Source of the DNA: Pseudonocardia sp. C8
GTDB lineage: Bacteria > Actinomycetota > Actinomycetes > Mycobacteriales > Pseudonocardiaceae
Direction: 5' to 3'
DNA: 64,000 nucleotides
Assembly: GCF_014267175.1 (NCBI RefSeq)
Contig: NZ_JACMTR010000002.1
Span: 4,055,501 to 4,119,500, forward strand
Position 1 is the stretch's first letter, and each line of letters opens with the position of its first letter. The position numbers and the translations under genes were made by a program. The notes under the pieces are model-generated. The model searched no databases. It was given only the letters and a program-made list of their open reading frames with translations, and was not told the origin of the DNA. This document shows positions 1 through 64,000 of the stretch, piece by piece.

Positions 1-899
1 GCGGCGAGCAGGCCGGCCCAGCGGGCCGGGTGCTTGACGTTCCACCAGCGGCTCCCGGCCAGGTGCGAGTGCGCGCCCGGGCCGACGCCCCACCAGTCGC
101 CGTCGCGCCAGTAGCCCAGGTTGTGCCGGCACTCGGCGCCGGGCGACGACCAGTTGGACACCTCGTACCAGCGCAGCCCGGCCTCGTGCAGGCGCCGGTC
201 GAGGATCTCGTAGCGGGCGGCGGCCACGTCGTCGTCCGGGGCGGGCAGCTCGCCGCGGCGCACGCGGCGGGCCAGCGCGGTGCCGTCCTCGACGATCAGG
301 GAGTACGCCGAGACGTGGTCGACACCGGCCTCGAGCACGGCGTCCGCGGAGCGGCGGAGGTCGTCGTCGGTCTCCCCCGGCGTCGCGTAGATGAGGTCCA
401 GGTTGACGTGGCCGAACCCGGCCGCCCGGGCCTCGCGGGCGGCCGCCACCGCGCGGCCGGGCGTGTGGGTGCGGTCGAGGACGGCGAGGACGTGCGGGGC
501 CGCGGACTGCATGCCGAGCGAGACGCGGGTGTAGCCGCCGGCCCGCAGGCGCTCGAAGAACGCCGGCGAGGTCGACTCGGGGTTGGACTCGGTGGTCACC
601 TCGCAGTCCGGCGCGACGGGGAGCTCGGACCGGATCGCGGCCAGCACCGCGGACAGCCGGTCGGCCCCGAGCAGCGACGGCGTCCCGCCGCCGACGAACA
701 CGGTGTCCACCGTGCGGTCGCCGACCGTCCGCGCGGCCAGCGCGATCTCCTTCCGGGCGGCTGCCAGCCAGCCGTCCGGCGACGCGGCGTCGCCCGCGAG
801 CTCGGAGGCGGTGTAGGTGTTGAAGTCGCAGTAGCCGCACCGGGTGGCGCAGAACGGCACGTGGACGTAGATCCCGAAGGCCGGAGGTACGGCTGTCAC
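1..899 (-). CDS. hemW: HemW-like radical SAM heme chaperone (3' end outside window)
   Basis: HemW-type radical SAM proteins, long annotated as oxygen-independent coproporphyrinogen III oxidases, bind SAM and a [4Fe-4S] cluster and insert heme into target proteins. About 299 codons are visible; the C-terminus runs off the left edge. The GTG start gives an N-terminus in which Cys17, Cys21 and Cys24 form the CxxxCxxC cluster motif (CATRCGYC), followed by the family's D-F-N-T-Y. Further in, FETNPES, SLGMQS and an HNLGYW motif near residue 250 are typical of the HemW/HemN group. HemW is preferred over true HemN because the N-terminal extension of HemN is missing. The gene is divergent from the sulfur cluster. 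A start a few codons upstream cannot be excluded. Confidence 0.9.
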   Translation of the reverse strand, partial: MTAVPPAFGIYVHVPFCATRCGYCDFNTYTASELAGDAASPDGWLAAARKEIALAARTVGDRTVDTVFVGGGTPSLLGADRLSAVLAAIRSELPVAPDCEVTTESNPESTSPAFFERLRAGGYTRVSLGMQSAAPHVLAVLDRTHTPGRAVAAAREARAAGFGHVNLDLIYATPGETDDDLRRSADAVLEAGVDHVSAYSLIVEDGTALARRVRRGELPAPDDDVAAARYEILDRRLHEAGLRWYEVSNWSSPGAECRHNLGYWRDGDWWGVGPGAHSHLAGSRWWNVKHPARWAGLLA

Positions 900-1031
900 G
901 TCCGCCGAGTGTGCCAGCGTCCGGGGGAACCGGGGGCCGGCACCGGTGAACGTCCGGACCTTCGTGACCCCGATCCCAGTATCCGAGCCGGTCTTTGGCT
1001 CCCGTCCGGACACCGTGCGAAGCTGGTCGGC

Positions 1032-1118
1032 GTGCACGCGCTCCGTCTCCGCCTCGTGGCCCGCCGCCACGTGGACCTGAACCGGACCCGCAGCGCGCTC
1101 TGTCGCCGTCGTCGCTGA
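1032..1118 (+). CDS. putative cysteine leader peptide upstream of sulfite reductase
   Basis: A 28-codon ORF from GTG to TGA ends 94 bases before the reductase start. Its C-terminal half carries RRHVDLNR followed by SALC and an arginine-rich tail. It resembles the short actinobacterial leader peptides, with an R-H-V-D-L stretch and a cysteine just before the stop, that sit upstream of sulfur and cysteine genes. The presumed role is to sense charged tRNA-Cys: stalling at the single Cys codon (TGT), followed by four Arg codons, would change folding or readthrough of the region before the operon. A hairpin follows at 1150-1176. The role is inferred from position and motif; the start codon is the least certain part. 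Confidence 0.65.
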   Translation: MHALRLRLVARRHVDLNRTRSALCRRRR

Positions 1119-1149
1119 CCGACCGGCCTGTACCTCCTTCTCCGGGCCG

Positions 1150-1176
1150 CGGTCCGCCCTGCCCGGGGCCGGACCG
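1150..1176 (+). promoter_or_regulatory. hairpin between leader peptide and sulfite reductase
   Basis: A 7-base inverted repeat, CGGTCCG paired with CGGACCG, encloses a 13-base GC-rich loop in the 94-base spacer after the leader peptide. No T-tract follows, so it is not a textbook intrinsic terminator. It could serve as the attenuator element, or it may be chance in such GC-rich DNA. Confidence 0.3.
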
Positions 1177-1212
1177 TGTCCTGGTCCCGACCTCTCCCGG
1201 AGCACCCACCAC

Positions 1213-2880
1213 ATGGCGCCCTCGAAGACTGCCCCCGGCCGTGTACGCGGCCAGGGCCAGTGGAAGCTCGGCCACCGCGAGCCGCTGAACCCCAACGAGC
1301 GGTTCAAGAAGGACGACAACCCGCTCAACGTCCGGGCCCGCATCGAGAACGTGTACTCCACGCGCGGGTTCGGCTCGATCGACCCCCAGGACCTGCGCGG
1401 CCGGATGCGCTGGTGGGGCCTGTACACCCAGCGCCGGCCCGGTATCGACGGCGGCCGCACCGCCGCGCTCGAGCCCGAGGAGCTCGAGGACGAGTACTTC
1501 ATGATGCGCGTCCGCCTCGACGGCGGCGCCGTCTCCGTCGCGCAGCTCCGCGCGCTCGGCGAGGTCTCGCAGACCTACGCCCGCGACACCGCCGACGTCA
1601 CCGATCGGGAGAACATCCAGTACCACTGGATCCGCATCGAGGACGTCCCCGCGATCTGGGACAAGCTCGAGGGTCTGGGCATGCAGACCACCGAGGCGTG
1701 CGGGGACTGCCCGCGCGTCGTGCTCGGTTCGCCGGTCGCCGGTGTCGCCGACGCCGAGGTGGTCGACCCCACCCCGGCGATCGACGAGATCGTCCGCCGC
1801 TACATCGGGGACCCGGAGCTCTCGAACCTGCCCCGCAAGTTCAAGACCGCGATCTCCTGGCAGCAGGACGTCGCGCACGAGGTCAACGACGTCTCGTTCG
1901 TCGGTGTCGAGCACCCCGAGCACGGCCCCGGGTTCGACCTGTGGGTCGGCGGCGGGCTGTCCACCAACCCGAAGCTCGCGCAGCGGCTGGGCGTGTGGGT
2001 CCCGCTCGACGAGGTGCCCGAGGTGTGGCTCGCCGTCACCCGGGTCTTCCGGGACTACGGCTACCGCAGGCTGCGCAACCGCGCCCGGATCAAGTTCCTC
2101 ATCGCCGACTGGGGCCCCGAGAAGTTCCGCCAGGTGATGGAGGACGAGTACCTGGGCCGGAAGATGATCGACGGCCCGGCCCCGGAGATCCCCGAGCGCC
2201 CGATCGACCACGTGGGCGTGTTCCGGCAGAAGGACGGCCGGAACTACGTCGGCGTCGCCCCGCCGTCCGGCCGGGTCTCGGGCACCACGCTGGTCGCCGT
2301 CGCGGACGCCGCCGAGCGCGCCGGGTCGGACCGGATCCGGTTCACCCCGTACCAGAAGATCGTCGTGCTGGACGTGGCCGACGACAAGCTGGACGGCCTC
2401 ATCGAGGACCTCAACAAGCTCGGCCTGCCCGCGGAGCCCTCGACCTGGCGCCGGTCCACGATGGCCTGCACCGGCATCGAGTTCTGCAAGCTCGCGATCG
2501 TCGAGACCAAGGAGCGCGCGATCCGGCTGGTCGAGGACCTCGAGAAGCGACTCGCCGACATCGTCCCGGACGTGCCGATCTCGCTGCACCTCAACGGCTG
2601 CCCGAATGCCTGCGCCCGCACCCAGGTCGCCGACATCGGCCTGAAGGGCCAGATCGTGCTCGACGCCGACGGCAACCAGGTCGAGGGCTTCCAGGTGCAC
2701 CTCGGCGGCGGGCTCGGCCTCGACTCGGGGTTCGGCCGCAAGCTGCGCGGGCTCAAGGTCACCAGCGCCGAGCTGGGCGAGTACGTCGAGCGGGTCGTGC
2801 GGCGGTTCGCCGAGCAGCGCACCGAGGGCGAGCGGTTCGCCCAGTGGGTGCTGCGTGCCGACGAGGCGGACCTGAAATGA
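1213..2880 (+). CDS. sir: ferredoxin-dependent sulfite (or nitrite) reductase
   Basis: A 555-residue siroheme/[4Fe-4S] enzyme reducing sulfite to sulfide with ferredoxin electrons, the last inorganic step before cysteine synthesis. Two ferredoxin-like half domains and two siroheme halves are expected. The cluster/siroheme ligands are visible as Cys419-x5-Cys425 (MACTGIEFCK) and Cys463-x3-Cys467 (NGCPNACARTQ). Length and the start (MAPSKTAPGR, then a conserved GQWKLGHREPLN stretch) match the SirA/NirA family of actinobacteria. Nitrite and sulfite reductases of this family are hard to separate by sequence; the cysH-cysD-cysN context argues for sulfite. A weak CGGAG lies about ten bases before the ATG. 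The TGA overlaps the next gene's ATG (ATGA), so the two are translationally coupled. Confidence 0.93.
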   Translation: MAPSKTAPGRVRGQGQWKLGHREPLNPNERFKKDDNPLNVRARIENVYSTRGFGSIDPQDLRGRMRWWGLYTQRRPGIDGGRTAALEPEELEDEYFMMRVRLDGGAVSVAQLRALGEVSQTYARDTADVTDRENIQYHWIRIEDVPAIWDKLEGLGMQTTEACGDCPRVVLGSPVAGVADAEVVDPTPAIDEIVRRYIGDPELSNLPRKFKTAISWQQDVAHEVNDVSFVGVEHPEHGPGFDLWVGGGLSTNPKLAQRLGVWVPLDEVPEVWLAVTRVFRDYGYRRLRNRARIKFLIADWGPEKFRQVMEDEYLGRKMIDGPAPEIPERPIDHVGVFRQKDGRNYVGVAPPSGRVSGTTLVAVADAAERAGSDRIRFTPYQKIVVLDVADDKLDGLIEDLNKLGLPAEPSTWRRSTMACTGIEFCKLAIVETKERAIRLVEDLEKRLADIVPDVPISLHLNGCPNACARTQVADIGLKGQIVLDADGNQVEGFQVHLGGGLGLDSGFGRKLRGLKVTSAELGEYVERVVRRFAEQRTEGERFAQWVLRADEADLK

Positions 2881-3053
2881 GCGAGCGCGCCGCGCCGTTC
2901 TACTGCCCGTACTGCGGCGAGGAGGACATCCGGCCGGCCGAACGGTCCGAACGGGTCCCCGGCGCCGCGTGGTGGTGCGCCGGCTGCCTGCGGACGTTCG
3001 TCGTGACGTTCGTCGGGATCGGCGTCCCCGAGACCTCCGGAGCGGAATCATGA
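2877..3053 (+). CDS. zinc-ribbon microprotein in the sulfur operon
   Basis: A 58-residue protein that begins inside the last codons of the sulfite reductase (ATGA overlap) and ends with another ATGA overlap into cysH. Two Cys pairs, CPYCGEED near the N-terminus and CAGC in the middle, form a CxxC-x(about 23)-CxxC zinc ribbon. Small proteins of this kind are often found between sir/nirA and cysH in actinobacterial sulfur operons. Their function is unknown to me; an accessory role for the reductase or a metal/redox role is a guess. The double overlap and conserved Cys pairs make it a real gene despite its size. Confidence 0.85.
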   Translation: MSERAAPFYCPYCGEEDIRPAERSERVPGAAWWCAGCLRTFVVTFVGIGVPETSGAES

Positions 3054-3754
3054 GCGTTGCCCTCGAGACCGACCTGCGCGCCACGGCCGAGCGCGGTGCG
3101 GCGGAGCTGGGCCCGGACGCGACCGCCGAGCAGCTGCTCGCGTGGGCCGCGGAGACCTTCGGCGACCGGCTGATCGTCGCGTCCAACATGCAGGACGCCG
3201 TGCTGGTCGACCTGGCCTACCGGGCGAAGCCGGACGTCGAGATCCTCTTCCTGGAGACCGGCTACCACTTCGCCGAGACGATCGGAACCCGGGACGCGGT
3301 CGACGCCGTCTACCCCGAGCTGACGATCGTCAACGCGGCCGCCGAGCAGACCGTCGCCGAGCAGGACGCCGAGTACGGCAAGGATCTGTTCGCCCGCGAG
3401 CCGGACCGTTGCTGCGCGCTGCGCAAGGTCGTCCCGCTGCAGCGGACCCTGTCCGGCTACGACGCGTGGGTGACCGGCGTGCGCCGGGTGGAGGCCCCGA
3501 CCCGGGCGAACACCCCGCTGATCACCTACGACGACAAGTTCGGCCTGGTCAAGATCAACCCGATCGCGGCCTGGAGCGACGAGGACATGCACGCCTACAT
3601 CGCCGAGCACGGGATCCTGGTGAACCCGCTCGTCGACGCCGGCTACCCGAGCATCGGCTGCGCGCCCTGCACCGCGAAGCCCCAGCCCGGCGAGGATCCG
3701 CGTTCCGGCCGCTGGGCCGGGCGGGCCAAGACCGAGTGCGGGCTGCACGCATGA
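3050..3754 (+). CDS. cysH: adenylyl-sulfate (APS) reductase
   Basis: A 234-residue thioredoxin- or glutaredoxin-dependent reductase converting adenosine 5'-phosphosulfate to sulfite and AMP. The PP-loop-type nucleotide fold is seen in IVASNMQDAVLVDL and FLETGYHF. Cys121-Cys122 (RCCALRK) and Cys204-x2-Cys207 (IGCAPCT) are the four [4Fe-4S] ligands that mark APS rather than PAPS reductases. The C-terminal ECGLH holds the catalytic cysteine. The ATG start is chosen because it overlaps the preceding stop (ATGA) and gives the normal family length. The APS preference fits a pathway without an APS kinase: no cysC domain is present in the cluster. Confidence 0.95.
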   Translation: MSVALETDLRATAERGAAELGPDATAEQLLAWAAETFGDRLIVASNMQDAVLVDLAYRAKPDVEILFLETGYHFAETIGTRDAVDAVYPELTIVNAAAEQTVAEQDAEYGKDLFAREPDRCCALRKVVPLQRTLSGYDAWVTGVRRVEAPTRANTPLITYDDKFGLVKINPIAAWSDEDMHAYIAEHGILVNPLVDAGYPSIGCAPCTAKPQPGEDPRSGRWAGRAKTECGLHA

Positions 3755-3786
3755 CCGCGCCGACCCCCACGAAGGAGCACCCGTGA
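3751..3786 (+). CDS. possible 11-codon coupling minicistron between cysH and cysD
   Basis: ATG overlaps the cysH stop (ATGA) and the ORF ends at a TGA that overlaps the cysD GTG start (GTGA). Its first four codons (M-T-A-P) repeat the first four codons of cysD. It may carry terminating ribosomes from cysH to the cysD ribosome binding site (AAGGAG, which lies within it). It may equally be the relic of a duplicated start region. No independent evidence of translation exists. Confidence 0.3.
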   Translation: MTAPTPTKEHP

Positions 3787-4697
3787 CCGCGCCCGCGCAG
3801 TCCCCTGCGCTCGACGCCCTCGACGCGCTCGAGTCGGAGGCGATCCACGTCTTCCGCGAGGTCGCCGGCGAGTTCGACCGCCCGGTGATCCTGTTCTCCG
3901 GCGGCAAGGACTCCACCCTGCTGGTGCACCTGGCCGTCAAGGCGTTCGCCCCGGCCCCGGTGCCGTTCCCGCTGCTGCACGTCGACACCGGGCACAACTA
4001 CCCCGAGGTCATCGAGTTCCGGGACTCCCTCGCCGCCCGGCTGAACCTTCGGCTCGAGGTGGCCCGGGTCGAGGACTACCTGGCCGACGGCCGGCTGGTC
4101 GAGCGCGCCGACGGCACCCGCAACCCGCTGCAGACCCAGCCCCTGCTGGACGCGATCGCCGAGCACCGCTTCGACGCCGTGTTCGGCGGCGGGCGCCGCG
4201 ACGAGGAGCGCGCCCGGGCCAAGGAACGCATCATGAGCCTGCGCGACGCGTTCGGCCGCTGGGACCCGCGCAAGCAGCGCCCGGAGCTGTGGAACCTCTA
4301 CAACGGACGGCACGCGCCCGGCGAGCACGTCCGCGTGTTCCCGATCTCGAACTGGACCGAGCTGGACGTCTGGCGCTACATCAAGCGCGAGAACATCGAG
4401 CTGCCGTCGATCTACTACGCGCACGAGCGCGAGGTCTTCCGCCGCGACGGCATGTGGCTGGCCGAGGGCCCGTGGGGCGGCCCGCGCGACGGGGAGACCC
4501 TCGAGCGGAGGTCCGTGCGGTACCGGACCGTCGGCGACGGCTCGTGCACCGGCGCCGTCGAGTCGACGGCGTCCACCCTGGACGAGGTGATCGCCGAGGT
4601 GACCGCGTCCCGGCTCACCGAGCGCGGCGCCACCCGGGCCGACGACCGGCTGTCCGAGGCCGCCATGGAGGACCGCAAGAAGGAGGGCTACTTCTGA
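3783..4697 (+). CDS. cysD: sulfate adenylyltransferase subunit 2
   Basis: A 304-residue catalytic subunit of ATP sulfurylase, forming APS and pyrophosphate from sulfate and ATP together with the GTPase subunit CysN. The PP-loop SGGKDSTLL is near residues 39-47. FGGGRRDEERARAKERI and the C-terminal MEDRKKEGYF are family hallmarks. GTG at 3783 is taken as the start because AAGGAG lies five bases upstream and the length is normal for the family. The TGA overlaps the cysN ATG by one base (TGATG), so the two subunits should be produced in balance. Confidence 0.95.
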   Translation: MTAPAQSPALDALDALESEAIHVFREVAGEFDRPVILFSGGKDSTLLVHLAVKAFAPAPVPFPLLHVDTGHNYPEVIEFRDSLAARLNLRLEVARVEDYLADGRLVERADGTRNPLQTQPLLDAIAEHRFDAVFGGGRRDEERARAKERIMSLRDAFGRWDPRKQRPELWNLYNGRHAPGEHVRVFPISNWTELDVWRYIKRENIELPSIYYAHEREVFRRDGMWLAEGPWGGPRDGETLERRSVRYRTVGDGSCTGAVESTASTLDEVIAEVTASRLTERGATRADDRLSEAAMEDRKKEGYF

Positions 4698-6013
4698 TGG
4701 TCGACTCGGCCCAGCCCCGCGACCTCCTGCGGTTCGCCACCGCAGGTTCCGTGGACGACGGCAAGTCCACACTGGTCGGCAGGCTGCTCTACGACACCAA
4801 GTCGGTGCTCGCCGACCAGATCGAGGCCGTCGAGCGCGCCTCGGTCGACAAGGGCATGACCACGCCCGACCTGTCGCTGCTCGTCGACGGCCTGCGCGCC
4901 GAGCGCGAGCAGGGCATCACCATCGACGTCGCCTACCGCTACTTCGGCACGCCGTCCCGGGAGTTCGTCCTCGCCGACACCCCCGGGCACGTGCAGTACA
5001 CCCGTAACACCGTCACCGGCGCCTCCACGGCCGAGCTCGCGGTGCTGCTGGTCGACGCCCGCAACGGCGTCGTCGCGCAGACCCGGCGGCACGCCGCGGT
5101 GCTGTCGCTGCTGCGGGTGCCGCGGCTGGTCCTCGCGATCAACAAGATCGACCTCATCGACTACGACGAGGCCAAGATCGCCGGCATCGGCAAGGAGTTC
5201 GTCGAGCTGACCCGCTCGCTGGGCTTCGCCGACGACGCCGTCCAGGTCATCCCGGTCTCGGCGCTGGTCGGCGACAACGTCGCCACCCGCAGCGACGAGA
5301 CCCCCTGGTACGAGGGCCCGACCCTGCTCGAGCACCTCGAGTCGGTGCCGGTCGAGGGGCCGGACGCCGAGGCGCCGTTCCGGCTGCCGGTGCAGTACGT
5401 GATCCGCCCGCGGGCCGCCGCCGGCGCGGCGGGGGACGACCTGCACGACTACCGGGGCTACGCCGGCCAGGTCGCGTCCGGCACCGTGCGGCCCGGGGAC
5501 GAGGTCGTCGTCCTCCCGGAGGGGCACCGCACCACGGTCTCCGAGGTCCGCACGGCCGACGGTCCGCTCGACGGTGCCGGGGCCGGGCTCAGCGTCACCG
5601 TACTGCTGGCCGACGACATCGACGCCCCGCGCGGCGCGATGATCGCCGCCGCGGCCGACCCGCCGGAGGTCACCTCCGAGCTCGACGCGACCCTGTGCTG
5701 GCTTCACGAGAAGCCGCTGGCGCCCGGGGCGCGGCTGCTGCTCAAGCACGGCACCCGCACCACCCAAGTGATCGTCGGTGCGCTGACCTCCCGGCTGGAC
5801 ACCGAGACGGTGTCCTACATCGACGCCCCGGACGAGCTGGCGATCAACGACATCGGACGGGTGTCGCTGCGGGTCGCGGACCCGTTGCCGGTCGACCCGT
5901 ACGCCCGGATCCGGACGACCGGTGGGTTCGTGCTCATCGACCCGCCGACCGGCAACACGCTCGCGGCCGGGCTGGTCGGGGATCCGCTCGCATCCGTGCC
6001 CGCCGCGATCTGA
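4697..6013 (+). CDS. cysN: sulfate adenylyltransferase subunit 1 (GTPase)
   Basis: A 438-residue EF-Tu-like GTPase that drives ATP sulfurylase. G1 is SVDDGKST (about residues 18-25), G3 is DTPGH and G4 is NKID. Domain II/III beta barrels follow, ending near GDPLASV. The length matches stand-alone CysN; the C-terminal APS kinase (CysC) domain seen in many CysNC fusions is absent, consistent with direct APS reduction by CysH. It is the last gene of the overlapping sir-cysH-cysD-cysN unit and is followed 20 bases later by a strong terminator. Confidence 0.95.
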   Translation: MVDSAQPRDLLRFATAGSVDDGKSTLVGRLLYDTKSVLADQIEAVERASVDKGMTTPDLSLLVDGLRAEREQGITIDVAYRYFGTPSREFVLADTPGHVQYTRNTVTGASTAELAVLLVDARNGVVAQTRRHAAVLSLLRVPRLVLAINKIDLIDYDEAKIAGIGKEFVELTRSLGFADDAVQVIPVSALVGDNVATRSDETPWYEGPTLLEHLESVPVEGPDAEAPFRLPVQYVIRPRAAAGAAGDDLHDYRGYAGQVASGTVRPGDEVVVLPEGHRTTVSEVRTADGPLDGAGAGLSVTVLLADDIDAPRGAMIAAAADPPEVTSELDATLCWLHEKPLAPGARLLLKHGTRTTQVIVGALTSRLDTETVSYIDAPDELAINDIGRVSLRVADPLPVDPYARIRTTGGFVLIDPPTGNTLAAGLVGDPLASVPAAI

Positions 6014-6033
6014 CCGTCGCGGACGACCACCGT

Positions 6034-6068
6034 GCGGCCCCGCCTCCCGGTTCGGGAGGCGGGGCCGC
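6034..6068 (+). terminator. terminator after cysN
   Basis: A perfect 16-bp stem (arms 6034-6049 and 6053-6068) closed by a three-base GTT loop. There is no long T-tract, as is common for high-GC actinobacterial terminators. It probably ends the sulfur operon transcript before the repeat array. Confidence 0.8.
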
Positions 6069-6086
6069 GCGTCGTACGGGGGTGCG

Positions 6087-6250
6087 ACACGTGACAGCCG
6101 GCACGCGGCTCGCGTCTCGCGGCAACCGGCACGCGGCTCGCAGCACGCGACAGCCGGCACGCCGGCACGCCGGCACGCGAGACGCGCGCCACTCGAACGC
6201 GCGGCACGCGCACGCGGCACGCGAAAGGCGGGAACGCGGCACAGGCGCGC
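6087..6250. repeat. low-complexity GGCACGC-rich tract
   Basis: A stretch dominated by CCGGCACGC and GCACGCGGC words, with CCGGCACGC repeated almost without interruption around 6151-6178. It lies between the cysN terminator and the 62-bp array. It codes for nothing recognisable and looks like slippage-generated sequence. Confidence 0.5.
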
Positions 6251-6403
6251 CAGGGCGACGCGGCCGGACCGTGGCGTGCCCGGCCCTCGCCGAGAGGCAG
6301 CCCACGGTTCGCCGAAGATCGACAATTCGCGCTCAGGTGCATCTCGGCGGGGTTGCCGGGCGGGCGTGGCCCTCGCTCGGGTCGCTCATGGCCCGACCTG
6401 CAG

Positions 6404-7080
6404 TCGATCAGCACCGTCCCGCCGCTCCGAGGGCCGGACCGCGCATCTCGCCGCCACCGGTCCCACTCGATGAGCACGGTCATGCCCCATCGAGGGCCGA
6501 ACCGCGCCTCTCGCCACGGCCGACCCCGTCGATCAGCACGAACCCGCCCCTCCGAGGGCCGGGCCGTGCCTCTCGCCGCCGCCGGTCCGGTCGATCAGCA
6601 CGAACCCGCCCCCGGCGGGGCGCCAACGTGCAACTCACCGGAACGACTCCGGTCGATCAACACGAACGCGCCCCACCGAAGGCCGAACCGCGCATCTCGC
6701 CGCCGCCACACCCGTCGATCAACACGAACCCGCCCCGGCCAGGGCCGGATCGTGCATCTCGCCGCCGCCGGTACCGCCGGTCCCGGTCGATCAGCACGAA
6801 CGCGCCCCGGGCGAGGCGCCAACGTGCGCCTCACCGGAGCCCCCGTCGATCAACTCGATCTCGCCCCATCGAGGGCCGAACCGTGCATCTCGCCGCCACA
6901 CCCGTCGATCGGCACACCGGAGGCGGCATCGTGTCCCTTGCCGGGGCCCGACCGGTCGACGCCCACCGTTGTGCCCCGGCGCAGGCCGAATCGCGCGTCT
7001 CACCGCAGCCGACCCCGTCGGTCGCCTTCGTGTCCTCCCTGGCGGTGAGCAGAGACGGGCGAGCGGCGGCACCGCCGACC
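6404..7080 (+). repeat. 62-bp tandem array 1 (about 10-11 stem-loop units)
   Basis: Units starting with TCGATCARCAC begin at 6404, 6467, 6529, 6591, 6653, 6715, 6787, 6846, 6905, 6956 and 7018: spacings 63, 62, 62, 62, 62, 72, 59, 59, 51, 62. Within most units bases 8-41 can pair: for example GCACG with CGTGC and CCCG with CGGG in the unit at 6529, CGCCCC with GGGGCG at 6591, CACGA with TCGTG at 6715. Units differ in sequence but keep pairing. The last copies are degenerate. The period is not a multiple of three and no gene crosses it. A second array of the same family lies at 61185-61556. Function unknown. Confidence 0.85.
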
Positions 7081-7314
7081 TCCGCCGCGGACGGGCGACA
7101 GGCGGCCGACGTGCGCGGTGCGGCCGGCACCGTCGCCCACCCCGGAGTGGCCTCGGCCACGATGCCCGGTCCGTGGGCGTTCCGGGCCGTTCGGAGCAAC
7201 CCTGTTCGCCCAGGTCACGGCACTGCCGGAGCAACGTGTCCGGACACCTCCGCGATCGTCCCGCCCGCCGGACGACGACTTGTCGTGCCCGGATCCGCAG
7301 CTCACCATTGAGGG

Positions 7315-7467
7315 GTGACCGCGACCGAGACGACCGCCGACCGGACCGCCGTGTCCGGCCGCTCGGCGTCGGACCCGGCGGTCTCCTGGCACCTCGTGGC
7401 GCACCTCGAGCGGTTCTGGCCGTCGCGGCGCATGCACGCGTTCGACGAGTTCTGTCGCGCCTGCTGA
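7315..7467 (+). CDS. 50-residue ORF ending in Cys-Arg-Ala-Cys, upstream of a sulfur transporter
   Basis: GTG to TGA, 50 codons. The C-terminal half (SWHLVAHLERFW, then FDEFCRAC and stop) looks protein-like rather than random, and the last four codons are TGT-CGC-GCC-TGC. It lies 132 bases before the first TauE/SafE gene, after the repeat array. By analogy with the leader peptide before the sulfite reductase it may be a cysteine-sensing leader. It could instead be a free small protein using CxxC for metal or thiol chemistry. No family is recognised. A GAGGGG sequence sits directly at the start, too close for a good ribosome binding site. Confidence 0.5.
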   Translation: MTATETTADRTAVSGRSASDPAVSWHLVAHLERFWPSRRMHAFDEFCRAC

Positions 7468-7599
7468 CGCACTCCCGCTGACGTCCAGCGGCACCGTCCC
7501 GCCGCCCGCCCCCGCACGCCCGGGCCGCTCCCCTGCGGTCATCGGGTGGATCGCGCACGCCCGCGTCCCGACGCCCGTGCACGCCCAGGAAGCAGGATC

Positions 7600-8502
7600 A
7601 TGTTCGACCCCTCCCTCGCTCTCGCCGGACTGCTCGTCGGGTTCCTCGTCGGGCTCACCGGCATGGGCGGTGGTGCCCTGCTGACGCCGCTGCTGGTCCT
7701 GGTCTTCAAGGTCAGCCCGCTGACGGCGATCTCGTCCGATCTCCTCACCTCGCTCGTCATGAAGCCGGTCGGGGCGGCCGTGCACGCGCGGCGCCGCACC
7801 GTCCACTGGCGACTCACCGGCTGGCTGGTGCTGGGTGGCGTCCCGGCCGGGTTCCTCGGCGCGGTGATCGTCGGGATGCTGGGCAAGGGGGTCGGGGTGG
7901 AGGACCGGCTGAAGGTCGTCATCGGGATCGCGCTGGTCGCATCGGTTCTGACCACGCTGTTCCGGCAGGTGATGGACCGGCGTGCCCGCCGCGACAACGC
8001 GGTCGACCACGACGTGCCGATCGACGTCCGCCCGGTGCGGACGGTCCTGATCGGTGTGGTGGGCGGCCTCGCGGTCGGGATGACGTCGGTCGGTGCGGGT
8101 TCGCTGATCATCGCGATGCTGCTGCTGGCCTACCCGCAGCTGCACCCGTCGCGGCTGGTCGGGACGGACATCGTGCAGGCCATCCCGCTCGTCGCCGCCG
8201 CGACCCTGGGCCACCTGTTCTTCGGTGACGTGCAGGTCGGGCTGGCGGTGGCACTGCTGGCCGGTGCGCTGCCGGGGGTCTGGCTCGGTGCCGTCGCCTC
8301 GTCGGCCGGCTCCGGACGCCTGATCAAGCCGGTGGTCACCGCGGTGCTGCTCGCCTCGGCGCTGGCGTTGCTGGGCGTCGGCCAGGCCGGCGTGCTGATC
8401 GGGACCGCGATCGCCGTCGTCGTCACCGTCGCGCTGCTTCCGCGCCGGCAGCAGCCCGCGACGCCCGCCGAGCCGGACCGCCGCCTCGACCCGGTCAGCT
8501 GA
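7600..8502 (+). CDS. TauE/SafE family sulfite/sulfur-compound transporter
   Basis: A 300-residue membrane protein of the TauE/SafE (DUF81) family, which moves sulfite, sulfoacetate or related anions. Two homologous halves are seen: the N-terminal GFLVGLTGMGGGALLTPLL and a second half beginning around residue 147 with GVVGGLAVGMTSVGAGSL, each followed by several hydrophobic helices (eight to nine in total). The ATG at 7600 is preferred because AGGAAGCAGG precedes it; an in-frame upstream ATG at 7546 would add a hydrophilic non-family tail. Next to the assimilatory sulfur operon and a second family member, so sulfate/sulfite traffic is the likely job. Direction of transport cannot be told. Confidence 0.85.
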   Translation: MFDPSLALAGLLVGFLVGLTGMGGGALLTPLLVLVFKVSPLTAISSDLLTSLVMKPVGAAVHARRRTVHWRLTGWLVLGGVPAGFLGAVIVGMLGKGVGVEDRLKVVIGIALVASVLTTLFRQVMDRRARRDNAVDHDVPIDVRPVRTVLIGVVGGLAVGMTSVGAGSLIIAMLLLAYPQLHPSRLVGTDIVQAIPLVAAATLGHLFFGDVQVGLAVALLAGALPGVWLGAVASSAGSGRLIKPVVTAVLLASALALLGVGQAGVLIGTAIAVVVTVALLPRRQQPATPAEPDRRLDPVS

Positions 8503-8507
8503 GCGAG

Positions 8508-8641
8508 GCCCGCCGATCGACATCCCGCACCGCGCGCGGCCCGCCGAGCGACACCCCGGCACCCCGCGCGGCCCGCCGAGCACCACCCCGGCACCGCGCG
8601 CCCGCCGAGCGAACCTCGGCCGGCACCGCACGGCTCGCCGG
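8508..8641. repeat. short tandem repeat of about 31 bp between the two TauE genes
   Basis: The word GCCCGCCGA recurs at 8508, 8539, 8571 and 8600, with a degenerate GCTCGCCGG at 8633, giving spacings of 31, 32, 29 and 33. Each unit continues with a variant of GCGACACCCCGGCACCGCG. It fills the gap between the two transporter genes up to the second gene's ribosome binding site (GAGAGGTAA). The period is half that of the 62-bp arrays, but the sequence is different. Confidence 0.7.
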
Positions 8642-8666
8642 CCCCATCACGAGAGGTAACTCCCAC

Positions 8667-9575
8667 GTGCGCACACTCATCGTCTTCGCGCTGGTCGGGC
8701 TCGCCGCCCAGCTGGTCGACGGCGCCCTCGGCATGGCCTACGGCGTCACGTCCACGTCCCTGCTCCTGGTGACCGGCATCAACCCGGCCACCGCCAGTGC
8801 CTCGGTGCACCTGGCCGAGGTGGGCACGACGATCGCGTCCGGCGCCGCCCACTGGCGGTTCGGCAACGTCGACTGGAAGCTCGTCGCCAAGCTGGGCGTG
8901 CCCGGTGCGATCGGCGCGTTCCTGGGTGCGACCGTCCTGTCCGCGCTGTCCACCGAGGACGCCGCCCCGTACATGTCCGGGATCCTGCTGGCGCTGGGCG
9001 TCTACATCCTGCTGCGCTTCTCGGTCCGGCCGCCGAAGGTCGCGACCGCACGGAGGTCCCCGCACGGTGCGGCGTTCCTGTCCCCGCTCGGCCTGGTCGC
9101 CGGGTTCGTCGACGCCTCGGGAGGCGGCGGCTGGGGCCCGGTCTCCACCCCGGCGCTGCTGGGTGCGGGGCGGACCGCGCCGCGGACCGTCATCGGCTCG
9201 GTCGACACCTCGGAGTTCCTGGTCGCGGTGGCCGCCAGCGTCGGCTTCCTGGTCGGGCTCGGCCACGAGGTCCTCGACCCGTTCACCGTCGGCGGGCTGC
9301 TGCTCGGCGGCGTGGTCGCGGCACCGCTCGCGGCGTGGCTGGTCACCAGGCTCCCGGCACCGGTACTGGGCACCGCGGTCGGCGGCATCATCATCCTCAC
9401 CAACGCCCGGACCATCCTGCGGGCGCTGGACGTCGCGGCCCCGACGACGATCGCGACCTACCTCGTGATCGTCGCCGGCTGGGTGGCCGCGCTGTCGGTC
9501 GCCGTGGCGCGCGTGCGCCGCAGCCGCGTCGAGGGTGCGGCCGTTCCCGAGGAGGCCGGCGCCACCACGTCCTGA
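8667..9575 (+). CDS. TauE/SafE family sulfite/sulfur-compound transporter, second copy
   Basis: A 302-residue paralogue-like member of the same family as the preceding gene but clearly divergent. It has DGALGMAYGVTSTSLLL in the first half and GFVDASGGGGWGPVSTP opening the second half around residue 145, with about eight membrane helices. The GTG start is supported by GAGAGGTAA ten bases upstream. This subtype, with the double-glycine G-G-G-G-W motif, is frequently found beside cys genes in actinobacteria. It may pair with the first TauE protein or handle another anion. It is followed by a strong hairpin at 9595-9637. Confidence 0.85.
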   Translation: MRTLIVFALVGLAAQLVDGALGMAYGVTSTSLLLVTGINPATASASVHLAEVGTTIASGAAHWRFGNVDWKLVAKLGVPGAIGAFLGATVLSALSTEDAAPYMSGILLALGVYILLRFSVRPPKVATARRSPHGAAFLSPLGLVAGFVDASGGGGWGPVSTPALLGAGRTAPRTVIGSVDTSEFLVAVAASVGFLVGLGHEVLDPFTVGGLLLGGVVAAPLAAWLVTRLPAPVLGTAVGGIIILTNARTILRALDVAAPTTIATYLVIVAGWVAALSVAVARVRRSRVEGAAVPEEAGATTS

Positions 9576-9594
9576 CCCCAGCCTCGTCAGCAGG

Positions 9595-9637
9595 CGGCTC
9601 GAGGAGCTCCGGCCCGGCGCCGGTGCTCCTCGAGCCG
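9595..9637 (+). terminator. terminator after the second TauE/SafE gene
   Basis: A perfect 13-bp stem (9595-9607 with 9625-9637, CGGCTCGAGGAGC and its complement) around a 17-base GC-rich loop, located 20 bases after the stop codon. It marks the end of the sulfur region. Confidence 0.75.
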
Positions 9638-9841
9638 GTTCGGGGGACGTCCGCTCACCCGTCCGGCGCGACGTCACCCTCCGCACCCGCGATGATCACG
9701 ACCGGTCACCGACAGGTCGCGCCCGGTCACCGTGTCTTCCGTCGCAACCGGGTTCTACAGCGCGTAAAACTCGACCATGACGGGTACAACGGAGGGCGAA
9801 GCACGATCACGCCCCCGACACGTTCAACGGAGAACGTCGAC

Positions 9842-10102
9842 ATGACCGCAGAGCTGACCCGTCCCTTCGACGGCGCATCGGCGGCCTCCGACCCACCCGC
9901 TCCCGAGCCGGTGCCGGAGGCGACCGCACCGCGCACGGCCGTGGACCGGCTGCTGGACTCCCTCGACGACCTCGTCCGCCGGCACCGCGCGCTGGCCGCA
10001 CACGACGGCGGCTGCGCCGGGCTGCACGCCGAGCTGATCGCCGCCGAGCTCGACCAGCACCTCGCCGTCCTGCGCACGCTCCCCCGCCAGCAACGGAGCT
10101 GA
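9842..10102 (+). CDS. small hypothetical protein (86 aa)
   Basis: Unrecognised 86-residue protein. After a Pro/Ala-rich N-terminal 30 residues, the remainder (VDRLLDSLDDLVRRH ... LIAAELDQHLAVLRTL) is predicted to be helical, possibly a coiled coil or helical hairpin. GGAGAACGTCGAC before the ATG is a good ribosome binding site. It ends 20 bases before the enoyl-CoA hydratase, which has its own promoter in that gap. No Cys cluster, membrane segment or catalytic motif was seen beyond a single Cys in GGCAG. Confidence 0.6.
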   Translation: MTAELTRPFDGASAASDPPAPEPVPEATAPRTAVDRLLDSLDDLVRRHRALAAHDGGCAGLHAELIAAELDQHLAVLRTLPRQQRS

Positions 10103-10108
10103 GGGATC

Positions 10109-10114
10109 TAGGGT
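10109..10114 (+). promoter_or_regulatory. -10 box (TAGGGT) for a leaderless enoyl-CoA hydratase mRNA
   Basis: TAGGGT lies seven bases before the GTG start, the spacing expected when transcription starts at the start codon. No ribosome binding site is present. Confidence 0.5.
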
Positions 10115-10121
10115 TCTCCGC

Positions 10122-10916
10122 GTGGCTTTCACCGCTGACACGCCCCGCGCCGAGCTCGTCCACCTCGACGTCGCCGCCGGCGTCGCGACGATCACTTTGG
10201 ACTCCCCGCACAACCGCAACGCGCTCTCCGCGCAGCTGCGCCGGGAGCTGCTCGCACACCTCGACGCCGCGATCGCCGACGACGCGGTACGGGTGATCGT
10301 CCTGTCCCACACCGGCACCGTGTTCTGTGCCGGCATGGACCTGAAGGAGTCGAAGGGCGCGGACGCGCAGCAGCAGGGCGTGACCGAGGTGCCGAGGATC
10401 CTGGCGACGCTGTGGGAGTCGCCGAAGCCGGTCGTCGCCCGGCTGGCCGGCCCGGCCCGCGCAGGCGGCATCGGCCTGGTCGCCGCGTGCGACGTCGCGG
10501 TCGCCGCCGAGAACGCCACGTTCGCCTTCTCCGAGGTCCGGATCGGGGTGGTCCCCGCGGTCATCTCGGTCACGGTGCTGCCGCGCCTGTCCGCCCGCGC
10601 GGCACACGAGCTGTTCCTCACCGGCGAGACGTTCGACGCCCACCGCGCCGCCCGGATCGGACTGATCAACAGCGCGGTGCCGGCCGACGACCTGGACGAC
10701 GAGGTCACCCGCTACACGCGCATGCTGCGGCTCGGCGCGCCCGGCGCCCTGGCCGGGGCGAAGCAGATGCTCCGCCGCGAGCGTCCCGCGACGATGGCCG
10801 ACGACTTCGCGGCGATGAACGCGCTGTCGGCGTCGTACTTCGCCTCCGAGGAGGGGCAGGAGGGCATCCGGGCCTTCGCGGAGAAGCGGACGCCGTCCTG
10901 GGTGCCGCAGGACTGA
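10122..10916 (+). CDS. enoyl-CoA hydratase/isomerase family protein
   Basis: A 264-residue crotonase-fold enzyme acting on acyl-CoA thioesters. The oxyanion-hole segments are visible as FCAGMDLKE (about residue 69) and GPARAGGIGLVAACD (about 110), and FSEVRIGVVPAV carries a conserved Glu. The subtype resembles hydratases of branched-chain amino acid or acyl-CoA degradation, but the exact substrate cannot be told. The C-terminal helix region (EEGQEGIRAFAEKR) is complete. GTG start with a -10 box seven bases upstream suggests a leaderless transcript. The following sirtuin gene has its own promoter. Confidence 0.85.
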   Translation: MAFTADTPRAELVHLDVAAGVATITLDSPHNRNALSAQLRRELLAHLDAAIADDAVRVIVLSHTGTVFCAGMDLKESKGADAQQQGVTEVPRILATLWESPKPVVARLAGPARAGGIGLVAACDVAVAAENATFAFSEVRIGVVPAVISVTVLPRLSARAAHELFLTGETFDAHRAARIGLINSAVPADDLDDEVTRYTRMLRLGAPGALAGAKQMLRRERPATMADDFAAMNALSASYFASEEGQEGIRAFAEKRTPSWVPQD

Positions 10917-10928
10917 TCCGACCGCACC

Positions 10929-10934
10929 TATCCT
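10929..10934 (+). promoter_or_regulatory. -10 box (TATCCT) for the leaderless sirtuin gene
   Basis: TATCCT sits six bases before the ATG, in a 24-base gap after the hydratase gene. No Shine-Dalgarno is present. Confidence 0.5.
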
Positions 10935-10940
10935 GGTGCC

Positions 10941-11792
<852 letters not shown>

Positions 11793-11793
11793 C

Positions 11794-11979
11794 TCAGGGG
11801 TCGCGCCGGTCGGGTGCCCGGTCGAACCGCTGCGTGGCCCGGTCGATGCCGATGGCGAGCAGCGCGCACAGCGGCAGCACCACCACGGTCACGAAGACGA
11901 CCTGGAACACGAACGGCAGCTGGGTCAGCCACAGCTCGAACGCGTCCCAGGCGTTGATGATCGTGCGCACACTCCACAC
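11794..11979 (-). CDS. small single-pass membrane protein (61 aa)
   Basis: A 61-residue protein with one strong transmembrane segment (FVFQVVFVTVVVLPLCALLA) in the middle and a charged C-terminal tail (DRATQRFDRAPDRRDP). Proteins of this type are common and uncharacterised in actinobacteria. Its stop lies one base from the sirtuin stop (convergent), and its start faces the MDR reductase gene across a 35-base promoter region. Function unknown. Confidence 0.65.
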   Translation of the reverse strand: MWSVRTIINAWDAFELWLTQLPFVFQVVFVTVVVLPLCALLAIGIDRATQRFDRAPDRRDP

Positions 11980-12001
11980 GGTAGCCCCCGCACCGAGGCG
12001 T

Positions 12002-12007
12002 TAGGTT
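12002..12007 (+). promoter_or_regulatory. -10 box (TAGGTT) for the leaderless MDR oxidoreductase gene
   Basis: TAGGTT lies seven bases before the ATG at 12015, with no ribosome binding site between. Confidence 0.5.
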
Positions 12008-12014
12008 CGGGCCC

Positions 12015-12980
12015 ATGTTCGCTGTGTACGCCAAGGAGCCCAACGCCGACGCTCCACTCGAGTCCCTGGTCGTGGGCGAGCGGCCCGATCCGGAGGTCCC
12101 CGAGGGCTGGGTCTCCGTGAACGTCTCGGCCGCCAGCCTCAACATGCACGACCTCTGGACGCTGCGCGGCGTCGGGATCAAACCCGACCAGTTCCCGATG
12201 ATCCTGGGCTGCGACGGCGCAGGAACCCTCGACGACGGCACCGAGGTCGTCCTCTACCCGATCATCGGCGACCCGGACTGGCGCGGGGACGAGACGCTCG
12301 ACCCGAAGCGCACCCTGCTCACCGAGCGCCACCAGGGCACGATGGCCGACCGGGTGATCGTGCCGGCCCGCAACGCGATCCCGGCGCCGAAGGGGCTCAC
12401 CCCCTCCCAGGGAGCCGTGCTCGGTACGGCGTGGCTGACGGCGTACCGGATGCTGTTCACGAAGTCCGGGCTCGTGCCCGGGCAGACCGTGCTCGTCCAG
12501 GGCGCCTCGGGCGGGGTCTCGACGGCGCTGGTCCAGCTCGCCCGTGCCGCCGGGTTCCAGGTGTGGGTCACCGGGCGCGACGAGGAGAAGCGCGCCCTGG
12601 CCGAGCGGCTCGGCGCGCACGCGACGTTCGAGTCCGGCGCGAAGCTGCCGGGCAAGGTCGACGCCGTCATGGAGTCGGTCGGCGAGGCCACCTGGAAGCA
12701 CTCGATGCGCGCGCTCCGGCCGGGTGGCCGGATCGTCATCTGCGGCTCGACGTCGGGCCCGAACCCGCCGGCGGACCTGCAGCGGCTGTTCTTCCTGCAG
12801 TTCGAGGTCCTCGGCTCGACCATGGGCACCCGCGAGGAGCTGGCCAACCTCATGCAGTTCGTCGCGACGGCCGGGATCGAGCCGGAGATCGGGACCGAGC
12901 TGCCGATGACGTCCGCGCCCGAGGCGTTCGAGGCCATGTCGGACGGACGGACCGCCGGGAAGATCGTCCTCACCCGGTGA
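12015..12980 (+). CDS. MDR-family zinc-binding/quinone-type oxidoreductase
   Basis: A 321-residue medium-chain dehydrogenase/reductase. The GroES-like N-terminal domain is followed by a Rossmann domain with VLVQGASGGVSTALVQLARAAG (about residues 161-180, cited here only as a cofactor loop around GASGGV) and the later GGRIVICGSTSG. The catalytic-zinc cysteine/histidine set of true alcohol dehydrogenases is not evident (NMHDLWTLRG in place of the Cys motif), so it is more like NADPH quinone oxidoreductases or reductases acting on activated alkenes. Substrate unknown. It stands alone between a leaderless promoter and hairpins at 13024-13072. Confidence 0.8.
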   Translation: MFAVYAKEPNADAPLESLVVGERPDPEVPEGWVSVNVSAASLNMHDLWTLRGVGIKPDQFPMILGCDGAGTLDDGTEVVLYPIIGDPDWRGDETLDPKRTLLTERHQGTMADRVIVPARNAIPAPKGLTPSQGAVLGTAWLTAYRMLFTKSGLVPGQTVLVQGASGGVSTALVQLARAAGFQVWVTGRDEEKRALAERLGAHATFESGAKLPGKVDAVMESVGEATWKHSMRALRPGGRIVICGSTSGPNPPADLQRLFFLQFEVLGSTMGTREELANLMQFVATAGIEPEIGTELPMTSAPEAFEAMSDGRTAGKIVLTR

Positions 12981-13023
12981 GGTGTACGGCGGTGATCGTG
13001 TCGCACCCCCGAGGTGTTACGTG

Positions 13024-13072
13024 ATCCGGGTGTGATGCAGTCGTGATGCACCCGGATGGCGGTCCCCGCCAT
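13024..13072 (+). terminator. tandem hairpins after the MDR reductase
   Basis: Two adjacent inverted repeats: ATCCGGGTG (13024-13032) with CACCCGGAT (13049-13057), and ATGGCGG with CCGCCAT (13056-13072, three-base loop). The short AT run ATATAT follows at 13072. Together they may end transcription of the reductase; the second could also be part of an operator for the MarR gene. Confidence 0.5.
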
Positions 13073-13178
13073 ATATCAGTGCTGGTCGGGAACCGTGTTC
13101 CTCACCGCAGTGTGACGACCGCCGGGCGCGCGGACCCGGTTTCCGCAGGAGACTGTCGGATTTCGGGCGAATGACAAG

Positions 13179-13184
13179 TACAGT
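13179..13184 (+). promoter_or_regulatory. -10 box (TACAGT) for the MarR gene
   Basis: TACAGT lies eight bases before the GTG at 13193; no ribosome binding site is visible, so a leaderless transcript is likely. Confidence 0.45.
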
Positions 13185-13192
13185 GCGTCATC

Positions 13193-13660
13193 GTGACCGA
13201 GCCTTTCAGTCGACGGGCGTCGGGGACGGCCACCATGGCCGCCCCGGCGCCTGGAGCCGCGGGTGTCGTCGAGTTCCTGGACCGGGTCGACCACGCCGTG
13301 GCCACAGCCCTGTCCACCAACCCGTCCGCGACCGACGTCAGCCGTGACGGCTGGCGGGTCCTGCTGATGCTCGCCCGCGGCACCGGCCGCAGCATGGGCG
13401 AGATCGCGGGCCACACGTCGCTGCCCGCCCCGACGGCCACCCGCATCGTCGACCGCCTCGTCGAGAAGAAGCTGGCCTACCGGTCGGCGGACCCGCTCGA
13501 CCGGCGCCGGGTGCTGGTGCACCTGTCGGCCGAGGGCCGGACCGTCGTCGAGTCGGTCTGCCAGCGGGTGCAGCGCATCCTCTCCCCGCGCCGCAGCCCC
13601 GCTTCCCGGGCCGCCGCCTGCGACACGATCCCCGGGCCCCGCGCGGGCTCCCCCGTGTAG
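13193..13660 (+). CDS. MarR-family transcriptional regulator
   Basis: A 155-residue protein with a winged helix-turn-helix: GRSMGEIAGHTSLPAPTATR as the recognition helices and VEKKLAYRSADPLDRRRV as the wing, about residues 60-110. The N-terminal dimerisation helix is present. The C-terminal end (ILSPRRSPASRAAACDTIPGPRAG) is proline/alanine rich and does not look like the usual last dimerisation helix, so the tail may be truncated or shifted in frame. Targets are unknown; neither neighbour is divergent from it. It converges on lepA with a bidirectional hairpin between. Confidence 0.8.
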   Translation: MTEPFSRRASGTATMAAPAPGAAGVVEFLDRVDHAVATALSTNPSATDVSRDGWRVLLMLARGTGRSMGEIAGHTSLPAPTATRIVDRLVEKKLAYRSADPLDRRRVLVHLSAEGRTVVESVCQRVQRILSPRRSPASRAAACDTIPGPRAGSPV

Positions 13661-13683
13661 AGCTCCCCGTCCCCACGACCCAT

Positions 13684-13714
13684 CGGGCCCGACTCCGCCA
13701 CGGAGCCGGGCCCG
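13684..13714. terminator. bidirectional terminator between the MarR gene and lepA
   Basis: Inverted repeat CGGGCCCG (13684-13691 and 13707-13714) extended inward by ACTCCG/CGGAGC. It lies between two convergent stop codons and can serve both strands. Confidence 0.7.
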
Positions 13715-13719
13715 TTCCA

Positions 13720-15582
13720 CTACTTCTTGGGCTTCTCGGTGGCCTGGCCCCCACCGGTGGACAGCGCGGCGACGAAGGCCTCCTGCGGGACGTCGACCCG
13801 GCCGATCGTCTTCATCCGCTTCTTGCCCTCCTTCTGCTTCTCCAGCAGCTTGCGCTTGCGGGAGATGTCCCCGCCGTAGCACTTGGCGAGGACGTCCTTG
13901 CGGATCGCCCGGATGGTCTCCCGCGCGATGATCCGGGAGCCGACGGCCGCCTGGATCGGGATCTCGTACTGCTGGCGCGGGATGAGCTCGCGCAGCTTCG
14001 TCGCCATCGAGGTGCCGTAGGCGTAGGCGGACTCCTTGTGCACGATCGCGGAGAACGCGTCCACCGGCTCGCCCTGCAGCAGGATGTCGACCTTCACCAG
14101 GTCGGCGGCCTGCTCGCCGGCCTCCTCGTAGTCCAGCGAGGCGTACCCGCGGGTGCGGGACTTCAGCGCGTCGAAGAAATCGAAGATGATCTCGCCGAGC
14201 GGCATGGTGTAGCGCAGCTCGACCCGGGACTCGGACAGGTAGTCCATGCCCCCGAGCTGGCCGCGCCGGCTCTGGCACAGCTCCATGATCGTGCCGACGA
14301 ACTCGGAGGGCGCCAGGATCGTGATCTTGGTGATCGGCTCCCGGACCTCGGCGATCTTGCCTTCCGGCCAGTCGCTCGGGTTGGTGACCTCGAGCTGCTC
14401 GCCGTCGTCGGTGGTGACCTGGTAGACGACGTTGGGCGCGGTCGAGATCAGGTCCAGGCCGTACTCGCGCTCGAGGCGGTCCCGGGTGATCTCCAGGTGC
14501 AGCAGGCCCAGGAAGCCGCAGCGGAAGCCGAAGCCCAGCGCGGCCGAGGTCTCCGGCTCGTAGGTGAGCGCGGCGTCGTTGAGCTGGAGCTTGTCCAGCG
14601 CGTCGCGCAGGTCCGGGTACTGGGAGCCGTCGATCGGGTAGAGCCCCGAGTAGACCATCGGCTGCGGCTCGCGGTACCCGGTCAGCGGGTGCTCGGCGCC
14701 GTGGCGCTTGGTGGTGACGGTGTCGCCCACCTTCGACTGGCGGACGTCCTTCACGCCGGTGATGAGGTAACCGACCTCGCCCACCCCGAGCCCCTCGGAC
14801 GGCTTGGGCTCCGGCGAGACGATGCCGATCTCGAGCAGCTCGTGCTCGGCGCCGGTGGACATCATCTTGATCTTCTCGCGCGGGGTGAGCTTGCCGTCGA
14901 CCACGCGGACGTAGGTCACGACGCCCCGGTAGGTGTCGTAGACCGAGTCGAAGATCATCGCGCGAGCGGGGGCGTCGGCCTCGCCGACCGGGGGCGGGAC
15001 CTGCGCGACGACGGCGTCCAGCACTGCCTCGACGCCCTCGCCGGTCTTGGCGCTGCAGCGCAGGACGTCACCCAGGTCGCAGCCGGTGATGTGCGCGATC
15101 TCGGCGGCGTAGCGCTCCGGGTCCGCGGCCGGCAGGTCGATCTTGTTGAGGACCGGAATGATGTGCAGGTCCTTCTCCATGGCCAGGTACAGGTTGGCCA
15201 GGGTCTGCGCCTCGATGCCCTGCGCCGCGTCGACGAGCAGGATCGCGCCCTCGCACGCCTCCAGGGCCCGGGACACCTCGTAGGTGAAGTCGACGTGGCC
15301 GGGGGTGTCGATGAGGTGCAGCACGTGGTCGGTGGCGACGCCATCGGCATTCTTCGCGTTCCACGGCAGGCGCACGTTCTGCGCCTTGATCGTGATGCCG
15401 CGCTCGCGCTCGATGTCCATCCGGTCCAGGTACTGGGCCCGGTAGTCGCGTGCCTGCAGCACGCCCGTCACCTGCAGCATCCGGTCGGCCAGGGTCGACT
15501 TGCCGTGGTCGATGTGGGCGATGATGCAGAAGTTCCGGATGCGCTCCGGCGGGGTGAACGTGCGGTCGGCGTACGTCGTCAC
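13720..15582 (-). CDS. lepA: translation elongation factor 4 (LepA)
   Basis: A 620-residue GTPase that acts on the ribosome (back-translocation/assembly role). The G domain starts with [27 protein letters not shown] and NKIDLP follow; the C-terminal LepA-specific domain contains [18 protein letters not shown] and ends with [16 protein letters not shown]. The GTG at 15582 gives [17 protein letters not shown], the usual family N-terminus; an in-frame ATG at 15633 would add 17 residues ([10 protein letters not shown]) that are not typical. About 100 bases separate its start from the mscL stop codon upstream on the same strand. Confidence 0.95.
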
Positions 15583-15685
15583 TCGGCTGTACTCGGCTTT
15601 CGGGTGTGCGGCGGGTCCGCCCCATCGTCCCATGTCGTGACGGGACGGGGGCGCCGGTCCCGGCGGGCGCGGGACCGGCGCGGCC

Positions 15686-16156
15686 TCACCCGTCGCCGCG
15701 CGACTCGGTCGCGGCCCGGCGCGCGGCCAGCAGCTCGGCGGTCTCCTCGTCGACCAGCTCCGGCTCCACGTCCGCGGTGCAGTACTTGCACTTCAGCGCG
15801 TCGACCGGCACGAACTCCTTGCAGTACGGGCACTCCCGCGAGCCCTGGGCGCGGAAGTTCCCGAGGCCGACCCGCTTCATCAGCTTGACCATGCCGAACA
15901 GCACCAGTGCCAGCAGCAGGAAGTTGACCAGCCCGGTGAGGAAGGCCCCGTAGCGGATCTCCGAGTCGTTGAGCGTGACGGTCAGCGCGGAGAAGTCCGG
16001 CTGGCCGAACACCGCCGCGACCAGCTGCATGATGACGTCGCCCGCCAGGCTCTCGACCAGCGCGGAGAACGCCGCGCCGATGATGAAGCCGAGTGCCAGG
16101 TCGAACATGTTCCCGCTGAGCGCGAAGGCCTTGAACTCGGTCCAGGCAGCTTTCAC
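15686..16156 (-). CDS. mscL: large-conductance mechanosensitive channel with C-terminal zinc ribbon
   Basis: A 156-residue pentameric stretch-activated channel that vents solutes on hypo-osmotic shock. TM1 is preceded by the amphipathic [20 protein letters not shown] segment, and TM2 is [15 protein letters not shown]. After TM2 the protein carries CPYCKEF ... LKCKYC, a four-Cys zinc ribbon, in place of the usual cytoplasmic helical bundle alone. The GTG start follows GAGGAGGCGACC, a strong ribosome binding site; an upstream in-frame ATG (16192) would add 12 charged residues. Standing alone, divergent from rpsT. Confidence 0.9.
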
Positions 16157-16457
16157 GGTCGCCTCCTCGTCGTCCGGCCGGCGTATGCGCATCCGGCCAA
16201 GTGGGTGCCGGAACGGTAGCCGAGCCGGGTCGCCGGCTCGTCACGGTCGTGTAGCGTGCCGCGCACGGCCGCGACGTCCCGTGACGCCGGTCGGCACGCG
16301 AGACCCCGCCGCCGGGGCCGGCCGGTCCCGCTGGTAGCCTCGATCGCTGAGCGCTCGGCGTGCTCGCCCGGAACGGTACGTCCGTTCGGTGCCGCCGGAG
16401 CGGACCGGACTCGAGCAGACCAGCCGAACTCAGCAGGCAGGAAGACCAGAGGCAGAC
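16157..16457. other. divergent mscL-rpsT intergenic region
   Basis: No gene is seen. A perfect 8-bp hairpin (CGAGCCGG/CCGGCTCG, 16221-16240) lies near the mscL side. TAGCCT around 16335 and TAGCGT around 16250 are the best -10-like hexamers for rpsT, leaving a 5' leader of about 110-190 bases that could hold an S20 autoregulatory structure, which I could not identify. Confidence 0.35.
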
Positions 16458-16721
16458 GTGGCCAACATCAAGTCGCAGATCAAGCGTGTCAAGACCAACG
16501 AGAAGCGCCGGCAGCGCAACAAGTCGGTGAAGTCCTCGGTCAAGACCGCCATCCGCCACTTCCGCGAGGCCGCGGACCAGGGCGCGGAGAACACCGCCGA
16601 GCTGCAGCGCAAGGCGGCCCGGGCCCTGGACAAGGCGGCCAGCAAGGGCGTCATCCACAAGAACCAGGCCGCGAACCGCAAGTCGGCCATGGCCAAGCGC
16701 CTCAACAAGATCGGCGCCTGA
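16458..16721 (+). CDS. rpsT: 30S ribosomal protein S20
   Basis: An 87-residue basic, all-helical protein binding 16S rRNA. The sequence [15 protein letters not shown] and the C-terminal [17 protein letters not shown] are typical of S20. The GTG at 16458 gives the standard N-terminus; an upstream ATG would add 23 non-family residues. A strong terminator follows 19 bases after the stop. The neighbour on the other strand is holA, the same arrangement as in mycobacteria. Confidence 0.97.
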
Positions 16722-16740
16722 GCCCGCACGGTTCACCGCA

Positions 16741-16774
16741 CGACGGCGCCGCCCCGCCCGGGGCGGCGCCGTCG
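16741..16774. terminator. bidirectional terminator between rpsT and holA
   Basis: Perfect 15-bp stem (16741-16755 with 16760-16774) with a four-base GCCC loop between two convergent genes. It can end both transcripts. Confidence 0.85.
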
Positions 16775-16790
16775 TCGTGTGTGCGCCCGG

Positions 16791-17777
16791 TCAGCGGGCG
16801 CCGCGGGCGTCGACGACGGCGAGCACGGCCCGCTCCAGCGCGTACTCCGGGTCGGCGGCGACGCCCTTGACGTCGGCGTTCACCTGGGCGGTCGCCGCGA
16901 TCGCGACGGCGAGCTGCTCCGGGCGCCACTGCCGGACCACGCCCTGCGCCTTGCGGATCTTCCACGGGGGCATGCCGAGCTCGCCCGCCATCCGGTTCGG
17001 GTCGCCGCGCCCGGCCGAGCCCACCTTGGCGAGCGTGCGCACCGAGTCGGCCAGCGCGTCGGCGATGAGCACGTGCGGCACGCCGAGCACGAGCGCCCAC
17101 CGCAGCGCCTCCAGCGCCCCCCGGCGGTCGCCGGCGACGGCGGCGTCCGCCACGGCGAACCCGGACGACTCGGCCCGGCCGCGGTGGTAGCGGCGCACCC
17201 CGGCCTCGTCGATCCTTCCTCCGGTGTCGGCGACGAGCTGGCCGGCCGCCGACGCGAGCTCGCGCAGGTCCGAGCCGACGGCCTCGACCAGCACCGCCAG
17301 CGCGCCCGGGGTGATGCTGCCGCCGTGCCGCCGGACCTCGGCGTGCACGAAGTCGGAGCGCTCGTCGGCCCGGGTGATCCGGTTGCAGGTCGTGACGTGC
17401 GCGCCGGCCTTCTTCATCAGGTCCAGCAGCGCCTTGCCCTTGGCACCGCCCGCGTGCTGGGTGACCAGGACGATGCCCTCGGCCGGGTCCCGCGCGTAGT
17501 CGGCGATCGCGGCGATCATGTCCTTGGTCGCCTCCTGGGCGTGCGTGAGCACGATCACGCGGCCCTCCGCGAACAGCGACGGGCTCAGGTGCCCGGCCAG
17601 CTCGCCGGGCGCGACCTCGGAGGTGCGGAAGCGGCGCAGCTCCACCTCGGGATCCTGGTCGCGAACGCGCCGGACCAGGTCCGACACGACCCGCTCGGCC
17701 AGGAACTCCTCCTCGCCGACGACCAGCTGCAGCGGGGCGGGCGGCTCGGCGGCACGGCTCCTGCTCACGCCTCCCAT
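16791..17777 (-). CDS. holA: DNA polymerase III delta subunit
   Basis: A 328-residue clamp-loader subunit. PAPLQLVVGEEEFLAERVV at the start (the degenerate P-loop region), VIVLTHAQEATKDMI, the conserved PPWKIRKAQ (about residue 265) and the C-terminal QVNADVKG(V)AADPEYALERAVL are family features. ATG at 17777 is chosen; a GTG three codons further in is possible. In mycobacteria holA directly follows comEC; here thrC and its riboswitch lie between on the opposite strand. The comEC reading frame happens to be in phase with holA. Confidence 0.92.
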   Translation of the reverse strand: MGGVSRSRAAEPPAPLQLVVGEEEFLAERVVSDLVRRVRDQDPEVELRRFRTSEVAPGELAGHLSPSLFAEGRVIVLTHAQEATKDMIAAIADYARDPAEGIVLVTQHAGGAKGKALLDLMKKAGAHVTTCNRITRADERSDFVHAEVRRHGGSITPGALAVLVEAVGSDLRELASAAGQLVADTGGRIDEAGVRRYHRGRAESSGFAVADAAVAGDRRGALEALRWALVLGVPHVLIADALADSVRTLAKVGSAGRGDPNRMAGELGMPPWKIRKAQGVVRQWRPEQLAVAIAATAQVNADVKGVAADPEYALERAVLAVVDARGAR

Positions 17778-17909
17778 CGTGGCCCACGCCCCCGACAACC
17801 GGTGAGCCGCGTCCCGATCGGGCCGGATCGGCTGGCCAGCCACATACCGCGTCGCGTAACGTCTCCGTCGATCCGCGCTGATCTTGGCCGGGTCCACAAC
17901 CGCATATGG

Positions 17910-18060
17910 CTCATCCAGAGGGGCAGAGGGAACGGCCCGTTGAAGCCCCGGCAACCGGCGTCGAGCGACGATCCGCCCACACCTGCGCATCCCCGCGCGG
18001 TGAGGACGTCGACGAACACGGTGCCAATTCCGACCCGCCGACCCCGGCGGGACAGATGAG
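17910..18060 (+). promoter_or_regulatory. SAM riboswitch upstream of thrC
   Basis: The S-adenosylmethionine riboswitch core is readable: P1 CTCATC (17910-17915) pairs with GATGAG (18055-18060); then AGAGGGGCAGAGGGA, GGCCCGTTGAAGCC and CCGGCAACC; an arm closed by CGTCGA/TCGACG; the conserved GGTGCCAATTCC; and a P4 hairpin CCCGCC/GGCGGG before GACAGATGAG. It is of the SAM-I/SAM-IV clan; I cannot decide between them by eye. The 3' strand of P1 overlaps GAGGAG, the ribosome binding site of the GTG eight bases on, so SAM binding should hide the site and block translation. No terminator hairpin is seen, supporting translational control. Confidence 0.88.
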
Positions 18061-18068
18061 GAGATCTC

Positions 18069-19334
18069 GTGACTCTCACTGCTGCGCCCGAATCCACCGC
18101 CTACGACCTGGGCTCCGCGCGTGCCCTGTCCTGTCGGGAGTGCGGTCACCAGGTACCGCTGGCGGCGGAGTTCGCCTGCCCGCAGTGTTTCGGGCCGCTG
18201 GAGGTGGCCTACGACTTCCCGGCGGTGACCCGGGCCGCGATCGAGGCCGGCCCCAAGTCGATCTGGCGCTACAAGGACCTGCTGCCGGTCCCGTCCACCG
18301 TGCACGAGTACCCGAACACCGAGCCCGGCCTGACCCGGCTCATCGAGGCCGACAACCTCGCGCGGGCCCTCGGCGTCCGCAAGGTGTGGGTCAAGGACGA
18401 CACCGGCAACCCCACCCACTCGTTCAAGGACCGCGTGGTCGCGGTGGCCCTGGCCGCCGCCCGCGAGCTCGGCTTCTCGGTGCTCTGCTGCCCGTCGACC
18501 GGCAACCTGGCCAACGCCGTCGCGGCCGCCGCCGCGCGCGCCGGCTGGGACTCGGTCGTGCTGATCCCGTCCTCGCTGGAGCAGCCCAAGATCGTCACCA
18601 CCGCGGTGTACGGCGGCACGCTGCTCGCGGTGGACGGCAACTACGACGACGTGAACCGCCTCGCCACCGAGCTCGCCGCCGAGCACGAGGAGTGGGCGTT
18701 CGTGAACGTCAACGTCCGCCCGTACTACGCCGAGGGTTCCAAGACGCTCGGCTTCGAGGTCGCCGAGCAGCTCGGCTGGCGGCTGCCGGAGCAGGTCGTG
18801 GTCCCGGTCGCGTCCGGCTCCCAGCTCACCAAGATCGACAAGGGGTTCACCGAGCTCGGGAAGCTCGGCCTGGTCGAGCCGACCCCGTACACCGTGTTCG
18901 GTGCCCAGGCCACCGGCTGCTCGCCCGTCGCGTCGGCGTTCGAGGCCGGCCACGACGTGATCCAGCCGCAGAAGCCGGACACGATCGCCCGGTCGCTGGC
19001 GATCGGCAACCCGGCCGACGGCCCGTACGTCCTGGACTCGGTGCGCCGCACCGGCGGCTCGGTCGGGCACGTGTCCGACGAGGAGGTCGTCGCCGGCATC
19101 CGGCTGCTCGCCGAGACCGAGGGCGTGTTCGCCGAGACCGCCGGCGGGGTCACGGTGGCGACCACGAAGAAGCTGCTCGAGGCCGGCAAGCTGGACCCGG
19201 ACGCCGAGACCGTCCTGATGATCACCGGTGACGGCCTGAAGACCCTGGACGCGGTGTCCGGCCAGGTCGGTCCGACGGCGACCGTGCCGGCCACCAGCGC
19301 CGCCGTCCGCGAGGCGCTGGCGCAGCGGGGCTGA
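18069..19334 (+). CDS. thrC: threonine synthase (SAM riboswitch-controlled copy)
   Basis: A 421-residue PLP enzyme converting O-phosphohomoserine to threonine. An N-terminal zinc-ribbon-like segment (CRECGHQV ... FACPQCFG) precedes the fold-type II core: the PLP lysine is in THSFKDRV (about residue 118), CPSTGNLANA binds phosphate, and GAQATGCSP and MITGDGLK lie near the end. The substrate stands at the branch between threonine and methionine, which makes SAM control sensible. The gene is on the plus strand, inserted between comEC and holA, and is complete. An acting cystathionine or O-acetylhomoserine enzyme is less likely because of the strict threonine-synthase motifs. Confidence 0.9.
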   Translation: MTLTAAPESTAYDLGSARALSCRECGHQVPLAAEFACPQCFGPLEVAYDFPAVTRAAIEAGPKSIWRYKDLLPVPSTVHEYPNTEPGLTRLIEADNLARALGVRKVWVKDDTGNPTHSFKDRVVAVALAAARELGFSVLCCPSTGNLANAVAAAAARAGWDSVVLIPSSLEQPKIVTTAVYGGTLLAVDGNYDDVNRLATELAAEHEEWAFVNVNVRPYYAEGSKTLGFEVAEQLGWRLPEQVVVPVASGSQLTKIDKGFTELGKLGLVEPTPYTVFGAQATGCSPVASAFEAGHDVIQPQKPDTIARSLAIGNPADGPYVLDSVRRTGGSVGHVSDEEVVAGIRLLAETEGVFAETAGGVTVATTKKLLEAGKLDPDAETVLMITGDGLKTLDAVSGQVGPTATVPATSAAVREALAQRG

Positions 19335-21806
19335 GCCGCTCCGGAGCCACCGCCCGCCGCGCCGGGCGGCGGCCCCGCGCCACCCGGTCCCGCGCCCGCG
19401 CCGCCCCGGCGCGGGCCGCGGGTCGCCGCGGGAGACGAGGGTCAGCCCGCCGGGGTCGTCCCCGGTGACCGCGACGTCCCCGGCCCGGTCGGTGCGGCCG
19501 ACGACGACTCCGGCCCGCAGGAGCCGGTCCACGAGCTCGGGGTTCGGGTGCCGGTAGGTGTTGCCGTTGCCGACGCTGATCAGCGCGGCCCGCGGCCGGA
19601 CGGCGTCGAGCAGCCGGGGCACCACCTTGCGCGAGCCGTGGTGGGGCATCTTGAGGACGTCGGCCCGCAGGTCACTGCCCGAGGCGAGCAGGTCGTCCTG
19701 GGCCGCGAGCTCGACGTCCCCGGTGAGCAGGACCGTGCCGGCCGGGGTCCGGGCGCGCATGACCAGCGAACCGTCGTTGACCGCGGTGCCGTCCTCGCCG
19801 TCGACCGACGGCGGCGGGTGCGGCGGGCCGAGCACGTCCAGCCGCAGGCCCGGCCAGCCGAGCACGGCGCCGCGTGCGAGCCCCACGACCGGTGCACGGG
19901 CCGCGCCCGCGATCCGGGTGATCTCCCGCAGCGCGGACACCGGATCGCGGACCGGTCCCACGGCGACCCCACCCGCCGCCCGGCCGCGCAGCGCCCCGGC
20001 GAGGCCGCCGTGATGGTCGGCGTGGAAGTGGGTGATCACCACGAGCTCCAGCACCCGGACGCCGAGCCGGTCCAGGCAGGCGTCGACCGCGTCGTCGGTC
20101 GGACCGGTGTCGACCAGGACGGCGTGCCCGGCGGTCCCGGTGGCGAGCACGAGCGCGTCGCCCTGACCGACGTCGCAGGCGACCACCCGCCACCCGGCGG
20201 GTGGCCAGCCGGGGGCCGCGAACCGGGTCGGGACCAGCACGACCAGCAGGCCGACCGCCAGCGCGACGAGCAGCGCCCGCAGCCGCGGCAGCCGGCCCAT
20301 CGCGAGCAGCCCGAGCAGCAGCGCCGCCAGCAGGAGCGCCCCACCGGTCCCGGCCGGCCACGGCACGGTCGCACCGGGCACGGCTGCGGCCCGGTCCCCG
20401 ACCAGCACCAGCCAGTGCACGAACGGCCCGGCGAGCCGGGCACAGCACCAGGCCGCGTCCGGCGCGAGCGGGGACAGCACCGCGCCGAGCACACCCAGGA
20501 CGGTCGCCGGGGCCACCGCCGGGGCGGCGAGCAGGTTCGCCACCACGCTCACCAGGCCGACATGCCCGTTCAACCCGGCGATCAGCGGTGCCGTCGCGAG
20601 CGCCGCCGCCACCGGCACGACCAGTGCCTCGGCCGGCCCGGTGGGCACCCCCCTCGCCTTGAGCGCCGCCGTCCAGCCGGGTCCGAGCAGGACCAGCGCA
20701 CCGGTCGCGACGACCGACAGGGCGAACCCGGCGTCCACGGCGAGCGCCGGGTCGTACAGCAGCAGGCCGAGCACGGCGGCGGCCAGCGCGGGCACCGCGG
20801 ACCGGGCCCGCCCGGCCGCGAGTGCGAGCAGCACCACGGCGCCCATGACCGCGGCCCGCAGCACCGACGGGGAGGGGCGGGCGAGCACGACGAACCCGAT
20901 CAGTGCGAGCAGCGCCGCCGCGGCGGCGATCCGGGGGTCGGCGCGGAACGCGCGCAACAGGAGCAGGACCGCTCCGGTGACGATCGCGACGTTGGCCCCG
21001 CTGACGGCGACGAGGTGCGCGAGCCCGGCCGTGCGGAAGTCCTGCTCGGTCTCGGCGAGCTGGGCCCGGGTGTCACCGATCGCCAACCCCGGCAGGAGCC
21101 CGGCCGGTGCCTCGGCCAGCGCGGAGCGGGCCGCGTCCCGCAGCCCGTCGCGCAGCGATCCCGCTACGGTCTGCCACCACGGCGGCGAGGTGACGTCCTG
21201 CGGTGCGCCGCGCACGCGAAGCACCGCGACGGTGAGGTCGGGGCGCTGCGGCGGCGCGAGCAGGCCGGCGGCGGACACCTCCTGCCCGGGGAGCAGACCG
21301 GCCCACGCCTCGGCCGGTGCCAGCAGCAGGACCTTCCCGCCGGTCGTGTACCGGGTGTCCCCCGTCGTGGCCGCGACCAGCTCGGCCGGGACCAGCACGG
21401 TCGCCCGGGCCGCACCGGACTCGTCCCCGCCGCCGCGGGTGCGCAGCACCCGCGGGTCGTCGGTGAGCACCACCCGGATCTCCGCGGCGGCACCCCGGTC
21501 GGCCGGTGCCCGCAGCGGGTGCCCGGCGACCGCGGACGCGTGCCCGGTCACCAGCACCGCCGCCACCACGGCGCAGCCCCCGGCCGCCACGAGCGTCGAC
21601 GCCGGCGCCGCGGCCCGGGCGCTGATCCGGGACCGCAGCAGCGCCGTGAGCACCGCGGTCGCCGCCAGCAGTGCGGCCGTGATCCCGCCGGCCGGTCCGC
21701 CGACGAGCCCGGCCAGCAGCGCGGCCCAGGTGGCGAGCGCGACCGGGACGAGCCGCAGGTCGGGCGGGGCGGGACGGTCGTCGTCCTCGTCGTCGCGGGC
21801 AGTCAT
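19335..21806 (-). CDS. comEC: ComEC/Rec2-type DNA uptake channel (no stop codon near its end)
   Basis: Membrane channel/nuclease for single-stranded DNA. After an N-terminal transmembrane and OB-like region, the competence domain (LVAVSGANVAIV and about eight helices) is followed by a metallo-beta-lactamase domain: DVGQGDALV, DTGP, ITHFHADHHGG, LKMPHHGSRK and VGNGNTYRHP. Homology fades after GDDPGGLTLVSRGD, about 19420. No in-frame stop occurs there: the frame stays open across the whole antisense of thrC and its riboswitch and joins holA in phase, to 16791 (1,671 codons). The end given here is simply the thrC boundary. A frameshift error or a lost stop is likely. The ATG overlaps the comEA stop (ATGA). 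Confidence 0.85.
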
Positions 21807-22924
21807 ACCGTCACCAGGGGCTGGAGCCGCGCGAACCGGCGTTCGCCGATGCCCTCGATCTCGCGCAGCTGCTCCACCCGGCTGAAGCGCCCGTTCGCCG
21901 TGCGCCAGTCGATGATCTTGGTGGCGGTGACCGGACCGACCCCGGGCAGCGCGTCGAGCTCCGCTGCGGTCGCGCTGTTGAGATCGACCTTGCCGCCGGT
22001 CGCCGGCCCGCCGGAGGCCGCGCCGCCACCGCTGCCGGTGCCGCTGCTGCCGGCCGCCGGGCCCGGCTCGGTGCCGGAGGCCGGTTCCCCGCCCGGTGCC
22101 GGGAGCACCGGGGCGGCGTCCGGGGCGGGCGGGACGCCGATCGCGATCTGCTCACCGTCACCGACCCGGCGCGCCAGGTTGAGCACCGCGAGATCGACCC
22201 CGGGCAGCGCCCCGCCGGCCGCACCGACGGCGTCGGCGACCCGCGCGCCGTCCGGGACCCGGACCAGCCCCGGCCGGGCGACCTTCCCGACGACGCTGAC
22301 CACGAGCGGGCCCGTCGTCACCGGGGCCGCGGCCACCGGGTCGCCCGGCGCCGGCCCGCCGGCGGGCGACGGCCCCGCGGGGGCGGGCGCGGCCGTGACC
22401 GGCGGCAGCCCGGCCACCGGTTGCGCCGTCGGCCGGTTCGCCCACACGCCGACGCCCGCGACCACCGCGCCGACCAGCACCACCGCGACCAGCGCCAGCG
22501 CACCGGGGCGCCCCGGATCGACCCGGGCGCCGGCCAGCGACGGCGGCAGCCACCGCAGGGCGATCCGGCGTGCCCAGGACGGGCGGCCGCCGTGCGAGAG
22601 GTCGTCGCCGATCCCCGGCGCCGCGCGACCCGGCCCCGTGCGACCGCCACCGACCCCGTCGTGGCCATCCGGCCGCAGGACATCCGGACCGGTCCGACCG
22701 GCGGTGGCATCGTCTCCGGCGGCCGGCCACGGCGCGGCCGGACCGGTGCCGCGGCCACCCCGGGAACGGACCCCGGCGCCGCCCGGGACCGGAGGCGGTG
22801 GCAGCGGCACCGTCGGCGGGTCCAGCCGGCCGGGCGGCGGGGCCGGGCGCACCGGCACCACGACGCGCCCGTCCAGCCCGGCGAGCCGCCGGGCCGCGTC
22901 CCGGGTGCCGTCGGTCCTGGTCAT
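21803..22924 (-). CDS. comEA: ComEA-like helix-hairpin-helix DNA-binding protein
   Basis: A 373-residue membrane-anchored DNA receptor. A long Pro/Gly-rich cytoplasmic N-terminal part (about 130 residues) precedes one transmembrane helix (LALVAVVLVGAVVAGVGVWA), a SLBB-like domain (VVSVVGKVARPGLVRVPDG), a Pro/Ala/Gly linker, and paired HhH motifs at the C-terminus (DLNSATAAELDALPGVGP ... IEGIGERRF). Overlaps comEC by four bases, as usual for the pair. TACCGT seven bases before the ATG suggests a leaderless promoter. The N-terminal extension is longer than in firmicute ComEA but normal for actinobacteria. Confidence 0.9.
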   Translation of the reverse strand: MTRTDGTRDAARRLAGLDGRVVVPVRPAPPPGRLDPPTVPLPPPPVPGGAGVRSRGGRGTGPAAPWPAAGDDATAGRTGPDVLRPDGHDGVGGGRTGPGRAAPGIGDDLSHGGRPSWARRIALRWLPPSLAGARVDPGRPGALALVAVVLVGAVVAGVGVWANRPTAQPVAGLPPVTAAPAPAGPSPAGGPAPGDPVAAAPVTTGPLVVSVVGKVARPGLVRVPDGARVADAVGAAGGALPGVDLAVLNLARRVGDGEQIAIGVPPAPDAAPVLPAPGGEPASGTEPGPAAGSSGTGSGGGAASGGPATGGKVDLNSATAAELDALPGVGPVTATKIIDWRTANGRFSRVEQLREIEGIGERRFARLQPLVTV

Positions 22925-22931
22925 GGCGTCG

Positions 22932-22937
22932 ACGGTA
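22932..22937 (-). promoter_or_regulatory. -10 box (TACCGT) for comEA
   Basis: On the minus strand TACCGT is followed by CGACGCC and then ATG, the leaderless spacing used by other genes here. Confidence 0.4.
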
Positions 22938-23051
22938 GGGACGGACCGGCCCGCGGTCCCCGGCGATCCGCGCGCCTGTGGACGTACCGGCCGGTTGGGG
23001 ACAGCCGGGCCGGCGGACGCTGCCGCGGCCCGGAACCGTCGGTGGAGTGTG

Positions 23052-23912
23052 CTACGAACCGGCGGGGACCACCACGACCCCGACCAGTCCCGGCCCGGCG
23101 TGTGCCCCGATCACGGCCCCGACCTCGGAGACGTGCAGCTCCGCGGCGTCGGGCAGCTGTTCCCGCAGCCGGTCGGCGATGTCCTCGGCCCGCTCCTCGG
23201 CCCCCAGGTGGTGCACGGCCAGCCGGGTGCCCGGCCCGCCGGACGCCGCGAGCGCCAGCGCGACCAGCCGATCCGTGGCCCGTGCCGCCGTCCGCACCTT
23301 CTCCAGCGGCGCGATCCGGCCCTCGGACAGATGCAGCACCGGCTTGATCGCCAGCGCCCCGCCGACCAGCGCGGACGCCGCCCCGATCCGCCCGCCGCGG
23401 CGCAGCCGTTCCAGGTCCTGGACGGCGAACAGCACCCGGCAGCGGGCCGCCACGGCGGCCGCGGCGGCAGCCGCCGTCGCCCCGTCCGCCCCGCTCTCGG
23501 TGACGTCGCAGGCGGTCAGCACCGCGAACCCGAGGCCCATGGCGATCGTCCGGGAGTCGACGACCCGGATCCGGTCCGGCGCGACCTCCTGCGCCGCGGC
23601 CCGGGCGGCCTCCCAGGTGCCGGACAGCTCCCCGGACAGGTGCACCGACACGATCTCCTCCGCGCCCGCGGCGAGGATCTCCCGGTAGGCCGCCGCGAAC
23701 GACGCCGGGGCAGGCCGGGACGTCTGCACCAGCAGGTTGCGGTCGGCGAGCGCGGTGATCAGCTCCGCCGGGCTGACGTCCACGCCGTCCCGCGCGGTCC
23801 GCTCCCCGAGCCGCACCTCCAGCGGGACGACGTGCACACCGTGCTTGTCCGCCGCCCCCGGCGGGAGGTAGGCGGTGGAGTCGGTGACCACGGCGACCGG
23901 CGAGCTGGGCAC
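23052..23912 (-). CDS. DegV-family fatty-acid-binding protein
   Basis: A 286-residue DegV protein, which binds a fatty acid and in other bacteria presents it to a fatty-acid kinase (FakB role). VVTDSTAYLPP opens the protein, TSRPAPASF and SVHLSGELSGTW are ligand-pocket motifs and IKPVLHLSEGRI is the second signature. It is the homologue expected next to comEA in this conserved neighbourhood. The GTG start is preceded by TAGGGT with a six-base gap, so it has its own leaderless promoter even though it lies nine bases after the kinase gene on the same strand. Confidence 0.88.
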   Translation of the reverse strand: MPSSPVAVVTDSTAYLPPGAADKHGVHVVPLEVRLGERTARDGVDVSPAELITALADRNLLVQTSRPAPASFAAAYREILAAGAEEIVSVHLSGELSGTWEAARAAAQEVAPDRIRVVDSRTIAMGLGFAVLTACDVTESGADGATAAAAAAAVAARCRVLFAVQDLERLRRGGRIGAASALVGGALAIKPVLHLSEGRIAPLEKVRTAARATDRLVALALAASGGPGTRLAVHHLGAEERAEDIADRLREQLPDAAELHVSEVGAVIGAHAGPGLVGVVVVPAGS

Positions 23913-23918
23913 GCCGGG

Positions 23919-23924
23919 ACCCTA
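23919..23924 (-). promoter_or_regulatory. -10 box (TAGGGT) for the degV-like gene, overlapping the kinase stop codon
   Basis: The TAG of this hexamer is the stop codon of the upstream sugar kinase. Six bases (CCCGGC) separate it from the GTG start, so a promoter and a stop share the same bases. Confidence 0.5.
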
Positions 23925-25379
23925 CCCGTGCGGACGGGCCCGGAAGAGTGGCGCCAGCGCCTGCTGGGCGGCCCGGTAGCGCCCGTGCGCGTCGTCGAGC
24001 CGGCCGCGCACCCGCGGGTCGGGGACGAACTCGCGCTCCACCCGCACCATGCGGGCCACCAGCTCGCCCACGGAGTGCCCGGCGCCGGTCGCGAGGCCGG
24101 CGAGCAGCGCGGCTCCGAGCACCCCGGCGTCGCGCTCGGCGGTGCGGCGCAGCGGGCGGTCCAGGACGTCGGCCTTCACCTGGCACCACAGGTCGCTGCC
24201 GGCGCCGCCGCCGCACACGGCCAGCGCCGCCGCCGGGCGCCCCGCCGCGTCCTCCAGCGGCCCGAGGACGTGCCGCGCGGCGTGCGCGACGCCCTCCAGC
24301 ACGGCCCGGGAGAGCTCGGCACGGCCGGTGCCGAACGTCGCACCCAGCCAGTGCCCGCGCAGCTCGGGATCCCACAGCGGTGCCCGCTCCCCCGCCAGCT
24401 GCGGCAGGAACAGCACGCCACCGGAGCCCGGGGCCGCGGTCGCGGCCAGCCCGAGCAGGTCCTCCACCCCGGCGCCGAGCGTGGCGGCGGCCCAGGTCAG
24501 GGCATCGCCGCCGGCCTGGGTGGGGCCTGCGTGCACGTGCAGGCCGCGCCAGGGCGGGAAGCTCACGACACCCGGCGCGCCACCGCCGGGCTCGGCGGCC
24601 ATCGCGAGGACCTCCGAGGTCCCGGCGACGTCGATGGCGTCCCCGGCTGCGGCGATCCCGCCGCCGAGCAGCGCGGACCAGGCGTCCATGGTCCCCACGG
24701 CGACCGGCAGCCCGGCCGGGAGCCCGCCGGCGCCGGTGGTCTCGCCGGCGACCGCCGCCGGGTCGGCCAGCGGCGGCAGCAGGTCCCGCAGGCCGGGGAC
24801 GAGCAGGTCGAGCCACTCCGGGTAGGTGCCGTCCGGGCCGACCAGCCCGACCGCCGACAGCGGGTCGGTGACGGCGGCGCCGGTCAGCCGGTGCAGCAGC
24901 CAGTCCTTGGGCGCGAGCAGCCGCCCGGTGCGTTCCCACACCTCGGGCCGGTGCCGGGCGAGCCACGCCGCGCGGGCGGCCGGGTGCGAGGCGTCGACGG
25001 TGCCGAGCCCGCCCCGCACCCGATCCCGGTCCTGCGGGGACAGCCCGTCGGTGAGGGTCGTGGCGACGGTGGCGCACCGGCCGTCCTGCCAGGTGATCGC
25101 CGGGTGCAGCGGCTCGCCCGCGACGTCGGTGACCAGGTGGGTGTTGACCTGCGAGCACACTCCGGCGGCGGCGAGGTCGCGGAGCGCCCCGGCGGCCGCG
25201 AGCTCCGCCACCGCGCCGGTCAGCCCGGCCCACCAGTCGGCGGGGTCCTGCTCGGCGTGCCCGGAAGCCGGCCGGTGGGTGGTGTGCCGGCGGGTCGCGG
25301 CGGCGACACGGGTGCCGTCCGGGGCGAACACCGCGACCTTCACCGAGGTCGTCCCGAGGTCGATGCCGAGCAGGTTCAC
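23922..25379 (-). CDS. FGGY-family carbohydrate kinase (xylulokinase-like)
   Basis: A 485-residue sugar kinase with an actin-like two-domain ATPase fold. LLGIDLGTTSVKVAVF is the N-terminal phosphate-1 motif; HAEQDPADWW, TWQDGRC and PKDWLLHRLTG are typical of xylulokinases; LPVAVGTMDAWSALLG and AVCGGGAGSDLWCQVKADVL are the C-terminal signatures. D-xylulose is the most likely substrate but related pentuloses cannot be excluded. The GTG start overlaps the octT stop (GTGA). It is not part of the mycobacterial version of this locus, so it is an insertion into the octT-degV neighbourhood. No other pentose gene is nearby. Confidence 0.85.
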   Translation of the reverse strand: MNLLGIDLGTTSVKVAVFAPDGTRVAAATRRHTTHRPASGHAEQDPADWWAGLTGAVAELAAAGALRDLAAAGVCSQVNTHLVTDVAGEPLHPAITWQDGRCATVATTLTDGLSPQDRDRVRGGLGTVDASHPAARAAWLARHRPEVWERTGRLLAPKDWLLHRLTGAAVTDPLSAVGLVGPDGTYPEWLDLLVPGLRDLLPPLADPAAVAGETTGAGGLPAGLPVAVGTMDAWSALLGGGIAAAGDAIDVAGTSEVLAMAAEPGGGAPGVVSFPPWRGLHVHAGPTQAGGDALTWAAATLGAGVEDLLGLAATAAPGSGGVLFLPQLAGERAPLWDPELRGHWLGATFGTGRAELSRAVLEGVAHAARHVLGPLEDAAGRPAAALAVCGGGAGSDLWCQVKADVLDRPLRRTAERDAGVLGAALLAGLATGAGHSVGELVARMVRVEREFVPDPRVRGRLDDAHGRYRAAQQALAPLFRARPHG

Positions 25380-26119
25380 GACGCGGCCCCGGGCCGGGCG
25401 AGCAGCGGTTCCAGCCGCTCGGCCAGCGCGTCGCCGACGGTTCGGTGCCCGGCCCAGCCCCAGTGCATGCCGTCCGGGTTGCCGTGCCCGCCGAGCACGT
25501 GGCCGGCGACGAGCGCGGGCACGTCCAGCAGCACGACGTCCGCCGCGGCAGCCGCCCAGGCCCGGATCGCCGCGTCGGTGGCGGCACGGTGCGGGTGGGC
25601 GAACCCGTAGTCCGCGGCCCGGTGCACCGACGGCAGCAGCGCCACGACGGGCAGCCCCGGCCGCAACGCGTGGATGCCGGCCCGGCACTGCTCCAGGTAG
25701 GCCACGGTGAGCCGGGACGGCAGGGTGGCCGGGCCACCGCCGGGGAGCCGGGCCTGTGCCTTGGACAGCACCGGCTGCGCCCGCCGGTACCCGGCCCGCA
25801 CCGCCCGGCGCAGCGGTGCCGGCCGCAGCACCGGGATCAGCTCGCGCAGCGCGGTCGGCAGTGGCGAGGGCAGGGTGTCCATCCCGGACACGCCGAGCAC
25901 GACCGCGTCCACCCGGGGCAGGGCCGCCCACACGCGGGGGTCGCCGGTGAGCGCCGACCAGGCGTGCCGCGCGGTCCAGCCGGCCCGGGCGACCAGCTCG
26001 GTGGTCCCGCCGAGCCGGGCCGCGGCGACGTTCGGCCAGAGCCGCGGCTCGTCGGCCGGGCAAGGGCGTTCGGGCCCGTGGAAGGCCAGCGAGTCGCCGA
26101 GGACCAGCAGGTCAGGCAC
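25376..26119 (-). CDS. octT: SGNH-fold diglucosylglycerate octanoyltransferase
   Basis: A 247-residue GDSL/SGNH-type protein. Block I is LLVLGDSLAFHGP at the very N-terminus; LGVSGMDTLPS is in the middle; and NPDGMHWGWAGHR near residue 220 carries the Asp/His pair. It matches the mycobacterial Rv2418c type, an octanoyltransferase of methylglucose lipopolysaccharide synthesis. The assignment rests on motif and position: it lies between gpgP (same pathway) and the degV gene, as in mycobacteria. GTG start lies within the last codons of gpgP (8-base overlap). Confidence 0.8.
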   Translation of the reverse strand: MPDLLVLGDSLAFHGPERPCPADEPRLWPNVAAARLGGTTELVARAGWTARHAWSALTGDPRVWAALPRVDAVVLGVSGMDTLPSPLPTALRELIPVLRPAPLRRAVRAGYRRAQPVLSKAQARLPGGGPATLPSRLTVAYLEQCRAGIHALRPGLPVVALLPSVHRAADYGFAHPHRAATDAAIRAWAAAAADVVLLDVPALVAGHVLGGHGNPDGMHWGWAGHRTVGDALAERLEPLLARPGAAS

Positions 26120-26732
26120 CGATGTTGTACCCCGAGAGCCGCCAGCGCGGGTGGTCGTCGCGGCGGGCGACGATGGCCCACTTCGCGTTGCCCATCCCCC
26201 CGATCACCGGCCACGCCGACTCGGGGAGCGCGAGCAGGCCGCACACCATGCCGGCGATCATCCCGCCGTGCGCGACGAGCAGCACCGAGCGGTACTCGGG
26301 GTCGTCGGCGTACTCGGCGTCCAGCTCCTCGACGACCGGCAGTGCGCGCTTGACGACGTCCACACGGGACTCGCCGCCGGGCGGAGTCCACCGCGGGTCG
26401 GAGCGCCATGCCGCGATCGCGCCGGGCTGCTCGACCTCGATCTCGGCGACCGTGCGGCCCTGCCAGCTCCCGAGGTGGGTCTCGCGCAGGCGCTTGTCCA
26501 CCGACAGCGGCAGCCCGGTCGCCTCGGCTACGGCGGACGCGGTGTCGTAGGCGCGGGTCAGGTCCGACGTGATGATCCGGTCGAACCGGGCCCCGGCGAG
26601 CAGCGGCGCCGCCGCGGCGGCCTGGGCGCGCCCCTCGTCGGTCAGCATCGTGTCCAGGTGGCCCTGCATCCGGTGGCCCGCGTTGAACTCGGTCTGGCCG
26701 TGCCGGAGCAGGGTGACGCGGCGCAGCGTCAT
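26112..26732 (-). CDS. gpgP: glucosyl-3-phosphoglycerate phosphatase (histidine phosphatase superfamily)
   Basis: A 206-residue phosphoglycerate-mutase-like phosphatase that removes phosphate from glucosyl-3-phosphoglycerate, an early step of methylglucose lipopolysaccharide synthesis. The catalytic histidine is in TLLRHGQTEFN, followed by the conserved ITSDLTRAYDTA, ETHLGSWQGRT and the second histidine in LLVAHGGMIAG. The ATG is chosen because it overlaps the rsfS stop (ATGA) and starts MTLRRVTLLRHG; an upstream ATG adds 20 residues inside rsfS. Function is taken from the conserved neighbourhood with octT; a general phosphatase is the alternative. Confidence 0.82.
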   Translation of the reverse strand: MTLRRVTLLRHGQTEFNAGHRMQGHLDTMLTDEGRAQAAAAAPLLAGARFDRIITSDLTRAYDTASAVAEATGLPLSVDKRLRETHLGSWQGRTVAEIEVEQPGAIAAWRSDPRWTPPGGESRVDVVKRALPVVEELDAEYADDPEYRSVLLVAHGGMIAGMVCGLLALPESAWPVIGGMGNAKWAIVARRDDHPRWRLSGYNIGA

Positions 26733-27112
26733 TCGTCGTCCCCGGCCGGGGGCTGGCTGGCCGGCACCTCGATGGCCGGGCAGTCCTTCCACAGCCGGTC
26801 CAGACCGTAGAACCCGCGCTGGTCGGTGTGCATCACGTGCACGACGATGTCGGTGAAGTCGAGCAGCACCCAGCCGTTGTCGGCGTCACCCTCGCGCCGG
26901 GTCGGCTTGCTGCCGCGCTCCCGCAGCTTCTCCTCGACCGCCTCCACGATCGCCTGGACCTGGCGGTCGTTCTGCGCGGATGCCAGCATGAAGCAGTCGG
27001 TGATCACCAGCTGGTCGGACACGTCGAGAGCGACGATGTCGACGGCCTTCTTGTCCGCCGCGGCGGCGGCCGCCACCTTCGTCAACTCGATCGCGTCGGG
27101 TGATGCCGTCAC
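26729..27112 (-). CDS. rsfS: ribosomal silencing factor RsfS
   Basis: A 127-residue protein that binds L14 and blocks joining of ribosomal subunits in starvation. DVSDQLVITDCFMLASAQNDRQ, the central GWVLLDFTDIVVHVM and DQRGFYGLDRLW are family landmarks. GTG start with GGGAGACGTGAGG upstream. In mycobacteria nadD lies directly upstream; here it is 9 kb away at 36.1-36.7 kb with an accessory block between. Stop overlaps the gpgP ATG. Confidence 0.95.
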   Translation of the reverse strand: MTASPDAIELTKVAAAAAADKKAVDIVALDVSDQLVITDCFMLASAQNDRQVQAIVEAVEEKLRERGSKPTRREGDADNGWVLLDFTDIVVHVMHTDQRGFYGLDRLWKDCPAIEVPASQPPAGDDE

Positions 27113-27262
27113 TGCGCCTCACGTCTCCCGGTGTCCGTTCGCTTCGGACGACGGACTCGTCCGACCGCCGTACAGTGTGTCAGCCGCACCGCAGGGACTT
27201 GGGCGGCGGGCACCCCCCGGGTAGGTTCGACGATCACGGCGGACCGTCGAAGGAGACTCCCC

Positions 27263-28105
27263 ATGGCCCTGGCCCCCGCTCTCGAGGGCACGCAGTGCGA
27301 GCCGGTCAACGTCGCGTGGGCGAGGGACGACGTGCTCCTCTACGCCGTCGCGGTCGGCGCGGGCGGCGAGGACCCGACGTCCGAGCTCGCGCTGACCACG
27401 GAGAACACCGAAGGCGTGCGGACGGCGGTGCTGCCCTCCTTCGCGGAGATCATCACCCGGCACGCGCGGGTCGATCTCGGCGACATCGACCGCGCGCGGC
27501 TGGTGCACGCCGAGCAGTCGTTCCGGCTGCCCGGCCCGCTCCCGGTGGAGGGACGGGCCCGGGTGACCTCCACCGTCACCGACGTGCTCGACAAGGGGTC
27601 CGGGGCACTCGTGCGCATCGAGGCCGAGGCCGTCGACGCCGAGACCGGGGCGCCACTCGCGTCCACGGTCCGGGCGCTGTTCATCGGCGGCGAGGGCGGC
27701 TTCGGCGGGCCGCGCGGGCCGTCCGCCGCCCCGTCCGCCCCCGACCGGGCGCCCGACCACGAGGTGACCTACCGGACCTCCCCCGGCCAGGCGTTGCTCT
27801 ACCGGCTCACCGGGGACCGCAACCCGCTGCACTCGGACCCGGTGTTCGCGGCGAAGGGTGGCTTCGACCGGCCGGTCCTGCACGGCATGTGCACCTACGG
27901 GTTCACCACCCGGGCACTGGTCGCGACCGTGTGCGACGGCGATCCGGCCGGGCTCGTGGCGATGGACGCCCGCTTCACGAAGCCGGTGCTGCCCGGCCAG
28001 GCGCTGACCGTCTCGATCTGGCGGGACGGCTCGTCGGTCGCGTTCCGGACGGAGGCCGACGGAGTGGTCGTGCTCGACCGGGGGACGGCCGAGCTGGCCG
28101 GCTGA
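27263..28105 (+). CDS. MaoC-type (R)-enoyl-CoA hydratase, double hotdog
   Basis: A 280-residue protein with two hotdog halves. The C-terminal half holds the hydratase 2 signature: LLYRLTGDRNPLHSDP (Asp/His catalytic pair, about residue 185) and VLHGMCTYG. The N-terminal half (LAPALEG, PSFAEIITRH) resembles the degenerate partner hotdog. It should hydrate (2E)-enoyl-CoAs to (R)-3-hydroxyacyl-CoAs, in fatty acid or sterol side-chain metabolism. AAGGAG lies eight bases before the ATG. Divergent from rsfS; TACAGT near 27171 is a possible -10 box with an 85-base leader. Confidence 0.85.
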   Translation: MALAPALEGTQCEPVNVAWARDDVLLYAVAVGAGGEDPTSELALTTENTEGVRTAVLPSFAEIITRHARVDLGDIDRARLVHAEQSFRLPGPLPVEGRARVTSTVTDVLDKGSGALVRIEAEAVDAETGAPLASTVRALFIGGEGGFGGPRGPSAAPSAPDRAPDHEVTYRTSPGQALLYRLTGDRNPLHSDPVFAAKGGFDRPVLHGMCTYGFTTRALVATVCDGDPAGLVAMDARFTKPVLPGQALTVSIWRDGSSVAFRTEADGVVVLDRGTAELAG

Positions 28106-28133
28106 AGCGGGCGGGCAGGACCGGCTGAGCCGG

Positions 28134-28877
28134 TCAGCCGCGGCGCGGGCGCAGCACGTAGGCGGTGTAGCCGTACTCCCGGCCGAACTCCTCGCGCACC
28201 GCGATCTCGCGGCCCACCTCGTCCAGCACGGCCGGGTCGACGCCGTCCTCCCGCAGGAGCGCGATCCGGCCGGCCAGCGGGCGGTAGTAGGCGTCCCAGT
28301 CGGAGTCCGGCAGCAGGTAGACCGCCTGCACGGTGTACCCGGCGCCCTGTGCGGCGGCGACGTTCTCGGCCGTGGTGCGCATCGCCGGGTAGGCGGAATC
28401 CCAGAACGCCCGGGCGCCCGGTGACGGGTCGGTCGTCGTCCACTCCGCCTCGGTGAGCACGAGCGCGCCGCCGGGGGCCAGCAGGCGCCGCCAGGACTCC
28501 AGCGCCGCGTCGAACCCCATGATGTAGGCGGCCCCCTCGGACCAGACCAGATCGGCCTCCCCGGCGGGCAGCGGCAGGTCGTCCATCGACGCCACGGTCG
28601 GCCGGACGCGCTCGCCCAGCCCGGACGTCGCGGCGCGGGCCTGCAGCCGCCGCAGGTACGGCTCGTGCCGGTCGACGGCGATGACCTCGCCGCCGGTCGC
28701 GGCGGCCAGCGGCAGCGTCGCCGGCCCGGTGCCGCAGCCGATGTCGACGATCCGGGGCGCCTCCGGGAGGTCCCCGACCAGGCGCAGCAGCAGCGCCGTC
28801 GTCTCCTCGGAACCCGGCGCCTCGCGGGGAAGGTCCTCGTGCGCGGCGCGGAACGCCAGCTCCAGGGGTGTGCTCAC
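28134..28877 (-). CDS. class I SAM-dependent methyltransferase
   Basis: A 247-residue methyltransferase. SAM-binding motif I is IVDIGCGTGPATLPLA (about residue 42), motif II VIAVDRHEPYLRRL, and LPLPAGEADLVWSEGAAY corresponds to the motif around residue 100. The C-terminal half is unusual for small-molecule enzymes, with a YYRPLAGRIALLREDG segment. Substrate unknown. The start is taken at GTG 28877; the frame is open 25 codons further upstream but that part is Pro/Arg-rich and not family-like. Ends 28 bases from the MaoC stop (convergent). Confidence 0.75.
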   Translation of the reverse strand: MSTPLELAFRAAHEDLPREAPGSEETTALLLRLVGDLPEAPRIVDIGCGTGPATLPLAAATGGEVIAVDRHEPYLRRLQARAATSGLGERVRPTVASMDDLPLPAGEADLVWSEGAAYIMGFDAALESWRRLLAPGGALVLTEAEWTTTDPSPGARAFWDSAYPAMRTTAENVAAAQGAGYTVQAVYLLPDSDWDAYYRPLAGRIALLREDGVDPAVLDEVGREIAVREEFGREYGYTAYVLRPRRG

Positions 28878-29005
28878 GGGCGGATGATGCCGGGCGCGGG
28901 CTGGTTCCGCGAGCCCACCACATCGTTTGCGCGCGAGGCCCCGCGGCGGCACGGCCGCTCGCGGGGCCCTGCGGGCTCGTCAGCGGCGGTCACCGCGCTG
29001 AGCGG

Positions 29006-30049
29006 TCACGGGGTGATGACCACCTTCAGCGCCTGGTTCGCGGCCGCGTTCTTGAACACGTCGTAGGCCTCGTCCATCTGGTCGAACGTGAACGAGTGGG
29101 TGCCCATCTTCTCGGCCGGGATCCGCCCGCTCGCGACCATCGTCAGCAGCGTCGGGATCGAGACGGTGTCCACCAGGCCCATCGTCAGCGTCACGTTCGA
29201 GATCCACATGTCCTGCATGGGCAGCTCGACCGGGGTGCCGTGCACGCCGACGTTGGCGATCGTGCCACCGGGCCGGACCAGCGACGCCGCGGTCAGGAGC
29301 GTCTCCGGGTAGCCGACCGCCTCGATCGCGACGTCCACGCCGAGGCCGTCGGTCAGCGCCGTCACGTCACCCACCGTGCCAGGGCCGACCTCGACCGCGT
29401 CGGTCGCGCCGAACTCCAGCGCCTTCTCCAGCCGGAACTTGTTGGAGTCGATCGCGATCACCCTCGATGCGCCCCACAGGCCGGTGGTCAGCACCGCGGA
29501 CAGCCCGACCGCCCCGGCACCGACGACGGCGACGGTGTCCCCCGGCCGGACCCGCCCGGCGAGCACTCCCACCTCGTAGCCGGTCGGCAGCGAGTCGGCC
29601 AGGAAGATCGCCTGCTCGTCGCCGACGCCCTCGGGCACCGCGTAGAGGGAGGTGTCGGCGTAGGGCACCCGCACGAACTCGGCCTGGGTCCCGTCGATGA
29701 GGTGGCCGAAGATCCAGCCGATCCCACCGACGGTCTGGCAGTGCGAGGGCATTCCGCGCTGGCAGTAGGCACACCGACCGCACTTCGTGATGGCCGGGAC
29801 GAGCACGCGGTCGCCGACCGAGAACCCGCTGACCGCGGCCCCGACCTCGGTGACCGTGCCGACCGCCTCGTGACCGAGGATCCGTCCGTCGGTGACGGCG
29901 GGTACGTCCCCCTGCAGGATGTGCAGGTCGGTGCCGCAGATCGTGGTGGTCTCGACCTTGACGACGACGTCGGTCGGGTCCTGGAGGGTGGCGTCCGGCA
30001 CCTCCTCCCACGACTTGCTGTCCGGGCCGTGGTAGACGAGCGCCTTCAT
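29006..30049 (-). CDS. zinc-dependent alcohol dehydrogenase
   Basis: A 347-residue MDR alcohol dehydrogenase. Catalytic zinc ligands are visible in TTICGTDLHI (Cys, about residue 37) and ILGHEAVGTV (His/Glu); the structural zinc lobe is CGRCAYCQRGMPSHC, four Cys around residues 92-106. The Rossmann GAGAVGLSAV is near 173. The subtype, with GGIGWIFGHLIDGTQAEFVRVPYAD, is shared by dehydrogenases of short alcohols and diols. An SD-like GGAGGCACC precedes the ATG. It lies directly downstream of the bEBP-like regulator and a UAS-like repeat, so it is the likely regulated gene. Confidence 0.85.
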   Translation of the reverse strand: MKALVYHGPDSKSWEEVPDATLQDPTDVVVKVETTTICGTDLHILQGDVPAVTDGRILGHEAVGTVTEVGAAVSGFSVGDRVLVPAITKCGRCAYCQRGMPSHCQTVGGIGWIFGHLIDGTQAEFVRVPYADTSLYAVPEGVGDEQAIFLADSLPTGYEVGVLAGRVRPGDTVAVVGAGAVGLSAVLTTGLWGASRVIAIDSNKFRLEKALEFGATDAVEVGPGTVGDVTALTDGLGVDVAIEAVGYPETLLTAASLVRPGGTIANVGVHGTPVELPMQDMWISNVTLTMGLVDTVSIPTLLTMVASGRIPAEKMGTHSFTFDQMDEAYDVFKNAAANQALKVVITP

Positions 30050-30105
30050 CCGGTGCCTCCGTGGTCGCAGGATCGTGCTGTGGCGCTGACCGACGCTAGT
30101 GACCC

Positions 30106-30125
30106 GTGACACAGTCGGGTGTCGC
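30106..30125. promoter_or_regulatory. inverted repeat upstream of the alcohol dehydrogenase (possible regulator site)
   Basis: GTGACAC (30106-30112), six bases, then GTGTCGC (30119-30125): 6 of 7 positions are complementary. A further GTGAC lies eight bases away. Sites of this shape (TGACAC-N6-GTGTC) suit a dimeric Fis-type HTH such as the one at the C-terminus of the adjacent regulator. It is 57 bases or more upstream of the ADH start codon. Confidence 0.45.
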
Positions 30126-30191
30126 GTTATGAGACGGTCCGTCGCCGGCCGCGCCGGTCCCGATCGCCGGGTGTCCCGTCCGCGGGACAGT

Positions 30192-32018
30192 TCAGCCGAT
30201 GTAGCTGATCCCGAACGCGTCGATCTTGCGGTAGAGCGAGGACCGCGCGATACCGAGCATCTCCGCTGCCTTGTACCGGTTCCCCCGGGACTCGTAGAGC
30301 GCCTGGATGATCGCGTCGCACTGGGCGGCCTCGAGCATCGACATCCTCGGGGCCCGGGCCGCGAAGCAGGACACCGGAAGATCCGGTGCCTGGATCACGC
30401 CGACCGGCTTGCGGGCGACGACGTAGCGCAGCACGTCCTCGAGCTCGCGGACGTTGCCCGGCCACGCGTATCCCTCCAGCACCCGTACGACCTGCAACGA
30501 CATCCGCAGCGACCGCCCGCCCGACAGCGAGTGCAGGATCGACAGCGCGATCCCGCCGAGCTCGTCGGCGCGATAGCGCAGTGCCGGGACGCGGACGGTC
30601 TCGTGGAAGTGCCGCAGCAGCAACCCGTAGGGACGGGTCGCGTCGACCGAGGAGGAGTCGACGCACCCGATGACCACGAGCGCATCGGGCACGGCGACCA
30701 GCGTCCGCAGCGACTCGTCGAGCCTGCGCGCCGCCACCGGGCCGAGCAGGTTCATCTGGTGCAGCACCAGCAGGTAGGGCCGGCTGCCCCGCTCCCGGCG
30801 GACCCGGGCGAGGGCGTCCGGACCGTCCGCCCCGATCGCCGAGCAGTCGACGACCCGGACCCGGCCGTCCGGGTGCGCGCGGCGGAACTGCTCCACGGCG
30901 AGGGTCCGCTTCCCGGCCCCGGTCTCCCCGATCAGCAGCTGGTGCCGGCCCTGGCCGACCGCGGCCGCGACCTCCTGGCGGGCCCGGAGGTACGGGCTGA
31001 GCAGCTCCCGGTTGGCCCGCCGGCGGGCCTCGGCGTGCGCCCGCGTGCCGGCGGTGCGCAGGTCGGCCGCGTAGTCCCGCCGTGCGGTGGGCGCCACGTG
31101 CGAGCCCTGGCGGCGGACCGCCTCGGGCACGGTCACCGTCCGCGACTCGACGACCGGCCCACCGGCGACCACGCACCCGCCACCGGGCACGGGCTCGACC
31201 GTCACCTCCGCGCACCGGCCCGACGGCAGGTCGACGTGCCGGCTCGCGCCCTCGGCCAGGACGGCCCCGGCGAGCACCAGATCGCCGAGTGTCCGCTGGT
31301 CCTCCGCCGGGAGCCGGCGCACTCCCGGCGAGGTCAGCAGGAACGCCCCGTCGGTGGCGAGCACCCAGGCGTGCCCGTCGGCCAGCGCGAACCGCTGGTG
31401 GACCGCCCGCGCGGTGCGGTGCCGGCGGTCGCGGACGAGCCCACCGATGTCCGCGGCCAACCGCCGGGCGACGGCGAGGCCCATCTCCCCGGGGGGCTCG
31501 GCGACGTGCCCGAGGACGACGACGGCGTCGGCCGGGCCGCCGTCCTCCCGCGGGACGACGGCGGCGGCCTCGGCGAGCCACGTCAGGTCCGGGTGCAGGT
31601 GCTCCGGCCCGTCGACCCTGGCCGCCCCGCCGACGTGGGGGGCGAGCATCGCCGCGGTGGTCCCGACGTCGGTCTCGTCGTGCCGGAACCCGGGGGCCAG
31701 CAGGACGCCGTCGAGCAGCCCGGCCAGGCCGTCGTCACCGTCGCGCCGGACGCGGACGACGCCGTCCTCCCCGACCAGTGCGAGCGTGCACCGCAGGTGC
31801 GAGGCGAGCCGGAAGAAGCCGGTGAACGTCTCACCGGCCTCGGCGACCGCGGAGCCGGCCGGCTCGTGACCGACGAAGGCCGGTCTCCCGGTCCGGGACC
31901 GCTCCCACGACGCGTGGATCTCGGAGCGGACGGCGGCCGGTACCGGGTCGAGCCGGCCGTCGCGCAGGAACCGGCGCCGCGCGGACTCGACCGCGACCAG
32001 ATCCATCGCCGTCGTCAC
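30192..32018 (-). CDS. AcoR/MimR-like regulator with degenerate AAA+ domain and Fis HTH
   Basis: A 608-residue regulator. The N-terminal half has a GAF-like sensory region; IGETGAGKRTLAVEQF is the Walker A site near residue 395; PGNVRELEDVLRYVV closes the AAA+ domain; the C-terminus (GNRYKAAEMLGIARSSLYRKI) is a Fis-type HTH. The GAFTGA loop that contacts sigma-54 is missing and the Walker B position reads LLVLHQMN without the acidic pair. Actinobacteria generally lack sigma-54, so it must act otherwise. The GTG at 32018 is preferred because it overlaps the stop of a 35-codon ORF (GTGA); ATG at 32006 is the alternative. The ADH gene follows. Confidence 0.82.
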   Translation of the reverse strand: MTTAMDLVAVESARRRFLRDGRLDPVPAAVRSEIHASWERSRTGRPAFVGHEPAGSAVAEAGETFTGFFRLASHLRCTLALVGEDGVVRVRRDGDDGLAGLLDGVLLAPGFRHDETDVGTTAAMLAPHVGGAARVDGPEHLHPDLTWLAEAAAVVPREDGGPADAVVVLGHVAEPPGEMGLAVARRLAADIGGLVRDRRHRTARAVHQRFALADGHAWVLATDGAFLLTSPGVRRLPAEDQRTLGDLVLAGAVLAEGASRHVDLPSGRCAEVTVEPVPGGGCVVAGGPVVESRTVTVPEAVRRQGSHVAPTARRDYAADLRTAGTRAHAEARRRANRELLSPYLRARQEVAAAVGQGRHQLLIGETGAGKRTLAVEQFRRAHPDGRVRVVDCSAIGADGPDALARVRRERGSRPYLLVLHQMNLLGPVAARRLDESLRTLVAVPDALVVIGCVDSSSVDATRPYGLLLRHFHETVRVPALRYRADELGGIALSILHSLSGGRSLRMSLQVVRVLEGYAWPGNVRELEDVLRYVVARKPVGVIQAPDLPVSCFAARAPRMSMLEAAQCDAIIQALYESRGNRYKAAEMLGIARSSLYRKIDAFGISYIG

Positions 32019-32122
32019 GCCTGGGTGCCGAGCGGTTCCAGGTACCGGTCGACGTGGTCGATGCAGGTCGGAGCGACACCGAACAGCGCGAGGTGCCCGC
32101 ACAGGTCGCTCTCGATCACCAT
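32015..32122 (-). CDS. 35-residue peptide ORF translationally coupled to the regulator
   Basis: ATG to TGA, 35 codons, with a strong GGAGGAACGAGGAGCG region before the start and a four-base GTGA overlap with the regulator's start. The peptide has two cysteines 12 apart, SDLCGHLALFG and PTCIDHVDRYL, then a short tail (EPLGTQA). It does not match the mycofactocin precursor ending. It may be a small partner or ligand-sensing peptide of the regulator, a precursor for modification, or only a coupling leader. No modification enzyme is in the window. I know of no described family for it. Confidence 0.6.
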   Translation of the reverse strand: MVIESDLCGHLALFGVAPTCIDHVDRYLEPLGTQA

Positions 32123-32209
32123 CGCTCCTCGTTCCTCCGCCACCACCGGGATTCACGCCGACTCTCCCCGGAGGTGACGCCGGACACAAGGATCAACGCT
32201 GCGCGTCGG

Positions 32210-32401
32210 TCAGCTCCACAGCACCGTCAGGGCGAGCATGACCGCCACGATCAGGCAGCCCAGCACCACGAGGGCCAGCCAGGCCCCGGTCGCGGGTGCC
32301 GCGCCCTGCCCGGCGACGCGGGCGGACTCCGCCCGGCGCAGCTCTTCGATCCCGGCGCGGTCCAGGATCGGGACGGTGTGGTCGTCCGGGTTGACGTTCA
32401 T
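32210..32401 (-). CDS. small C-terminally anchored membrane protein (63 aa)
   Basis: A 63-residue hypothetical protein. The hydrophilic N-terminal 40 residues (DHTVPILDRAGIEELRRAE) are followed by one transmembrane segment (WLALVVLGCLIVAVMLALTV) reaching almost to the end. Type and topology suggest a tail-anchored protein. No clear ribosome binding site was found. It lies between the 35-codon peptide gene and a polytopic membrane-protein gene, all on the minus strand. Confidence 0.5.
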   Translation of the reverse strand: MNVNPDDHTVPILDRAGIEELRRAESARVAGQGAAPATGAWLALVVLGCLIVAVMLALTVLWS

Positions 32402-32529
32402 GCCAATTCAACGCGCGACGGCGACGGGAGCCACCGAGGTCCAGCCCCTCGGGTGCCCTCTGCAAGATCGATGTCGCCGGCCGTGTCAGCTCGCCCCGAT
32501 CAGGCGATGGATCATCCGTCCGTGGACCG

Positions 32530-32982
32530 TCATCGCGTCACCCTCTGTCCTCGGCGGATCCGCAGCAGGACCCAACCGACCGCGCCGGTGACGATCCCGA
32601 CCACGAGCCCGGTCAGCAGGCTGCTGCCGAACGCGAACGCCCGCAGCACGATCGCCTCGGCCGTCGGCGACAGCGCGCCGGCCAGGGTTCCGCCCAGCCG
32701 CGGCGGGGAATCGAATGCCCACGGCCACAGCAGCTGATGCGTGACGCCGACCAGCACGCCGTAGATCAGCCCGACGACCACGAGGGTCGTGAACGGCTGC
32801 GGGACTCCTCGCCACACGACGACCACCAGCCAGACCGCGATCGGCACGAACACGAGTAGCGCGTTCGTCACGCCCCCGACCGGTCCCAGGTCGTGCGCCA
32901 CCACGCGAGGCACGCCCAGCGCCGCGAGCCCGACCATCACCGCCGGTGACAGCCCGAACCGACCACCTTCACCGTCGCCCAC
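32530..32982 (-). CDS. hypothetical polytopic membrane protein (150 aa)
   Basis: A 150-residue protein with about four hydrophobic helices (NALLVFVPIAVWLVVVVW, FTTLVVVGLIYGVLVGV, AIVLRAFAFGSSLLTGLVVG, GAVGWVLLRI) and a basic C-terminus. AAGGGGAGACG before the GTG is a good ribosome binding site. Not recognised as a named family. No link to the neighbours beyond shared strand. Confidence 0.6.
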   Translation of the reverse strand: MGDGEGGRFGLSPAVMVGLAALGVPRVVAHDLGPVGGVTNALLVFVPIAVWLVVVVWRGVPQPFTTLVVVGLIYGVLVGVTHQLLWPWAFDSPPRLGGTLAGALSPTAEAIVLRAFAFGSSLLTGLVVGIVTGAVGWVLLRIRRGQRVTR

Positions 32983-33169
32983 CGTCTCCCCTTCACATCC
33001 CTGCTCACGGGTGGTCGCCGTGATGCCGGTACACCGGCTGCCGCGTCAGCGCGCCGCGGGGTCACCGCGCCGCCGGGTCGGTATCCGGAGCCGGCAGATG
33101 ACCTCAGAGGCTTGCGGCGAGCGGTCGGTTGGCGCGCCGAACGGCCGGGAGAGTGTCGTGGCCAAGCGC

Positions 33170-33175
33170 TAGAAT
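33170..33175 (+). promoter_or_regulatory. -10 box (TAGAAT) for the leaderless HNH gene
   Basis: TAGAAT lies six bases (TCGAAC) before the ATG at 33182; no ribosome binding site is present. Confidence 0.5.
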
Positions 33176-33181
33176 TCGAAC

Positions 33182-34477
33182 ATGCGAGCGAACTCGAGCG
33201 AGGACGGGGACCCGGTCACGGCCGCGCTGTTGGCGATGCTCGACCAGCTGTCCACGCTCGCCGACACCGACACCGACACCGACCCCACCGGCGGGGTGAC
33301 CGCCGCGACCCGGATCGACCGGATCGCGCTGCTGGAAAAGCTCCGTGGCGCGGTCGCGGCCGCCCAGCACACCGAGGCGATCGGGTTCGCCCGCGCCCAG
33401 GTCGAGGACACGATCGCCCGCGGCGACATTCACCCCAGCAGGGTGCAGCGCGGGATCGCCGACCAGATCGCCCTCGCTTCTCGCATCTCGCCCACCGCGG
33501 GGTCGCGGCGGTTGAACACCGCCCGCATCTTGCGCGCCGACCTGCCCGGCGTGCGCGGGCTGCTCGTGCAGGGCCGGGTCTCCGAAGACCTGGCTGCCCA
33601 GGTGGTGTCGGAGATCCGGCACCTGTCGCCGGAGCTGCGCCGGCAGGTGGACGCCCAGATCGTCGCCGCCCGGGTCGAGGACCTGAATCCGCGCCAGGCC
33701 GCGTTGAAGGTCCGCGACCTGGCCTACCAGGCGGACAAGGCCGCTTATGTCCAGCGGGGTCGCACCGCCCGTAAGGACCGCCGGGTCACCCTGCGGCCGG
33801 CCCCGGACACCATGGCCGTGCTCTCCGCCCTGGTGCCGGTCGAGCAAGGCGTGGCCGCGCTGGCGGCGTTGCGCCGGCACGCCGATGCCACGGTCGGGGT
33901 CGGCGACGAACCGCGTAACCGGGACCAGGTGATGGCCGACACCCTGGTCGAACGCCTCACCGGCCAAGCCGAAGCCGCTGATGTGAACGTCGAGGTCGGC
34001 ATCGTCATCCCGGTCGACGCCCTGATCGACCCCCGCTCCCCGGCCACCGCCCAGGTGGTCGGGCACGGCCCGATCCCGGCCTGCCTCGCCCGCGAGGTCC
34101 TGGCCGGCACCAAAGGCCGCCGCTGGTGGCGACGCCTGTTCACCCAACCGGCCGGCGGCCCGCTGATCGGCACCGACCCCCGGCGCCGCTACTTCGACGG
34201 CGTGCTCGCCGCGTTGATCCGGATCCGGGACGACGACCGCTGCCGGGATCCCTACTGCGGGGCACCGTGCCGCAACATCGACCACATCCACCCCGACGCC
34301 CAGGGCGGACCCACCAGCTACACCAACGGCCGCGGCACCTGCGTACGCGGCAACCAGGTCAAGGAACTGCCCGGCTGGACCGCCGAGGTCGTCCACGACG
34401 GGCTCGGCGACCAGCCGCACACCGTGCGGACCACCACCCCGACCGGGCACACCTACACCAGCCGCGCCGGACCCTGA
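33182..34477 (+). CDS. DUF222/REP13E12-type HNH endonuclease-like protein
   Basis: A 431-residue protein with an N-terminal helical DUF222 domain and a C-terminal HNH domain (RDDDRCRDPYCGAPCRNIDHIHP, about residues 345-367, followed by GGPTSYTNGRGTCVRGNQVK). The zinc Cys residues and the D-H-I-H core are intact. Such genes are multicopy in actinobacteria and related to the mycobacterial 13E12 repeat family; their role is unknown but a selfish or phage-related origin is often suspected. Converges on the methionine aminopeptidase with only four bases between the stops. Leaderless promoter. Confidence 0.85.
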   Translation: MRANSSEDGDPVTAALLAMLDQLSTLADTDTDTDPTGGVTAATRIDRIALLEKLRGAVAAAQHTEAIGFARAQVEDTIARGDIHPSRVQRGIADQIALASRISPTAGSRRLNTARILRADLPGVRGLLVQGRVSEDLAAQVVSEIRHLSPELRRQVDAQIVAARVEDLNPRQAALKVRDLAYQADKAAYVQRGRTARKDRRVTLRPAPDTMAVLSALVPVEQGVAALAALRRHADATVGVGDEPRNRDQVMADTLVERLTGQAEAADVNVEVGIVIPVDALIDPRSPATAQVVGHGPIPACLAREVLAGTKGRRWWRRLFTQPAGGPLIGTDPRRRYFDGVLAALIRIRDDDRCRDPYCGAPCRNIDHIHPDAQGGPTSYTNGRGTCVRGNQVKELPGWTAEVVHDGLGDQPHTVRTTTPTGHTYTSRAGP

Positions 34478-34481
34478 ACGA

Positions 34482-35255
34482 TCAGACCCCCTCGGCCCGG
34501 GTGAGCACCAGCGGTCCGTACTCGGTGATGGCGATGGTGTGCTCGGAATGGGTGGTCCGCGATCCGTCGGCCGAGCGGATCGTCCACCCGTCGGGGTCGA
34601 ATCGGATCCGGTCGGTGCCGCGCGCGAACCACGGCTCGAGGGCGAGTGTCAGGCCGGGCTGCAGCCGGAGGCCGCGCCCCGGACGTCCACGGTTGGGAAC
34701 GTGCGGGTCCTCGTGCATCGTGCGCCCGAGCCCGTGCCCGCCGAACTCGAGGTTCACCGGGTAGCCGTGCTGCGCAGCGACAGCACCGATCGCCGCCGAG
34801 ATGTCACCGAGCCGGTTGCCGGGCTGCGCCGCGGCGATACCGGCGTCGAGAGCCTCCTCGCTCGCACGCACCAGGCGCAGGTCCTCCGTATCCGGCGTCC
34901 CGACGATCACCGTGACCGCGGAGTCGGCCACCCAGCCGTCGATACCCACGGCCAGGTCCATGCTCAGGACGTCACCGTCGCGCAGCGCGTAGTCGTGCGG
35001 CAGGCCGTGCAGGACCGCATCGTTGACCGAGAGGCAGACGACGTTGCGGAAGGCGCCCCGCCCGAAGGACGGCGCGTAGTCCCAGTAGCACGAGTCGGCC
35101 CCGCGGTCGCGGATCATCCGCCGGGCATGCCGTTCGAGGTCGAGCAGGTTGATCCCCACCTGTGCACGGGCCGCCAGCTCGGACAGCACCTGGGCCACGA
35201 ACCGGCCTGCGACGTGCATCCGCTCGATCTCGGCGGGGGTCTTGAGCTCGATCAC
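34482..35255 (-). CDS. map: type I methionine aminopeptidase (accessory copy)
   Basis: A 257-residue metalloprotease removing N-terminal Met from new proteins. The five metal ligands are visible: Asp in SMDLAVGIDG, Asp in GWVADSAV, His in FGGHGLGRTMHEDP, Glu in LALEPWF and Glu in HSEHT. GTG start behind AGGAGTGTGTC. Start regions of Map and a small XRE gene face each other over 47 bases holding a 22-bp palindrome, so the regulator probably controls this copy. The housekeeping map gene, usually beside secY/adk, is not in this window, so a specialised or resistance role (for example to a Map inhibitor) is possible. Confidence 0.88.
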   Translation of the reverse strand: MIELKTPAEIERMHVAGRFVAQVLSELAARAQVGINLLDLERHARRMIRDRGADSCYWDYAPSFGRGAFRNVVCLSVNDAVLHGLPHDYALRDGDVLSMDLAVGIDGWVADSAVTVIVGTPDTEDLRLVRASEEALDAGIAAAQPGNRLGDISAAIGAVAAQHGYPVNLEFGGHGLGRTMHEDPHVPNRGRPGRGLRLQPGLTLALEPWFARGTDRIRFDPDGWTIRSADGSRTTHSEHTIAITEYGPLVLTRAEGV

Positions 35256-35273
35256 GACACACTCCTGGGCGGG

Positions 35274-35295
35274 ATACTTATACCGGTATTAGTAT
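35274..35295. promoter_or_regulatory. palindromic operator with two divergent -10 boxes (map/XRE)
   Basis: ATACTTATACCGGTATTAGTAT is a 22-base palindrome with one mismatched pair, centred on ACCGGT (positions 35274-35295; written here as a description of the single site). Rightward, TAGTAT (35290-35295) lies seven bases before the XRE ATG, the leaderless spacing. Leftward, TAAGTAT lies at the other end before the map ribosome binding site. A regulator bound here would block both promoters. Confidence 0.7.
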
Positions 35296-35302
35296 CACGC
35301 GC

Positions 35303-35560
35303 ATGGTGCGTGTGCCATTGACGGCCGACGATCACGAGCGGGGCCGGCGCCTCGGCCGGCTGCTCAGGGAGGCGCGCGGCCCGCGGAGCATGACCTCGGT
35401 CGCCGCCTCGGCCGGCATCTCGGTGGAGACCCTCCGGAAGATCGAGAGCGGGCGCGTGCCCACCCCGGCGTTCTTCACGATCGCCGCGCTGGCCGCGGAG
35501 CTCGACCTCCCGCTCGGCGACCTCGCTGCGGCCTGCGAGGGACCACTCGTCGCCCGGTGA
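35303..35560 (+). CDS. small XRE-family helix-turn-helix regulator
   Basis: An 85-residue protein that is mostly an HTH_3 domain: GRLLREARG, then SVAASAGISVETLRKIESGRVP as the helix-turn-helix (residues about 31-52), then FFTIAALAAELDLPLGDLAAA. No sensory domain is attached. Divergent from map with the shared palindrome, so autoregulation and control of map are the obvious guess. The leaderless transcript would give fast, low-level expression. Confidence 0.8.
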   Translation: MVRVPLTADDHERGRRLGRLLREARGPRSMTSVAASAGISVETLRKIESGRVPTPAFFTIAALAAELDLPLGDLAAACEGPLVAR

Positions 35561-35624
35561 ATCAGCGGGAGCCTCCGGCACTTCCCGCATTTACCTACTA
35601 CTGAGGACGATGGACCCGGAGATC

Positions 35625-35654
35625 TCCGATACGCTCACCTCCGATACGATCACC
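35625..35654 (+). repeat. tandem 15-bp direct repeat upstream of the AbfB-like gene
   Basis: TCCGATACGCTCACC is followed at once by TCCGATACGATCACC (14 of 15 identical), 24 to 53 bases before the ATG. The second copy holds TACGAT, a fair -10 hexamer. It could be a pair of regulator sites or a duplicated promoter segment. Confidence 0.55.
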
Positions 35655-35677
35655 GGTGAACGAGCAGGGAGCCAACA

Positions 35678-36118
35678 ATGGCGGTACGCCTGCAGTCGAT
35701 CAATTTTCCGGACTTCTTCATCCGGCACCAGAACTTCGAAGCGGAGCTGATGAAGCCCGACTCCCCCGGCTTCGCGGAGGACTTCCTGTGGGAGGAAAGG
35801 TTCCGCGGGAAGGATGATGCCGGCTTCACGCTGGTTCGCTTCGAGTCGATCAATCGCCCGAACCACTTCCTCCGGCACACGGACTTCCGGCTCGTCCTGC
35901 AGAGGGACGAGAACAACGAACTCTTCAAGAAGGACTCCACATTCCGCCGAAGAAACGGTCGGGCCGGTGACCCGGAGGACGGCTGGAGATCCTTCGAGGC
36001 GAGCAACTTCGAGAATCGCTTCATCCGGCACCGCAACTTTCACGTATTCGTGGAGTCGAACGAGAAGAACCCCAGCACCTTCAATTCGGACGCAACGTTC
36101 CGAAGGGTCGATGCGTAG
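35678..36118 (+). CDS. AbfB-like beta-trefoil carbohydrate-binding protein
   Basis: A 146-residue protein of three internal repeats: LQSINFPDFFIRH, FESINRPNHFLRH and FEASNFENRFIRH, each followed by an F-x-(L/V) strand. This is the beta-trefoil arabinofuranose-binding AbfB domain. No enzyme domain and no signal peptide are present, so it is a stand-alone lectin-like protein in the cytosol. GGGAGCC before the ATG serves as ribosome binding site. Base composition is clearly less GC-rich than its neighbours, suggesting recent transfer. It converges on nadD with three bases between. Confidence 0.8.
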   Translation: MAVRLQSINFPDFFIRHQNFEAELMKPDSPGFAEDFLWEERFRGKDDAGFTLVRFESINRPNHFLRHTDFRLVLQRDENNELFKKDSTFRRRNGRAGDPEDGWRSFEASNFENRFIRHRNFHVFVESNEKNPSTFNSDATFRRVDA

Positions 36119-36121
36119 GGG

Positions 36122-36715
36122 TCAGTGGCTCGCTTCGAGGTAGAGCCCGCGCTTGGAGATGTACTGGACGACCCCGTCCGGCACCAGGTACCACACCGGC
36201 CGCCCCGCGGCGACGCGCGTCCGGCAGTCACTCGACGAGATCGCCATCGCCGGCACCTCGACCAGCGTCACCGACCCCTCCGGCAGGTGCCCGTCGGCCA
36301 GCTCGTACCCGGGCCGGGTCACGCCGACGAAGTGCGCGTGGCTGAACAGCTCGTCGATCTTGTGCCAGGAGAGGATCTGCTGGAGCGCATCGGCGCCGGT
36401 GATGAAGAACAGCTGCGCGCCGGGCATCGCGCCCTGCAGGTCCGCGAGGGTGTCGGCGGTGTAGGTGGGGCCACCGCGGTCGACGTCGACCCGGCTCACC
36501 GAGAACCGGGGGTTCGACGCGGTCGCGATCACCGTCATCAGGTAGCGGTCCTCGGCCGGGGAGACCTCGCGGTGCGACTTCTGCCAGGGCTGCCCGGTCG
36601 GCACGAAGATCACTTCGTCGAGGTCGAAGCGGGCCGCGACCTCGCTGGCCGCCACGAGGTGGCCGTGGTGGATGGGATCGAACGTCCCGCCCATCACGCC
36701 GATCTTGCGCTGCAT
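36122..36715 (-). CDS. nadD: nicotinate-nucleotide adenylyltransferase
   Basis: A 197-residue nucleotidyltransferase forming deamido-NAD from nicotinate mononucleotide and [23 protein letters not shown] holds the H-x-G-H motif; [11 protein letters not shown] and the C-terminal [11 protein letters not shown] (ISSTxIR-type motif) are present. TAATCT six bases before the ATG points to a leaderless transcript; a GCCGCA/TGCGGC inverted repeat brackets that hexamer. In mycobacteria rsfS follows directly; here it is 9 kb away. Confidence 0.95.
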
Positions 36716-36716
36716 C

Positions 36717-36733
36717 GCCGCAGATTATGCGGC
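36717..36733. promoter_or_regulatory. nadD -10 box inside an inverted repeat
   Basis: GCCGCA (36717-36722) and TGCGGC (36728-36733) flank GATTA; on the minus strand TAATCT (36722-36727) is the -10 hexamer six bases before the nadD ATG. A regulator binding the repeat would cover the promoter. The same bases encode the AlkB stop codon. Confidence 0.45.
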
Positions 36734-37369
36734 GCGCCCGTCCGGCGGAATCCCCGGTGCCCCCGGGTACAGGTGCCGGAACTGCAGGCTGATCCGCGGC
36801 CCGGAGGCCGCGACCTTCGGGACGCTGTGCTGCCAGGTCCGCTGGCACGTCCCGCCCATCACCAGCAGGTCCCCGGACGCCGGGGTGAACGACACCGACG
36901 GCCCGCCGCCGGCCGGGCGCAGCCGCAGCGGCCGGGCGGCGCCGAGCGACACGAGCGCGACGACGGCCTCCGCGCACTCCCGCGCGACCCGGTCGCCGTG
37001 CCAGGCGACGCCGTCGGCGCCGTCCCGGTACAGGTTCGCGCCGACCTGGGTGAACCGCACGCCGTAGCGGGCACCCAGCTCGACCGCCATGTCCCGCAGC
37101 CGCCGGGGCGGCTCGTCGCCGTCGGCGAGGAGCCAGCGGTGGGTCAGCCGCGGCTCGTCGACCATGCGGTCGTACATCCGCCGGCGATGCGCCCGGAACG
37201 GCACGCTCGCCCGCAGCCGGTCGAACAGCACGTCCGGGTCGGGCACCCAACCGGGCATCACGTCGACCCACGCGCCGTACCCCAGCTCGTGCCGGACCGT
37301 CGACGCGAGGCCGCAGCCACCGTCGCCGACCACGGTCGCGAACAGCGATCCCTGCCAGCCGACGTCCAC
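36725..37369 (-). CDS. alkB: AlkB-family 2-oxoglutarate/Fe(II) dioxygenase (DNA alkylation repair)
   Basis: A 214-residue dioxygenase expected to demethylate 1-methyladenine and 3-methylcytosine in DNA. The iron ligands are in AWHGDRV (His, Asp; about residue 123) and WQHSVPK (His), and RISLQFR supplies the 2-oxoglutarate arginine. YDRMVDEPRLTHRWL and VGANLYRDGADGVAWH are typical of this actinobacterial AlkB subtype. The GTG start lies six bases after a TAGGGT -10 box, and an exact TCGAAC-N4-GTTCGA SOS box is located 20 bases before the start, so LexA control is expected. Confidence 0.88.
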   Translation of the reverse strand: MDVGWQGSLFATVVGDGGCGLASTVRHELGYGAWVDVMPGWVPDPDVLFDRLRASVPFRAHRRRMYDRMVDEPRLTHRWLLADGDEPPRRLRDMAVELGARYGVRFTQVGANLYRDGADGVAWHGDRVARECAEAVVALVSLGAARPLRLRPAGGGPSVSFTPASGDLLVMGGTCQRTWQHSVPKVAASGPRISLQFRHLYPGAPGIPPDGRAA

Positions 37370-37375
37370 ACCCCC

Positions 37376-37381
37376 ACCCTA
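37376..37381 (-). promoter_or_regulatory. -10 box (TAGGGT) for leaderless alkB
   Basis: On the minus strand TAGGGT is followed by GGGGGT and GTG. The SOS box starts seven bases upstream of this hexamer. Confidence 0.5.
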
Positions 37382-37388
37382 CGCCGGA

Positions 37389-37404
37389 TCGAACGAAGGT
37401 TCGA
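37389..37404. promoter_or_regulatory. LexA (SOS) box upstream of alkB
   Basis: TCGAACGAAGGTTCGA fits the actinobacterial/Bacillus LexA consensus TCGAAC-N4-GTTCGA at all twelve specified positions. It sits in the -35/-10 spacer of the alkB promoter. It is also about 105 bases from the divergent membrane-protein gene, which has its own promoter closer in. Confidence 0.75.
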
Positions 37405-37496
37405 CCCGAATGGGGTGCACCTGCCGCTCGGCGGCGCTGGGCCCGCACCCACCGCGCCGGACCGCCTCCGCCGGCTGAGCCACGGTGACCCGCCGG

Positions 37497-37502
37497 TAAC
37501 GT
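37497..37502 (+). promoter_or_regulatory. -10 box (TAACGT) for the leaderless membrane-protein gene
   Basis: TAACGT lies seven bases before the ATG at 37510; no ribosome binding site is present. Confidence 0.45.
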
Positions 37503-37509
37503 CGACCCC

Positions 37510-38310
37510 ATGCGCGTTCCGGACACCGGTGACCGGGCTCCCCACCACTCCGGTCCCCGCTCCCCCGCCGACGGCCCGGACCTCCCGTCGTACCCGGCAC
37601 CACCCACCCCGGCAGGCCCGGCCGGTCAGGCGGGCCCGACCGGGCGCCGCCGGCTGCGCGAGGGCGCGCTCCCCGACGAGCGGGGCGCCGGCGAGACACC
37701 GGCCCACGTGACGCCCGCGGGCCCGTGGCCGACCGTGCAGCCGCCGTCGACCCGCGCGGTCCTGGTCACCCGGGCGGCGGCCGTCGTCGCCGTCGTGTGG
37801 TTCTGCGTGGTGTACACGATCGCCACCGACGTCCTCTCCCGGGCGGAGTACCTGCTGACCGGTGTCGTCGCCGGCGGGCTCCTGTGCCTGGCCGGCGCGA
37901 TGCTGCTGTGGCTGTACGCGCCGCGGACCCCGGCCCGCGTGGCGCCGGCACGCGGCCCCGAGATGGGCCTCGCGCGCGACCGCGCCGCCGCCCGGACGCT
38001 GCTGCGCTCCGGCGGCACCCCGGACGCCGAGCAGCGGCGCCTGATCGCGATCGAGGTCCTCGCCGACGCGAAGCTTCCGCTGGTCACCGGCGCGACCTTC
38101 GGGTTCCTCGGGCCGCTGGTCGTCGCGGTCGCGCACAACAGCGGCGGTGTCGGCTGGCTGGGCCCGGTCACCGCCGGGCTGATCCTCCTCGTGCTCGCCG
38201 GGCTCGGCTGGCGGACCGGGTCGGCCTGGGCGCTGCACCGGGCGGCCGACCGCAGGCACACCGTCCCGCGCTACGCCGACTCCGGTTCACCCTGGCGCCC
38301 CTGGCCCTGA
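37510..38310 (+). CDS. hypothetical membrane protein with Pro-rich N-terminus (266 aa)
   Basis: Residues 1-80 are Pro/Gly/Ala-rich and disordered. Two transmembrane helices (AVVAVVWFCVVYTIATDV; YLLTGVVAGGLLCLAGAMLLWLY) are followed by a soluble loop (GPEMGLARDRAAARTLL) and two more helices (TFGFLGPLVVAVAH; LGPVTAGLILLVLAGLG). Not recognised as a characterised family. A leaderless promoter precedes the ATG. It converges on a TetR gene ten bases away. Confidence 0.65.
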   Translation: MRVPDTGDRAPHHSGPRSPADGPDLPSYPAPPTPAGPAGQAGPTGRRRLREGALPDERGAGETPAHVTPAGPWPTVQPPSTRAVLVTRAAAVVAVVWFCVVYTIATDVLSRAEYLLTGVVAGGLLCLAGAMLLWLYAPRTPARVAPARGPEMGLARDRAAARTLLRSGGTPDAEQRRLIAIEVLADAKLPLVTGATFGFLGPLVVAVAHNSGGVGWLGPVTAGLILLVLAGLGWRTGSAWALHRAADRRHTVPRYADSGSPWRPWP

Positions 38311-38320
38311 CCGGCCCCGG

Positions 38321-38878
38321 TCACGCGAACGCCGCGGTCACGAACGCCAGCTCGGGTTCCATGCCGTCCCGGTCGTCCGCGTGCCGGGCGACCGCGTGCC
38401 GGTGCCCGATCGCCGCGGCGAGCAGCCGGGCGGCTCCCCGGACCCGCTCCGGGTCACCGCCGGCCGCCGCGAGAACCTCGTGCACGGCCTGCTCCAGCTC
38501 GCAGGCGCGGCGTTGCAGGGCCTGGCGGACCGCGGGGTGGGTGTCCGCCTCCCGCCACAGCAGGTGCGACAGCACCGCCGAGGAGTCCAGCGCCCGGTCC
38601 AGCGCGGCCACCAGCGCACCCAGCCCGGCCCGGAGATCACCGGGCACGGCGACGTCGCAGCCGCGGACCGGGTGCGGCAGCCGCTCGACCAGGGCCTCCA
38701 GCAGGTCGGGCTTGCGCCGGAAGTAGTAGTGCACCAGCCCCTTGGGCACGCCGGCCTGCTCGGCGATCCGGGACGTCGGCGTCGCGTCGAAGCCGTGCTC
38801 GGCGAACAGGGACTCGGCCGCGTCCAGGATCCGCTCCCGGGCCGGGCCGCCGTCGGCGGGCGTGGAGATCGATGACAC
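38321..38878 (-). CDS. TetR-family transcriptional regulator
   Basis: A 185-residue regulator. The N-terminal HTH (ILDAAESLFAEHGFDATPTSRIAEQAGVPKGLVHYYF, quoted only for its core around IAEQAGVPKGLVHYYF) is intact; the C-terminal ligand domain (residues about 65-185) is helical and includes SAVLSHLLWREADTHPAVRQAL. GTG start. The targets are not evident: no divergent gene abuts it, and the SPW-repeat gene upstream faces the same way. The palindrome between it and the convergent gene (TGACCGG-N2-CCGGTCA, 38308-38323) is probably a terminator rather than an operator. Confidence 0.8.
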   Translation of the reverse strand: MSSISTPADGGPARERILDAAESLFAEHGFDATPTSRIAEQAGVPKGLVHYYFRRKPDLLEALVERLPHPVRGCDVAVPGDLRAGLGALVAALDRALDSSAVLSHLLWREADTHPAVRQALQRRACELEQAVHEVLAAAGGDPERVRGAARLLAAAIGHRHAVARHADDRDGMEPELAFVTAAFA

Positions 38879-38957
38879 GCGCCGATCCTGCCGGGCGCGC
38901 CGGGGGGACCGCGACCGGCGCGGCCGCGGTCCCCTTACCGATGTGTCGACGGTCGCG

Positions 38958-39323
38958 TCAGTGTGCGGCCAGGCCGCGGTGCTCGGCCTGCGCCGCCGGG
39001 AGCGCGGCCGCGGCCACGGCCACGGCGAGCACGCCCGCGATCCAGGACGTCCACGACGCCCCGGTCATCTCGGTGTATCCCATCACCCACGGCGCCAGGA
39101 ACAGCAGGACACCGATGACGCCGTGGGTCCATTCACTCGCCACCGAACCGGGCATGGCGAGCGACCAGAGCGACGTGGCGGCCAGCACCACGCCCAGTAC
39201 GACCATCGTCCACGCGGCGGCCATGTTGGTCGCCGTCACCAGCGGGGCGAGAGCCGTGAGCACACCGATCACCAGGGCGGCCCAGTCCTGCCACCGCTGC
39301 CACGTGTGAGCCGTCCGTGCCAT
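38958..39323 (-). CDS. SPW-repeat membrane protein
   Basis: A 121-residue integral membrane protein with four hydrophobic helices and two SPW-type repeats: DWAALVIGVLTALAPLV and SEWTHGVIGVLLFLAPWVMGY, the second with the typical A-P-W. The family is widespread in actinobacteria and proteobacteria and uncharacterised. The ATG at 39323 follows GGAGAAGGTGATCGCG; an upstream in-frame ATG at 39332 lies inside that ribosome binding site. Confidence 0.8.
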   Translation of the reverse strand: MARTAHTWQRWQDWAALVIGVLTALAPLVTATNMAAAWTMVVLGVVLAATSLWSLAMPGSVASEWTHGVIGVLLFLAPWVMGYTEMTGASWTSWIAGVLAVAVAAAALPAAQAEHRGLAAH

Positions 39324-39436
39324 CGCGATCACCTTCTCCGTGAGAACCCTGTTGGGGTAGCACCGGTGTACGCCTGATTGGCCAGCCGGTCAAGAAACCG
39401 GACGAACGGGCCGTTACCGGACCGTGACCAGCGGCG

Positions 39437-40885
39437 TCAGACCGGCAGCAGGGCCTCGACGACGTCGGCCAGCTGGGCGGCCGTCCGGCACTCGTGCATC
39501 GGCAGCACCTCGCCGTACCGGTGCGCCGCCGAGTCCCCGCTGCCCCACATCCGTTCGGGCTCGGGGTTCAGCCAGTGCGCATGCCGGGCGCGGTCGCGCA
39601 TCATCCGCAACCCGCGCAGGTTGGGGTCGCGATAGTTGGTCCGGCCGTCGCCGAGGACCAGCAGCGACGTCTTCGGGGTGATCGCGTCGGCGTACTGCTC
39701 GAGGAAGTCGCCGAACGCGCTGCCGTAGTCGGAGTGCCCGTCGAACGCGGTCAGCTGCGCCTCGCGCAGCACCCGCTGCATCACCCCGGCAAGCTCGGCG
39801 CCGGGCTCGAACAGGTGCGTGACCTCGTCGGTGCGCTCGACGAACGCGAACACCCGCACCTTCGAGAACTGCTCGCGCAGCGCCTGGACCAGCAGCAGCG
39901 TGAAGTGGCTGAACCCGGCGACCGACCCGGAGACGTCGCACAGCACCACCAGCTCCGGGCGACCGGGCCGCCGCGTCCGGTACGCCGGGTCCATCGGCAC
40001 CCCGCCGGTGGACATCGACCGGCGCAGGGTCCGCCGCAGGTCCATCTGCCCGCGGTGCGCGCGTTTGCGGCGCACCGAGAGCCGGGAGGCGAGCCGGCGG
40101 GCCAGCGGGTGCACGGTGCGGCGCAGCTCGGCGAGCTGGACGGCGTTCGCGCTGAGGAAGTCCACCTGGTCCGGCTGCTTCGGCGTGGTCGAGCGGGCCA
40201 CCTGCTCGCGGCCGCGCTGCTCGGCGGTACGCCGGCGGGCCTCGTCGCGGATCATGTCGCGGAAGCGGGCGATCCGGGCGCGGATCTCGCGCCGCCGCAC
40301 CTCGGAGACGAAGTCGGTGTCCCCCTCCTGCCGCAGGCCGTCGAGGATCTGCGCCAGCAACGTGTCCGGCGACAGCGCGTTCAACGCCTGGTAGGCCGAC
40401 CAGTGGGGCTTCGCGGCCTGCCCGCGCACGCCCTGCCCGGCGGCACCGGCGTTGCCGATCGCGTCCACCGCGGCCCGGGCCAGCTCGCGCAGTGTCTCCT
40501 CGTCGCCGTCGCGGAGCAGGTCGGCGAGGATCTCGCGGAGGGCGTCGACGTCGACGGCGCCCTGCCCGCCGCCGGCCTGGCCGTCGTCGACCCGCGGGAC
40601 GTCGACCTCGGAGGCGCCCGCACCGAGCGCGGGCGGGAACCACAGGTCGAACAGGGCGTCGAAGGTGTCGCGCTGGCCGGACCGGCGCAGCAGCGCCGCG
40701 GCCAGGCCCTCCCGCAGCTGCTCGCGCTCCAGGAGGTCCAGCACGCCGACGACCTGCGCAGCATCCACGGTCTCGCCCGGCCCGACGGCGACGTGGTGCC
40801 GGCGCAGCGCCGCGACGAAGTCGACCAGGTGGCCGGGCAGGCCGTGCGCGGACGCGACCGGCGACGGCGGCGGGACGGTGCTCAC
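39437..40885 (-). CDS. VWA-domain protein (CoxE/MoxR-partner type)
   Basis: A 482-residue protein with an N-terminal helical region (LVDFVAALRRHHVAVGPGETVDAAQ) and a C-terminal VWA domain; the MIDAS motif is CDVSGSVAGF (about residue 317), with later T and D positions in HSDYGSAF and LVLGDGRTN. It is the homologue of the mycobacterial protein next to the MoxR ATPase (Rv2425c/Rv2426c type). MoxR-VWA pairs act as chaperone-like metal insertion or remodelling factors. Here a secreted protease gene lies between the two. Confidence 0.85.
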   Translation of the reverse strand: MSTVPPPSPVASAHGLPGHLVDFVAALRRHHVAVGPGETVDAAQVVGVLDLLEREQLREGLAAALLRRSGQRDTFDALFDLWFPPALGAGASEVDVPRVDDGQAGGGQGAVDVDALREILADLLRDGDEETLRELARAAVDAIGNAGAAGQGVRGQAAKPHWSAYQALNALSPDTLLAQILDGLRQEGDTDFVSEVRRREIRARIARFRDMIRDEARRRTAEQRGREQVARSTTPKQPDQVDFLSANAVQLAELRRTVHPLARRLASRLSVRRKRAHRGQMDLRRTLRRSMSTGGVPMDPAYRTRRPGRPELVVLCDVSGSVAGFSHFTLLLVQALREQFSKVRVFAFVERTDEVTHLFEPGAELAGVMQRVLREAQLTAFDGHSDYGSAFGDFLEQYADAITPKTSLLVLGDGRTNYRDPNLRGLRMMRDRARHAHWLNPEPERMWGSGDSAAHRYGEVLPMHECRTAAQLADVVEALLPV

Positions 40886-40996
40886 CCGCCCATCATGCGC
40901 GACGATGCGGACCGTGCGCGACGCTCCGGCCGGCCGCCGAGCTCCGGCCGGAGCGCCGTCGTGCGCCGCGGTCCCACACCGCGGGGCTCGTGCCCG

Positions 40997-41902
40997 TCAG
41001 CCGCCCAGGTCGACCGGGACGACGTTCGGGTTGAACGGCTTCTGCCCGTCCACCAGCTCCAGCGAGCCGTCGTACCCGCCGGGCCCGTTGGCGTAGTCGA
41101 GCGCGGACCGCAGGTCGGAGACGCCGTTGGTGCCGGCGGCGGGCGCCAGGTTCAGCGTGGACAGTACGCCCAGCGCCGAGCCGTCCTTGGACAGGTAGCC
41201 CGAGCCGGAGTCACCGGGGATGCCCGGCCCGGCCGTGGCGACGGTGTGGGTCCAGCCCTCACCGGAGGTGCCGACCGAGGCGCCGGTCTTCGGCCGGAGC
41301 GCCGCGATGCCCCCGCGCAGCGAGGAGTTCCCGTAGCCGAAGAGCATCTCGCCGGCCGCGGTGCCGTCGGGGTCGACACCGGTCGGGCCGCCGTAGAACG
41401 GCATGGTCGGGTTGGCCTTGCCGACGTCGGCCGGGTCCAGCTTGACCAGCGCGAAGTCGTTGTACTGGCAGGCGTTGGGGTCCTTCTCGCCCTTCTCCTG
41501 CATGGTGAGCCAGGACGAGTACGCGAGGGTGCCCGGGTTGTCGGCGCCTTCGATCTCGACCGGCGTGCCGAGCGGCAGCGAGGGTGCCTCGCAGCCGTTC
41601 ACCTCGGTCGAGGAGCCGGTGCCGGCGCAGTGCGCGGCCTGCCCGAGGAACACGTCGGTGCCGTCGGTGAACACGAAGTTCGCGGTGCACTGGGCGTCAC
41701 CGTTGGTGTACGTCATGACGCCCGGGGTGATGGTCGCCTCCTCCGGGGCGGCGAAGCCGGGATCGTCCTGGGCCGACGCGGCTCCGGCCGCGGCGACGGT
41801 CAGGGCCAGCGCGGCGGCGGCCGCGAATCCGGCCCGGACGAGCCGGGGCCTGCGAGATGCGTGCGGGACGGGGCGGTCGGGGTCCGGCGGGACGGCGGTC
41901 AT
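40997..41902 (-). CDS. secreted chymotrypsin-like serine protease
   Basis: A 301-residue extracellular S1-type protease. The N-terminal region is charged, followed by a hydrophobic signal segment (AGFAAAAALALTVAAAGAASA) with cleavage expected after ASA-Q near residue 45. The catalytic triad is visible: His in QAAHC, Asp in YNDFALVKL and Ser in GDSGSGYLS. Cys pairs (AQCTANF/AAHC and GCEAPS/NACQY) suggest two disulfides. It is inserted between the MoxR and VWA genes, which are adjacent in related genomes. Substrate unknown. Confidence 0.88.
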   Translation of the reverse strand: MTAVPPDPDRPVPHASRRPRLVRAGFAAAAALALTVAAAGAASAQDDPGFAAPEEATITPGVMTYTNGDAQCTANFVFTDGTDVFLGQAAHCAGTGSSTEVNGCEAPSLPLGTPVEIEGADNPGTLAYSSWLTMQEKGEKDPNACQYNDFALVKLDPADVGKANPTMPFYGGPTGVDPDGTAAGEMLFGYGNSSLRGGIAALRPKTGASVGTSGEGWTHTVATAGPGIPGDSGSGYLSKDGSALGVLSTLNLAPAAGTNGVSDLRSALDYANGPGGYDGSLELVDGQKPFNPNVVPVDLGG

Positions 41903-42052
41903 CGGCGTGGTGCCTCCGGGTCGCTTGGGGAGCGGTCTACCGGCACAACTCGCAGTGGGGACCGCTGGTTACGCGGCGCACCCGTCGAGTGCCGATCTTC
42001 ACTCCATCGTGGGTCGCGGTGTACCGCCGATCGGCGGTGAGTGACCGACCGA

Positions 42053-42940
42053 TCAGTTCAACCGCAGCTCGGCGACCGCCTTCTCCTCGTCCGAGCGGTA
42101 CTTGAGCACCACGCCGAGTGTCGCCCGGACGGCGTCGTCGTCGAGGGTGTCCATCCCCAGCGCGAGCAGCGTGCGGCCCCAGTCGATCGTCTCCGCGACG
42201 CTCGGCACCTTGCGCAGCTCCATCGCCCGCAGCACCCGGACCGTACGGACCAGTGCATCGGTCAGCTGGCCGGTCAGCTCCGGCACCCGGGTGAGCACGA
42301 TCCGGCGCTCCGTGTCGGCGTCCGGGAAGTCCAGGTGCAGGAACAGGCACCGCCGCTTGAGCGCCTCGGACAGCTCACGGGTCGAGTTCGAGGTGAGCAG
42401 CACGAACGGCCGCCGGTTCGCGGTGACCGTGCCCAGCTCGGGGATCGAGACCTGGAAGTCCGACAGCACCTCCAGCAGCAGCCCCTCGACCTCCACGTCG
42501 GCCTTGTCGATCTCGTCGATCAGCAGCACGGTCGGGTCGGTCCGGCGGATCGCGGTGAGCAGCGGCCGCGGGAGCAGGAACTCCTCGGAGAAGACGTCGT
42601 CGCGGGTCGCGTCCCAGTCCTCCTGTCCCTGACCGGCGGTGATCCGCAGCAGCTGCTTGGCGTGGTTCCACTCGTAGAGCGCCCGGGCCTCGTCGATGCC
42701 CTCGTAGCACTGCAGCCGCACCAGGCCGGAGCCGGTGGCCTGGGCGACGGCCTTCGCCAGCTCGGTCTTCCCGACCCCCGCCGGCCCCTCGACCAGGAGC
42801 GGCTTGCCGAGCCGGTCGGCGAGGAACACCGTGGTCGCGACGGCCGTGGACGCCAGGTACCCGGCCTCGCCGAGCCGCGCGGTCACGTCGGCGACGGAGC
42901 CGAACACGGGCTGGTGGGCTGCTGTACTCACGGCCGCCAT
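42053..42940 (-). CDS. MoxR-family AAA+ ATPase
   Basis: A 295-residue ATPase. Walker A is LLVEGPAGVGKTELAKA (about residue 50), Walker B is VLLIDEIDKAD (about 137), sensor 1 lies in VLLTSNSTREL, and ALKRRCLFLHLDFP holds the arginine finger. It pairs with the VWA protein downstream to remodel or assemble a target complex. Upstream ATG is used here; a GTG four codons further in is possible. ACCGCC-GATC-GGCGGT (42023-42038) just after the stop can form a hairpin. Confidence 0.9.
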   Translation of the reverse strand: MAAVSTAAHQPVFGSVADVTARLGEAGYLASTAVATTVFLADRLGKPLLVEGPAGVGKTELAKAVAQATGSGLVRLQCYEGIDEARALYEWNHAKQLLRITAGQGQEDWDATRDDVFSEEFLLPRPLLTAIRRTDPTVLLIDEIDKADVEVEGLLLEVLSDFQVSIPELGTVTANRRPFVLLTSNSTRELSEALKRRCLFLHLDFPDADTERRIVLTRVPELTGQLTDALVRTVRVLRAMELRKVPSVAETIDWGRTLLALGMDTLDDDAVRATLGVVLKYRSDEEKAVAELRLN

Positions 42941-43006
42941 CCTGCCCTGCGCCCGGCCGGGACGGCGCGCGCCCCGGGTCGCCGGGTGACCCGGATCACC
43001 GCGTCC

Positions 43007-43825
43007 TCAGCGGCCGCGGCGGGCGAACACCCACGCGGCAGCCACCGACGACACGGTGGCGATCCCCGCGCACCAGGCGAGCGCGGTCGCGGCCGTCGGG
43101 CCGAGATCACCGACCGGGGCGCCGTCCGGTCCGAGACCGACCAGCAGGCCGCGGACCGTCTCGATCACCGGTGTCACCGGCTGGTTCTCGGCGACGCCGT
43201 GCAGCCAGCCCGGCATCGTCTCCGGCGGGACGAACGCGCTGGAGACGTACGGCAGGAACAGCATGACGAAGCCCAGCCCCCCGGCCGCGGCGGGCGTGCG
43301 GGCGACGACTCCGACCAGGGTCGCCACGCAGGTGATGGCCACGACGTAGGCGGTGACCACCCCGACCGCCCCGAGCCAGCCGAGCGGACCCGCGTCCGGC
43401 CGGAAGCCGATCGCCGCCGCCACCGCGAGCACGATCGCCGTCGTCACCAGGTTCTTGAGCACGCTCGCCAGCACGTGCCCGGCGAGCACCGTCGCGCCCG
43501 TGACCGGCATCGACCGGAACCGGTCCATGATCCCGCCGGAGGTGTCCTGGACCAGCGCGATCGCGGTGCTGGAGGCCCCGTAGCCGGCGCAGAGCAGGAT
43601 CACCCCCGGCGTGGCGTAGGTCAGGTAGTCGGTGCCGACCTCGATCGCCCCGCCGAAGACGTAGACGAACATCAGCATGATCATCGTCGGCAGGAGCAGC
43701 GCGACGAGCAGCTCGTCGGGATCGCGGCGGGCGAGCCGCAACACCCGGCCGGTCATGGTCATGGTGTCCGGCACGACCCGCAGCCACCCGGACACCGGTC
43801 GCGGATCTCCTGTCGTCGCGGTCAC
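43007..43825 (-). CDS. ABC-2 type (DrrB-like) transporter permease
   Basis: A 272-residue permease with six transmembrane helices: starting LLVALLLPTMIMLMFVYVFGG, with the amphipathic DPDELLVALLLP before it, and ending AALAWCAGIATVSSV. ABC2 signature segments GYGASSTAIALVQDTSGGIMDRFRSMPV and VSSAFVPPETMPGW are present. It overlaps the ATPase gene by four bases (GTGA). With the ATPase it forms a daunorubicin-type exporter under the divergent TetR regulator. Substrate unknown. Confidence 0.88.
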   Translation of the reverse strand: MTATTGDPRPVSGWLRVVPDTMTMTGRVLRLARRDPDELLVALLLPTMIMLMFVYVFGGAIEVGTDYLTYATPGVILLCAGYGASSTAIALVQDTSGGIMDRFRSMPVTGATVLAGHVLASVLKNLVTTAIVLAVAAAIGFRPDAGPLGWLGAVGVVTAYVVAITCVATLVGVVARTPAAAGGLGFVMLFLPYVSSAFVPPETMPGWLHGVAENQPVTPVIETVRGLLVGLGPDGAPVGDLGPTAATALAWCAGIATVSSVAAAWVFARRGR

Positions 43826-44793
43826 GCCGCCACCTCCTCGGGCACGCGGTCGCCGGCCGCCCGGGTGGCGTGCCCGGTCAGCGCCAGGAACGCGTCGTCC
43901 AGGGTGGGCGCGCGCAGCTGCCAGTGTTCGGGGACGACCCCGGCCGCCTCGACGCCGGCCAGGATGTGTCGCACGTGCCCGACCGAGCCGTCGGTGGGCA
44001 CCCGCATCTCCCGTGCGGCGGGCGCGGCGACGCCGAGCTCGGACGCCACCCGGGCCACGTCCGTGACCGCGGCGAAGGTCAGCTCGACGCTCGCGTCACC
44101 CACCTCCCGCTTGAGCTGCGCGGGCGTGCCCTCGGCGACCACCCGGCCACCGTCGATCATGGCGACGCGGTCGGCGAGCCGGTCCGCCTCCTCCAGGTAC
44201 TGGGTGGTGAGCAGCAGGCTGGTGCCGTCGGCGACGACGCGGGCGATGACGTCCCACATCCCGTGCCGGCTGCGCGGGTCCAGGCCGGTGGTGGGTTCGT
44301 CGAGGAACAGCACCCTCGGGTGCCGGAGCAGCCCGGCGGCCAGGTCGAGCCGGCGGTGCATCCCTCCCGAGTAGGTCCGCAGCTGCCGCCCGGCGGCACC
44401 GGTGAGTTCGAAGCCCTCGAGCAGCTCGTCGACCCGGGGCCGGACCGCGCGGCGGGGCAGGTGCGCCAGCCGCGCCATCATCGTCAGGTTCTCCCGGCCG
44501 GTCAGCTTCTCGTCGACCGCCGCGTACTGCCCGGTGAGGCCGATGACCTCACGGACCCGGCGGGCCTCGGTGACGACGTCGTGTCCGGCGACGAGCACGC
44601 TGCCGCCGTCCGGCCGGGTCAGCGTGCTGAGAACGCGGACCGTGGTGGTCTTCCCGGCCCCGTTCGGCCCGAGCAGCGCCAGCACCTCCCCCTGCTCGAG
44701 CCGCAGGTCGACGCCGTCCAGCACCCGGACGGGGCGGCGGGCACCGCCGTAGCTCTTGCACAGGCCCCGTACCAGCACCACGGGTTCGTCCAT
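43822..44793 (-). CDS. ABC transporter ATPase (DrrA-like)
   Basis: A 323-residue ATPase. Walker A is LLGPNGAGKTTTVRVL (about residue 38), signature LRTYSGGMHRRLDLA, Walker B VLFLDEPTTGLDP and the H-loop LLLTTQYLEEA. The C-terminal 80 residues (DUF4162-like, TFAAVTDVARVASELG) are typical of DrrA-type drug-exporter ATPases. GGAGGAACCGAG before the ATG is a strong ribosome binding site. The promoter region is shared with the TetR gene. Confidence 0.92.
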   Translation of the reverse strand: MDEPVVLVRGLCKSYGGARRPVRVLDGVDLRLEQGEVLALLGPNGAGKTTTVRVLSTLTRPDGGSVLVAGHDVVTEARRVREVIGLTGQYAAVDEKLTGRENLTMMARLAHLPRRAVRPRVDELLEGFELTGAAGRQLRTYSGGMHRRLDLAAGLLRHPRVLFLDEPTTGLDPRSRHGMWDVIARVVADGTSLLLTTQYLEEADRLADRVAMIDGGRVVAEGTPAQLKREVGDASVELTFAAVTDVARVASELGVAAPAAREMRVPTDGSVGHVRHILAGVEAAGVVPEHWQLRAPTLDDAFLALTGHATRAAGDRVPEEVAA

Positions 44794-44813
44794 CTCGGTT
44801 CCTCCTACTGCTT

Positions 44814-44836
44814 ATGCTGAAAACTGTTTATAGCAT
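44814..44836. promoter_or_regulatory. TetR operator palindrome between the ABC exporter and its regulator
   Basis: ATGCT and AGCAT flank the site, and AAAC-T-GTTT forms its centre; outer and inner arms together give a 23-base palindrome with two mismatched positions on each side. This AT-rich block (44814-44836) is the only one in the 100-base divergent gap and suits a TetR dimer controlling both genes. Confidence 0.72.
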
Positions 44837-44896
44837 CAACAGCGTACGACGGACACGGTGGATCCGCGGCGAACCGGCCGCGGGAGGATGGGCGAC

Positions 44897-45700
44897 ATGG
44901 GCGAGCAGGAGGTGCCGTCGACCCTGCGACGGCTGTGGGGGCGAACCGACCGGCCCCGGCGCGGGCCGAAGCCGTCCCTGAGCGTGCAGCAGATCGTGAC
45001 GGCGGCCGCGGACCTCGCCGACGCCGAGGGGCTGGGCGCGGTGTCGATGGCCCGGGTCGCGGAGTCCCTGGGCTTCTCGGCGATGGCGCTCTACCGGCAC
45101 GTCGCGAGCAAGGACGAGCTGCTGGCCCTGCTGGCCGACCATCTCGCCGCGGAGCTGGCGATGCCCGAGCACGCCGGCGACTGGCGCTCCGGGCTGGAGG
45201 CGTGGACCCGCGCCCAGATCGAGGGGGTCCTCGCCCGGCCGTGGTTCCTGGAACTCCCGCTGGCCGTCCTGCCGCCCGGCCCGCACCGGATGCGGTGGAT
45301 GGAGGAGGCGTTCGCGCTGCTGCGGGGGGTCGATCTGACCGGCGAGGAGAAGCTGGCGATCATCGGGTTGCTCGCCCAGCACGTGCTCGCCGAGGCCCGG
45401 GTGCAGTCCGAGGCCGCGCGGGCGGCGGCCACCGACGTGCGCCGCACCCGGGGGCTGCCGGTCGACACCCCGGAGTCCGAGCTGGACCCGGCGGATCTCG
45501 ACGCGGCGAACCCCATGCACGACTTCGAGGCGGTGCTACGCCACCTCGCCGCCCCCGGGGACTACCCGGAGATGGCGGCGGCACTGGCCGGCACCGGCCC
45601 GTCCCCCGGCGGCGCACGCGACGTCGACGCCGACATCGACTTCGGGCTCGGGATCGTGCTCGACGGCATCGAGGCGTACGTGCGCCGCCGCACGAGCTGA
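44897..45700 (+). CDS. TetR/AcrR-family regulator of the ABC exporter
   Basis: A 267-residue regulator. The HTH (SVQQIVTAAADLADAEGLGAVSMARVAESLG, core VARVAESLGFSAMALYRH) lies at residues about 30-75; the C-terminal ligand-binding half is of the larger TetR_C type (PRWFLELPLAVLPPGPHRMRW segment). Of three candidate starts (44858, 44888, 44897), the ATG at 44897 is best spaced from GGGAGG. The divergent DrrAB-like exporter and shared palindrome indicate drug-responsive control. Confidence 0.85.
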   Translation: MGEQEVPSTLRRLWGRTDRPRRGPKPSLSVQQIVTAAADLADAEGLGAVSMARVAESLGFSAMALYRHVASKDELLALLADHLAAELAMPEHAGDWRSGLEAWTRAQIEGVLARPWFLELPLAVLPPGPHRMRWMEEAFALLRGVDLTGEEKLAIIGLLAQHVLAEARVQSEAARAAATDVRRTRGLPVDTPESELDPADLDAANPMHDFEAVLRHLAAPGDYPEMAAALAGTGPSPGGARDVDADIDFGLGIVLDGIEAYVRRRTS

Positions 45701-45737
45701 CCGGGTCCCCGCGAGGCTGTCGGGGGTCGGCGCCACC

Positions 45738-47843
45738 ATGGTGGACGTGACCACCGCATCGACAGACCTGCGTGACCGCGCCGAGGCCGTCCTGGAACAG
45801 CTCGCAGGCGAGGGCGCCCGGCTGCGCGAGGACCAGTGGACGGCGATCGAGGCCCTCGTCGCGCAGCACCGGCGGGCGCTGGTCGTGCAGCGCACCGGCT
45901 GGGGCAAGTCCGCGGTCTACTTCGTGGCGACCGCGTTGCTGCGCGAGCAGGGCGCGGGGCCCACGGTGATCGTGTCCCCGCTGCTGGCGCTGATGCGCAA
46001 CCAGATCGACGCGGCGATCCGGTCCGGGATCGTGGCCGTCACGGTGAACTCGGCGAACGCCGACGAGTGGGACGCGGTGTACGCCGACATCGCCAACGGC
46101 GACGTCGACGTCCTGCTGGTCTCCCCCGAGCGGCTCAACAACCCCGACTTCCGGGACCGGGTCCTGCCGAAGCTCGCCGCGACCGCCGGGATGCTGGTGG
46201 TCGACGAGGCGCACTGCGTGTCGGACTGGGGCCACGACTTCCGCCCGGACTACCGGCGGTTGCGCACGCTGATCGCCGAGCTGCCGCCAGGCATCCCGGT
46301 GCTGGCGACGACGGCGACGGCGAACGACCGGGTGGTCACCGACGTCTCCGAGCAGCTCGGCATGGGGACCGGGGGCGACACGCTGGTCCTGCGCGGGTCG
46401 CTGGACCGCGAGTCGCTGCGGCTGGCCGTGGTGCAGCTGCCCACCCCGGCCCGGCGGCTGGCCTGGCTGGCCGCGAAGCTCGGCGAGCTGCCCGGCGCGG
46501 GGATCGTGTACATGCTGACCGTGCAGGCCGCCGAGGAGGTGGCCGAGTTCCTGCGCGAGCGCGGGTTCGCGGTGCGGTCCTACTCGGGGAAGACCGACCC
46601 GGAGGAGCGGCTGGCGGCCGAGTCGGACCTGCTCGAGAACCGGGTGAAGGCCCTGGTGGCGACGTCCGCGCTGGGCATGGGCTTCGACAAGCCCGACCTC
46701 GGGTTCGTCGTGCACCTGGGCGCGCCCGCCTCACCGGTGGCGTACTACCAGCAGATCGGGCGGGCCGGGCGCGCGCTCGACCGCGCCGAGGTGGTGCTGC
46801 TGCCCGGCCGGGAGGACCGGGACATCTGGGCGTACTTCGCGTCGCTGGCGTTCCCGCCGGAGCCGCTGGTCCGCCAGACCCTGGCGGTCCTGTCCGAGCA
46901 GCCCCGCTCCACGGCCGCGATCGAGACGCAGGTGGACCTGTCCCGGACCCGGCTGGAGATGCTGCTCAAGGTGCTCGACGCCGACGGCGCGGCGAAGCGG
47001 GTCAAGGGTGGCTGGATCGCGACCGGGGCGGACTGGGTCTACGACACCGAGCGGCACCAGCGGGTGAACGAGGCACGCAAGGCCGAGCAGCGGGCGATGC
47101 TCGACTACATCGCGACGACCGAGTGCCGGCTGGTGTTCCTGCGCCGCCAGCTCGACGATCCCGACCCGACGCCGTGCGGGCGCTGCGACACCTGCACCGG
47201 CACCGTCTGGTCCGGCGAGGTGCCCGCCGACGGCGAGCAGGCCGCGCAGGAGCGGCTGTCCCGGCCCGGGATCGAGATCGCGCCGCGGAAGATGTGGCCG
47301 GCCGGCATGAAGGAGATCGGCGTCCCGCTCTCCGGGAAGATCCCGCCGGCCGAGCAGGCCGCGCCCGGCCGGGCGATCGGGCGGCTGTCCGACATCGGCT
47401 GGGGCACCCGGCTGCGCGAGCTGCTGGCCGGGCCCGACGAGCCGGTCCCGGCGGACGTGCTCGACGCGGTGGTGCGGGTGCTGGCCGGGTGGGGCTGGGA
47501 GCGGCGCCCGGTCGGCGTGGTCGGGATCGGCTCGCGCACCCGCCCCCACCAGCTGGAACACCTGGCCGCCCGGATCGCCGGGATCGGCCGGTTGCCGCTG
47601 CTCGGCACGCTGCCGCCGGCCGGCGAGCGGCCGGGGGCCCGGGAGAACTCGGCGCAGCGGCTCGCGGCGGTGTGGGAGGGCCTGGACACCGCGGCCCTGC
47701 CGGACCTGTCCGGGGTCGGCGGCCCGGTGCTGCTCGTCGACGACCTGGTCGACTCCGGCTGGACGATGACGGTGGCGGCGCGGGCGGTCCGGCGGGCCGG
47801 GGCTACGGAGGTGCTGCCGATGACGCTGGCGATCGCCGGCTGA
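45738..47843 (+). CDS. rqlH: RqlH-type RecQ-like DNA helicase with C-terminal PRTase domain
   Basis: A 701-residue protein. RecA-like lobes contain VVQRTGWGKSAVYF (motif I), SPLLALMRNQ (Ia), VDEAHCVSDWGHDFRP (DEAH, II), ATTATAND (III) and YYQQIGRAGRA (VI). A four-Cys zinc module (STxTPCGRCDTC region, CRL...CGRCDTC, about residue 480) follows. In place of an HRDC domain the C-terminus is a phosphoribosyltransferase fold ending in LLVDDLVDSGWTM, the PRPP-binding motif. This matches mycobacterial RqlH. The extra domain may bind a nucleotide-like ligand; no catalytic role is known to me. Confidence 0.88.
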   Translation: MVDVTTASTDLRDRAEAVLEQLAGEGARLREDQWTAIEALVAQHRRALVVQRTGWGKSAVYFVATALLREQGAGPTVIVSPLLALMRNQIDAAIRSGIVAVTVNSANADEWDAVYADIANGDVDVLLVSPERLNNPDFRDRVLPKLAATAGMLVVDEAHCVSDWGHDFRPDYRRLRTLIAELPPGIPVLATTATANDRVVTDVSEQLGMGTGGDTLVLRGSLDRESLRLAVVQLPTPARRLAWLAAKLGELPGAGIVYMLTVQAAEEVAEFLRERGFAVRSYSGKTDPEERLAAESDLLENRVKALVATSALGMGFDKPDLGFVVHLGAPASPVAYYQQIGRAGRALDRAEVVLLPGREDRDIWAYFASLAFPPEPLVRQTLAVLSEQPRSTAAIETQVDLSRTRLEMLLKVLDADGAAKRVKGGWIATGADWVYDTERHQRVNEARKAEQRAMLDYIATTECRLVFLRRQLDDPDPTPCGRCDTCTGTVWSGEVPADGEQAAQERLSRPGIEIAPRKMWPAGMKEIGVPLSGKIPPAEQAAPGRAIGRLSDIGWGTRLRELLAGPDEPVPADVLDAVVRVLAGWGWERRPVGVVGIGSRTRPHQLEHLAARIAGIGRLPLLGTLPPAGERPGARENSAQRLAAVWEGLDTAALPDLSGVGGPVLLVDDLVDSGWTMTVAARAVRRAGATEVLPMTLAIAG

Positions 47844-47861
47844 CGCGACGTTACCGACAAG

Positions 47862-47867
47862 TACGAT
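47862..47867 (+). promoter_or_regulatory. -10 box (TACGAT) for the F420-type nitroreductase gene
   Basis: TACGAT lies six bases before the GTG at 47874 with no ribosome binding site, the leaderless layout. Confidence 0.45.
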
Positions 47868-47873
47868 CAGGGT

Positions 47874-48305
47874 GTGAACCCACCGGACGTCGTGCTGAAG
47901 GCGATGAACGCCGCCCACCGGCTCCTGATCACCCTCACCCGCGGGAAGGTCGGCTACTCGGCGGCCGGCATGCCGGTCGTCGAGCTGACCACGACCGGCC
48001 GGCGGACCGGCGAGCCGCGCACCGTGCTGCTCACGGCACCGCTGCACGGCGACGGGCGCTACGTCGTCGTCGCCTCCCGGGGCGGCGACGACCGGCACCC
48101 CGCCTGGTTCCTCAACCTGCGGGCGAACCCGGACGTGCGGGTGGCGGTGCAGGGCGGGCCGGCGGTGCCGATGCGGGCCCGGGTCGCGGACCCGCAGGAA
48201 CGCGCGCGGCTGTGGCCGCAGATCGCCGGGCGGTACCGCAACTACGCCGGCTACCAGCGCAGCACCACCCGCGAGATCCCGCTGGTGCACCTCGAGCCGG
48301 CCTGA
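47874..48305 (+). CDS. F420-dependent nitroreductase/quinone reductase family (Ddn-like)
   Basis: A 143-residue split beta-barrel protein of the deazaflavin-dependent nitroreductase family. VVELTTTGRRTGEPRTVLL (about residues 39-56) and VVVASRGGDDRHPAWFLNLRANP (66-87) are the F420-binding signatures; PRTVLL and WFLNL are hallmarks. It probably reduces quinones or other small electrophiles with F420H2. Leaderless start. Confidence 0.9.
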   Translation: MNPPDVVLKAMNAAHRLLITLTRGKVGYSAAGMPVVELTTTGRRTGEPRTVLLTAPLHGDGRYVVVASRGGDDRHPAWFLNLRANPDVRVAVQGGPAVPMRARVADPQERARLWPQIAGRYRNYAGYQRSTTREIPLVHLEPA

Positions 48306-48422
48306 CCGGCTCCGCATCCTCAGGATCGATGATTCTCCTGGGCGGTACCCGGATCCTAGGGTGATCGCCGTGCCGAGGACCGGAGTTCCGCGCTGAGCGC
48401 CGGGTCCGGCCTGCACATCTCC

Positions 48423-51272
48423 GTGTTCGGCGGCGTGCGGGCCACCCGCGACGGCGAGCCGCTCGCCCTGGGCGGGCCGCTCCCGCGCTCCCTGGTGGCC
48501 GCGCTCGTCGTCGCCGGCGGGCGCCCGGTCGGCGAGGACGCCCTCATCGACGCCGCCTGGGACGGCGTCCCGCCACCGGCGGCCCGGCAGGCGCTGCACA
48601 CCTACGTCGCGCGGCTGCGCGGCGTCCTGGAACCGGAACGGTCCGCCCGGAGCGCCGCCACCGTGCTCGTCCGGGACGACACCGGGTACGCGCTCGCGCT
48701 GCCCCCGGACCGGGTCGACGCCTGGGCGCTGCGCGACCTGGCCGCCCGCGGCGCCGCGGCGCTCGCCGCGCAGCGGCCGCACGAGGCGCTCACGCTGCTG
48801 GACCGGGCCGCCGCGGCCGCGACCGGTGCCCCGTTCGCCGATCTCGACGGCCGGGCGTTCCTGCAGGCCGAGACGGCGGCGATGGACGAGCTGCGCACCG
48901 GTGTCCGGGAGGACCGGGCCGCGGCCGGGCTCGCCACCGGCGCGGACGCCGCCCTCCTCGGTGAGCTGGAGGCGCTGACCCGGGAGCACCCGCTGCGCGA
49001 GCGCGGCTGGGAGCTGCGCGCCCGCGCCCTCTACCGGGCCGGCCGGCAGGCCGACGCGCTCGCCGTGCTGCGCACCGCCCGGGCCACCCTCGCCGAGGAG
49101 CTCGGCGTCGATCCCGGGCCCGGCCTGCGGGAGACCGAGCGGGCCGTGCTCGCCCACGACCCGGCGCTGCTGCACCGCGCCCCGGCCGCCGACGCGCCGG
49201 TGCCGGCGGCCGCCCGCCCGCGCCGCGCGCTGCCGGCCCCGCTCACGCCGCTGCTCGGGCGGGACGCCGACCTCGCCGGGCTGGCCGCCGGCCTGGACGC
49301 GCACCGGCTGGTGACCGTCGTCGGGCCGGGTGGGGTCGGCAAGACCCGGCTGGCGCTCGCGGCCGCCCGGGAGCGGGCCGGGACGGTGTGGCTGGCCGAG
49401 CTCGCCGACCTCGCCGTGACCGGCGCGGACCTGCTGGCCCCGGTCGTCGCCGAGACCGCGGGAGTGGTCACCGCGCAGGCACCGGACGCGCTGGCGGCCG
49501 CGCTCGCCGGCACCGAGGCGCTGCTGGTGCTCGACAACTGCGAGCACGTGCTCGACGCCGTCGCCGGCCTGCTCGCGGTGCTGCTGCCGGCCTGCCCGGG
49601 GCTGCGGGTCCTGGCGACCAGCCGGGAACCGGTGGCGGTGCCCGGCGAGCACCTGCGCGTGCTCGACCCGCTGGCCCCGGCCGACGCGGAGGCGCTGTTC
49701 CTGGAGCGGGCCGGGGCGGCCGCGCCCGGCTGGACCCCGACCGCCGGCGACCGCGCCCGGGTCGCCGAGGTGTGCACGGCCCTCGACGGGCTGCCGCTGG
49801 CCGTGGAGCTGGCGGCGGCCCGCAGCCGCACGCTGTCGGTCCCGGAGATCGCCGACGCCCTGGGCGACCGGTTCGGGTTGCTCGTCGGCGGCCCGCGGAC
49901 GGCGCCGGCCCGGCACCGCAGCCTGCAGCGCACCGTGGCCCTGTCGGTCGACGAGTTGACGGCGGCCCAGCGGGACCTGTTCGGGCGGGTGTCGCTGTTC
50001 GCCGGCGGGTTCGACGCCACCGCCGCGGCCGCCGTCGCCGGGCGCCCGGTCCGCGACGAGCTCGCGGCCCTGGTCGCGAAGTCGCTGGTTCGGGTCGACG
50101 TCACCGGCCCGGGCCCGCGCCGGTTCGATCTGCTGGAGACCCTGCGGGCCTTCGGCGGCACGGTGCTGGACGAGGGTGCCCGCCCGGACGCCACGGCCCG
50201 GCACCGCCGCTGGGTGCGCGACCTCGTCGCCGAGGCCGACCGGAACTGGCTGGGGCACGACGCGGCGCGCTGGTTCGGCCGGGTCCGGGCCGAGCAGCCG
50301 AACGTCCGGGTGGCGTTCGCCACCGCGCTCGCCGACGGTTCTGCGGAGGCCGTGGACGACGCGCTGCGCCTGGCCGGGGCGCTCGGCTGGTACTGGTACC
50401 GCTTCGGGCGGATCGCCGAGGGCATCGGCTGGACGTCCGCGGCGCTCGCGGCGGCCGGCCCGGACGCCGACCCGGCCGCCCTCGGGCTCGCCCACTTCGC
50501 GGCCGGGCCGCTGCGCTACCTCGCGGGCGACCACGCCGGGGCCGGCGCGGACGTCGTCGCCGGGCTGGAGCGGATGGACCCGGCGCTGCACCCGACGAAG
50601 GTCGCGCGCGGGCTCGCGTTCCGCGCGTACCTGGCCGCGGCGACCGACCCGGCCGCCGCGGCGGCGTTCATCGAGCGGGCGCACGCGGTGGCGCGCGCCG
50701 CCGCGGACGGCCCCGGCGAGTCCGAGACGCTGGCCGCGCTCGGTCAGCTCGCCCGGTTCGGCGGCGATCCCGCCACGGCGATCGCGCGGTTCGAGGCGAG
50801 CGCCGCGGTCGCCCGGGCGTGCGGGCACGGGTTCGCCGAGGGGTCCGCCCGCTGGAACCTGACCAAGGTGTACATGGACCGCGGTGACGCCGCGGCGGCG
50901 CTCGCCGAGGCGCTGCCGACCGTCCGGCTGATCGGCGACCAGCCGGACGTCACGTCGTGGCTGGTCGGGCTGCACGCGTTGGCCGGTGCGCTGGGCCTGT
51001 TCGGTGACGGCGAGCGGGGTGCCCGGCTGCTCGGTGCGGTCTCGGCGGTGGGTGGGGAGGTCGGCTTCCAGCCGGCGCAGATGGACCCGCAGGACTCCGA
51101 TCGGAACGTGGCGCTGGTCCGGGCCGCGCTGGAGGCGGGGCCGCACCCGGCGGAGCGGTTCGCCCGGGCGTTCGGCGAGGGGGTCGCCGGCGGGCGGGCC
51201 GCCGTGGAGACCGTGCTCGCCGAGCTGGACGGCGCCCCGGCGGTGCTGCGGCCGGCGGACCGGAGCGCCTGA
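48423..51272 (+). CDS. BTAD/STAND-type regulator (AfsR/SARP-like ATPase)
   Basis: A 949-residue regulator with an OmpR-like winged helix and BTAD domain at the N-terminus (FGGVRATRDGEPLALGG; ALHTYVARLRGVLEP), an NB-ARC-like ATPase (Walker A VVGPGGVGKTRLAL near residue 301, Walker B LLVLDNCEHVL) and a long helical, TPR-like C-terminus. SARP-type proteins regulate secondary metabolism. The start is uncertain: GTG 48423 is the only usual start codon in frame, since the frame closes at TAG 48357. It cuts into the first beta strand, and a CTG at 48393 or 48411 would give a more normal HISVFGG N-terminus. A TAGGGT and two out-of-frame GTGs lie just upstream. Confidence 0.85.
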   Translation: MFGGVRATRDGEPLALGGPLPRSLVAALVVAGGRPVGEDALIDAAWDGVPPPAARQALHTYVARLRGVLEPERSARSAATVLVRDDTGYALALPPDRVDAWALRDLAARGAAALAAQRPHEALTLLDRAAAAATGAPFADLDGRAFLQAETAAMDELRTGVREDRAAAGLATGADAALLGELEALTREHPLRERGWELRARALYRAGRQADALAVLRTARATLAEELGVDPGPGLRETERAVLAHDPALLHRAPAADAPVPAAARPRRALPAPLTPLLGRDADLAGLAAGLDAHRLVTVVGPGGVGKTRLALAAARERAGTVWLAELADLAVTGADLLAPVVAETAGVVTAQAPDALAAALAGTEALLVLDNCEHVLDAVAGLLAVLLPACPGLRVLATSREPVAVPGEHLRVLDPLAPADAEALFLERAGAAAPGWTPTAGDRARVAEVCTALDGLPLAVELAAARSRTLSVPEIADALGDRFGLLVGGPRTAPARHRSLQRTVALSVDELTAAQRDLFGRVSLFAGGFDATAAAAVAGRPVRDELAALVAKSLVRVDVTGPGPRRFDLLETLRAFGGTVLDEGARPDATARHRRWVRDLVAEADRNWLGHDAARWFGRVRAEQPNVRVAFATALADGSAEAVDDALRLAGALGWYWYRFGRIAEGIGWTSAALAAAGPDADPAALGLAHFAAGPLRYLAGDHAGAGADVVAGLERMDPALHPTKVARGLAFRAYLAAATDPAAAAAFIERAHAVARAAADGPGESETLAALGQLARFGGDPATAIARFEASAAVARACGHGFAEGSARWNLTKVYMDRGDAAAALAEALPTVRLIGDQPDVTSWLVGLHALAGALGLFGDGERGARLLGAVSAVGGEVGFQPAQMDPQDSDRNVALVRAALEAGPHPAERFARAFGEGVAGGRAAVETVLAELDGAPAVLRPADRSA

Positions 51273-51386
51273 CCCCGGCCCGGTTGCAAGCGCCGGTGCA
51301 AGTCGGCTGCCAGTGCCTCGGCGCAGAGTCCTCCCACCAGCCCTCCGGCCGACCGGGCCGGCGGGCACCGTCCGAGGAGGACCGCC

Positions 51387-51923
51387 GTGAGCACGGCCCT
51401 GCGCACCATCACCCGCCTGACCATGATCGGCGCCGCGACGACCGCGACACTGCTCTCGACCACCGCCTGCACGTTCTACTCGGTGCCGGCCGAGAGCGTG
51501 GAGAGCCAGATCGTCACCCAGCTCGGCGCCCAGGGCGTCGCGATCGACGGCGGCACCGCGGACTGCCCCACTGACCTCGACGCGACCGTCGGCACCACCC
51601 AGACCTGCGAGTTCCGCACCGGCGGTCAGCCGGTCGGCGCCGTCGTGCGGGTGACCGCGGTGAACGGCGACGACGTGTCGTTCGACATCAGCACCGAGGC
51701 CCGGCCGGTCCCGAAGGCGCTGCTGCAGGACATGGTGACCTCGTCGCTCGCCCGGCAGGCCGGCCTGCCGGTCGACGCGACCGCGTGCGAGGGCGACCTC
51801 CCGCCGACCACCGGCGGGAAGGTCGGTTGCACGGTGACCGTCGCCGGCGAGGGCATCCCGGTCGCGGTGACCGTCACCGGCATCAACGGCGGCAAGGTCG
51901 ACTTCGAGATCGTGGAGGCCTGA
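51387..51923 (+). CDS. DUF4333-type lipoprotein
   Basis: A 178-residue exported protein. The signal region (LTMIGAATTATLLSTTAC) ends in a weak lipobox L-S-T-T-A-C with Cys28 as the probable lipidated residue. The mature part holds two copies of a small Cys-paired domain (ADCPTDLDATVGTTQTCEF; ACEGDLPPTTGGKVGCTV), each with two cysteines, typical of DUF4333. GAGGAGGACC precedes the GTG. Function unknown; likely cell-envelope. Confidence 0.82.
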   Translation: MSTALRTITRLTMIGAATTATLLSTTACTFYSVPAESVESQIVTQLGAQGVAIDGGTADCPTDLDATVGTTQTCEFRTGGQPVGAVVRVTAVNGDDVSFDISTEARPVPKALLQDMVTSSLARQAGLPVDATACEGDLPPTTGGKVGCTVTVAGEGIPVAVTVTGINGGKVDFEIVEA

Positions 51924-51970
51924 GCCGACCACCCGGCCGCGCTCGACGTCGTCGCGATGACCGCGCCGGG

Positions 51971-53185
51971 TCAGGGGCCGGTCCCCCACGCGATCCGCAG
52001 CCGGGTGCCCGCGCCGTCGACGATCTCCCGGCCACCGTCCGGCACCGGAGGAGGATCGTCGGCCAGTTCCGGGACGACGGCGTCGACCCGCAGGTCCGCG
52101 GCGTGCGGGCGCCCGGCCCGCACCCAGCCCGCGGCGAGCGCGGCCAGCCGGTCGGCCGCGCCGTCCCCGCCCGGGCCGAACGACCGGATCGTCGCGGGCG
52201 GGTCGGCGACCAGCAGCGCGCAGCCATCCTCGGTCACCAGGCCCAGCCCGGCCCGCACCCCGGCCAGCCCGAACAGCGACCGCGCGAGGCACCCGCCGTC
52301 CGGGCCGAGCAGCCGGACCACGCGCGGGTCCGCGAGCGCGCACCACAGCCCGAGCCCGTCCCACAGGTCCGACACCGAGCCCGGTACCGGTGCGTCCCGG
52401 TCCCGGCCCGGCTCGTGCAGCGCCCGTTCCAGCACCTCCAGGCCGGCGTCCCCCTCGGCCACGTCCCGGCAGGCCGGCTGCACCGTCCAGCCGCCACCGG
52501 GCAGCACCGTGTCCCGTCCGGGGTCGGCGCCCGCCCCCCGGAGCCGGACGAACGCGCAGCTCCGCACGGACGTCGAGGTCAGCAGGCCCGGGCCGGTGTG
52601 GGTGAACGCGATCGACAGCTGGCTGCCGCGCACCGTCAGCGGCAGCAGCAGCCGCCCGTCCGGCACGAGCTGCGCGACCCACTCGGGGCGGATCGCGGTC
52701 GCGCCGACCGTCAGCTCGATCCGATCGTAGGGGGCCCCGGCGGGATAGCCGCCCGCGCCGTCCGCGGTGACCGCGGTGACCCGCTCCAGGCCCGCCGCGG
52801 CGAGGTTCTTCCGGGTGCCCTCGACGAGGTCGTCGTCGATATCGACGGTGATCACCGCCCCGTCCGGTCCGACGACGTGCGCGAGCAGGCCGGCGTTCCA
52901 CCCCGCGCCGGCGCCGATCTCCAGCACCCGGTGCCCCGGTGCGGCCTCCAGCTGCTCCAGCATGATCGCCACCATCGAGGGCTGGGACACCGAGCTGACC
53001 GTGACGCCGCCGTCGGTCTTGATCGGGACGGCCTCGTCGGCGTAGGCGGCCGCCGGGTCGAGCCCCGGCAGGAACAGGTGCCGGGGCACCGCCTCCATGG
53101 CCGCGCGGACCCGCGGGCTGCGCACGCGGCCGTCCCGCACCAGGTCGGCGACGAGCCGCTCCCGGGCCTGCTCCGCCGTCGCCAT
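51971..53185 (-). CDS. protein-L-isoaspartate methyltransferase-like protein (extended)
   Basis: A 404-residue PCMT-type methyltransferase. RHLFLP, VSSVSQPSMVAIMLEQL and the SAM motif VLEIGAGAGWNAGLLAHVV are typical of the family; VTAVTADG follows. The extra 200 residues at the C-terminus (LLTSTSVRSC onward) are not part of PCMT and match the extended methyltransferases associated with lanthipeptide/FxLD-type systems; no precursor was found here. The ATG at 53185 follows GAGGATGCCGGCC; an ATG at 53194 sits on that ribosome binding site. Confidence 0.75.
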   Translation of the reverse strand: MATAEQARERLVADLVRDGRVRSPRVRAAMEAVPRHLFLPGLDPAAAYADEAVPIKTDGGVTVSSVSQPSMVAIMLEQLEAAPGHRVLEIGAGAGWNAGLLAHVVGPDGAVITVDIDDDLVEGTRKNLAAAGLERVTAVTADGAGGYPAGAPYDRIELTVGATAIRPEWVAQLVPDGRLLLPLTVRGSQLSIAFTHTGPGLLTSTSVRSCAFVRLRGAGADPGRDTVLPGGGWTVQPACRDVAEGDAGLEVLERALHEPGRDRDAPVPGSVSDLWDGLGLWCALADPRVVRLLGPDGGCLARSLFGLAGVRAGLGLVTEDGCALLVADPPATIRSFGPGGDGAADRLAALAAGWVRAGRPHAADLRVDAVVPELADDPPPVPDGGREIVDGAGTRLRIAWGTGP

Positions 53186-53228
53186 GGCCGGCATCCTCGC
53201 GCTACCGCGCGCCGGACGCCAGCCGGAC

Positions 53229-54341
53229 CTACAGCAGGACGAGGTCGTCCGCGTGGACGAGCTCCCGCCGCTGTTCGGGGGGCAGCTCCCGGGTCCGGCG
53301 GCCGATCATCGACGGCAGCTCGGTGGCGTCGTAGGACACCACGCCGCGGGCGATCGCCCGGCCGTGCGGGGCGAGCAGCTCGACGACGTCACCGGCCACG
53401 AAGTCCCCGGACACCCCGTGCACGCCGGCGGCGAGCAGCGACCGCCGCTTGGCCCGGACGGCCTCCACCGCGCCGTCGTCGAGGTCCAGGGCCCCGCGGA
53501 CGTCGGCGGCGTGCCGCAGCCAGAACCGGCGCGCGCTCATCCGCCGCCCGGACGCCCGGAACGCGGTGCCGACCTTCGGTCCCTCCGCGCCGGTCTCGAC
53601 CGCGGCGGCCGCCTCCTCCGCCGAGGTGAGCAACACCGGGATCCCGGCCGCGGACGCCATCGCCGCCGCCGTGACCTTGGTGGCCATCCCGCCGGTGCCG
53701 AGCCCCGACCCGGGCCGGGTGACGCTGATCCCGGCCAGCTCGGCGGGATCGTCCACCTCGGTGACCAGCGACGCCCCGGGGGTGCGCGGGTGACCGTCGT
53801 AGAGGCCGTCGACGTCGGAGAGCAGCACGAGGGCGTCCGCGCCGACGATGTGCGCGACGAGCGCGGCGAGCCGGTCGTTGTCGCCGACCCGGATCTCCTC
53901 GGTGGCCACGGTGTCGTTCTCGTTCACCACCGGCAGCATCCCCAGCTGCAGCAGGCGTTCCAGGGTGCGCTGGGCGTTGCGGTAGTGCGACCGGCGGATC
54001 ATGTCGTCGGCGGTGAGCAGCACCTGCCCGATGCCCTGCCCGTACCGGGCGAACGACGCCGAGTACGCGTGCGCCAGCAGCAGCTGCCCGACCGAGGCGG
54101 CGGCCTGCTGGGTGGCGAGGTCGCGGGGCCGCTTGCCGAGCTGGAGCGGGGCGAGCCCGGCCGCGATCGCGCCCGAGGACACGAGCACCACCTGGCTGCC
54201 CGCCTCCCGGCGGGTCATCATCGCGTCGACCAGCGCGTCGAGCCGGGCCGGGTCGAGGCCGCCGGTGAGGCTGGTCAGCGACGACGACCCGACCTTCACC
54301 ACGACCCGGCGCGCCGCCCCGATCGCGGCGCGGGTGCTCAC
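53229..54341 (-). CDS. proB: glutamate 5-kinase
   Basis: A 370-residue amino acid kinase with a C-terminal PUA domain, phosphorylating glutamate in proline synthesis. [11 protein letters not shown] opens the kinase fold, [10 protein letters not shown] and [10 protein letters not shown] are signatures; the PUA part begins around residue 280 ([17 protein letters not shown]). GTG overlaps the obgE stop (GTGA). The usual next gene, proA, is not downstream; an unrelated methyltransferase gene follows. Confidence 0.95.
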
Positions 54342-55837
54342 TCCTCGATCTCGCGGTCCGAGGCGTACCGCGCCCCGGCCGCGAGCTCGGCGTCCGACAG
54401 GTGGGCCCGGCGCGCGGCACGGGCCCGCTTGCGGTCGGCGGCGCCGACCCGGTCGTTCGTCTCCAGGCGGACGTCGGTGCCGCGCCCGGTGAGCAGCGCC
54501 GCGACCCCGGCCGGGGTGGACGGCTCCCAGTCGAAGGTGACGTCGCCGATCGTGACCGGGCAGCCGGGGACGGCGCCCGCCCTGGCCAGCTCCTCCTCGA
54601 CGCCGAGCCGGGCGAGCCGGTCGGCCAGGTAGCCGACGGCCTCGTCGTTGTCGAAGTTGGTCTGCCGGATCCACCGCTCGGGGCGCTCGCCGCGCACCAC
54701 GAACCCGCCCTCGAGCTCGGGGTCGGGCCCGACGGTGAAGCCGGAGTCGTCGACCGCCTTCGGCCGGATGACGGTCCGGGCCGGCTCGGACTCCGGCTGC
54801 GCGGTCCGGGCCGCGGCGACCCGCTCGGCCATCGCGAACGTCAGCTCCCGCAGCCCGGCCCGGGACGCGGTGGAGATCGGGAAGACCGGCCAGCCGAACC
54901 GCTCGGTGAGGTCGTCGCGGACCATGTCGACGAGCTCCGCGGCGTCCGGGACGTCGATCTTGTTGAGCGCGACGAGCCGCGGCCGCTGGTCGAGCCGTTC
55001 CCCGAGCGCGCTGGTGCCGAGCTGGTCGGCGTAGTGCGCGAGCTCGGTCTCCAGGGCCTCGATGTCGGAGACCGGGTCCCGCTCGGTCTCGAAGGTGGCG
55101 CAGTCGACCACGTGGACCAGCACCGCGCAGCGCTCGATGTGCCGCAGGAACTCCAGGCCCAGGCCGCGCCCGCCGGCGGCGCCGGGGATCAGCCCGGGGA
55201 CGTCGGCCACGGTGAAGCTCTCGTCGCCGGCGCTGACCACGCCGAGCTGCGGCACGAGCGTGGTGAACGGGTAGTCGGCGATCTTCGGCCGGGCCGCGGA
55301 GAGCGCGGCGACCAGCGACGACTTGCCCGCGCTGGGGAAGCCGACCAGGCCGACGTCGGCCAGCGACCGCAGCTCGAGGGTGTAGTGCACCTCCTCGCCG
55401 GGCTCGCCGAGCAGCGCGAACCCGGGCGCCTTGCGCGCCGTCGAGGCCAGCGCGGCGTTGCCGAGCCCGCCCCGGCCACCCTGCGCCGCGACGAACCGGG
55501 TGCCCGCCCCGACCAGGTCGGCGACGATCTCGCCGTCCTCGTCGAGGATCACGGTGCCGTCCGGGACGCGCAGTTCCAGGTCCGGCGCGTTGGCGCCGTT
55601 CTTGAACGAGCCCTGGCCCTGCGTGCCGTTCTTCGCGGTCGCGTGCGGGCGGTGGTGGTAGTCGAGCAGCGTGTGCACACCCTCGTCGACGACGAGGACG
55701 ACCGAGCCGCCCCGGCCGCCGTTGCCCCCGTCGGGGCCGCCGAGCGGCTTGAACTTCTCGCGGTGCACCGAGGCGCAGCCGTTGCCCCCGGCTCCGGCGG
55801 TCGCGTGCAGCACGACGCGGTCCACGAACCGGGACAT
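54338..55837 (-). CDS. obgE: Obg/CgtA GTPase
   Basis: A 499-residue ribosome-assembly GTPase. The Obg fold ([26 protein letters not shown]) is at the N-terminus, the G domain carries [15 protein letters not shown] (G1, about residue 168), [11 protein letters not shown] (switch), ADVPGLI (G3) and LNKIDV (G4), and an OCT domain plus basic tail complete the protein. GGGAGG lies eight bases before the ATG at 55837; an in-frame ATG at 55870 would add 11 residues. Operon with proB. Confidence 0.95.
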
Positions 55838-55877
55838 GCTCGGTGCCTCCCTACGATGTCGGATCGCCACACGACGA

Positions 55878-55908
55878 ACGGCGGGCCACCCGTGGGGTGA
55901 CCCGCCGT
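55878..55908 (-). terminator. hairpin between rpmA and obgE
   Basis: ACGGCGGG (55878-55885) pairs with CCCGCCGT (55901-55908), extended inward by CACCC/GGGTG with one mismatch and a three-base loop. It probably ends most rplU-rpmA transcripts before obgE. Confidence 0.65.
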
Positions 55909-55936
55909 CGGCGCTGGCTGTGCTGGCGCGGGTCGC

Positions 55937-56194
55937 TCAGACCTCGGCCGGCACGATGTTGACGGTCTTGCGGCCGCGCTTGACACCGAACTGGACGGTG
56001 CCGGCGGCGAGGGCGAACAGCGTGTCGTCGTTGCCCCGGCCGACGTTCACACCCGGGTGGGTGCTGGTGCCGCGCTGGCGGATGAGGATCTCACCGGCCT
56101 TGACGGTCTGGCCGCCGAAGCGCTTCACGCCCAGGTACTGGGCGTTGGAGTCGCGACCGTTGCGGGAGCTGGACGCACCCTTCTTGTGTGCCAT
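55937..56194 (-). CDS. rpmA: 50S ribosomal protein L27
   Basis: An 85-residue protein next to the peptidyl-transferase centre. [27 protein letters not shown] at the N-terminus is the universal L27 start, with [16 protein letters not shown] in the middle. No N-terminal cleavage extension is present, unlike firmicute L27. Follows rplU by 12 bases on the same transcript. Confidence 0.97.
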
Positions 56195-56206
56195 GACGCG
56201 GGCTCC

Positions 56207-56512
56207 TTACTTGCCGATCGCGGTGACCTGGACCTTCGTCAGCGGCTGGCGGTGGCCCTGACGCTTGTGGTACCCGGTCTTGTTCTTGAACTTGTGGATC
56301 CGGATCTTCGGACCCTTCGTGTGCTCGACGACCGTGGCGGTCACCGCGGAGGTGAGGCCGTCCACGTCGGTGGTCACCTGGTCGCCGTCGACGAGCAGCA
56401 CGGCGGGCAGGCTGATCTCGGCGCCGGGCTCACCGTCGATCTTCTCGACGGTGACCACGTCGTCGACGGCCACCTTGTACTGCTTGCCGCCGGTCTTGAC
56501 GATCGCGTACAT
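56207..56512 (-). CDS. rplU: 50S ribosomal protein L21
   Basis: A 101-residue ribosomal protein. [19 protein letters not shown] and [21 protein letters not shown] are typical. The ATG at 56512 gives the standard MYAIVKTGG start; an upstream ATG at 56536 adds eight residues. A promoter with TTGACC lies about 100-130 bases upstream, leaving a leader of about 100 bases in which an autoregulatory L21 site could be sought. Confidence 0.97.
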
Positions 56513-56611
56513 CGCTGACGCACGACTCCTGAACATCGGGGGCGCTCGTTCGCGCTCGGGTCTTCACAGCTCGCGCCGGTCCCGGCGCGCACACCACTGC
56601 CCCCAGTTTCG

Positions 56612-56640
56612 AGCACAGAGGCGTGGTTTCTGTCGGTCAA
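56612..56640 (-). promoter_or_regulatory. candidate promoter of rplU-rpmA
   Basis: On the minus strand TTGACC (complement of 56635-56640) is spaced 17 bases from TGTGCT (56612-56617). The -35 hexamer matches TTGACA at five of six positions; the -10 hexamer is poor. It lies between the rne stop and rplU and leaves a leader of about 95 bases. Confidence 0.5.
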
Positions 56641-56670
56641 GGGTACGCGACCCCGCTTCCGGGGCCGCAC

Positions 56671-59600
56671 TCACCCCCCGTCCTGGGGCGGGCCCGCCGG
56701 GCGGGACGCCGCCCGGCGGCGGCGCCGGGGCCGGGCGACGGCCGGGGACGGCTCCGGCTGCTCGGGGACGGCCGGGGCGGGCGCCGCCGGGTCCGCCTCG
56801 GGAACCGACGACGCGGCCGGGACCGACGGCGCCGCCGGGGCGGTCGCGGCCTCCCCGGCCGGGGCCGGGGTGGTGATGACGACCGGTTCGGCGGCCGTGC
56901 GCGGGGCGCCCGCCGAGCGGCTGACCCGGCGCCGGCGCGGTGCCGGGGCGTCGCCGGCCGCGGGGGTGTCCGGCGCGGCCGGGACGGGGGCCGGGGTGGC
57001 GGCGGTGGTCGTGCCATCCCGGTCACCGGCGGTCGCGGGCGCGCCCGGGGTGGGTGCGGTCGGGGTGTCGCGGTCGCCGGCGGCGCGGTCCCCGGCCGGA
57101 GCCGGCGCGGGCGTCGCGCGGCTGTCCGGGGTGGGCGGTGCGGTCGTGCCGCTCTCCGCCACGGGTGCCGGGGTGGCGCCGCGCTCCCCCGACGGCGCGG
57201 TGGCGCCGCGCTCCGGCGACGGCGCGGTGGCGCCGCCCTCCCGCGAGGGCGCGGCGGCGCCGCCCTCGGGAGCAGGCCCGGCGGTGGGGCCGGCCTCGGT
57301 GTCCGTGGCCGGCGCGGGCGCAGCGTCGACCACGGTGCTGTCCCCGGTGCTGGGGACCGAGGAACCGGCGGATGCGCCGTCGTCACCCCGGAGGCTGCGG
57401 CCCGCGGCGACCGCCGCGACCCCGGCGACCGCGGAGCTGGTGTCGACGCTGCGGTCGGCCTGCCCGTTCCGCTCGGAGCTGCGGTCGGAGCCGGTGCTGC
57501 CGTTCGCCCCGCCGCCGGAGTCACCGCCCCCGCCGCCACGACGCCTGCGGCGGCGTCCCCCGCCGTCGCCGTTGCCGCCGTCGGAGCCGCTCACGCGGCC
57601 GTCACCGTGGGAGTGCTCCACCGGCAGGTCCGTCGAGACGATCACGCCCCGGCCCCGGCAGTGCTCGCACGGCGTGGAGAAGTTCTCCAGCAGCCCGCCG
57701 CCGACCCGCTTGCGGGTCAGCTGCACCAGGCCCAGCGAGGTCACCTCGGCGACCTGGTGGCGGGTCCGGTCCCGGGCGAGGCACTCGGTGAGCCGGCGCA
57801 GCACCAGGTCCCGGTTGGCCTCCAGCACCATGTCGATGAAGTCGACGACGATGATCCCGCCGATGTCCCGGAGCCGGAGCTGGCGGACGATCTCCTCCGC
57901 CGCCTCCAGGTTGTTCCGGGTGACGGTCTCCTCGAGGTTGCCGCCGGAGCCGGTGAACTTGCCGGTGTTGACGTCGACGACGGTCATCGCCTCGGTCCGG
58001 TCGATCACCAGCGTGCCGCCGGACGGCAGCCAGACCTTGCGGTCCAGCGCCTTGAGCAGCTGCTCGTCGATCCGGTGCTCGGTGAAGACGTCGGACGGCC
58101 CGGTGTGCCGGTGCATCCGGTCGGTCAGCTCGGGCGCCACGTGCTCGACGTAGCCGGAGACGGTGTCCCAGGCGTCGGCGCCGGACACGACCAGCTTCGA
58201 GAAGTCCTCGTTGAACTGGTCACGGACCACCTTGACCAGCATGTCCGGCTCCTCGTACAGGAGCGTCGGCGCCTTCGGCGCGCCCGGACCGGTCTTCTCG
58301 GAACGTTCCTTGACGACCTCCCACTGCGCCTGCAGGCGGCGGACGTCGCGCTCCAGCGCCTCGTGCGAGACGCCCTCGGACGCCGTGCGGATGATCACCC
58401 CGGCCTCGGACGGGACGATCTCCTTCAGCATCTCCTTGAGCCGCTTGCGCTCGGTGTCGGGCAGCTTGCGGGAGATCCCGGCGGCACCGCCGGAGGGCAC
58501 GTAGACCAGGAACCGGCCGGCGAGCGAGATCTGCGTGGTCAGCCGGGCACCCTTGTGACCGACCGGGTCCTTGGTGACCTGCACCAGGACCTGGTCGCCG
58601 GACGACAGCGCCTGCTCGATCTTGCGGGCCTTGCCGTTGAGCCCGGCGGCGTCCCAGTTGACCTCGCCGGCGTAGAGGACGGCGTTGCGGCCGCGGCCGA
58701 TGTCGACGAACGCCGCCTCCATCGACGGCAGCACGTTCTGCACCCGGCCGAGGTAGATGTTGCCGACCATGCTCGCGCTGCCGGAGCCGCCGCCGGTCAT
58801 GAAGTGCTCGACGAGGACGCCGTCCTCCAGCACCCCGATCTCGGTGCGGTCGGCCAGCTGGCGGATCACCATCTGCCGGTCGACCGACTCGCGGCGGGCC
58901 AGGAACTCGGCCTCGGACAGGATCGGCGGGCGCCGGCGGCCCGCGTCACGGCCGTCCCGGCGGCGCTGGCGCTTCGCCTCGAGCCGGGTGGAGCCGCGGA
59001 CGGCCTGGACGCCGTCGTCGGCCGCGTCGGTGCGGGCCTCGCGGACCTTCGTGACGGTGTTCGGCGGGTCGTCCTCGGAGCGGTCCTCGGCCTCGGAGCC
59101 CCCGCGACGGCGGCGGCGACGGCGGCGGCGGGAACCGGCCGACCCCTGGTCCTCGCTCGCGGTGGCCCCGGAGTCGGAGCCGGCCTCGTCGTCGGAGTCC
59201 TCGGTGGCGGTGCTGTCGGTGCCGGCGGTGCTGTCCTCGGACTCGTCGTCGGACTCGTCGTACCCGTTCTCGCCCTGCTCGTCGCCGCCCTTGCCGCGAC
59301 CACGGCCGCGGCGGCCACGGCGGCGCCTGCGGCGGGCGCCGCCCTCGTCGTCGTCGGCGCTCTCGCCGGAGTCGGCGGCGTCCCTCGTGTCGGTGTCGTC
59401 GTCGGTGTCGTCGGCCGCCGCCTCGGGGGCCGGGGCCTCGCCTGCGGTCTCGCCCTCGTCGTCGCGCTTCTTCTTGCGGGACCTGCGGCCCTTCTTGCCG
59501 GTGTCGGCGGGCTCGTCGGCGGCCGGTTCGGCCGCGGGCCGCGCCGGGGCCGGGGTGGTCGCACTCGGCGCCTGGAACATCGGCACCGCGAACACCGGGG

Positions 59601-60096
59601 TGGGCGCGGCCTGCTCGGCGGGTGCCGGGCTCGGCGCGGGGTCGGGGGCCGCCGGCGCGGGGGCGAACGGGTCGAGCCCGGCCGGGCGCTCGGCGGGCGC
59701 GGGTGCCGCCTGCGAGGTGTCCGCGGCCGGGGCGCCGCCCGCGGCCGGCGCGGGCCCGGCGGGCGCGGGGACCTCGGTCGCGGTGGCCTCCGGGGCCGGA
59801 GCGGTGGCCTCCGGGGCCGCAGCGGCGGCCTCCGGGGCCGCAGCGGCGGCCGCGGACGCGTCGGCGGGCTCGGCCAGCTCCGCGACCACCTGCTCGGCGA
59901 TCACCCGGGTGACGTTGGACTGCACGCTGCGGACCTCGTAACCGAGACCCGCCAGGGCGCCCAGGACGTCCTTGCTGGTGCGGCCGACCAACTTGGCCAG
60001 GGCATGCACCCTGATCTTCTCCGGGAGGTCCGGAGTGGGGACGGGCTCACCGGAGAGCCCGCCGGTGCCACCGGCGGGCGCGTCGTTCACGGACAT
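56671..60096 (-). CDS. rne: ribonuclease E/G
   Basis: A 1141-residue endoribonuclease. An N-terminal IF2_N-like helical segment (EKIRVHALAKLVGRTSKDVL) is followed by about 350 low-complexity residues, Ala/Pro- then Asp/Glu- and Arg-rich (for example GGARRRRRRGRR). The catalytic core contains an S1 domain (VGNIYLGRVQNVLPSMEAAF), DNase-like residues in VVDVNTGKFTGSGG and DIGGIIVVDFIDM, and the zinc-link CEHCRGRG. A disordered C-terminal tail (about 200 residues) ends the protein. The layout with the unstructured region before the core is the actinobacterial RNase E type. GGAGCTGA precedes the ATG. Confidence 0.95.
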   Translation of the reverse strand: MSVNDAPAGGTGGLSGEPVPTPDLPEKIRVHALAKLVGRTSKDVLGALAGLGYEVRSVQSNVTRVIAEQVVAELAEPADASAAAAAAPEAAAAAPEATAPAPEATATEVPAPAGPAPAAGGAPAADTSQAAPAPAERPAGLDPFAPAPAAPDPAPSPAPAEQAAPTPVFAVPMFQAPSATTPAPARPAAEPAADEPADTGKKGRRSRKKKRDDEGETAGEAPAPEAAADDTDDDTDTRDAADSGESADDDEGGARRRRRRGRRGRGRGKGGDEQGENGYDESDDESEDSTAGTDSTATEDSDDEAGSDSGATASEDQGSAGSRRRRRRRRRGGSEAEDRSEDDPPNTVTKVREARTDAADDGVQAVRGSTRLEAKRQRRRDGRDAGRRRPPILSEAEFLARRESVDRQMVIRQLADRTEIGVLEDGVLVEHFMTGGGSGSASMVGNIYLGRVQNVLPSMEAAFVDIGRGRNAVLYAGEVNWDAAGLNGKARKIEQALSSGDQVLVQVTKDPVGHKGARLTTQISLAGRFLVYVPSGGAAGISRKLPDTERKRLKEMLKEIVPSEAGVIIRTASEGVSHEALERDVRRLQAQWEVVKERSEKTGPGAPKAPTLLYEEPDMLVKVVRDQFNEDFSKLVVSGADAWDTVSGYVEHVAPELTDRMHRHTGPSDVFTEHRIDEQLLKALDRKVWLPSGGTLVIDRTEAMTVVDVNTGKFTGSGGNLEETVTRNNLEAAEEIVRQLRLRDIGGIIVVDFIDMVLEANRDLVLRRLTECLARDRTRHQVAEVTSLGLVQLTRKRVGGGLLENFSTPCEHCRGRGVIVSTDLPVEHSHGDGRVSGSDGGNGDGGGRRRRRRGGGGGDSGGGANGSTGSDRSSERNGQADRSVDTSSAVAGVAAVAAGRSLRGDDGASAGSSVPSTGDSTVVDAAPAPATDTEAGPTAGPAPEGGAAAPSREGGATAPSPERGATAPSGERGATPAPVAESGTTAPPTPDSRATPAPAPAGDRAAGDRDTPTAPTPGAPATAGDRDGTTTAATPAPVPAAPDTPAAGDAPAPRRRRVSRSAGAPRTAAEPVVITTPAPAGEAATAPAAPSVPAASSVPEADPAAPAPAVPEQPEPSPAVARPRRRRRAASRPAGPPQDGG

Positions 60097-60267
60097 TCAG
60101 CTCCTTCGCCCCCGGGCGCCTCGGGAGGAGGCGGCCGCGCAGGGACCTTGCGCGTACTCGTTCCGCAGCTCGCGCGGGTGCGCGGTGCGGCACATCTGGT
60201 GTCGCTGTCCCGGATCTCCGGGCTGGTGCTCGGCGGCGTGCCGGCGGCGGCGTTCGCGCCGTCCGTG

Positions 60268-61074
60268 TCAGGACCCGGCCGGGCGATCCCGGGTCGCCGG
60301 TGCCGCACCGAGCGGGTCCACCAGGTCACCCCCGTCGTCGAGCAGGCCCTGCGCCAACCGGGTGGCCGTCACCGGTACCGGCGGCGCCAGGTCTGCGACA
60401 ACGGCAAGTGCACCCAGCACGTCGTCGGGTCGAACGGTCGGTGTCGTCTGCCGAACGACCGCCGTCAGTATCGCACAGTCCGGAGCCTGAGCCGGGGAAC
60501 CCGCCGCTGCCGCCGCAGCGTCGGCGCTCACCTGCGGTTCGACCGTCAGCGCGGCCAGCGCGGCCCGCACGTCGATCTCCTTGCGCCCCGATGGCGTGAC
60601 CCGGATCACGGTCACCGAGTCCCGGGCCATCAGCTCGGCGACCGCCTTCTCGACGTCGGCGCCGGGCACGCCCCGGATCTCGAGGCGCCACCGTCCGGCG
60701 TCGATCCGGTCGGCCAGCGCGGGTGGTTCGGCGACGGCGGCCTCCAGCACGTCCAGCCCGTCGGGCAGGGCCCGGTCCATCGCGTCCCGCACCAGCTCGG
60801 GGTCGACCTCGCGGGTGAGCCCCATCTCGACGTACTCGGCCTCGCTGGCCGCCCCGGTGGGGGCGGCGCCGACCCAGGACAGCCGCGGGTGCGGGCTGAA
60901 CCCGTGCGAGTGCGACACCGGGACCCCGGCGCGGCGGACCGCCCGCTCGAAGCTGCGGGCGACGTCGCGGTGGGACAGGAAGCGCAGCCGGCCGCGCTTG
61001 GCGAACCGCAGGCGTACCCGTTGCACCGTCGGAGGTGCCGGGTTCGCTGCCGCTCCCGCCTTCACGCGCGCCAT
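60268..61074 (-). CDS. DUF2344 (TIGR03936-type) radical SAM-associated protein
   Basis: A 268-residue protein with RVRLRFAKRGRLRFLSHRDVARSFERAVRRA at the N-terminus (core motif RFLSHRD) and SHGFSPHPRLSW shortly after: hallmarks of DUF2344. In many bacteria it is fused to, or encoded beside, the radical SAM protein of the TIGR03960 family. Here that partner is 1 kb upstream, with a GNAT gene and the second 62-bp array between. The role is not established. ATG at 61074; the frame is open upstream but loses family similarity. Confidence 0.88.
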   Translation of the reverse strand: MARVKAGAAANPAPPTVQRVRLRFAKRGRLRFLSHRDVARSFERAVRRAGVPVSHSHGFSPHPRLSWVGAAPTGAASEAEYVEMGLTREVDPELVRDAMDRALPDGLDVLEAAVAEPPALADRIDAGRWRLEIRGVPGADVEKAVAELMARDSVTVIRVTPSGRKEIDVRAALAALTVEPQVSADAAAAAAGSPAQAPDCAILTAVVRQTTPTVRPDDVLGALAVVADLAPPVPVTATRLAQGLLDDGGDLVDPLGAAPATRDRPAGS

Positions 61075-61184
61075 GGATCCGAGTCTAGGAGCAGACCGGT
61101 ACCGCGAAGCCTTCGGGAGCACGCCCGCCGTGCTCGCGCAGGCCGCCCGGGACCTGGAGAAGAGCGGCGGCCGCGCGCCTCCGA

Positions 61185-61556
61185 CTCGATCAGCACGGAT
61201 CCGCCCCGCCGGCCCGACGACGGGTGCGGCAACACCCTTCCCGGGAGTCGATCAGCGCGTTCCGGTCCCCGCCGGGGCGACAGCGTGCGCACCGACCAAC
61301 GCCCGCGAGTCGATCAACACCATCTCGCCCCGGTGGGGGCGATAACGTGCACGCCGACCGGCGCCCGCAACTCGATCAGCACAGTTCCGCCCACCTCGGG
61401 GCGAGAACGTGCGCCCCGGACCCCGCCACGGACTCGATCAGCACGTTCCTGCCTCCGCCGGGGCGACAACGCGCACGCCGACCCGCGCCCGCAACCCGAC
61501 CAGCACAGTTCCGCCCACCTCGGGGCGAGAACGTGCGCCCGACGGACGCGCGCTAC
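61185..61556 (+). repeat. 62-bp tandem array 2 (six stem-loop units)
   Basis: Units begin at 61185, 61247, 61309, 61371, 61433 and 61495, an exact 62-base period. Each opens with CTCGATCAGCAC or a close variant (GTCGATCAACAC, CCCGACCAGCAC). Bases 8-41 of each unit can pair: GCAC/GTGC plus GTTC/GAAC plus GCCC/GGGC at 61371 and 61495; TCGCCCC/GGGGCGA at 61309; GCACGTT/AACGCGC at 61433. Consensus head and period match array 1 (6404-7080), 55 kb away. It fills most of the gap between the DUF2344 start and the GNAT stop. Both arrays have the same strand orientation. Confidence 0.85.
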
Positions 61557-62101
61557 GGCTCCAGCACCAGCAGCGTGTCGCCGGCGGGCCGGAACCCGGC
61601 CCGCTTGTAGAACGCGGCGCTGCCGGCCGTCGGCGCCAGCATCAGCCGCCGGTACCCGCGCTCCCGGGCGTGCGCGACGACCGCGGACAGCAGCGCCCGC
61701 GGCACCCCGGCCTCGGCGAACGCCGCCAGCACGAACGCGTTCCCGACCTGCCCGGTCCGGGCGCCGCGTCCCCCCGGGCGGGGCATCTGCACGGTCTCCA
61801 GCACGTTGATCGAGCCGATCGGCGTCCAGCCGGCCCGGTCGCTGCCGGCCTCGGCGACCCAGAACGCGCGGCGGGGCTGCTCGACCCGCCACCACGCCGC
61901 GAACGCCTCCTCGAACGCCGGGTCGGCGACCGCACGCCCGGCCCGCTCCTCCAGCCACTGCCGGCGCAGCCGGGCCAGCGCGGCGACGTCCCGCTCGTCG
62001 GCGACCCGGACCCGCAGCCGCCGGCCGCCGTGCTCCCAGTCCGCGTCGCCGTCGAGGACGCCGGGGTCGGGGATCGAGGACAGTCCGTTCTGCTCAGTCA
62101 C
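61553..62101 (-). CDS. GNAT-family N-acetyltransferase
   Basis: A 182-residue acetyltransferase. The GNAT fold is recognised in RVADERDVAALARLRRQWLEER at the N-terminus, the acetyl-CoA site around TGQVGNAFVLAAFAEAGVPRALL (core VLAAFAEAGVPRAL) and AGSAAFYKRAGFRPA at the end. Substrate unknown. The GTG overlaps the radical SAM stop (GTGACTGA, eight bases), so it is coupled to that gene. Confidence 0.82.
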   Translation of the reverse strand: MTEQNGLSSIPDPGVLDGDADWEHGGRRLRVRVADERDVAALARLRRQWLEERAGRAVADPAFEEAFAAWWRVEQPRRAFWVAEAGSDRAGWTPIGSINVLETVQMPRPGGRGARTGQVGNAFVLAAFAEAGVPRALLSAVVAHARERGYRRLMLAPTAGSAAFYKRAGFRPAGDTLLVLEP

Positions 62102-64000
62102 CCGCGCCCGGTCCCTGCAGCGATCCTGTGGCGGACGCCGTCGGGTTGACCACCGTCAGGGGCAGCAGCGTGGTGCCGCTGGGACCGACCTCGATGTCGG
62201 TGCCGGTGGACGGGCACACCCCGCAGTCGAAGCACGGGGTCCAGCGGCAGTCGTCCTGCTCGCGGCCGTCGAGGGCCTCCTGCCAGTCCTCCCACAGCCA
62301 GTCCCGCTCCAGGCCGGAGTCCAGGTGGTCCCACGGCAGGATCTCGTCGCCACCCCGCTCGCGGGTGGTGAACCAGTCGAGGTCGACACCCAGCGGTTCG
62401 AGCGCCTCCGCCGCGCAGTCGACCCAGCGCCGGTAGGAGAAGTGCTCGGACCAGCCGTCGAACCGGCCGCCGTCCCGCCAGACCTTCTCGATCACCGCGC
62501 CGACCCGGCGGTCGCCGCGGGCGAGCAGTCCCTCGATCAGCGAGGGCTCGCCGTCGTGGTAGCGCATGCCGATGTTGCGGCCGATCTTCCGGTCGGTGTT
62601 GACGGCCTCGCGCAGCTTGCGCAGCCGCGAGTCGACGACCTCCGGGTGGCACTGCGCCGCCCACTGGAACGGCGTGTGCGGCTTCGGCACGAACCCGCCG
62701 ATCGAGATGGTGCAGCGGACGTCGTTGCGGCCGGACGCCTTCCGCCCCGCCTCGATCACCCGGTAGGCCATCCCGGCGATCTCGAGGACGTCCTCGTCGG
62801 TCTCGGTGGGCAGCCCGCACATGAAGTAGAGCTTCACCTGCCGCCAACCCTGCGAGAACGCCTCCGCGCAGGTGCGGATGAGGTCCTCCTCGGACACCAT
62901 CTTGTTGATCACCCGGCGGATCCGCTCGGAGCCGCCCTCGGGGGCGAAGGTCAGCCCGGAGCGGCGCCCGTTGCGGGAAATCTCGTTGGCCAGGTCGATG
63001 TTGAACGCGTCGACCCGGGTCGAGGGCAGCGACAGCGAGGTGTTGGTCCCCTCGTAGCGGTCGGCGAGGCCCTTGGTGATGTCGGCGATCTCGGAGTGGT
63101 CGGCCGACGACAGTGACAGCAGGCCGACCTCGTCGAACCCGGAGGCGCGCACGGCCTCGTCCACCATCTCGCCGATCCCGCGCAGCGAGCGCTCCCGCAC
63201 CGGACGGGTGATCATCCCGGCCTGGCAGAACCGGCAGCCGCGGGTGCAGCCGCGGAAGATCTCCACGCTGGCCCGCTCGTGCACCGTCTCGGCCAGCGGG
63301 ACCAGCGGCTTGCGCGGGTAGGGCCAGTCGTCGAGCTCGGTGGTCGTGCGTTTCTGGACCGTGGCCGGGACCCGCTCGTCGGCCGGGGTCACGGACGCGA
63401 TGGCGCCGTCGTCGCCGTAGGTCACGTGGTAGAGCGAGGGCACGTAGCAGCCCGGGGTCGCGGCCAGCCGGAGCAGCAGCTCGCGCCGCCCGCCGGGGCG
63501 GCCCTCGCCCTTCCAGGCCTTGACGACGTCGGTGACGTCACCGACGACCTCCTCGCCGTCACCCAGCGCCGCGACGTCGACGAAGTCGGCGACCGGCTCC
63601 GGGTTGAACGCGGCGTGCCCGCCGGCGACGACCACCGGGTGGCTCTCGTCGCGGTGATGAGCGTGCAGCGGGATGCCGGCCAGGTCGAGGGTGGTGAGCA
63701 GGTTCGTGTAGCCGAGCTCGGTCGCGAAGGACACGCCGAGCACGTCGAACGCGCCGACCGGGCGGTGGGCGTCGACGGTGAAGGCGGGCACGCCGGACTC
63801 GCGCATCAGCGCCTCGAGGTCCGGCCAGACCGCGTAGCAGCGCTCGGCCAGCGCGTCGTCCCGCTCGTTGAGGACCTCGTACAGGATCTGGACGCCCTGG
63901 TTGGGCAGGCCAACCTCGTAGGCGTCCGGGTAGAGCAGTGCCCACCGGACGGCCGCGGACTCCCACGGCTTGACCTGCGAGTTCCCCTCACCGCCGACGT
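62094..64000 (-). CDS. TIGR03960-type B12-binding/radical SAM protein (5' end outside window)
   Basis: About 635 codons are visible; the N-terminus lies beyond the right edge (the visible part begins YVGGEGNSQVKPW). A cobalamin-binding-like region (LYPDAYEVGLPNQGVQILY) is followed by the radical SAM cluster motif CTRGCRFCQAG, then LSLSSADHSEI and LPSTRVDAFN. The C-terminus carries CRWTPCFDCGVCPSTG, an extra Cys-rich module. Partner of the DUF2344 protein 1 kb downstream. The reaction is not established; a role in tRNA or cofactor modification has been suggested for related enzymes. Confidence 0.9.
   Translation of the reverse strand, partial: VGGEGNSQVKPWESAAVRWALLYPDAYEVGLPNQGVQILYEVLNERDDALAERCYAVWPDLEALMRESGVPAFTVDAHRPVGAFDVLGVSFATELGYTNLLTTLDLAGIPLHAHHRDESHPVVVAGGHAAFNPEPVADFVDVAALGDGEEVVGDVTDVVKAWKGEGRPGGRRELLLRLAATPGCYVPSLYHVTYGDDGAIASVTPADERVPATVQKRTTTELDDWPYPRKPLVPLAETVHERASVEIFRGCTRGCRFCQAGMITRPVRERSLRGIGEMVDEAVRASGFDEVGLLSLSSADHSEIADITKGLADRYEGTNTSLSLPSTRVDAFNIDLANEISRNGRRSGLTFAPEGGSERIRRVINKMVSEEDLIRTCAEAFSQGWRQVKLYFMCGLPTETDEDVLEIAGMAYRVIEAGRKASGRNDVRCTISIGGFVPKPHTPFQWAAQCHPEVVDSRLRKLREAVNTDRKIGRNIGMRYHDGEPSLIEGLLARGDRRVGAVIEKVWRDGGRFDGWSEHFSYRRWVDCAAEALEPLGVDLDWFTTRERGGDEILPWDHLDSGLERDWLWEDWQEALDGREQDDCRWTPCFDCGVCPSTGTDIEVGPSGTTLLPLTVVNPTASATGSLQGPGAGD

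Follow-up and report, generated by a model that had tools for sequence, protein, structure and literature searches.

CRISPR arrays are built of near-identical repeats that alternate with spacers of 25–40 nt and are accompanied by cas genes. In mycobacteria, the MIRU/VNTR repeats occupy many intergenic tandem-repeat loci of an actinobacterial genome, and the number of units at these loci varies. REP and BIME elements are described in two papers as palindromic and extragenic sequences of high copy number, which are found near the 3' ends of genes or between convergent genes, have a few copies inside ORFs and in some cases form regular clusters (PMC3733652; PMC2817692). Binding of gyrase by BIME-2 is reported in the same texts (PMC3733652; PMC2817692), and in the first of them the REPs with a CGTC tag seem to be without a dedicated transposase too (PMC3733652).

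In this paper we looked at a palindromic tandem repeat from a Pseudonocardia of the soil, found in a stretch of 64,000 nucleotides (the window, meaning the whole of the DNA that was analysed) which is part of a 6.11-Mb contig of the genome G000. The repeat resembles REP and BIME elements in being palindromic, extragenic, present in 418 units, enriched in gaps between convergent genes and depleted between divergent ones; its dyad of 48 bp is somewhat longer than the 20–40 bp given for these elements, whose copy number is put at more than 100, but on the whole the description fits. The differences are also clear. The unit has neither a GTAG nor a CGTC tag (a CGTC tag requires a C at -2, which 16% of the 173 seed matches have, and a conserved GTAG is lacking), its arrays run mostly in one orientation at a fixed 62-bp pitch whereas BIME units alternate in orientation, and the stems in G000 have decayed without compensation. 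The host is an actinobacterium, and the word "Actinobacteria" is absent from the main text of both PMC3733652 and PMC2817692. The Y1/RAYT transposase family (PF01797) gave no match in any of the eight genomes with repeated matches to the unit model (the carriers: G000, G002, G026, G061, G070, G073, G074 and G079); among the 62 genomes of the genus it occurs in five (G003, G008, G014, G019 and G021), none of which is a carrier, and a REP transposon with its RAYT was therefore ruled out. As the single-copy relatives described below are REP-like in place and shape while the tag and the transposase are missing, we call the repeat REP/BIME-like, of a new sort.

With MIRU/VNTR loci, as these are generally known, the repeat shares the many intergenic tandem-repeat loci that vary in unit number, but each of its units is a dyad that combines a conserved word with a linker that changes fast, and this word is all that different arrays have in common. 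With CRISPR it shares the regular alternation of conserved and variable segments, but its 66 loci have a variable part of just ~14 bp, conservation within the unit is patchy and the units differ throughout. No such repeat was described in the literature searched, which lay mostly outside the subscription journals.

Arrays of the window and their place in the genome

The well-conserved part of array 1 (6404..6893, + strand), delimited by pattern and position weight matrix (PWM) matches and by Tandem Repeats Finder (TRF), holds eight units of a 48-bp dyad plus linker that start at 6404, 6467, 6529, 6591, 6653, 6715, 6787 and 6846. A decayed part (6905..7065, +) follows, in which register and sequence identify units at 6905 and 6956, the latter with a PWM scan score of 23, and a remnant at 7018. 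Array 2 (61186..61543, +), found by TRF, pattern and register, has six units, starting at 61186 (weak), 61248, 61310, 61372, 61434 and 61496. An earlier note on this DNA had claimed a 62-bp tandem array at 6404, and both TRF and the pattern search against shuffled sequence bear this out: TRF gives a 62-bp period at 6403–6770 (5.9 copies, score 343) and, for array 2, 6.0 copies at 61174–61543 (score 287), and the window contains 23 copies of the word TCGATCARCAC with up to one mismatch where 1.63 would be expected; none of 100 shuffles reached 23. The spacings it had listed for array 1 (63, 62, 62, 62, 62, 72, 59, 59, 51 and 62) agree with the unit starts from 6404 to 7018, and it was right that no coding gene explains the array, since a codon-usage gene caller places no gene over array 1 or array 2.

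Upstream of array 1 lies a gene at 4697..6013 (+; ORF and codon-usage gene call), a putative cysN by the name that the earlier note gave it, and downstream a gene at 7600..8502 (+; ORF and gene call) that is permease-like by eye, with a short 50-codon gene call ahead of it at 7315–7467. The gene call at 61553..62101 (-), acetyltransferase-like by eye, has its 3' end 9 bp from array 2. Directly past cysN and upstream of array 1, positions 6088–6242 hold GC-rich tandem repeats of periods 7, 15 and 28 (CACGCGGCACGCG type), which by eye differ from the 62-bp units; TRF reports more tandem repeats with periods of 32 at 8503–8640 and 27 at 57140–57284. A SAM riboswitch at 17908–18062 exceeds its Rfam gathering score.

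The array of the window is one of many in the genome and no local oddity. A search of G000 with two seed words 45–60 bp apart gave 103 matches and the reversed pattern none. The 66 loci fetched from these matches together with model and pattern matches contain 418 PWM units (0 in reversed sequence), with at least two units at 63 of them, and they are a lower bound, as further arrays exist in G000, for example at 197643 and 3047689. The spacing is rigid, with 62 bp in 286 of 352 cases, 63 bp in 22 and 61 bp in 7, and rows reach up to 15 units per array. The unit is an imperfect 48-bp dyad of the form TCGATCARCACG...GCCC...GGGC...CGTGCnnCTCG followed by a free linker of ~14 bp, and 68 diverse units give the consensus nGTCGATCAGCACGnTCCCGCCCCGnCCnGGGCGAnAACGTGCAnCTCGnC. 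On its left side the dyad carries TCGA, GCACG and GCCC, on its right side GGGC, CGTGC and nTCG, with variable bases between them. The TCGATCARCAC seed belongs to the left half, which varies less than the right one and thereby gives an array its direction; of the 34 arrays scored at first, 33 have most of their units on one strand, and L038 is about even.

Along the chromosome the gaps between loci have a coefficient of variation (CV) of 0.97, like random placement, which rules out an even spacing, and by eye the array strands show no obvious switch along the contig that would mark a replication-strand polarity; dnaA was absent from the first six gene calls of contig C2. Carriage by a plasmid or phage was rejected after a blastn search of array 1 against plasmid and phage records gave no match. 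The 134.6-kb contig C1 of G000 has 0 matches, though by its length ~1.5 loci would be expected, and six stretches of viral contigs with the two seed words contain no unit at a PWM score of 10.

The loci are intergenic in 65 of 66 cases; the exception is L033, where the upstream gene has a frame that remains open across the array. With gene calls taken from a codon-usage script rather than from an annotation, these 65 loci fall into 22 between convergent, 36 between same-strand and 7 between divergent genes. Compared with the other 151 gaps that are 100 bp or longer (all counted gaps minus the arrays), convergent gaps are enriched (p = 0.0004) and divergent gaps depleted (p = 0.0006), so promoters are avoided. 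No significant strand preference was seen relative to same-strand neighbours (21 arrays run along with these neighbours and 15 opposite to them, p = 0.41). Of the single palindromes in G002 and G026, 13 of 19 lie between convergent genes, and those at L075 and L081 touch both stop codons. In G026, two are placed within gene calls, by eye cobG-like (L080) and scpB-like (L086), and others of the two genomes lie between same-strand or divergent calls.

Folding potential and helical register

The earlier note had proposed that the unit folds into a hairpin and that differing units change both arms together. The first part stands for 11 of 14 window units (8 from array 1, whose decayed units were excluded, and 6 from array 2), while units 6653, 6846 and 61186 do not fold. 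The second part fails: over the same 14 units stem complementarity is 0.681 against 0.701 with shuffled partners (p(>=) = 0.992). RNAalifold, the check that had been suggested, predicts 0 pairs on 68 diverse G000 units, and with the hairpin imposed 76.7% of the cells pair against 77.8% with shuffled partners, at a covariation score of 0.045 against 0.057. Among 186 non-redundant G000 units the mutual information between stem partners never exceeds the shuffled maximum; the best value of any dyad pair, 0.12 for 16–31, stays below the null maximum of 0.139, and these two positions pair less often than expected. In 161 non-redundant units the Watson–Crick fraction of the stem is 0.549 against 0.567 shuffled, a slight deficit that may come from the score threshold, because a weak half needs a strong partner half for the unit to be called. 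The refuting outcome that the earlier note had set for itself, a lack of covariation over background in the aligned units, is what G000 shows. Selection on a folded RNA or single-stranded DNA structure, as had been suggested, is thus not borne out for G000, and such a structure was ruled out for its arrays by the lack of covariation in several unit sets. The units behave as hairpin look-alikes, with paired arms but no compensatory change, and may be duplex dyads.

The structural reading is not dead for the single-copy relatives and for G070, unlike for G000. In the stretches examined, G002, G026, G079, G073 and G074 have single near-perfect palindromes, and in 24 of these (the remainder of 36 after similar ones were removed) positions 4–6 (p < 0.001) and 12–16 (p = 0.002) co-vary and the whole stem reaches 0.756 against 0.717 shuffled (p = 0.001). 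In G070, where single palindromes and arrays occur together, 30 units without the scpB array give 0.679 against 0.639 (p = 0.001), but this set mixes two subfamilies, the GCCC type and a sister type, so part of its covariation is a difference between subfamilies; the low value obtained for G061 is uninformative, as its units were unoriented beforehand. The median hairpin z goes from -5.67 in the single-copy species (36 sites) over -3.54 in G070 (36) and -2.09 in G061 (60 sampled) to -1.25 in G000 (90 sampled, of which 32% have z < -2). Hairpin potential therefore fades from the single-copy species to G000 while the motif words persist.

One explanation is that the repeat acts in RNA, as a bidirectional terminator or as a hairpin that stabilises 3' ends between convergent genes. 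This would agree with the convergent placement of the G000 arrays and of most single palindromes, among them the two that touch both stops, and with the strong folding and the covariation of the single-copy sites and the 30 G070 units. Yet the G000 units show no covariation and mostly fold poorly, their arrays have no significant strand bias, termination needs no row of up to 15 units, and Rfam covariance models run on the window leave the arrays unmatched at the gathering threshold, which the SAM riboswitch at 17908 alone reaches. With neither an Rfam match of the window arrays nor compensatory change in G000, the repeat does not group with the structured non-coding RNAs, and we consider an RNA-level element unlikely.

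A reading that fits these data better is that the unit is an extragenic palindromic repeat which would act as double-stranded DNA. The 48-bp dyad could then represent two half-sites, with TCGA, GCACG and GCCC on each side about a helical turn apart, for a putative dimeric DNA-binding protein. In this lineage, local amplification would have turned single palindromes into rows of head-to-tail units at a 62-bp pitch, and since this is ~5.9 turns, neighbouring dimers would sit on nearly the same face and could bind together. The likeliest role would be BIME-like, in chromosome architecture or in the local control of supercoiling between transcription units. The independent conservation of the half-sites, the rigid pitch, the lack of a significant strand preference and the avoidance of promoters point to a duplex target of a dimeric protein. 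Protein binding, the dimeric state, cooperativity and the architectural role are inferred; the lack of compensatory change in G000 is what would be expected if half-sites are independent and read on the duplex. We give a probability of about one half to the view that a REP/BIME-like palindrome has multiplied into rows of duplex binding sites for such a protein, set in helical phase. Against it, the regular spacing could also persist through homogenisation of the arrays by unequal crossing over, in line with linkers being more alike within arrays than between them, and a hairpin accounts for the covariation in the single-copy species and G070 no worse than a symmetric duplex site does.

The same DNA face for all units had been claimed from the period, and the rigid 62 bp fits this, but the support from off-register units is weak. 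When recurrences of one spacing within a locus are counted once, spacings outside 61–63 bp depart from 62 in steps of 10.5 bp with p = 0.011 (23 events up to 95 bp) or p = 0.039 (31 events up to 118 bp), values for which the indels may lack independence, and a period scan is best at 11.0–11.25 rather than 10.5. A step of ~10.5 bp is suggestive only.

Selection and turnover among species

That the unit is under selection, as the earlier note had it, agrees with the changes among copies of the same array. In 302 same-array unit pairs, picked by linker similarity alone, the differences per site are 0.123 in the motif, 0.382 in the inner variable bases and 0.205 in the linkers, and of the 49 arrays from which such pairs come, 43 show smaller differences in the motif than in the linker; the contrast is inflated because the motif positions were defined from the very units tested. 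An earlier count with 268 near-duplicate pairs gave 0.085, 0.292 and 0.305, respectively. Judged from these comparisons, the motif words are under purifying selection. Linker identity is 0.51 within and 0.36 between arrays, which means that arrays grow locally.

Regular head-to-tail arrays with variable linkers, alike within an array, could be expected of a CRISPR-like locus or of a plain VNTR made by chance tandem duplication without selection. This reading is already disfavoured by genome-wide recurrence and motif conservation: one word is found at 66 loci and in eight species and is specifically conserved, and the variable part amounts to ~14 bp only. We regard it as very improbable.

A scan of 84,980 genomes, from which the window's own genome may be excluded, found the exact core palindrome in 7 stretches, which without exception belong to Pseudonocardia, namely to P. 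parietis DSM 45256 and to sp. ICBG1293. With up to three mismatches, the core occurs in the 62 genomes of the genus 301 times in G000, 79 in G061, 23 in G070, 13 in G079, 11 in G026, 10 each in G073 and G076, 8 in G002, 4 in G074, 3 in G015 and 0–2 in the others. Elsewhere in the family, 15 of 272 genomes contain a single match, compared with 5 genomes in the reversed control, and 149 other genomes of the order have no core match at up to one mismatch. Seven of the carriers belong to the eight relatives that are closest in LepA identity (93–95%). The sister species G062 (94%) has neither pattern nor model matches; G076 (86%) is outside the closest group, and its ten core-pattern matches go with one weak model match, possibly from another diverged variant. 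A strong palindrome was absent at four orthologous places in G062 and four in G074, in a scan that is insensitive, as it missed the G072 sites too.

Arrays of the same period in other genomes, which the earlier note would have counted as support, are present in the relatives G061 (62 bp 53 times, 61 bp 19 times) and G070 (62 bp 7 times, 61 bp once), so the period is kept across three species. For ten of 67 site loci of other species, which correspond to 6 distinct places in G000, the genes on the flanks match genes within 800 bp of a G000 array. At the three shared places compared, the unit counts differ and the units look unalike by eye; the numbers of PWM units across species are 1, 1 and 7 at one place and 5, 2 and 5 at another, and next to a prmC-like gene G026 and G079 have one palindrome while G000 has five units. 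Arrays thus share places with relatives while the units turn over. Five of the eight G002 sites are at places common to G026. Among the comparisons listed, the site at a trpF-like locus is present in G026 and G079 and absent in G002 and G070, and that of L074 is present in G002 and absent in G026 and G079.

Another hypothesis is that of a satellite-like or selfish repeat without host function, in which recombination spreads the palindromes and the motif is kept since a putative mobilising enzyme copies only units that bear it. The turnover of units at shared places, the presence and absence of sites among species, the two G026 palindromes inside gene calls and the copy number of 4 to 301 among carriers are in its favour. 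It remains doubtful to us, as the Y1/RAYT transposase is found in none of the eight carriers, most G002 sites are at places common to G026, and dead copies would not be expected to keep the motif under purifying selection, as copies within one array do.

The duplex reading can be extended tentatively to a bacterial "satellite" system in some Pseudonocardia, which we think possible rather than probable: a putative sequence-specific nucleoid protein on phased dyad rows at ~70 stations might organise the chromosome, with a site that evolves by lineage, as is suggested by diverged palindromes of the same 48-bp frame in other Pseudonocardia. Should a protein indeed bind, the genome would provide over 400 natural sites, set in a rigid register, for finding a new factor that organises or supercoils the chromosome in Actinobacteria. 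The clade is a natural series from a single perfect palindrome to a phased array, in which the loss of the hairpin upon stacking can be tested.

At one locus, represented by L073 5308–6388 (G002) and L171 602–1723 (G073), two palindromes ~1 kb apart flank a DUF559-type gene. The DUF559 endonuclease at L073 was rejected as a partner of the repeat, as the family is found in all 12 genomes tried, with and without sites. An array of G070 lies inside a scpB-like frame (L165 1472–1880): six palindromes, the first weak, follow each other in an open frame of the N-terminal part of the gene at a spacing of exactly 72 bp, repeated five times. This is a multiple of 3 and one helical turn above 62, and in the protein it would give a repeat of 24 residues. 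A sister palindrome, CGAGTGTCACGTT...AACGTGACACTCG, has a similar frame with different inner arms and, with up to three mismatches, occurs 8 times in G070, 7 in G072, 3 in G035, 2 in G084 and once each in G061 and G001. Its loci include L204, L205 and L216 (G070), L215 (G001), L217 (G072), L218 (G035) and L219 (G084), and it is thus found beyond the carrier clade too.
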